The notes beneath the pieces were generated by a model. That model was given only the letters and a program-made list of their open reading frames with translations, did no database searches and was not told where the DNA came from. Shown here in pieces: positions 1-21,370 of a DNA stretch of 21,370 nt; within the stretch, counting starts at the first letter, position 1; each line of letters begins with the position of its first letter. Origin of the DNA: a virus; IMG/VR virus record IMGVR_UViG_3300010318_000073, positions 1-21,370 of that record. One strand, 5' to 3'. A program made the translations under genes and the position numbers.

Positions 1-1
1 T

Positions 2-1543
2 ACTACAGGTAAAGAACAACCAAAAACTGTAATGGGTTTTAATGTAAGAAGTAAAGAAGACAAAATTAAAGACAAAAAAGATCAAATCGCTCTAGCAAAA
101 CGTAATGCTCCTAAAAGTGGATTAACTACTAAAGATGTTCCGCAATTAGAAAAAGAACTTGCTGACTTAATGAAAGAAGCAGAAGGTATAAGCGGAGAAG
201 AAGAAGATAAATTCCACCGTGAGTTAGACAATCTAGTTCACAAAACATTTGGGCACAGTTCAGATGAAAAGAAAGATAATGGAAAATTTTCCGACAAACA
301 GATCAAAATGGCGTTTGGTGTACTTAATGATCCAAGATATCATCAAGGCAATTACAGTGGTGCAGTTGCTACAATCGAAAAGATTGCAAAAGGTTTATCA
401 AAACACCCTAGCGTTGCAAATGCATTAAAAAGAGCAAACGAAGATATTAACGAATACAAAACTGACAAAGTACAAAGTACTTACGATGAAATTATGAAGG
501 GCATTAGAAACCGTGGCCCTGCTGAAGAATCAGAAGTAGGAGATTATATTCCAAGTGGTATGACAGGCGAAGAGATTCGTAAACTAATTGATATGTTGGA
601 ACCTCAAGGATATGATAAAGAATTTTTATTAAAAGACCTTGCACCTATGATGGAATACGAAGGCCAAGTAGAACCAAGAGCACACACAATTACACTATCA
701 GGCGATTATGATCCTGAGCATGGAGTTAGTGAAAAAGATGCAGAAGATATAGAAAAACTTTTAGCAAGAGCAGGTATTAATGCAGATGTAGAACCAAGTG
801 AAGAAGCATTTGACAAAGTAATTGTTCATACTATGTCTGATAAACAAGCCGTTCTTAAAGTACTAGGTAATCTAGGAGAAGACGATGAACCTGCTACAGT
901 TTCATCGGGCAACAGTGTATTAGACAGATTAAGACTAATTGTTAAAGATAAGTCAAATGCTAAAGTACAATTAGATGATGGTGAACTAAGAGTTGACTTG
1001 TATACTGCAAGTGCTATTACTCAAGTATACGATAAAGTTAATGATGCTAACAAAGCCAAAATGGAAAAAATGATGAATACTAAAGAAGGATTAGTTAAAT
1101 TAACTAATGCAGTATTTGGAATTTTAAACAAAGGCAAAATGGGCGAATCTATGTCAGACAGTATTGGCAAAGATATTGAAAAAGGATTAAGTACTGACGC
1201 TATTATTGGCAAATATGCTAATAAACATACTGATAATACAGATGAAATTCGTAAAATTATCCAACGTAAAAAATGGGATAAGCGTATGAAAGAAAGACCA
1301 ATTACTATTAATCACTGGACTGAAAGTGTTATCGACGAAAACGTTTTAAATGCATACAGAGAATTAATTGAAAAAAGATTAAATGAAGCATATAACCCAG
1401 ATGCAGAAGCAAAGATGAATAAAAAAGATGCTAGGCAGAAAGCATTACAAGATATCCAAATGGATCCAAACACTGCAAAAGATCCAGAATTACGAAAAGA
1501 ATTAATCAAACGTAAAGCTCAACTCGATAAAACCGGAGAGTAA
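2..1543 (+). CDS. 3' part of a large Lys/Glu-rich phage protein (5'-truncated by window edge)
   Basis: The reading frame is open from base 2 to the TAA at 1541-1543, with no stop before the first Met codon at 32 and no ribosome binding site there, so the true start probably lies left of the window. The 503 residues after that Met are very rich in Lys, Glu and Asp and look mostly helical. A compact alpha/beta-looking segment near residues 220-270 carries the short motif ITLSGDYDP, and a second folded-looking part lies near 295-370. The C-terminal 70 residues are again charged helix. There is no signal peptide or membrane segment. I do not recognise a family. The neighbours and composition would suit a structural or head-associated protein, but that is only a guess. 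The gene abuts the next one, whose ATG begins one base after the stop. Confidence 0.8.
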   Translation, partial: TTGKEQPKTVMGFNVRSKEDKIKDKKDQIALAKRNAPKSGLTTKDVPQLEKELADLMKEAEGISGEEEDKFHRELDNLVHKTFGHSSDEKKDNGKFSDKQIKMAFGVLNDPRYHQGNYSGAVATIEKIAKGLSKHPSVANALKRANEDINEYKTDKVQSTYDEIMKGIRNRGPAEESEVGDYIPSGMTGEEIRKLIDMLEPQGYDKEFLLKDLAPMMEYEGQVEPRAHTITLSGDYDPEHGVSEKDAEDIEKLLARAGINADVEPSEEAFDKVIVHTMSDKQAVLKVLGNLGEDDEPATVSSGNSVLDRLRLIVKDKSNAKVQLDDGELRVDLYTASAITQVYDKVNDANKAKMEKMMNTKEGLVKLTNAVFGILNKGKMGESMSDSIGKDIEKGLSTDAIIGKYANKHTDNTDEIRKIIQRKKWDKRMKERPITINHWTESVIDENVLNAYRELIEKRLNEAYNPDAEAKMNKKDARQKALQDIQMDPNTAKDPELRKELIKRKAQLDKTGE

Positions 1544-1699
1544 ATGACTTATTGTCAAAACTGTGGACACAACTCGCACTGCGGAGCACCGCTATGGAGA
1601 GAAGAACGTGACTACGATGATGAGCCATATCAAATTAAAGTTTGCGAACATTGTAGATGTAAAGAATGCCAACCACTCAAAGACAACAACAAATCTTAG
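1544..1699 (+). CDS. Small zinc-ribbon-like protein, 51 aa
   Basis: This short frame starts with ATG immediately after the preceding stop and ends at TAG 1697-1699. It is packed with cysteines: C4-x2-C7, C13, then C34-x2-C37-x-C39-x2-C42, plus His9, His12 and His36. The N-terminal CxxC and C-terminal CxxCxCxxC pairs look like the two knuckles of a zinc ribbon or small zinc-binding fold. The upstream sequence cggagag provides a Shine-Dalgarno-like GGAG inside the end of the preceding gene. It overlaps the next gene by 34 bases. Such mini zinc-ribbon proteins are common in marine T4-like phages with no assigned role. Metal binding is inferred from Cys spacing only. Confidence 0.7.
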   Translation: MTYCQNCGHNSHCGAPLWREERDYDDEPYQIKVCEHCRCKECQPLKDNNKS

Positions 1700-2385
1700 A
1701 CAACTGTAGTCCTACAATACAACTTAAAAACTTTATATCTGAATCTGCACTAATACATTTATTAAATGTACATAAACATAGACCAGATTCAGCAAAAGTA
1801 TTTAAGAACACAGGACCTATTGCAAGTGCATTGCCAGATGCAGTTGATGGGCATTTCCAAGATATTATGCATAGAGTACAAGAAGTACTTGGTAAAAAGA
1901 TTAAGCCTTTTGGTGGCAACTACTTTGAAGTAAGGCAACCACATATACTACACAACGATGTTCCGCATGATACTAATATAATCCCTGGTAAATGTATTGT
2001 AATACCATTAGAAAAAGTTTATACTACATACCAGGTACCCAAAGACACGGATGCAAAGTTTTATATATTTGAACAAATGTATTTCGATAGACCCGTAAAG
2101 TGTTTTAAAAATAAACAGTCTGCAAGAATGTATGAAAAAGGAAACGAACCAATATTTTCGTATGAGGATGTTTACAATTTGCACGAAGATAACAGAGTGC
2201 CAGATATTGAAACAGGACATATGAAAAATGAATGGTTGGAAGGGTTCAGTGTTGAGACCGAATGTAATTGGGTACCTGGTGATGTAATTGTATTTGATTG
2301 TGCAAAATTACATTGTGCAAGTAATTTCTTAGCCAATGGCATTGAAGAAAAAACAGGATTAAGTATATTCACAGAATATGTATAA
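1666..2385 (+). CDS. 2OG-Fe(II) oxygenase-like protein
   Basis: The 239-aa product has the layout of an iron- and 2-oxoglutarate-dependent dioxygenase with a double-stranded beta-helix core. H96-N-D98 supplies the HxD half of the metal triad. A C-terminal segment reads VPGDVIVF, then LHCASNF with H216 as the distal histidine, then K229-T, which may take the place of the usual Arg that binds 2-oxoglutarate. The helical N-terminus and the PGD turn before the last strands suit the prolyl-4-hydroxylase/phytanoyl-type branch. The start at 1666 lies inside the preceding zinc-ribbon gene; the next in-frame Met is far inside the fold, so this start is favoured despite a weak ribosome site. Phage members of this superfamily are frequent in the ocean but substrates are mostly unknown; protein, nucleic-acid base or small-molecule hydroxylation are all possible. 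Confidence 0.72.
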   Translation: MPTTQRQQQILDNCSPTIQLKNFISESALIHLLNVHKHRPDSAKVFKNTGPIASALPDAVDGHFQDIMHRVQEVLGKKIKPFGGNYFEVRQPHILHNDVPHDTNIIPGKCIVIPLEKVYTTYQVPKDTDAKFYIFEQMYFDRPVKCFKNKQSARMYEKGNEPIFSYEDVYNLHEDNRVPDIETGHMKNEWLEGFSVETECNWVPGDVIVFDCAKLHCASNFLANGIEEKTGLSIFTEYV

Positions 2386-2393
2386 GGGTAATA

Positions 2394-3104
2394 ATGATAT
2401 ACACATTTGGGGATAGTTGGACTGCTAAATGGCAAGGGTATACTCCATGGCCAGAATTATTAAATCAAGAAACTAAAAATTTTGCGGCGGCTGGATCTAG
2501 TAATAAACAAATACTGGATCAAGTTGCTGAAGCAAGTTTACAATATCCTAATGAAAAAGTAGACGGTGTTGTAGTTGCATTTACAAGTATTGCTAGACTA
2601 ACAATTAATATGTCTATGAATATGGAATTGTGTATTGCACTAAATCCCGATTATCCATGGTACGAATCTTTACAAAAGAAAGTATTCGAAGAAGCCGGAT
2701 TAAGAAACTTGTTAAATCAAAGTTTTTATACATTTCATGCAATAGAATCTATAGTAAATCAAACGTGGAGTTGTAAAACTTATTTTATTCCTGTGTTTGA
2801 AGATTGTAAGTTTTGGCGAGAAAAGAAAAACTTCTTACCACACAGTTTAATCAATTTACTACACAATAAAGAAAAAGGCAGGTACTTTATGTATGATTGT
2901 CCTGTGTATGAATTTGGCTATATGCAAGATGCAAATAAAAACGGACAAGAATGGTTAGACAAATATATCGATAACAATTGGCGTAAAGCACATTTTGAAC
3001 GCAGTGATTATACTATGACTAGCGAATTATTTGATAATACACAACATCCTAACCAACAAGGGCATCATGTATTAGCAAAATATTTTAATAGCATTTTGAA
3101 CTAA
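2394..3104 (+). CDS. SGNH/GDSL-type hydrolase-like protein
   Basis: The 236-aa protein opens with the block I signature FGDSW (Ser8 as nucleophile) directly after a first beta strand. AAAGSSN follows (Gly34, block II oxyanion position), and near the C-terminus comes block V, D214 and H218 in DNTQHPNQQGH, which gives the catalytic Asp/His. A canonical block III GxND is not obvious: the equivalent strand reads AFTSIAR. The oxyanion asparagine may therefore be missing or displaced. SGNH enzymes are esterases, lipases or carbohydrate deacetylases; phage versions often trim or decorate surface polysaccharide or sit on virions. No signal peptide is visible. The AAGGGT eight bases upstream serves as the ribosome site. 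It follows the oxygenase gene by 8 bases. Confidence 0.72.
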   Translation: MIYTFGDSWTAKWQGYTPWPELLNQETKNFAAAGSSNKQILDQVAEASLQYPNEKVDGVVVAFTSIARLTINMSMNMELCIALNPDYPWYESLQKKVFEEAGLRNLLNQSFYTFHAIESIVNQTWSCKTYFIPVFEDCKFWREKKNFLPHSLINLLHNKEKGRYFMYDCPVYEFGYMQDANKNGQEWLDKYIDNNWRKAHFERSDYTMTSELFDNTQHPNQQGHHVLAKYFNSILN

Positions 3105-3107
3105 ATA
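3101..3107 (+). promoter_or_regulatory. T4-late-like promoter element CTAAATA
   Basis: CTAAATA overlaps the stop codon of the SGNH gene and ends 5 bases before the ATG at 3113. It differs by one base from the ATAAATA-type late element of T4-like phages. The word also recurs in other gene gaps of this window. If it is used, the start site would fall almost on the start codon and the transcript would be leaderless, so its role is uncertain. Confidence 0.35.
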
Positions 3108-3112
3108 CTAAT

Positions 3113-3841
3113 ATGAAGTACAGAGAAATACTACCAGCAAACGAAGGTATACAATATCACCTTACTAATAATCTTCCGCTACACGAATCAGTGTTTCGTA
3201 TGGGCAGTGACGAGTATTTTAGAATGTTTAGTGATGCAAGAAAAATGTATAATGAAGGTAAGTTAAAAGACTTACATTGGTTTGATGAAGAGATTTTAAG
3301 AGATACACTACTCGGCGAATGGACAGAAACTAGATGGGGCAAAGTTCCTCTAGACATGATTATTGATGAAGAGAACCATACGGCATTTATTGAAGGTACG
3401 TTGACAAAAGCACAAATTAAAAAACGTGATAAACTTGCTGATAAAATGCCAGACAAAGAATTCAAAAAACGCTATGGAGATGATTGGGAGGCTGTAAAAT
3501 ATGGAGCCGCAACAAACATAGTTAAAGGCGAAAGTATCGAAGAAGCAGAGTATAGAGGCAAGACGGTAGACCTTAATAAACCAAAACGTGGTGGTAGTAA
3601 AAAGTTCTATGTTTACACTAAGAATCCAAAAACAGATAATATAGTAAAGGTCGAGTTTGGTGCAGAAGGCGGTGGAGGTAATTTAGCAGTTAAACTAAAA
3701 GACCCTAAAGCAAAAGCAAGTTTTGCCAGTAGACACGATTGCGAAAATAAAAAAGACAAAACCAAAGCAGGCTATTGGAGTTGTCGTTTACCACGTTATG
3801 CAAAAAGTTTAGGATTAAGCGGTGGCGGAACTTGGTGGTAA
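3113..3841 (+). CDS. Probable phage structural protein with C-terminal Cys/aromatic module
   Basis: The 242-aa product has two parts. Residues 1-150 form an acidic, helical region ending in a segment of the type KRDKLADKM...FKKRYGDDW, a pattern I associate with marine T4-like structural proteins. Residues about 160-242 form a compact basic module with KKFYVYTKNPKT, a Gly-rich turn, a repeated KDPKAKASF and HDC210ENKKDKTKAGYWSC224RLPRY, ending in GGGTWW. The two cysteines and conserved aromatics look like a small folded domain reused at the C-terminus of several phage proteins. The N-terminus MKYREIL is faintly reminiscent of a capsid-targeting leader, but no clean cleavage site follows it; LHE at residues 23-25 is the nearest. 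No ribosome site precedes the ATG. Function is unknown; a virion role is inferred. Confidence 0.72.
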   Translation: MKYREILPANEGIQYHLTNNLPLHESVFRMGSDEYFRMFSDARKMYNEGKLKDLHWFDEEILRDTLLGEWTETRWGKVPLDMIIDEENHTAFIEGTLTKAQIKKRDKLADKMPDKEFKKRYGDDWEAVKYGAATNIVKGESIEEAEYRGKTVDLNKPKRGGSKKFYVYTKNPKTDNIVKVEFGAEGGGGNLAVKLKDPKAKASFASRHDCENKKDKTKAGYWSCRLPRYAKSLGLSGGGTWW

Positions 3842-4124
3842 TATACTTCCTGAAGTAGACAATCCTTTTGTAGAAGTTGTACAGTCTAATAACAAACGTA
3901 TCAGAACATTTCCAGCAGAAGTATGGCCAGAAGATTTAGTATGGCACAGAGACGCTGAAGATCGTACTGTTAAAGTTATTAGCAGTGATGGTTGGAAATT
4001 ACAAATGGACAACGAACTGCCTAAAGACTTAGTAATAGGCGATACGCACTTTATTCCTAAAAAAACATATCATAGAATAATAAAAGGTTCTGGCGAACTT
4101 ATTGTAGAGATTATAACTAAATAG
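3822..4124 (+). CDS. Small cupin-like protein (GTG start)
   Basis: The 100-aa frame begins with GTG at 3822, inside the last 20 bases of the preceding gene. AGGA at 3811-3814 gives a good ribosome site 7 bases upstream, and the in-frame TAA at 3816 rules out any earlier start. The sequence is a run of short beta strands with WHRDAEDR, then GWKLQ, then IGDTHFIPKKTYHR and a terminal LIVEI strand. The His before the acidic pair, the GD-x-FIP turn and the TYHR strand resemble a minimal cupin barrel with possible metal-binding His residues. Such small cupin-like proteins occur in marine phages without assigned substrate. The cupin call rests on motif layout only. Confidence 0.65.
   Translation: MAELGGNILPEVDNPFVEVVQSNNKRIRTFPAEVWPEDLVWHRDAEDRTVKVISSDGWKLQMDNELPKDLVIGDTHFIPKKTYHRIIKGSGELIVEIITK
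4117..4123 (+). promoter_or_regulatory. T4-late-like promoter element CTAAATA
   Basis: CTAAATA ends at the last codon of the cupin-like gene, 35 bases before the ATG at 4159. This distance leaves room for a short leader that contains the AAGGA ribosome site. It matches the CTAAATA at 3101 exactly and resembles the late element read by the gp55/gp33/gp45-modified polymerase in T4-like phages. Confidence 0.45.
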
Positions 4125-4158
4125 TAATACATAATAATTAAATTATAAGGATTTGTGT

Positions 4159-4800
4159 ATGGCCTTTTTAGTTCATAACTTACCCCCTATTGATGTATGG
4201 GTTAAAAAAGAATATCTGTACGATTTAGAAAAGGGTCACGGTGAACTAACTCCGGGCCTTTGGATCTCAGTTAAAAGTGTAGAGGGTAAAGCATTATACT
4301 TCGAAACACTGTTAACTGAATATGGAGCACTATATGATAAACTTCCTATTAGTGCATTCGTTTGGAAAAAAGATTTCAGCACGGAAGACCAACTGCCACT
4401 AGACACTTTGCAGATTTGGGATTGCTTTGATTATGATATTGCAGTAATTAAAAAGCCGATGCTTTGCGATTGTGAATTCTTTGGCAAGGATAAAAAAATG
4501 CACAAAGGTGAGTACCTCTTTACAATAGATAACGCACATAGAGATAGGGTCTATTTAAATCAGAATTTATCCGAACATGATCCAGAGCACAAATCCTTTA
4601 ATATATTAAAGTTAGACAATGGACAATTTGCGGCACAACCTAATAATAGAATTGTGTTTACTGATCAAAGTTTAATACCTACAAAACGTTTAATGCCAGA
4701 TTTTAAAGTTTGTACACAAAACTATACAGTTGAAAACACACCTAAATGGAGTGTAGGACACACTGATGAGTGGAACTACAAAGACGAATCCGAACAATAA
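4159..4800 (+). CDS. Conserved-type phage protein of unknown function
   Basis: The start chosen is ATG 4159, preceded by AAGGA at 4147-4151; a TTG six bases earlier is possible but less well placed. The 213-aa protein is soluble, acidic and rich in aromatic residues. It has alternating strand-like segments such as GLWISVKSV and SAFVWKK, an internal CDC pair (MLCDCEF), and KGEYLFTIDNAH near the middle. There are no membrane segments, no signal peptide and no catalytic motif that I recognise. A possible late element lies upstream, and its stop overlaps the start of the radical SAM gene by one base (TAATG), so the two are translationally coupled. I cannot assign a function. Confidence 0.68.
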   Translation: MAFLVHNLPPIDVWVKKEYLYDLEKGHGELTPGLWISVKSVEGKALYFETLLTEYGALYDKLPISAFVWKKDFSTEDQLPLDTLQIWDCFDYDIAVIKKPMLCDCEFFGKDKKMHKGEYLFTIDNAHRDRVYLNQNLSEHDPEHKSFNILKLDNGQFAAQPNNRIVFTDQSLIPTKRLMPDFKVCTQNYTVENTPKWSVGHTDEWNYKDESEQ

Positions 4801-5936
4801 TGAACGATAAGTATTGCCATCATATTGAGCATGGTTTAGCCTATGACGTAAATGGTCGAACTGCACCTTGTTGTCAGTTTAGAGGCAATGATGATCCTAC
4901 TTTTATAAAACCTGACGATTATTTTCAAAGTGATTGGTTAGCAAACATTAAACAACAGATGTACAACGGTGAGGAAATTGAAGGCTGTCAACGTTGTTAT
5001 AAAGATGAAGCAATTAGTGGAAATAGTTACAGAACAAGCACCAATCAATCACAAGAAAAAAAATTACATTTTACTTATAGTAATATTTGTAATAAGTCGT
5101 GTAATGTTTGTAGGCCACAAAGAAGTCATTTAGTTGGTTTAGATTATAAAAAAGTTTTAGAAAAAGACCCTGACAATTATTTTATGCAGGAAAAATTTAA
5201 AAAACAAGAAAATACAGCAAAAATTGTTCAAAGCGGAAAATTAAAATTAGAAAGTATTGTTGACTGGGTAGCACAAAATAAATTTAAAAATGTTATACAT
5301 AGATTTAATCTAATAGAGTTTGACGGTGGTGAACCTTTTATGCATCCAGAATTACATAAGATGTTTGATATGTTACTAGAGGAAAACTATCAAGGTCAGT
5401 TAGTAATAACATCTAATGGTAGTGTAAATGTTGATTATTTAGAAAAATTAAAACAGTTTAACAAAGTTAAAATACGATTAAGTATTGACGGTGTATATGA
5501 TTTATATGAAGTTGTAAGACCTCCACATAAATGGGATTGGTTAGTAGAAAAAGTAAACTTAATAAAACAATACAAGAATATAGAATTAGGAGGTAGTGCA
5601 GTTATTCATGTGTTTAATGTACACCAACTTTCAGATATGATATTAGAATTTGAAAAATTAGGATTTAATAAAATAAGTTTAAATCCTTTAGGGCAACAAG
5701 AATATTTACACGCATCATTATGTCCTGAAGAAGTATTACAAGATAGTATAAAACAAATAGAAAATATAGATTCACAAAGATACAGTAAAGTTATTAATTA
5801 TTTAAAAGGTTGTATTAGTAAAACTGTTACTACAGAACAAGTAAAACTATTTCATGCTTATATAGACTCATTTGGTCCTGTTAAGAACATTAACTATCAG
5901 CAATATATTCCATGGAACTTCGAGTTGATAAAGTGA
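4800..5936 (+). CDS. Radical SAM protein with N-terminal twitch-like Cys cluster
   Basis: The start is taken as ATG 4800 (TAATG overlap with the preceding stop), although a GTG thirty bases upstream is in frame. The 378-aa protein carries the radical SAM [4Fe-4S] motif C97-NKS-C101-NV-C104 after a first strand, then DGGEPFMHP (about 175-183), which binds S-adenosylmethionine, then an ITSNG strand and a later RLSIDG strand. This is the usual partial TIM barrel. The first 70 residues hold C6, C24-C25, C63 and C66 in the pattern of an auxiliary-cluster (twitch/SPASM-like) region: APCCQF, then GCQRCYKDE. Related proteins are frequent in cyanophages and pelagiphages, and none that I know of has a defined substrate. 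It is too long, and wrongly organised, for QueE. It may act on a peptide or protein. Confidence 0.85.
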   Translation: MNDKYCHHIEHGLAYDVNGRTAPCCQFRGNDDPTFIKPDDYFQSDWLANIKQQMYNGEEIEGCQRCYKDEAISGNSYRTSTNQSQEKKLHFTYSNICNKSCNVCRPQRSHLVGLDYKKVLEKDPDNYFMQEKFKKQENTAKIVQSGKLKLESIVDWVAQNKFKNVIHRFNLIEFDGGEPFMHPELHKMFDMLLEENYQGQLVITSNGSVNVDYLEKLKQFNKVKIRLSIDGVYDLYEVVRPPHKWDWLVEKVNLIKQYKNIELGGSAVIHVFNVHQLSDMILEFEKLGFNKISLNPLGQQEYLHASLCPEEVLQDSIKQIENIDSQRYSKVINYLKGCISKTVTTEQVKLFHAYIDSFGPVKNINYQQYIPWNFELIK

Positions 5937-5942
5937 TAAATA
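5936..5942 (+). promoter_or_regulatory. T4-late-like promoter element ATAAATA
   Basis: GATAAATAA follows the radical SAM stop and lies 24 bases before the ATG at 5967, with AGGA (5954-5957) as ribosome site between them. ATAAATA is the core of the T4-type late promoter, which suits the suspected virion protein downstream. Confidence 0.5.
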
Positions 5943-5966
5943 ATTTATAATATAGGATAAAGCATA

Positions 5967-7034
5967 ATGCGAGCCAAACAATTTATTAGAGAATACACAG
6001 ATTTAGAGACTGCTAAAAAAGAAATACTTGCCAGTATTAGTCAAATTGATCCTAATACTGATGATGAAGATGCTAAAAAGCAGGCTGAACAAGTCCTTGA
6101 TAAAATCTATACTGTTCTAAATAAGAACAAAGTATTGGATCGATTCACGTCAGTACTACCATCCGTATTAAAAGACGAATATAGCGATACCGAAATTCTA
6201 AAAATTGCAGGCGAAATTGCTAAGGCTCCTTTATCATATGCAGAAAAAATGAAATTTACTGATAACTTGGCTAGTAACAAAGTTATTAATCCTAAAGTAT
6301 TAATAACTCCTGGTACTTACACTATTGACAAACTATGTTTTGATAGTGCAGTTAACAAAGAAGTATTCTTACATTTAAGAAGTTACGGCGTGGGTAAACT
6401 TATGAAAGGTCCAATGGAACACGCATTGGCTATTTTAAGTTCAACTATTACTATTAAAGGCAAAGGAGATGTTACCGTAGGTAATATTCCTGTAGAAGTA
6501 AAAGCCGCTATAGGAGATAAAAAAGGATCTGGTGGCGGACGTTTTGGCGAAACAGGTGCAGTTCCTAGCAGAGAAAAAATGTTAGAAATAGTTACAAGTG
6601 ATCCAAAAATGAAAGGTCCTGTTGAAGAATTTTTAGCAAATCAAAATAGTATGAATATCGAAACATTTACCAACATTGCCAATTCGGCATTTAAAGGCGA
6701 TCCAGCAGGTAAGAAGAAATTAGGACAAGCAGTATTTAAAGAAATATTTGGTACATTTGGAGAAAGTGTTGCCACTGCATTTGCGAAAGATAATGCAGAT
6801 CCTAATGATGTAAGAAAAGCGTACATCAGAGCAAACTTTGATTGGTATAAAGCATCCGATCAAGGTGGTGCATGGCAAGTACTAGTAGGTATTAGTATGC
6901 CAGATAATTCTGTAGGTGTTATGAAAACGGGTGATGATTTTGATAAAGTAACTACTGCTAAAAAGAATCCGGCAATTATTACAACTGGAAAACCGCAAGA
7001 AATGTTATTCCAGTTCAATCCAAAACTTTCATAA
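5967..7034 (+). CDS. Putative capsid-targeted PD-(D/E)xK nuclease
   Basis: The 355-aa product begins MRAKQFIREY, which strongly resembles the capsid-targeting leader of T4 internal head proteins: a basic start, then Phe-Ile-x-Glu. T4 gp21 protease cuts after such (Leu/Ile)-x-Glu sites, here after Glu9. A helical region of roughly 130 residues follows. Then comes a likely nuclease core: E151 in a helix (GPMEHALAIL), a strand with GD168V, and VE177-V-K179 in the next strand, the E...GD...ExK layout of the PD-(D/E)xK superfamily. A Gly-rich basic loop follows (GSGGGRFG). The remaining residues form an alpha/beta region with no motif I know. A late-type promoter element precedes it. My reading is that it is packaged in the head and injected with the DNA to act on nucleic acid early in infection. 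Leader and fold are visible; the injection role is inferred. Confidence 0.68.
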   Translation: MRAKQFIREYTDLETAKKEILASISQIDPNTDDEDAKKQAEQVLDKIYTVLNKNKVLDRFTSVLPSVLKDEYSDTEILKIAGEIAKAPLSYAEKMKFTDNLASNKVINPKVLITPGTYTIDKLCFDSAVNKEVFLHLRSYGVGKLMKGPMEHALAILSSTITIKGKGDVTVGNIPVEVKAAIGDKKGSGGGRFGETGAVPSREKMLEIVTSDPKMKGPVEEFLANQNSMNIETFTNIANSAFKGDPAGKKKLGQAVFKEIFGTFGESVATAFAKDNADPNDVRKAYIRANFDWYKASDQGGAWQVLVGISMPDNSVGVMKTGDDFDKVTTAKKNPAIITTGKPQEMLFQFNPKLS

Positions 7035-7042
7035 AATAACGG

Positions 7043-7069
7043 TTGACTTCACATTTATAATCGTATAAA
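7043..7069 (+). promoter_or_regulatory. Probable sigma70-type promoter for dsbA
   Basis: TTGACT (7043-7048) is followed by TATAAA (7064-7069) with a 15-base spacer, somewhat short. An alternative -10, TATAAT at 7056-7061, is too close to this -35. It sits in the 76-base gap before the DsbA gene, whose AAGGAG ribosome site is near 7100. The TTGACT matches the -35 of the promoter at 10790. Confidence 0.5.
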
Positions 7070-7110
7070 CTAACAACAATCAATATATCAATTACGAACA
7101 AGGAGTTCAC

Positions 7111-7386
7111 ATGAGTGCAGATAAGGTTTTTAACTCTGAGGAAAAAGCAAAACTAACTCAGGTAATTAACGAAGGTATTAGCGTAATGCAAGAAGTCGAA
7201 GACTTAAACGAAGGTCTTAACGACACAGTAAAAGCAATCGCAGAAGAAATGAGCATTAAGCCTTCAGTTCTAAAGAAAGCAATTAGAACTGCTCACAAAG
7301 GAAACTTCCAAGAAAATGCAGATGATTACGGTTCACTAGAAAATATTCTAGCAACAGTAGGTAAAATTGCTGGAAGCAATAATTGA
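7111..7386 (+). CDS. dsbA: DsbA-like double-stranded DNA-binding, late-transcription protein
   Basis: The 91-aa product is close in length to T4 DsbA (about 89 aa) and has the same plan: an acidic helical N-terminal half with FNSEEKAKL and a long Glu-rich helix, then KAIAEEMSIKPSVLKKAIRTAHKGNF. The latter resembles a helix-turn-helix (helix, IKPS turn, basic recognition helix). In T4, DsbA binds double-stranded DNA near late promoters and assists late transcription. A promoter candidate and a strong AAGGAG ribosome site precede it. Its TGA stop overlaps the TTG start of the next gene. I recognise the family with fair confidence from the C-terminal half; no biochemical role is shown by the sequence alone. 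Confidence 0.75.
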   Translation: MSADKVFNSEEKAKLTQVINEGISVMQEVEDLNEGLNDTVKAIAEEMSIKPSVLKKAIRTAHKGNFQENADDYGSLENILATVGKIAGSNN

Positions 7387-7664
7387 AGAAAATAAAATCC
7401 TTTTGGATTAATTCATATAAAAGCGATAGAATAGCATTTTACTTTGAACTTATAAGTTTTATTTTCACAGTAAGTGCTAGTCTAACTTTGGCATTTAATG
7501 CCAGAGATCCAAATATGATGTATGTATACCCAGGATTCTTTATAGGATCTACCACACAATGCTATGCGGCATATAGGCGTGGGGCGGCTTGGGTAATGAT
7601 GTTAACTTTCTATTTTAGTTTGGTTAATATATTTGGATTTGGAATAGCCGCAAATTGGTGGTAA
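7383..7664 (+). CDS. Small membrane protein, 93 aa (TTG start)
   Basis: The frame starts at TTG 7383, overlapping the TGA of dsbA by 3 bases, with GGAAG about 7 bases upstream. The product begins with a basic stretch (MKKIKSFWINSYKSDR). Three hydrophobic segments follow, near residues 18-40, 48-60 and 68-90, with NARDPN between the first two and YRRGAAW before the last. This suits an inner-membrane protein with a cytoplasmic N-terminus. The end is NWW. I recognise no family. Similar tiny membrane proteins cluster in early regions of T4-like phages; a role in membrane takeover or exclusion is only a guess. Confidence 0.62.
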   Translation: MKKIKSFWINSYKSDRIAFYFELISFIFTVSASLTLAFNARDPNMMYVYPGFFIGSTTQCYAAYRRGAAWVMMLTFYFSLVNIFGFGIAANWW

Positions 7665-7676
7665 CATTGGCATACT

Positions 7677-7850
7677 ATGGCAGTATACTATAAGGCATTA
7701 GTAACTAAAGGCAAATTAGAGGCAACGGTATATTGGTATGAAAAAACTTATTCTAAACTAATGGAATCGGTTGACTTTTTATACAAATATGCTAAAGTAG
7801 ACGCAGTAGAATTAGAAATGATTTCAAAAAATGAGTACGAAAACAGATAG
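7677..7850 (+). CDS. Small hypothetical protein, 57 aa
   Basis: The frame runs from ATG 7677 to TAG 7848-7850. It encodes a Tyr/Lys/Glu-rich peptide starting MAVYYKALVTKG with alternating polar and hydrophobic residues. An antiparallel beta pair followed by a helix seems likely. The upstream ribosome site is weak. It fills an otherwise empty interval between two membrane-protein genes and overlaps the next gene by 20 bases, as is typical of this genome. I recognise no family; coding potential rests on packing and on the codon use being like its neighbours. Confidence 0.5.
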   Translation: MAVYYKALVTKGKLEATVYWYEKTYSKLMESVDFLYKYAKVDAVELEMISKNEYENR

Positions 7851-8076
7851 TAAACCACATCAGTGGTTAGCATGGACAGGTACTGCAATTTTATTAATTG
7901 CGGCAACTATGGCAAGTTTTAACTTATATCCATGGTATAGTTATGCATTTACACTTGCAAACACATTATGGGTAATAGTTGGTATATTATGGAAAGAACG
8001 TTCGCTCATTGTATTGAACGCAGGACTAACATTAATTTATATTATAGGCTTAATTCAAAATTTTATCGCTCAATAG
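7831..8076 (+). CDS. Small three-helix membrane protein, paralogue of the gene at 20644
   Basis: The 81-aa product has a short polar N-terminus, then three hydrophobic segments near residues 13-30, 34-52 and 58-77. The second and third are joined by GILWKERSLIVLN. This hinge and the flanking helices match the 109-aa protein at 20644, which has GLLWHDRALVFLN, and the spacing of Trp, Ala and Leu in the first helix also agrees. The two look like diverged copies of one family. The function is unknown; a small inner-membrane protein is likely. It overlaps the preceding frame by 20 bases, and the next gene, the DNA polymerase, starts 45 bases downstream. Confidence 0.66.
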   Translation: MSTKTDSKPHQWLAWTGTAILLIAATMASFNLYPWYSYAFTLANTLWVIVGILWKERSLIVLNAGLTLIYIIGLIQNFIAQ

Positions 8077-8121
8077 AGCAAGTAACAAGGCTATGTTGGC
8101 CAGAAGCAACAGAGGTAATAA

Positions 8122-10782
8122 ATGTACGTTGACTGTTTATTTGACAGAGACAAAGACCGTATTCACGTTGTAGAACGAGACAAAAACGGTCAAAGACAAT
8201 ATAGAGATTTCCCAGTAAAATATATCTTTTATTATGATGACCCACGTGGTAAGCATCGTAGTATCTATGGTGCACCTGTAACTAGAGTACAGTGTCGCAC
8301 ACTAAAAGACTTCCGTAAAGAAATAAAACTTGTAGGGACTAAGCGTCTTTATGAAAGTGATTTCAACCCAGTATTTCGTGTATTAGAGGAAAACTATCTA
8401 GGACAAGATGCACCAGATTTGCATACTTGCTTTTTTGATATTGAAGTTGACTTTGATAAAGATAGAGGATTTAGTCAGCCTGAAGATCCGTTTAATCCTG
8501 TAACCGCAATTACACTATACCTACAATGGTCTAAACAATTAATTACTTTGTGTTTGGCTCCTAAAGGTATGACTAAAGAGGATGCTAAAGAAATTACAAA
8601 TAAATTTGAGAACTGTTTCTTATTTGAAGAAGAAGCAGATTTACTTGATACATTCTTAACACTAATTGATGACGCAGATATTTTAAGTGGCTGGAACAGT
8701 GAAGGTTACGATATTCCGTATCTAGTAAACAGAGTTAAAAGAGTTTTAAGTGCAGATGATACAAGACGTTTTTGTTTGTGGGGACAAAAGCCTAAGTCAA
8801 GAACGTTTGAAAGATTTGGTGCAGAAACACTAACATTTGATACTATTGGTAGAGTGCATATGGACTATATGCAACTTTATCGTAAGTATACATATCATGA
8901 AATGCATAGTTATTCGCTGGATGCAATTGGAGAGTATGAACTTGATGAACGCAAAGTACAGTATGAAGGTACATTGGATCAACTGTATAACAACGATTTT
9001 GAAAAGTTTTTAGACTATAACAGACAAGATACAATGCTACTAAACAAACTTGATGAGAAATTAAAGTTTATGGCATTAAGTAGTGAACTTGCACACGCCA
9101 ATACTGTACTACTGCAAACAACAATGGGTGCAGTAGCAGTTACAGAACAAGCAATTATTAATGAAGCACACGAAAGAGGATTAGTAGTTCCTAGTCGTAA
9201 GAGCCGAGAAGAACTTGGTAATACACAGGCGGCAGGTGCTTATGTGGCATATCCTAAAAAAGGATTACATGATTGGATTGGTGCAATTGATATTAATAGT
9301 CTGTATCCTAGTTCTATTAGAGCATTGAATATGGGTAATGAAACTATTGTAGGACAACTTCGTCCAGACTATACAAACACACACGTTAAAGATGCAATGG
9401 ATAATAAAAAATCTTTTGCAGATGCTTGGGAAGGTATGTTTGGTAGTATTGAATATGAACTTGTTATGAAACAAGATAAAAACCAAGAGATTGTTGTTGA
9501 ATGGGAAGATGGTGGCAATGATGTAATGACAGGTGCCCAAATATATAAAATGATATTCCTACAAAACAATCCATGGATGTTAAGTGCTAATGGTACAATA
9601 TTCTCAAGTGATAAAGAAGGTGTTGTCCCTGGACTACTAGCAAGATGGTACAGTGAACGACAAGAAATTCAAAAGAAGAAAAGTGAAGCAACTACTCCAG
9701 AAGAAAAATCATTTTGGGATAAACGACAACTTGTTAAAAAAATTAACCTAAACAGTTTGTATGGTGCTATTCTAAATCCAGGCTGTAGGTTCTTTGATAA
9801 ACGTATTGGACAAAGTACTACATTATCCGGTAGAGCCATTGCAAAACACATGAACGCATATGTAAATGAATGTATTACAGGCGAGTATGATCATTTAGGT
9901 AAAGCAATTATATATGGTGATACTGATAGTACATATTTTAGTGCATGGCCCGTAGTAAAAGAACAGGTTGAAAAGGGAGAACTTAATTGGGATAAAGATT
10001 TTGCTATTAAACTCTACGATAGTATTGCAGAGAAAGTAAATGAAAGTTTTCCTGACTTTATGAAAGACGCATTTAATTGTCCACGTAAAAACGGTGAGAT
10101 TATTGTAGGTGGTAGAGAAATGGTTGCAAGTAAAGGATTGTTTATTACAAAGAAACGTTATGCACTTCTTTACTATGACATTGAAGGCTTTAGAACAGAC
10201 ACAGGAGACAGTCCAGGCAAGATTAAGGCTATGGGACTTGACCTTAAACGTAGTGATACACCTAAAGTTGTACAAGACTTTTTAAGTGATGTATTAACTG
10301 GAGTACTTACTGGAAATGGTAGAGAAGAAACATTAGAAAAAGTAAAAAAATTTAAAGAAGATTTTATGTTAAGACCGGCTTGGGAGAAAGGATCCCCTAG
10401 ACGTGCTAATAACATGACAAAGTTTCAAGCAATGGAAGAAAGGCTTGGAAAAGCAAATATGCCAGGACACGTTAGAGCAAGTATGAACTGGAATAGATTG
10501 CGTAAGATGAACAGTGATAGATATAGTACTGAAATCAAAGACGGTGCCAAAGTCATTGTTTGTAAACTAAAAGCAAATCCTTTAGGATATACAAGTGTGG
10601 CTTATCCAACAGACGAAACACACTTACCTAAATGGTTTAAAGAACTGCCGTTCGATGATGGTGCTATGGAAAGTACTGTAATTGACAGCAAAATTAATAA
10701 CTTACTAGAAGTACTCGAATGGGATCTAACATTAGATTCTGATACAAGTAGTAAGTTTAATGATTTATTTACGTTTGAGTAA
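8122..10782 (+). CDS. 43: DNA polymerase, family B, T4 gp43 type
   Basis: The 886-aa protein matches the length of T4 gp43 (898 aa). It holds all exonuclease and polymerase motifs: Exo I FFDIEVDFD (D106, E108), Exo II with GWNSEGYDIPY (D197), Exo III YNRQD (D303), polymerase motif A GAIDINSLYPSS (D390), motif B KKINLNSLYGA (about 539-549), motif C IYGDTDS (598-603) and a later TKKRY. Both proofreading and synthesis should therefore be active. It replicates the phage genome with the sliding clamp encoded directly downstream; clamp loader gp44/gp62 is not in the window. The ATG at 8122 follows GAGGT. The terminal residues NDLFTFE may be the clamp-binding tail, as in T4. No intron, intein or split is seen. 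Confidence 0.98.
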   Translation: MYVDCLFDRDKDRIHVVERDKNGQRQYRDFPVKYIFYYDDPRGKHRSIYGAPVTRVQCRTLKDFRKEIKLVGTKRLYESDFNPVFRVLEENYLGQDAPDLHTCFFDIEVDFDKDRGFSQPEDPFNPVTAITLYLQWSKQLITLCLAPKGMTKEDAKEITNKFENCFLFEEEADLLDTFLTLIDDADILSGWNSEGYDIPYLVNRVKRVLSADDTRRFCLWGQKPKSRTFERFGAETLTFDTIGRVHMDYMQLYRKYTYHEMHSYSLDAIGEYELDERKVQYEGTLDQLYNNDFEKFLDYNRQDTMLLNKLDEKLKFMALSSELAHANTVLLQTTMGAVAVTEQAIINEAHERGLVVPSRKSREELGNTQAAGAYVAYPKKGLHDWIGAIDINSLYPSSIRALNMGNETIVGQLRPDYTNTHVKDAMDNKKSFADAWEGMFGSIEYELVMKQDKNQEIVVEWEDGGNDVMTGAQIYKMIFLQNNPWMLSANGTIFSSDKEGVVPGLLARWYSERQEIQKKKSEATTPEEKSFWDKRQLVKKINLNSLYGAILNPGCRFFDKRIGQSTTLSGRAIAKHMNAYVNECITGEYDHLGKAIIYGDTDSTYFSAWPVVKEQVEKGELNWDKDFAIKLYDSIAEKVNESFPDFMKDAFNCPRKNGEIIVGGREMVASKGLFITKKRYALLYYDIEGFRTDTGDSPGKIKAMGLDLKRSDTPKVVQDFLSDVLTGVLTGNGREETLEKVKKFKEDFMLRPAWEKGSPRRANNMTKFQAMEERLGKANMPGHVRASMNWNRLRKMNSDRYSTEIKDGAKVIVCKLKANPLGYTSVAYPTDETHLPKWFKELPFDDGAMESTVIDSKINNLLEVLEWDLTLDSDTSSKFNDLFTFE

Positions 10783-10789
10783 AATGTAC

Positions 10790-10818
10790 TTGACTTTTGT
10801 CTTGAACCTAAATATAAT
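10790..10818 (+). promoter_or_regulatory. Strong sigma70 promoter for the sliding clamp, with embedded CTAAATA
   Basis: TTGACT (10790-10795), a 17-base spacer and TATAAT (10813-10818) make a near-perfect host-type promoter. CTAAATA (10808-10814) overlaps the -10 and could serve as a late element. The clamp ATG is 30 bases downstream with AAGGAG between them. The permease gene behind the clamp would share this transcript. Confidence 0.8.
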
Positions 10819-10847
10819 AGTAAACATAATTAAGGAGTTAAACCGAC

Positions 10848-11579
10848 ATGAAAGACTATCTAAATGATATTGTTCAGCATACACACAGTTTAGGCTTTAT
10901 TGATCTAATCAAAGTTACTGGTAGTGATACTGAAACATCAATTGAAGGACTTGCTGAAGACAGAAGCGTTATTGTTCAAGCCAAGTTCAAAAATCCATAC
11001 GCAGAGTTCATTGGAACTTTTGGTATGCCAAATCTAAGTAAGTTATCTATTCTACTTGGTATTCAAGAATACAAGGAAAATGCTAAAATCTCAATTACTA
11101 GACAAGAACGCAACGGTACAGAAGTACCAGTGGGTTTGTATTTTGAGAACGTTAGAGGTGACTTTAAAAACGACTATCGCTTTATGACAAGCGAAGTTAT
11201 TAACGACAAACTTAAGACTGTAAAATTTAAAGGTGTTAAGTGGGACGTAGAAATTCAACCAACTGTAGCAAGTGTACAAAGACTTAAAATGCAGGCTCAA
11301 GTACACAGTGAAGAAACTACTTTTATTGCTAAAACTGAAGATGGAAACTTAAAGTTCTACTTTGGTGATCACAGTACACACGCAGGTAACTTTGTATTTG
11401 CTCCTGATATTACAGGATCTCTAAAACATGGTTGGCAGTGGCCCGTTCAACAGGTACTTAGTATTCTAAGTTTACCAGGAGATATCACTATGAGATTCTC
11501 TGATGAAGGTGCTAGTATGATTACTGTTGATAGCGGTATGATTACATATGATTATATTTTACCAGCACAAAGTAAGTAG
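10848..11579 (+). CDS. 45: Sliding clamp, T4 gp45 type
   Basis: The 243-aa protein is close to T4 gp45 (228 aa) in length and organisation. The N-terminal helix-strand unit is followed by a repeated domain rich in short strands, with LGIQEYKENAKISI near residue 70 and a C-terminal strand set ending in VDSGMITYDYILP. That last strand pattern is typical of phage clamps. As a trimeric ring it tethers gp43 to DNA and, in T4, couples replication to late transcription with gp55 and gp33. It has its own strong promoter and an AAGGAG ribosome site, so early and abundant synthesis is expected. The gene order polymerase then clamp differs from T4, where the clamp gene lies upstream. Identification rests on position, length and strand layout rather than a catalytic motif. 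Confidence 0.85.
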   Translation: MKDYLNDIVQHTHSLGFIDLIKVTGSDTETSIEGLAEDRSVIVQAKFKNPYAEFIGTFGMPNLSKLSILLGIQEYKENAKISITRQERNGTEVPVGLYFENVRGDFKNDYRFMTSEVINDKLKTVKFKGVKWDVEIQPTVASVQRLKMQAQVHSEETTFIAKTEDGNLKFYFGDHSTHAGNFVFAPDITGSLKHGWQWPVQQVLSILSLPGDITMRFSDEGASMITVDSGMITYDYILPAQSK

Positions 11580-11582
11580 TAA

Positions 11583-12128
11583 ATGATTTCTAGTTTTGTA
11601 TATGTAGGACGTGAAGCCTTAGAAATGATGTTTCTAAGTCTTATGGTATCAAGTGCCATAGGATATAATTGGAAATTATATGCATCGGCAGGACTAGGAT
11701 TACTTACTGGTCTAATTGTTGGTTGGCTTCTAGGACAAGCATTGGCGCCTCATGATGGTGCTATGTATCTTCTATTATCTCTATTAATGTTGTATCTTTT
11801 TTATACAAGCAAAGATATGGCAATGCATATTAAAACTCACGTGGAACAAATCAAGCAAGGTCAAACAGGAACACTGGTTGGTTTGTTTACTATCTTTTTT
11901 ATATTTGCTAGAGAGTTTATGGAAATATTTACATTTATGTTTCAAGAAATCAATAACACTAAACAAAGTTGGTTAGGTGCCACATTAGCCATAGCGATTG
12001 TGTTTGGTACATTTCCTTTTATTAGGAAAAACCTAAATACTCAAACAATGTTCACAGTAACAAGATATGCATTTTTAGTATTTGCAGTTTGGTTTGGGTA
12101 TGAAGCATTTGAAAATTTTATTAAGTAG
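11583..12128 (+). CDS. FTR1/EfeU-like iron permease, short form
   Basis: The 181-aa protein is almost entirely membrane helices, about six. It carries two REXXE motifs, R10-EAL-E14 in the first helix and R110-EFM-E114 in a middle helix, roughly 100 residues apart. Paired REXXE motifs in membrane helices are the iron-binding hallmark of the FTR1/EfeU permease family. Family members are usually nearer 280 residues with seven helices, so this is a shortened form. A soluble loop near residues 77-97 is polar and basic. The start at 11583 is 3 bases after the clamp stop, so it should be co-transcribed from the promoter at 10790. As an auxiliary metabolic gene it could raise iron uptake during infection; an altered substrate cannot be excluded. 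Confidence 0.72.
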   Translation: MISSFVYVGREALEMMFLSLMVSSAIGYNWKLYASAGLGLLTGLIVGWLLGQALAPHDGAMYLLLSLLMLYLFYTSKDMAMHIKTHVEQIKQGQTGTLVGLFTIFFIFAREFMEIFTFMFQEINNTKQSWLGATLAIAIVFGTFPFIRKNLNTQTMFTVTRYAFLVFAVWFGYEAFENFIK

Positions 12129-12134
12129 GGAAGA

Positions 12135-13601
12135 ATGAAAACTAATTTAACAGAACAACAAAAAGACTATGCAATCTTTTTGCCTGCACTTAGTACATTC
12201 TATGCATTGTTTGTAGGTAGACAAAGACGACACGAGTATATTCCTTATAATCGTGTTCCAAGTTTTTTACAACACGGAGTAGAAAGTATTAACTGGTTGG
12301 CACCTGAAGGGTTGTGGCAATACAAATGGAGTTTGCACTCGGCAGGACACGCCAGTTTAGATTTGCAAAAAGATATGTATCGAGAAGATATGTATAGAGA
12401 TAGAAATCGAAATACTAGTTGGTTGTTAGGCGACAGTGGAGGCTTTCAGATTGGTAAAGGCAAGTGGGAAGGCGACTGGCGTAAAGGCAGTGGATGTCCA
12501 CAAGCACAGAAGAAACGTGAAGGCGTTCTTAAGTGGATGGATGCTTTTATGGATTATGGAATGATTTTAGATATTCCGGCATGGGTAAGCAGAAGTCCAG
12601 AAGGTGCAAGTGCTAGTAAAATTAGTTCTTATCAAGAAGCAGTAGAGGGAACACAACAAAATAACGAATACTTTATTAAGAATCGTAATGGTAATTGTAA
12701 GTTCTTAAATGTTTTACAAGGTGAAAACTTTGCACAAGCAGACGATTGGTATGCACAAATGAAACACTTTAGTGATCCTAAAGTTTACCCTGATGCACAC
12801 TTTAATGGTTGGGCAATGGGCGGTCAAAATATGTGTGACTTACATCTTGCTCTTAAACGTGTAGTTGAATTACGTTTCGACGGTTTACTTGAACAAGGTA
12901 AACAAGACCTTATGCACTTCCTAGGTACAAGTAAACTTGAATGGGCACTAGTACTTACTGATATTCAACGTGCAGTAAGAAAAAATCATAATCCGAACTT
13001 TACTATTACCTTTGATTGTGCAAGTCCTTTCTTGTGTACTGCAAATGGTCAAATGTATACGGGACATAGAACAGAACAAAATGAAAAATGGAGTTATTTA
13101 ATGTCGGTTGCTCCAGATGATAAAGCATTAAGTTCTGATACTAGACCTTATGATGATATGGCTACAGAATTCTTTAAGAAGTCTGATACTGTCTGGATGC
13201 CTACGCCTATTACTAAAGGACTAAAAGTAAACGATGTATGCATCTATAGTCCAACAGATGTAAACAGAATGGGCACAAGCACTAAAACTAGTTGGGATAG
13301 TTTTGCATATGCACTTATGATGAATCATAATGTTTATACACATATTAATAGTGTACAAGAAGCAAACAGAGAATACGACACAGGCAAATATCCTAATATG
13401 CTAGTAGATGATAACTTTGATAAAACTGAAGTTAAAGATGTAATTGCTAGAATTTTTGAACTGGATAGTAAAGATAAAGCATTACAACTTATCGAAGATC
13501 ATACAAAGTTATGGATGAAAGTTGTTGGTACAAGAGGGTACGTTGGTAAAAAGACAATCAATGCATCTAGTCAATTTAATAGTCTATTTGAGGAAGCCTA
13601 A
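12135..13601 (+). CDS. dpdA: TGT/DpdA-like 7-deazaguanine transglycosylase
   Basis: The 488-aa protein shows the tRNA-guanine transglycosylase TIM-barrel signatures in order. LLGDSGGFQIGKG holds D100, the base-binding or acid/base Asp. LDIP holds D146, and NVLQGEN follows at about 192-198. Then come GWAMGGQ (226-231), MHFLGTSK (260-267) and FDCASPF, with D294 as the predicted nucleophile. No CxCxxC zinc site of canonical TGT is visible. This divergence, the extra length and the phage setting favour the DpdA branch, which inserts 7-deazaguanine bases into DNA, over a tRNA-queuosine enzyme. GGAAG precedes the ATG by 4 bases. The stop overlaps the next start by one base. FolE at 19394 could feed the same pathway. 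Whether it acts on DNA is inferred. Confidence 0.78.
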   Translation: MKTNLTEQQKDYAIFLPALSTFYALFVGRQRRHEYIPYNRVPSFLQHGVESINWLAPEGLWQYKWSLHSAGHASLDLQKDMYREDMYRDRNRNTSWLLGDSGGFQIGKGKWEGDWRKGSGCPQAQKKREGVLKWMDAFMDYGMILDIPAWVSRSPEGASASKISSYQEAVEGTQQNNEYFIKNRNGNCKFLNVLQGENFAQADDWYAQMKHFSDPKVYPDAHFNGWAMGGQNMCDLHLALKRVVELRFDGLLEQGKQDLMHFLGTSKLEWALVLTDIQRAVRKNHNPNFTITFDCASPFLCTANGQMYTGHRTEQNEKWSYLMSVAPDDKALSSDTRPYDDMATEFFKKSDTVWMPTPITKGLKVNDVCIYSPTDVNRMGTSTKTSWDSFAYALMMNHNVYTHINSVQEANREYDTGKYPNMLVDDNFDKTEVKDVIARIFELDSKDKALQLIEDHTKLWMKVVGTRGYVGKKTINASSQFNSLFEEA

Positions 13602-14476
13602 TGAAAAGTCTCATCGTAGGTATGGGAATAGGTAAACTGTACTTTAAAGTACTTTCAGAATTGGGTCACGAAGTTGTAACTGTTGACCCAAAGCGACCAG
13701 CAAATTATAAGCACATTGAAGAAGTTCCAGTTGATATGTACGACACTGTACATATTTGTACACCAAACGAAACACACGAAGACTTAGCAAGATTTATTGC
13801 TCCATGGTGTCATCTTTTGTTTATTGAAAAGCCTGGACTACCTACAACAAAAGCCTGGGAAGATTTATACTATGACTTTCCAGAGTGTCGTATTAGTATG
13901 GTAAAAAATAATCAACATAGACACAACATTGAAGAACTTACTAATATGGCTAGAACAAGTCGTTCCGTTGACATTCATTGGTGTAATAAAAACAGAGTAC
14001 CTAATCCAGGTACTTGGTTCACTACTAAGGAATTAGCATTTGGAGGCGTAAGTAGGGACTTACTTCCACACTTATTAAGTTTATATCAAGTGTTTAATCC
14101 TAACTATGAAGATGTGCAAATGTCTAATCCAATAGCAAAACAAAATTGGAAGTTAAAAGACTTACTTGATACTGATTATGGTATTGTTGATCCAAATGGT
14201 ATTCACGATGTAGATGATGAAGCAGGTATGACATACAAAACTAAATTTTGTGAATACAACTTACTCGCTAATTGGCGAACAGATTTATATGATGACGTTG
14301 GCATAAACTTTGAAATACTTGGCAATATTGAACGAGTGGAACTTGGCTTATGTCCGGAAGATGCATATAAAAGAATGATTGACACAGGGCTCAAAAACCT
14401 GCATAATGATACATATTGGGAAAATGAATTTAAAAAAGATGTTTGGATACATCAACAAATGGAAGACTTATGTTAG
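13601..14476 (+). CDS. Gfo/Idh/MocA-family oxidoreductase
   Basis: The 291-aa protein begins with a Rossmann strand and glycine loop (VGMGIGK, residues 6-12). CTPNETHEDL (53-62) and LFIEKPG (73-79) follow. The NETH and EKP motifs are characteristic of NAD(P)-dependent Gfo/Idh/MocA dehydrogenases that act on sugars or cyclitols. The catalytic-region motif reads GGVSRDLLPHLL (149-159), with D153 and H157. The protein is a little shorter than the usual 330-390 residues, mostly in the C-terminal sheet. It overlaps the DpdA-like gene by one base and the following dehydrogenase by 7 bases, so the three are translationally coupled. The substrate is unknown. A role in making a modified nucleoside or a sugar for it is possible but unproven. 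Confidence 0.75.
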   Translation: MKSLIVGMGIGKLYFKVLSELGHEVVTVDPKRPANYKHIEEVPVDMYDTVHICTPNETHEDLARFIAPWCHLLFIEKPGLPTTKAWEDLYYDFPECRISMVKNNQHRHNIEELTNMARTSRSVDIHWCNKNRVPNPGTWFTTKELAFGGVSRDLLPHLLSLYQVFNPNYEDVQMSNPIAKQNWKLKDLLDTDYGIVDPNGIHDVDDEAGMTYKTKFCEYNLLANWRTDLYDDVGINFEILGNIERVELGLCPEDAYKRMIDTGLKNLHNDTYWENEFKKDVWIHQQMEDLC

Positions 14477-15372
14477 TTAGACTATTACACACAAAAGGCG
14501 AAGGTAAGTTTGTAGAAACTGAATGGATAAAGCCTGATATTAAGTCTGATGAAATTGAAGTAAAAGCAATCATGACAGGTGTATGTCGTAGCGATATCGA
14601 TATGATGAATGGAGACTTTGGTCCATTACCTTTAGAAATGCAAGGGCACGAAGGACTAGGATTAGTTGTTGGTGTAGGAAAAGATGTTAAAGACTGTAAT
14701 GTTGGAGACATTGTTGCTACTAGAGGCGAACCTGCATATGCAGATTATTATAATGCAAAAGCAACAGAATATGTAGTAGTACCTGAAGCAGATCCTAAAT
14801 ACATTGTAGAACCTGTGGCTTGCGGTATTAATATTGTAATGACAATTTTAGATGATTTAATGAAACGTAAAAAGTCTAAAATATTAATTATAGGAAGTGG
14901 GTTCTTATCAACAGTAGTTTATACAAAATTAAAAAGTTTACATTTAGACACATCGGTAGATGTACTAGGACGTAGTAATAGAAAGTTTTGGGAAGACCGT
15001 TTAATTGAAGTTCCAAAAGGAAGATATGATGTAGTTATTGATTTAAAAGATGACAATTCCTTAGTATTTGACTTTGGTTACTTGTTAGAAGATAATCCTA
15101 TTGTAGTAATTGCGGCAGAGAAAAAAGGTATCAATACAACGTTTGGTAAACTACTTTGGAAAAATGCAAAGATGTATTTTCCTAGTCCACGTAATCCAAA
15201 CTTTCATTTTTGTATGAAAGATGCAGTAAACTTAATTGAATCTGGTATGTTAAACATTGATAACTTTTGGACAAAAGGATACGATAGAAAAACAGAATGG
15301 CAACAAGCATTTGAAGATGGAAACAATCGTCCAGAAGGATATTCAAGAGGTTATATTAAATGGACGAAGTAA
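14470..15372 (+). CDS. Zinc-dependent MDR (alcohol/sorbitol dehydrogenase-like) protein
   Basis: The start is set at ATG 14470, which overlaps the preceding stop by 7 bases and has GGAAG at 14461-14465; an ATG at 14443 is possible but adds residues unlike the family. The 300-aa protein has MDR features. GVC39RSD and GH60E61 give the catalytic zinc site. VE114PVACG resembles the sorbitol-dehydrogenase ligand Glu. A Rossmann motif IIGSGFLS lies near 140-147. The four-cysteine structural zinc loop is absent, and the protein is shorter than the usual 340-350 residues. It probably oxidises or reduces an alcohol or sugar with NAD(P). Together with the Gfo/Idh/MocA gene it suggests a two-step redox pathway. 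The product is unknown. Confidence 0.75.
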   Translation: MLVRLLHTKGEGKFVETEWIKPDIKSDEIEVKAIMTGVCRSDIDMMNGDFGPLPLEMQGHEGLGLVVGVGKDVKDCNVGDIVATRGEPAYADYYNAKATEYVVVPEADPKYIVEPVACGINIVMTILDDLMKRKKSKILIIGSGFLSTVVYTKLKSLHLDTSVDVLGRSNRKFWEDRLIEVPKGRYDVVIDLKDDNSLVFDFGYLLEDNPIVVIAAEKKGINTTFGKLLWKNAKMYFPSPRNPNFHFCMKDAVNLIESGMLNIDNFWTKGYDRKTEWQQAFEDGNNRPEGYSRGYIKWTK

Positions 15373-15641
15373 GACAAATTATTAATGAATTAAAAGAGTA
15401 CAGAGCCGAACTTGTATACAAAAATTACCCAATGAGTAAGATAAATGAAATGATTATTAAATGGGAAGATTGGTTAAACAATCCAGAACCTTCGTTATCG
15501 TATATACATCAGTTAGAAAGATTTCGACACAGAGAAGAAGCAGAACGTAAAGCACTAGAAGAATATTCTGAACGTGCTAGATATGAAGATCAACGTGCTA
15601 ATAAAATTTCAAAAAACATACCACCGGAGTTTGACAAATGA
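15360..15641 (+). CDS. Small charged helical protein, 93 aa
   Basis: The ATG at 15360 lies inside the end of the dehydrogenase gene (13-base overlap). The product is highly charged and probably helical throughout: an N-terminal helix with INELKEYRAEL, a WEDWLNN turn, then a long Arg/Glu helix with FRHREEAERKALEEYSERAR, which could form a coiled coil. There are no cysteines, signal peptide or membrane segment. The stop overlaps the next start (ATGA). I recognise no family. As part of the coupled block it may be a partner or adaptor of an enzyme there, but nothing in the sequence proves that. Confidence 0.62.
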   Translation: MDEVRQIINELKEYRAELVYKNYPMSKINEMIIKWEDWLNNPEPSLSYIHQLERFRHREEAERKALEEYSERARYEDQRANKISKNIPPEFDK

Positions 15642-16192
15642 AACAAATGATGAGAACATATACAACCGCAGACGGAAAAACAATCACAACTGACAAAGCA
15701 AAGTTCTTTATTAATAGAGAAGTTGAAAAGACTCCTATGTTTGGTAAGATGACTTTGTTTGTATGTGGTATACAAGATTTAGACAAAACAATTCAACACG
15801 CAAATAATAATGATATTAAACATATCTACTTAGGTACAGGTACAACATTTCTTCCTGAAAGTGATAAAGATTGGGACGAGTGGGACAAATATATATCAGG
15901 ACTGCTTGATGCAGATTTTTGGGTAACACTTGACTTTGACTTAATGACATACGGCGATGGTGTGTTAGAATGTGCTTGGGTTGAATATAGAAGGTTTATT
16001 CCTATGATGAGTTTAAAACTTGGCTATTGGAAACAATGGAATTTGAATAACCATAATGCAACTGTTAAATTTGACGATGTTGATTTTAACAAAACAAATC
16101 CGGGTGTTTGGTGTGTTCCGTTAGAGGAGTGTATTAGTAGAGAACACTTTTCTGATTGGGACAAATACGTGGGTGATACTTTTATTGAATAG
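15638..16192 (+). CDS. Hypothetical phage protein, 184 aa
   Basis: The ATG at 15638 overlaps the preceding stop by 4 bases, with GGAG at about 15626 as ribosome site. The protein shows alternating strand and helix: FVCGIQDLDKTIQHA, then HIYLGTGTTFLPE, then DADFWVTLDFDLM. These suggest a small alpha/beta fold with conserved-looking acidic residues. A C-terminal part follows, with LGYWKQWNLN, DDVDFNKTNPGVWC and a final charged stretch. Comparable proteins are carried by many marine T4-like phages without known function. It closes the coupled block that began at 12135. I cannot assign a reaction. Confidence 0.65.
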   Translation: MKQMMRTYTTADGKTITTDKAKFFINREVEKTPMFGKMTLFVCGIQDLDKTIQHANNNDIKHIYLGTGTTFLPESDKDWDEWDKYISGLLDADFWVTLDFDLMTYGDGVLECAWVEYRRFIPMMSLKLGYWKQWNLNNHNATVKFDDVDFNKTNPGVWCVPLEECISREHFSDWDKYVGDTFIE

Positions 16193-16200
16193 GGGGAACA

Positions 16201-16365
16201 ATGACAACTGATCTACACCGTAAGCACAAAGAACTAAAAAGAGAAGTTCGAGAAGCAGAGAAGGTAAGAAACCATATGAGAGATTGGCAATCTAAGGAAG
16301 AATTAAAAAACCTTAAGAAAGAAAAGTTAAAGGTAAAAGATAGATTATTAAAACAAAAATCTTGA
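16201..16365 (+). CDS. DUF465/YdcH-like small coiled-coil protein, 54 aa
   Basis: The ATG at 16201 follows a strong GGGGG-type ribosome site. The peptide is a helical hairpin: HRKHKELKREVREAE, a polar turn, then EELKNLKKEKLKVKDRLL. The His/Leu spacing of the first helix and the LKKEKLxxKD pattern of the second match the DUF465 (YdcH) family, common in proteobacteria. The stop codon TGA at 16363-16365 forms part of the -35 hexamer of the next promoter. The function of the family is not defined. The family call comes from the pattern alone. Confidence 0.6.
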   Translation: MTTDLHRKHKELKREVREAEKVRNHMRDWQSKEELKNLKKEKLKVKDRLLKQKS

Positions 16366-16390
16366 CATTTGCCTAAATACGATGTATAAT
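16362..16390 (+). promoter_or_regulatory. Consensus sigma70 promoter with embedded CTAAATA, upstream of lipoprotein gene
   Basis: TTGACA (16362-16367), a 17-base spacer and TATAAT (16385-16390) match the sigma70 consensus at every position. CTAAATA (16373-16379) lies in the spacer. The lipoprotein ATG is 20 bases downstream, with AAGG as ribosome site. Strong expression by unmodified host polymerase is expected. Confidence 0.88.
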
Positions 16391-16409
16391 AAAGTAACGA
16401 AGGTAATAT

Positions 16410-16607
16410 ATGAAGAACACGATATTAGTAATAGCATTAGGATTGTTAATGACTGCTTGTAGTGGACACATTAAATATCCTCAATTAAGTTTTGGTAAGA
16501 AATGTGCCGAAACAAATAAAGATCAGATAGCATATAGTTATGTATGGATATATGATAAAGATGTGGGTTTAAAAGCCGACAAAGAAACTTGTGATAAAAT
16601 AAGATAA
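16410..16607 (+). CDS. Small predicted lipoprotein, 65 aa
   Basis: The product has a type II signal peptide: MKNT, a hydrophobic core ILVIALGLLM, then the lipobox MTAC with Cys17 as the lipidated residue. The mature part is 49 residues, with two further cysteines (C32 and C61) that could form a disulfide in the periplasm. Ser at +2 favours the outer membrane by the E. coli rule. It sits directly behind a consensus promoter, which suggests early and strong expression. Early phage lipoproteins can block superinfection (as T5 Llp does), while late ones may be outer spanins. No Rz-like inner spanin is nearby, so exclusion or envelope change seems likelier. That is inference. Confidence 0.72.
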   Translation: MKNTILVIALGLLMTACSGHIKYPQLSFGKKCAETNKDQIAYSYVWIYDKDVGLKADKETCDKIR

Positions 16608-16618
16608 ATGAGTAAACA

Positions 16619-17080
16619 ATGGGACAATACTATAACGATATGATGAATGATATGAGACAACAGGCTGTAGAACAGGCTCAAGTTAGACAAAAAGAAAGTG
16701 CAAGTAAAATGATATGGGTAACTTTTAAAAAAGAAGGTATCCATAAATATCCTGCGGCACTAGAGGATCCTAACCTAGCAACAGGTGACGAGTACGATGT
16801 ATCGTTTTTAGGTTATCCACATAGACATATTTTCCACTTCAAAGTTTGGATTGACGTATTTCATAACGATAGAGATATTGAATTTATTCAATTTAAACGT
16901 TGGTTAGAAAAACTTTACAGTGAAAAAACACTAGAGTTAGATTATAAGTCTTGCGAAATGATGAGCGATGACTTGTTTAGTAAAATCCAAGAACGATACC
17001 CCGAGCGTTCTATATGGATTGAAGTAAGTGAAGATGGGGAAAATGGTTCGTTTATCAAATACAATTATACTAGACAATAA
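16619..17080 (+). CDS. Conserved-type phage protein, 153 aa, unknown function
   Basis: The start at 16619 is 11 bases after the lipoprotein stop; an earlier ATG at 16608 is out of frame and ends at once. After a Gln/Met-rich helical N-terminus (about 1-30) comes a compact domain: KMIWVTFKKEGIHKYP, then FLGYPHRHIFHFKVWIDVFHNDRDIEF, then FIQFKRWLEKLY and SIWIEVSEDGENG. The cluster of His residues in the strand pair is conspicuous, but I know of no matching catalytic site. The domain looks like those in hypothetical proteins of cyanophages. No signal peptide or membrane segment is present. It probably shares the promoter at 16362. Confidence 0.68.
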   Translation: MGQYYNDMMNDMRQQAVEQAQVRQKESASKMIWVTFKKEGIHKYPAALEDPNLATGDEYDVSFLGYPHRHIFHFKVWIDVFHNDRDIEFIQFKRWLEKLYSEKTLELDYKSCEMMSDDLFSKIQERYPERSIWIEVSEDGENGSFIKYNYTRQ

Positions 17081-17091
17081 GGAAACATAAA

Positions 17092-17292
17092 ATGCAACCG
17101 CACATGGAAGAAATCTTTAATAAGATTGATGTATACCGTACATTCTGTGTTGAGAATGGATACCCATTCAATGAAGCCGATATTGGCAGAAACAATAGCC
17201 CATGGGGGCATATGCAAAAAAGCATTGCCAATGAGAGACGTCCATATAATCAATGGATTCGTGACGGGAAGTCTATGCGTAAACGAAAATAG
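17092..17292 (+). CDS. Small hypothetical protein, 66 aa
   Basis: The ATG at 17092 has AAGGA 9 bases upstream. The peptide is basic and soluble, with FNKIDVYRTFCVENGYPFNEADIG, then NNSPWGHMQ and a C-terminus of NQWIRDGKSMRKRK. The YPF turn between two helices and the conserved-looking PWGHM suggest a small fold. I recognise no function. The basic tail could bind nucleic acid, but nothing proves it. A 3-base gap separates it from the ATG at 17296, and 15 bases separate it from the start preferred for the next gene. Confidence 0.6.
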   Translation: MQPHMEEIFNKIDVYRTFCVENGYPFNEADIGRNNSPWGHMQKSIANERRPYNQWIRDGKSMRKRK

Positions 17293-17307
17293 ATAATGGA
17301 AGTAGTT

Positions 17308-17682
17308 ATGAAACAATGGATGATAAATGCGGCAACAATCTTATTCGATGATACAAAGAACGATTTAAGAGCATTACCAAAAACTGTAAGATTACAACTT
17401 TTAACTATATTAAGTTTTGTTTGGTCAACTGCATTTACTTTATATATTTGGGGAGTACTACATACAAATATTTGGACAGGACTTGTTATAGGACATATAG
17501 CAGTTATTATGGCAATGTATTATACATTTAAACAATTTCATAATGTAAAAGAATATAAATTTAAATTTGGATCATATCATTCAGTTGGAAGATCAAGAGG
17601 CTTTATGATTGGTAGAGATAAAAAAGGCAACCCCTTCAAAGTATATTTTGATAAAAATGATCCGGGTGGTGAACATGACTAA
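17308..17682 (+). CDS. Membrane-anchored small protein, 124 aa
   Basis: Two starts are possible. ATG 17296 has no ribosome site. ATG 17308 has GGAAG at 17298-17302, so it is preferred, giving 124 residues. A 35-residue soluble N-terminus (with TKNDLRALPKTVRL) is followed by two hydrophobic helices near residues 34-53 and 58-76. A soluble C-terminus of about 45 residues is Gly/Lys-rich and strand-like (KFKFGSYHS, SRGFMIGRDKKGNPFKVYF). The topology would be two inner-membrane helices with both ends in the cytoplasm. I recognise no family. Confidence 0.6.
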   Translation: MKQWMINAATILFDDTKNDLRALPKTVRLQLLTILSFVWSTAFTLYIWGVLHTNIWTGLVIGHIAVIMAMYYTFKQFHNVKEYKFKFGSYHSVGRSRGFMIGRDKKGNPFKVYFDKNDPGGEHD

Positions 17683-17691
17683 GGAAAAGAA

Positions 17692-18786
17692 ATGAAAACA
17701 ATTTACATAGTTGATTTAGAGCCAGTAGAGACTCGGTATACTGCACAGTGGAAAAAGTATCTCCCAGAGCAGTTACGAAACTACTTAGGTGAGGAAAATT
17801 ATAATGTGCAAGTAATTAGTGGTGGGGAAGTTCCACACACTACAACGCCAGGCGCCTTTCTCAACTTTGCAGGAACTAATAGTTACAAAAGCCAACAGAT
17901 GTTAGAAATTGCTGAACTTGTTGCAAGTGGCAAAGTTAAAGATGGCGATTACTTTTTATATACAGATGCTTGGAATCCTACAGTAATTCAGTTAAAGTAT
18001 ATGGCTGAACTGTTAGGTATTAATATTAAAATAGGTGGTATGTGGCACGCCGGTAGTTATGATCCTGCAGACTTTTTAGGAAGAATGATTGGTGCTAAAC
18101 CTTGGGTACGTTACGCAGAAGCAAGTATGTTTGAATGTTTTGATCATAACTTCTATGCAACAAGATTCCATGTAAATTTATTTGCTCAAAGTTTTCTAAA
18201 TACTACAGAAGACATTGAAAAGAATTTAGCAAGTGGTCAAATGCAAATTGTTGGGTGGCCTATGGAATACTTAACACACACATTGGCTCCATATAAAGAA
18301 AAAGAAAAAGAAAACATTATTCTTTTCCCACACAGAATTGCACCAGAGAAACAACCTGATATTTTTAACGACTTAAAAGAACTGTTACCTGAATATGAAT
18401 TTATTGTATGTCAAGATAAGCAACTAACTAAAGATGAATACCACGAATTACTTGGTAAGTCCAAAATTGTGTTTAGTGCTAACTTACAAGAAACATTAGG
18501 TATTGGTGCATATGAAGGAAGTTTAGTAGGTGCATTACCTTTAGTACCTGATAGATTAAGTTACTATGAAATGTATACAGATGATTTTAAATACCCAAAT
18601 GAATGTACAGTTAATCATAGTGCGTTCCAAGAGAACTCAAAAGTTGTTGTAGACAAAATCAAAGATATGATTGAAAACTATAACGAATACAAATTAAAGA
18701 ATACACAACTACAATTAAATTTAGATGCATTCTTTAATGGAAGTAAATTGTATCAAGCAATTAAGGATAGTGTAGATGCAGTTTAA
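17692..18786 (+). CDS. GT-B fold glycosyltransferase
   Basis: The 364-aa protein has two Rossmann-like halves. The N-terminal half includes YFLYTDAWNP and a GGMWHAGSYDP segment that may bind the acceptor. The C-terminal half has the GT4-like elements: ILFPHRIAPEKQPDIF (about 210-225, basic donor-phosphate site), LLPEYEFIV, the strand IVFSANLQE and the E267-x7-E275 motif (ETLGIGAYEGSLVGALPLVPD), which contacts the nucleotide-sugar donor. AAGGAA gives the ribosome site. T4-like phages use such enzymes to glycosylate modified DNA bases or surface structures. The nearby base-modification genes make DNA an attractive target, but the acceptor is not shown by sequence. Confidence 0.8.
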   Translation: MKTIYIVDLEPVETRYTAQWKKYLPEQLRNYLGEENYNVQVISGGEVPHTTTPGAFLNFAGTNSYKSQQMLEIAELVASGKVKDGDYFLYTDAWNPTVIQLKYMAELLGINIKIGGMWHAGSYDPADFLGRMIGAKPWVRYAEASMFECFDHNFYATRFHVNLFAQSFLNTTEDIEKNLASGQMQIVGWPMEYLTHTLAPYKEKEKENIILFPHRIAPEKQPDIFNDLKELLPEYEFIVCQDKQLTKDEYHELLGKSKIVFSANLQETLGIGAYEGSLVGALPLVPDRLSYYEMYTDDFKYPNECTVNHSAFQENSKVVVDKIKDMIENYNEYKLKNTQLQLNLDAFFNGSKLYQAIKDSVDAV

Positions 18787-19138
18787 TGAAGTACCTTGGA
18801 AAGACGTTATTATAGATACTAGAGATTATACAGTATTTAAAGACGGCTTTCCGGTTACAGAAGGACACATACTATTTGTTCCTAAAGAAGAAACTTGGGA
18901 CAAGTTAGAAAAGTGTTATAAAGCCGCCTATGGATGGGGTTATGATTGGGTGCAAAAAGGATACTGTGATGCATTTAACATTGGACAAAATGTTGGTGCT
19001 CAAGCAGGGCAAACTGTTATGTATCCACACGTTCATTTAATTCCACGTCGTAACGGAGATATGGAAGATCCAAGGGGCGGAGTAAGACACGTTATCCCAG
19101 AAAAAGGAAACTATAAAAAGGAAAAAACAAATGGCTGA
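18776..19138 (+). CDS. HIT (Fhit-type) nucleotide hydrolase-like protein
   Basis: The 120-aa protein has FPVTEGHILFVPK (about 25-37), the HIT substrate strand, then AGQTVMYPHVHLIPRRNGD (77-95). This parallels the Fhit signature GQTV followed by HVHVH and LPR. The catalytic His and the last His are retained (H85, H87), but the first His of the triad is Tyr83 and a Pro follows it. HIT enzymes hydrolyse dinucleoside polyphosphates or nucleoside phosphoramidates, so cleaving Ap3A/Ap4A-like alarmones or adenylylated intermediates is plausible. The start overlaps the glycosyltransferase by 11 bases, with AAGGA upstream. The stop overlaps the next start by 8 bases. Confidence 0.83.
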   Translation: MQFNEVPWKDVIIDTRDYTVFKDGFPVTEGHILFVPKEETWDKLEKCYKAAYGWGYDWVQKGYCDAFNIGQNVGAQAGQTVMYPHVHLIPRRNGDMEDPRGGVRHVIPEKGNYKKEKTNG

Positions 19139-19340
19139 GTATAATAGAGAAAATGTAATCGCGGCTGTTCGTGAACACGCAAAAGGACACATTGCCAAAC
19201 ACGCAATGAATGTTGAGGTATATCTTAAAAATGCCGCAGGTGTTGGTGAACATCCTGATATTCTAGAAGCGATTGAAAAAGAACTAGAAGTGATTGCAAA
19301 ATATCATGATCAACTCGAAGTTCTTGACAAATACTTCTAA
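19131..19340 (+). CDS. Small helical hypothetical protein, 69 aa
   Basis: The ATG at 19131 overlaps the HIT gene and has AAGGA near 19116. The protein is a helical bundle type: YNRENVIAAVREHAKGHIAKHAMNVEVYL, then an AGVGEHPDI turn, then LEAIEKELEVIAKYHDQLEVLDKYF. Close relatives of this His/Glu-rich hairpin are, in my recollection, widespread in marine T4-like phages next to other small genes. The function is unknown. Its last codons contain the -35 of the folE promoter (TTGACA at 19324). Confidence 0.68.
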   Translation: MAEYNRENVIAAVREHAKGHIAKHAMNVEVYLKNAAGVGEHPDILEAIEKELEVIAKYHDQLEVLDKYF

Positions 19341-19353
19341 TAGATTGTATATT
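19324..19353 (+). promoter_or_regulatory. Sigma70-type promoter for folE
   Basis: TTGACA (19324-19329), an 18-base spacer and TATATT (19348-19353) form a good host-type promoter. The -35 lies in the preceding coding end. The predicted start site would be near 19360, leaving a leader of about 35 bases before the FolE ATG. Confidence 0.68.
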
Positions 19354-19360
19354 AAATTAA

Positions 19361-19376
19361 ACACGTCTCGCCGTGT
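19361..19376 (+). other. Short hairpin at 5' end of the folE leader
   Basis: ACACG (19361-19365), loop TCTCGC and CGTGT (19372-19376) can pair as a 5-base stem. No T-run follows, so it is not a terminator. It would sit at the very start of the folE transcript and might protect the 5' end. It could also be chance. Confidence 0.35.
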
Positions 19377-19393
19377 ATAACTAGGAGAATGAA

Positions 19394-20080
19394 ATGAGTA
19401 TTAGTGAAGAAATTAAAAAACGTATTAAAGATGATAACGGTCGATATTGGGCCGGAGACAACATTAGTAAATATTTAGAGCAGGGCGACAAAGATAAACT
19501 TATCGAAGAACTTGCTCCTAAATTTCACGACATTTTACAGTCGTTAGTAATTGACACAGACAATGACCCAAACAGTAGAGATACTGGTAGACGGTTAGCA
19601 AAGATGTACATCAATGAATTGATGTCTGGTCGTTACAATCCAAAACCAAATGCAACTGCATTTCCACAAGAACTTACAGACGCTTACACAGGAATATTAG
19701 TAGTTCGTAGTGAACTTAAAAGTGTATGTAGTCATCATCACCAACCAGTAAGTGGTGTAGCATATATTGGTATACTTGCGGCACATAAACTTATTGGACT
19801 TAGCAAGTACACTCGTATTGCTCAATGGTGTGCAAGACGTGGTACACTACAAGAAGAACTATGTAATGATATTGCAAGAGAAATTATGAATGCAACTGGT
19901 TCTAATGATGTAGGCGTTTATATTCAAGCAACACACGGTTGTTGTGAGAATAGAGGTATTATGGCTCACAGTAGTTTAACACAAACAACTGTACTAAAAG
20001 GTGCTTTTAAAGATGACCATGGTACTAAAAAAGAATTTTTCGATAACATTAAATTACAACAAGAATTTGCTCCAAGGTAA
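19394..20080 (+). CDS. folE: GTP cyclohydrolase I (FolE type)
   Basis: The 228-aa protein is close in length to E. coli FolE (222 aa) and carries its signatures. DPNSRDTGRRLAKMY (58-72) parallels the TPKRVAKMY region. VC112SHHHQPVSGVAYIGI has the first zinc Cys and H115. LIGLSKYTRIAQWCARR (133-149) matches the family block, and H181GC183CENRGIMAHSS holds the last zinc Cys and the RG loop. It converts GTP to dihydroneopterin triphosphate, the entry to folate/biopterin and also to preQ0. In a phage carrying a DpdA-like gene, feeding 7-deazaguanine synthesis is attractive, but folate supply for nucleotide synthesis is equally possible. A dedicated promoter and TAGGAG ribosome site precede it. 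Confidence 0.94.
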   Translation: MSISEEIKKRIKDDNGRYWAGDNISKYLEQGDKDKLIEELAPKFHDILQSLVIDTDNDPNSRDTGRRLAKMYINELMSGRYNPKPNATAFPQELTDAYTGILVVRSELKSVCSHHHQPVSGVAYIGILAAHKLIGLSKYTRIAQWCARRGTLQEELCNDIAREIMNATGSNDVGVYIQATHGCCENRGIMAHSSLTQTTVLKGAFKDDHGTKKEFFDNIKLQQEFAPR

Positions 20081-20081
20081 A

Positions 20082-20393
20082 ATGTATAGACCACTACCAG
20101 ACGGATTAACAATTAAAGAATCGAACGTACAAGGACTAGGTCTCTTTGCAACAAAAGATTTTGAGTCTGATAACGTATTAGGTATAGTTCATATTATGAA
20201 TAAGAACTTTCCGCATGGTGCTATACGAACTGCCTTAGGTGCTTTTTACAATCACTCTAATGATCCTAATTGTAAAAATGTTAAAGGATTTTGGCATCAA
20301 ATACCAGTTTGCTATTTGATAACAATTAAACCAATAAAAGCAGGAGAGGAGTTAACTGCAAAGTACACATTGTACAATGACTTCGATGACTAA
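20082..20393 (+). CDS. SET-domain protein (putative lysine methyltransferase)
   Basis: The start is ATG 20082, one base after the FolE stop; the in-frame ATG at 20001 lies inside folE and is rejected. The 103-aa product is a minimal SET fold. QGLGLFATKDF (17-27) gives the N-terminal strands. GAFYNHSNDPNC (53-64) carries the NHSxxPN pseudoknot motif that binds AdoMet, and ITIKPIKAGEELTAKY (80-95) gives GEEL and the catalytic-type Tyr95. Pre-SET and post-SET cysteine regions are absent. SET enzymes methylate lysines on proteins. A phage copy could act on a host protein or phage virion protein. It is coupled to folE, with AAGG as ribosome site. Confidence 0.82.
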   Translation: MYRPLPDGLTIKESNVQGLGLFATKDFESDNVLGIVHIMNKNFPHGAIRTALGAFYNHSNDPNCKNVKGFWHQIPVCYLITIKPIKAGEELTAKYTLYNDFDD

Positions 20394-20556
20394 AGAGATA
20401 GAAACAAAACCAAAGCCATCGCCTGATACTTTACATATCTATTCAGATGGATCTGTACTAAATGAAAAAGACCATAACTGGTTACAGATGCATATGAAAA
20501 GACAAAGACAGGCTAGGCAAACACAATCTAAGAAAAGAAAACCAATTAAGAAATAA
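20377..20556 (+). CDS. Small basic protein, 59 aa
   Basis: The frame starts at ATG 20377 inside the SET gene (17-base overlap) and ends at TAA 20554-20556. It has an acidic/Pro-rich N-terminus (EIETKPKPSPD), IYSDGSVLNEKDHNW in the middle, and a strongly basic tail (MKRQRQARQTQ, then SKKRKPIKK) that could bind nucleic acid. GAGGAG near 20345 is too far to be its ribosome site, so translation probably depends on coupling. I recognise no family. It fills the interval with no competing frame. Confidence 0.5.
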   Translation: MTSMTKEIETKPKPSPDTLHIYSDGSVLNEKDHNWLQMHMKRQRQARQTQSKKRKPIKK

Positions 20557-20690
20557 TGGAATTAGTTGGATTATTTTTTATAGGAGTTCCTGTTTCTATT
20601 GGTGTGATGTGGTTAATAATAACTGCTATAGAAAAAACAGAAAATGAACGAGACGAAGATAGAACCGATAACAGAAAAACTAGACGATAA
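20556..20690 (+). CDS. Single-helix small membrane protein, 44 aa
   Basis: The start ATG 20556 overlaps the preceding TAA by one base (TAATG). Residues 2-25 form one hydrophobic helix (LVGLFFIGVPVSIGVMWLIITA), followed by a charged tail (EKTENERDEDRTDNRKTRR). This suits an inner-membrane anchor with a cytoplasmic tail. It overlaps the next gene by 47 bases, which is long even here. It could be read-through of a larger arrangement, and its expression is not certain. Confidence 0.45.
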   Translation: MELVGLFFIGVPVSIGVMWLIITAIEKTENERDEDRTDNRKTRR

Positions 20691-20973
20691 GATTGCTAAA
20701 CTAAACAGTAGTCGTGTCTATAAAAAAGTAACACCTAAGGGTGATTTAAGTTGGTATATTAAATGGGTAGCAACTGTTTTTATTTTAGTTGCCGCGGCTT
20801 GTAGAAGTGTAGAAGAAGTTCCAAGAATGTATGACGTTGTTTTTACGTTAATTGGAACTATGGGATGGTTTGCAGTAGGCTTGTTATGGCACGATAGAGC
20901 ATTAGTATTTTTAAATGGTGCTATCATAACACTATTGTTTGGTTCAATTTTAAGACACATATTTGGAGGCTAA
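20644..20973 (+). CDS. Membrane protein, 109 aa, paralogue of the gene at 7831
   Basis: A 35-residue soluble N-terminus (KIEPITEKLDDKIAKLNSSR) is followed by three hydrophobic segments near residues 38-56, 62-80 and 86-105. The join GLLWHDRALVFLN between helices two and three matches GILWKERSLIVLN in the 81-aa protein at 7831, and the first helices agree in pattern. The main difference is the longer N-terminus here. The start at 20644 lies within the preceding small frame and has only a weak ribosome site. The function is unknown. Confidence 0.68.
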   Translation: MNETKIEPITEKLDDKIAKLNSSRVYKKVTPKGDLSWYIKWVATVFILVAAACRSVEEVPRMYDVVFTLIGTMGWFAVGLLWHDRALVFLNGAIITLLFGSILRHIFGG

Positions 20974-21195
20974 ATGCCAATACCAGAAAGAGTTTACGTT
21001 CCAATGAACGACAACGAATCCTCAGGGATCACACCTGCCGGCAAAGATCCAGGCAAGGGCCATTTTTATGTCAGTTTGGTCAAAAGTGTAATAAGAATCG
21101 GTGCAGGAGTATCACTCCTCTTTGGATCACTATTATTGGCAGGTGTGCTTTTTATTCTAGCAGAAATACTTGGTGTATTGGAAGAGATCGTATGA
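20974..21195 (+). CDS. Single-helix membrane protein, 73 aa
   Basis: The ATG at 20974 directly follows the preceding stop and has a strong GGAGG at about 20965. The first 30 residues are polar with Gly/Pro (MPIPERVYVPMNDNESSG). A strongly hydrophobic segment runs from about residue 36 to 70 (IRIGAGVSLLFGSLLLAGVLFILAEILGVL), long enough for one or two helices, and the protein ends in EEIV. The stop overlaps the next start (ATGA). I recognise no family. Confidence 0.6.
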   Translation: MPIPERVYVPMNDNESSGITPAGKDPGKGHFYVSLVKSVIRIGAGVSLLFGSLLLAGVLFILAEILGVLEEIV

Positions 21196-21370
21196 TGCAA
21201 ACATACAAAGGCAAGTTGGATGATTTCTTTAGATGGGTTAAAGGAACAGAACTTGTTGAACTAAGTGACATTAATGTTTCTGAAGATCCTGTTAGACCTA
21301 ATTTAAGTTTAGCATTTAGAACTGAATTTGATCGTAAGATTTATGGTTTGCAATATGACAACAGTATTGA
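21192..21370 (+). CDS. Hypothetical protein, truncated by right window edge
   Basis: The frame starts at ATG 21192, overlapping the preceding stop by 4 bases, and stays open to the end of the window. The 59 visible residues start MMQTYKGKLDDFFRWVKGTELV and continue with DINVSEDPVRPNLSLAFRTEF, which looks like an alpha/beta domain start with no signal peptide. There is too little to classify. Confidence 0.55.
   Translation, partial: MMQTYKGKLDDFFRWVKGTELVELSDINVSEDPVRPNLSLAFRTEFDRKIYGLQYDNSI

Follow-up and report, generated by a model that had tools for sequence, protein, structure and literature searches.

A family of putative PD-(D/E)xK nucleases with T4-type capsid-targeting leaders in a giant phage and its relatives

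Here we describe a 355-aa protein from a giant marine phage of the T4 superfamily, a jumbo phage, that combines a T4-type capsid-targeting leader with the residues expected of a PD-(D/E)xK nuclease core. Its gene occupies positions 5967–7034 on the plus strand (ATG start, stop codon included) of the window, a 21-kb IMG/VR record (IMGVR_UViG_3300010318_000073; 21,370 nucleotides) covering part of the phage genome. In our preferred reading, to which we assign a probability of roughly 0.55, the product is a late-made endonuclease that is packaged through its leader, trimmed by a gp21-type protease, retained in the head and most likely ejected to attack non-phage DNA. Sequence comparison gives good support to a new family of nucleases that travel as head cargo of the T4 type. 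The kind of protein is already known from the internal head proteins of T4, to which this one adds a putative nuclease variant.

Results

A conserved phage gene outside catalogued families

By gp43 polymerase, the nearest relatives of the phage are Sinorhizobium phage Phosso (48% identity) and Agrobacterium phage Atu_ph07 (46%), and contigs of its relatives reach 306,714 bases (contig G001). The open reading frame is real: it begins with ATG, encodes 355 aa and is kept in about 30 IMG/VR loci on viral contigs, where close relatives share 45–88% identity. Neither the protein nor its relatives belonged to any family in Pfam, PHROGs, NCBIfam, PADLOC or the PDB sequences, a collection of 50,697 phage records contained no close relative, and a pattern-based search of GTDB genomes returned no homolog. 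The earlier remark that no example had been described in this phage group holds for the libraries and literature searched.

A T4-type leader recurs across divergent nuclease families

The first-pass annotation proposed that the N-terminus mirrors the cleavable leaders of T4 internal proteins, and this leader, MRAKQFIRE followed by Y10, with I7-R8-E9 as the site, is present exactly as described. It spans residues 1–9 (5967–5993, plus strand), with a predicted prohead-protease cut after E9 that would leave Y10 as the mature N-terminus. Across residues 1–43 of 17 aligned relatives, E9 and Y10 were the sole invariant columns, and position 7 was always I, L or V. The T4 leaders compared were those of IpII and IpIII (MKTYQEFIAE) and of gp24 (MAKINELLRE); the residue following the cut is A or S in T4 but Tyr in the window leader.

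To avoid circularity, we scanned viral contigs with the nuclease core alone, leaving out the leader, and fixed the leader expression before the scan, although its wording drew on the window family and on T4, both already examined. The scan yielded 80 ORFs, of which 70 carried the GxxE helix motif; these 70 formed 15 clusters at 50% identity, and most clusters matched the window family at E values of about 1e-29 to 1e-5. A T4-like leader was found in 7 of 13 nuclease clusters as against 12 of 298 clusters of other genes from the same contigs (Fisher P = 1.3e-6), and leaving out the window's own cluster gave 6 of 12 (Fisher P = 1.2e-5). Leaders in the divergent families include MRAREFLAED, MRHFEFISEE, MRAYEFLTEA and MRANEFLVED.

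Single matches to the leader expression are not rare, and one could suppose that the protein is an ordinary cytoplasmic nuclease, serving host DNA breakdown, recombination or a selfish element, whose resemblance to head leaders arose by chance. The suggestion to look for the same leader in other genes of the genome was taken up in G001, where it was found in 4 of 389 genes, a weak enrichment over the shuffle mean of 1.2, and the expression also matched at 7 of 1,849 internal Met positions. Position-specific LxE enrichment was not seen over all G001 N-termini, so the argument from the leader rests on the nuclease families and the polyproteins described below, not on the whole proteome. Against a chance resemblance stand the association of leader and nuclease in independent families, the conservation of LxEY at polyprotein junctions, and the late promoter and synteny with head genes; we regard this alternative as very improbable.

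G001 also encodes T4-like gp20, gp21 and gp23, so that, as for the T4 internal proteins, a T4-like prohead protease occurs in the clade and two marks of T4-type CTS cargo, the short (L/I)xE leader and these homologs, are present. The cut region of G001 gp23 reads RHLSE/AATSGA, the T4 counterpart being FLTE/A; together, the T4-like gp21 and the HLSE/A site make an LxE-cutting prohead protease likely. With the leader, the polyprotein sites and the head-gene neighbours taken together, head targeting and gp21-type processing of the product of 5967–7034 are well supported.

Candidate protease-released polyproteins

In six loci (L015, L062, L111, L112, L131 and L133) the nuclease domain lies at the C-terminal end of a chain of 959–2,174 aa (1,790 aa in L015, 959 aa in L062), preceded by a leader and by either amidoligase modules or basic modules of the DUF5872 type; L015 carries an Amidoligase_2 domain. 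Each chain contains two to four [LIVM]xEY sites, compared with 0.8–1.9 expected. One such site lies directly ahead of the nuclease domain in every polyprotein and another at residues 13–18 in every one with an intact N-terminus, and in L111 the insertion between leader site and nuclease is bordered by LNEY and LKEY. These sites look like retained protease sites, and the chains are possibly head polyproteins released by the protease. Separately, L015 encodes at 7286–7819 an Fe/Mn superoxide dismutase (Pfam E = 8e-25) with the leader-like start MRLENLTEQ, for which head packaging is possible.

Catalytic-type residues are invariant in a probable PD-(D/E)xK fold

E151, G167-D168 and E177-V178-K179, which the first-pass annotation had singled out as a PD-(D/E)xK pattern, are all at the residues named and are invariant in the 17 relatives. 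E151 lies in the helix region MKGPMEHALAI (residues 147–157; 6405–6437, plus strand; predicted helix 149–157), and D168, E177 and K179 lie in the core strands KGDVTVGNIPVEVK (residues 166–179; 6462–6503, plus strand; predicted strands 168–171 and 174–181). They are followed by a conserved loop, GGGRFGE (residues 189–195; 6531–6551, plus strand), of which G190-GRFGE195 is invariant in the 17-member alignment. GPxE is likewise invariant within the family, whereas among 16 divergent representatives of the superfamily the only invariant columns are GxxE, present in all 16, GD and ExK. The ordered residues E, D and (D/E)xK that characterize PD-(D/E)xK enzymes were thus found in all 17 relatives and all 16 representatives.

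Two AF2 models (pLDDT 81.4 and 86.4, with moderate residue-level values of about 62–88 across core residues 141–200) place a helix at 149–157 and strands at 161–164, 168–171 and 174–181, followed by a helical insertion and then a further helix and strands. This predicted helix-strand-strand-strand order fits the PD-(D/E)xK core topology, and the protein shares with that superfamily an E in the helix, a D at the start of a strand and ExK on the next strand. It differs in a helical insertion of about 100 residues after the ExK strand and in having no match to a curated family or solved structure. Foldseek returned no match in the PDB for either model, and the PD-(D/E)xK assignment accordingly draws on motif and secondary-structure order; against BFVD it retrieved three uncharacterized phage proteins (E = 1e-13, 2e-9 and 9e-5). 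Of the earlier nuclease assignment, the invariant E/D/ExK residues over about 15 divergent clusters and the predicted order stand, but structural corroboration from the PDB did not follow, and we consider a PD-(D/E)xK fold probable.

That neither profile nor fold searches recognized a nuclease family, and that other leader-type neighbours of the gene are small basic proteins, would also suit a degenerate nuclease fold retained as a structural or DNA-binding protein of the head core without catalysis. Yet E, D, E and K persist without exception in 15 clusters that otherwise have little in common, as one would expect if selection acted on catalysis, and we judge a degenerate fold improbable.

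Late promoter element

The late-type ATAAATA element reported ahead of the gene is indeed there: GATAAATA lies at 5935–5942 on the plus strand, 24 nt ahead of the ATG. The motif is uncommon in these genomes, and the window contains ATAAATA only twice, compared with 13.3 occurrences expected from dinucleotide shuffles. In G001, it occurs in sense orientation within 60 nt upstream of 42 of 395 genes, as against 7 of 395 in the antisense control (binomial P = 5e-20), and it also precedes the nuclease homologs of the closest group. This enrichment and the presence upstream of the closest relatives indicate a real late-promoter class and not chance, and the promoter element points to late transcription of the gene. 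A scan for host-type −35/−10 promoters around the gene gave nothing clearly exceeding shuffles; a weak TTGACT/TAAACT promoter-like match lies at 7043–7071.

Gene neighbourhood and proximity to the packaging machinery

Upstream in the window, the gene at 3113–3841 (plus strand) encodes a likely head-core protein with a leader-type N-terminus and a conserved PLHE/S site, whose basic C-terminal module (phrog_7595) also occurs in hypothetical proteins of pelagiphages and of Methylophilales and Flavobacterium phages. A 503-aa ORF at 32–1543 (plus strand; weak head-morphogenesis PHROG match, E = 0.07) resembles the large ORF preceding the block in locus L010, where it belongs to an array of leader-type genes upstream of the nuclease. 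Also nearby are genes for a phage 'ferredoxin' PHROG protein (4153–4800), adjoining one for a Twitch-domain radical SAM protein (4770–5936; NF033640 above cut-off), and, directly 3′ of the nuclease gene, for a DsbA-like transcription regulator (7111–7386; phrog_639). Several radical SAM genes are present in G001.

Other lineages place the nuclease gene beside packaging genes. TerL starts about 35–70 bp downstream of it in L012/L013- and L040/L043-type loci and about 0.7–1.7 kb downstream in a group resembling the cultured Flavobacterium phage immuto. In immuto itself, the homolog gp078 is the third gene ahead of terL, with two genes intervening, and the portal and prohead-protease genes come next. 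Immuto gp078 (YP_010114605.1, annotated as hypothetical) shares the GKGE...GD...EIK core and a leader-type start with the window protein but is very divergent from it, having no direct BLAST match and being linked through intermediates such as L070.

Such positions, with TerL immediately following the gene in several lineages and portal and prohead-protease genes close by in others, would suit a head-maturation or packaging nuclease that is recruited into the prohead core by its leader and trims branched, damaged or foreign DNA near the terminase in the producing cell, and is not injected; the late promoter and the leader evidence fit that role equally. However, the gene is not near TerL in the window's closest group (in G001 it lies about 135 kb away, outside the head operon), and the fusions to large multi-domain chains resemble polyvalent proteins, which are injected. 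In addition, leader proteins of T4 are retained in the capsid and pass into the host cell (T4 literature; PMC3012670, PMC5512222). We therefore consider a packaging nuclease possible but rather unlikely, and favour a nuclease that stays in the head and is ejected. The packaging part of the original proposal is strongly supported by the conserved leader, the LxE site that persists in polyproteins, the late promoter and the proximity to terminase, portal and prohead-protease genes in several relatives; a role as an injected weapon is plausible.

Discussion

The closest known parallel is provided by the T4 internal proteins. IpI, IpII, IpIII and Alt are processed by gp21 and injected, IpI acting as a nuclease inhibitor and Alt as an ADP-ribosyltransferase. 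The window protein shares with them an N-terminal leader of about ten residues, an (L/I)xE cut site and late expression as predicted from its promoter; it differs in its cargo, a 345-aa putative PD-(D/E)xK nuclease. Proteins carried in the head for action in the following host are also known from phage P1 (DarA, DarB and Hdf) and among the ejected proteins of phiKZ-type phages, which have other cargo and longer propeptides and are likened here by function alone. The T4 leader itself packages foreign proteins, staphylococcal nuclease included, into active virus (PMC3012670). Chains L015, L062, L111 and L133 further recall the polyvalent proteins of phages (Iyer et al. 2017; PMC5512222) in being large leader-bearing chains with amidoligase or short basic modules and a C-terminal nuclease. 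Polyvalent proteins combine at least two unrelated activities in one chain; relatives such as L015 are multi-domain, whereas the window protein is free-standing. Passages of that survey name ParB-like and other DNases, not the present family.

We infer the following course of events, in which virion presence, cleavage, nuclease activity, ejection and target would all have to hold. A PD-(D/E)xK-type endonuclease would be made late and drawn into the prohead core by its T4-style N-terminal capsid-targeting sequence, where the gp21-type prohead protease would trim it after [LIV]xE at residue 9. The trimmed enzyme would stay in the mature head alongside the DNA and would most likely leave together with the genome at ejection, entering the next cell to attack DNA foreign to the phage: the host chromosome, plasmids or a competing phage.

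Counting against this best explanation, a packaged nuclease would need protection of the phage's own DNA. A candidate is 7-deazaguanine modification, which shields phage DNA from restriction enzymes (PMC6884629). The window encodes a TGT/DpdA-like 488-aa protein with a GDSGGFQ motif (12135–13601) and FolE (19394–20080), and QueD- and QueC-like genes are present in G001; the TGT/DpdA-like ORF and FolE suggest a 7-deazaguanine DNA-modification pathway. The ORF at 12135–13601 had no match in Pfam or NCBIfam, and since no family model names it, self-sparing by this route is a lead only. Its orthologs, annotated as hypothetical, occur in PA5oct-like Pseudomonas jumbo phages, Phosso and Vibrio phage 2.275.

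More broadly, the joint recurrence of leader and cutting-site residues in many distantly related phages suggests an unrecognized, widespread class of virion-carried DNA cutters. A bolder generalization, which we advance as doubtful speculation, is that T4-superfamily phages widely carry virion-borne endonucleases that are injected and destroy DNA lacking the phage's own modification (possibly 7-deazaguanine here), amounting to a portable, capsid-borne restriction system that is sometimes released from polyproteins by the prohead protease.

The combination of leader and core signature allows such cargo to be recognized across a large number of genomes. Judging by the polyprotein forms, the prohead protease may be able to free head proteins from a single chain. 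If the preferred reading is true, it raises the question of how a virus stores a nuclease beside its own DNA. Some large phages would then hold a preformed DNA endonuclease inside the capsid, and host takeover or the exclusion of rivals could start ahead of any phage gene expression.
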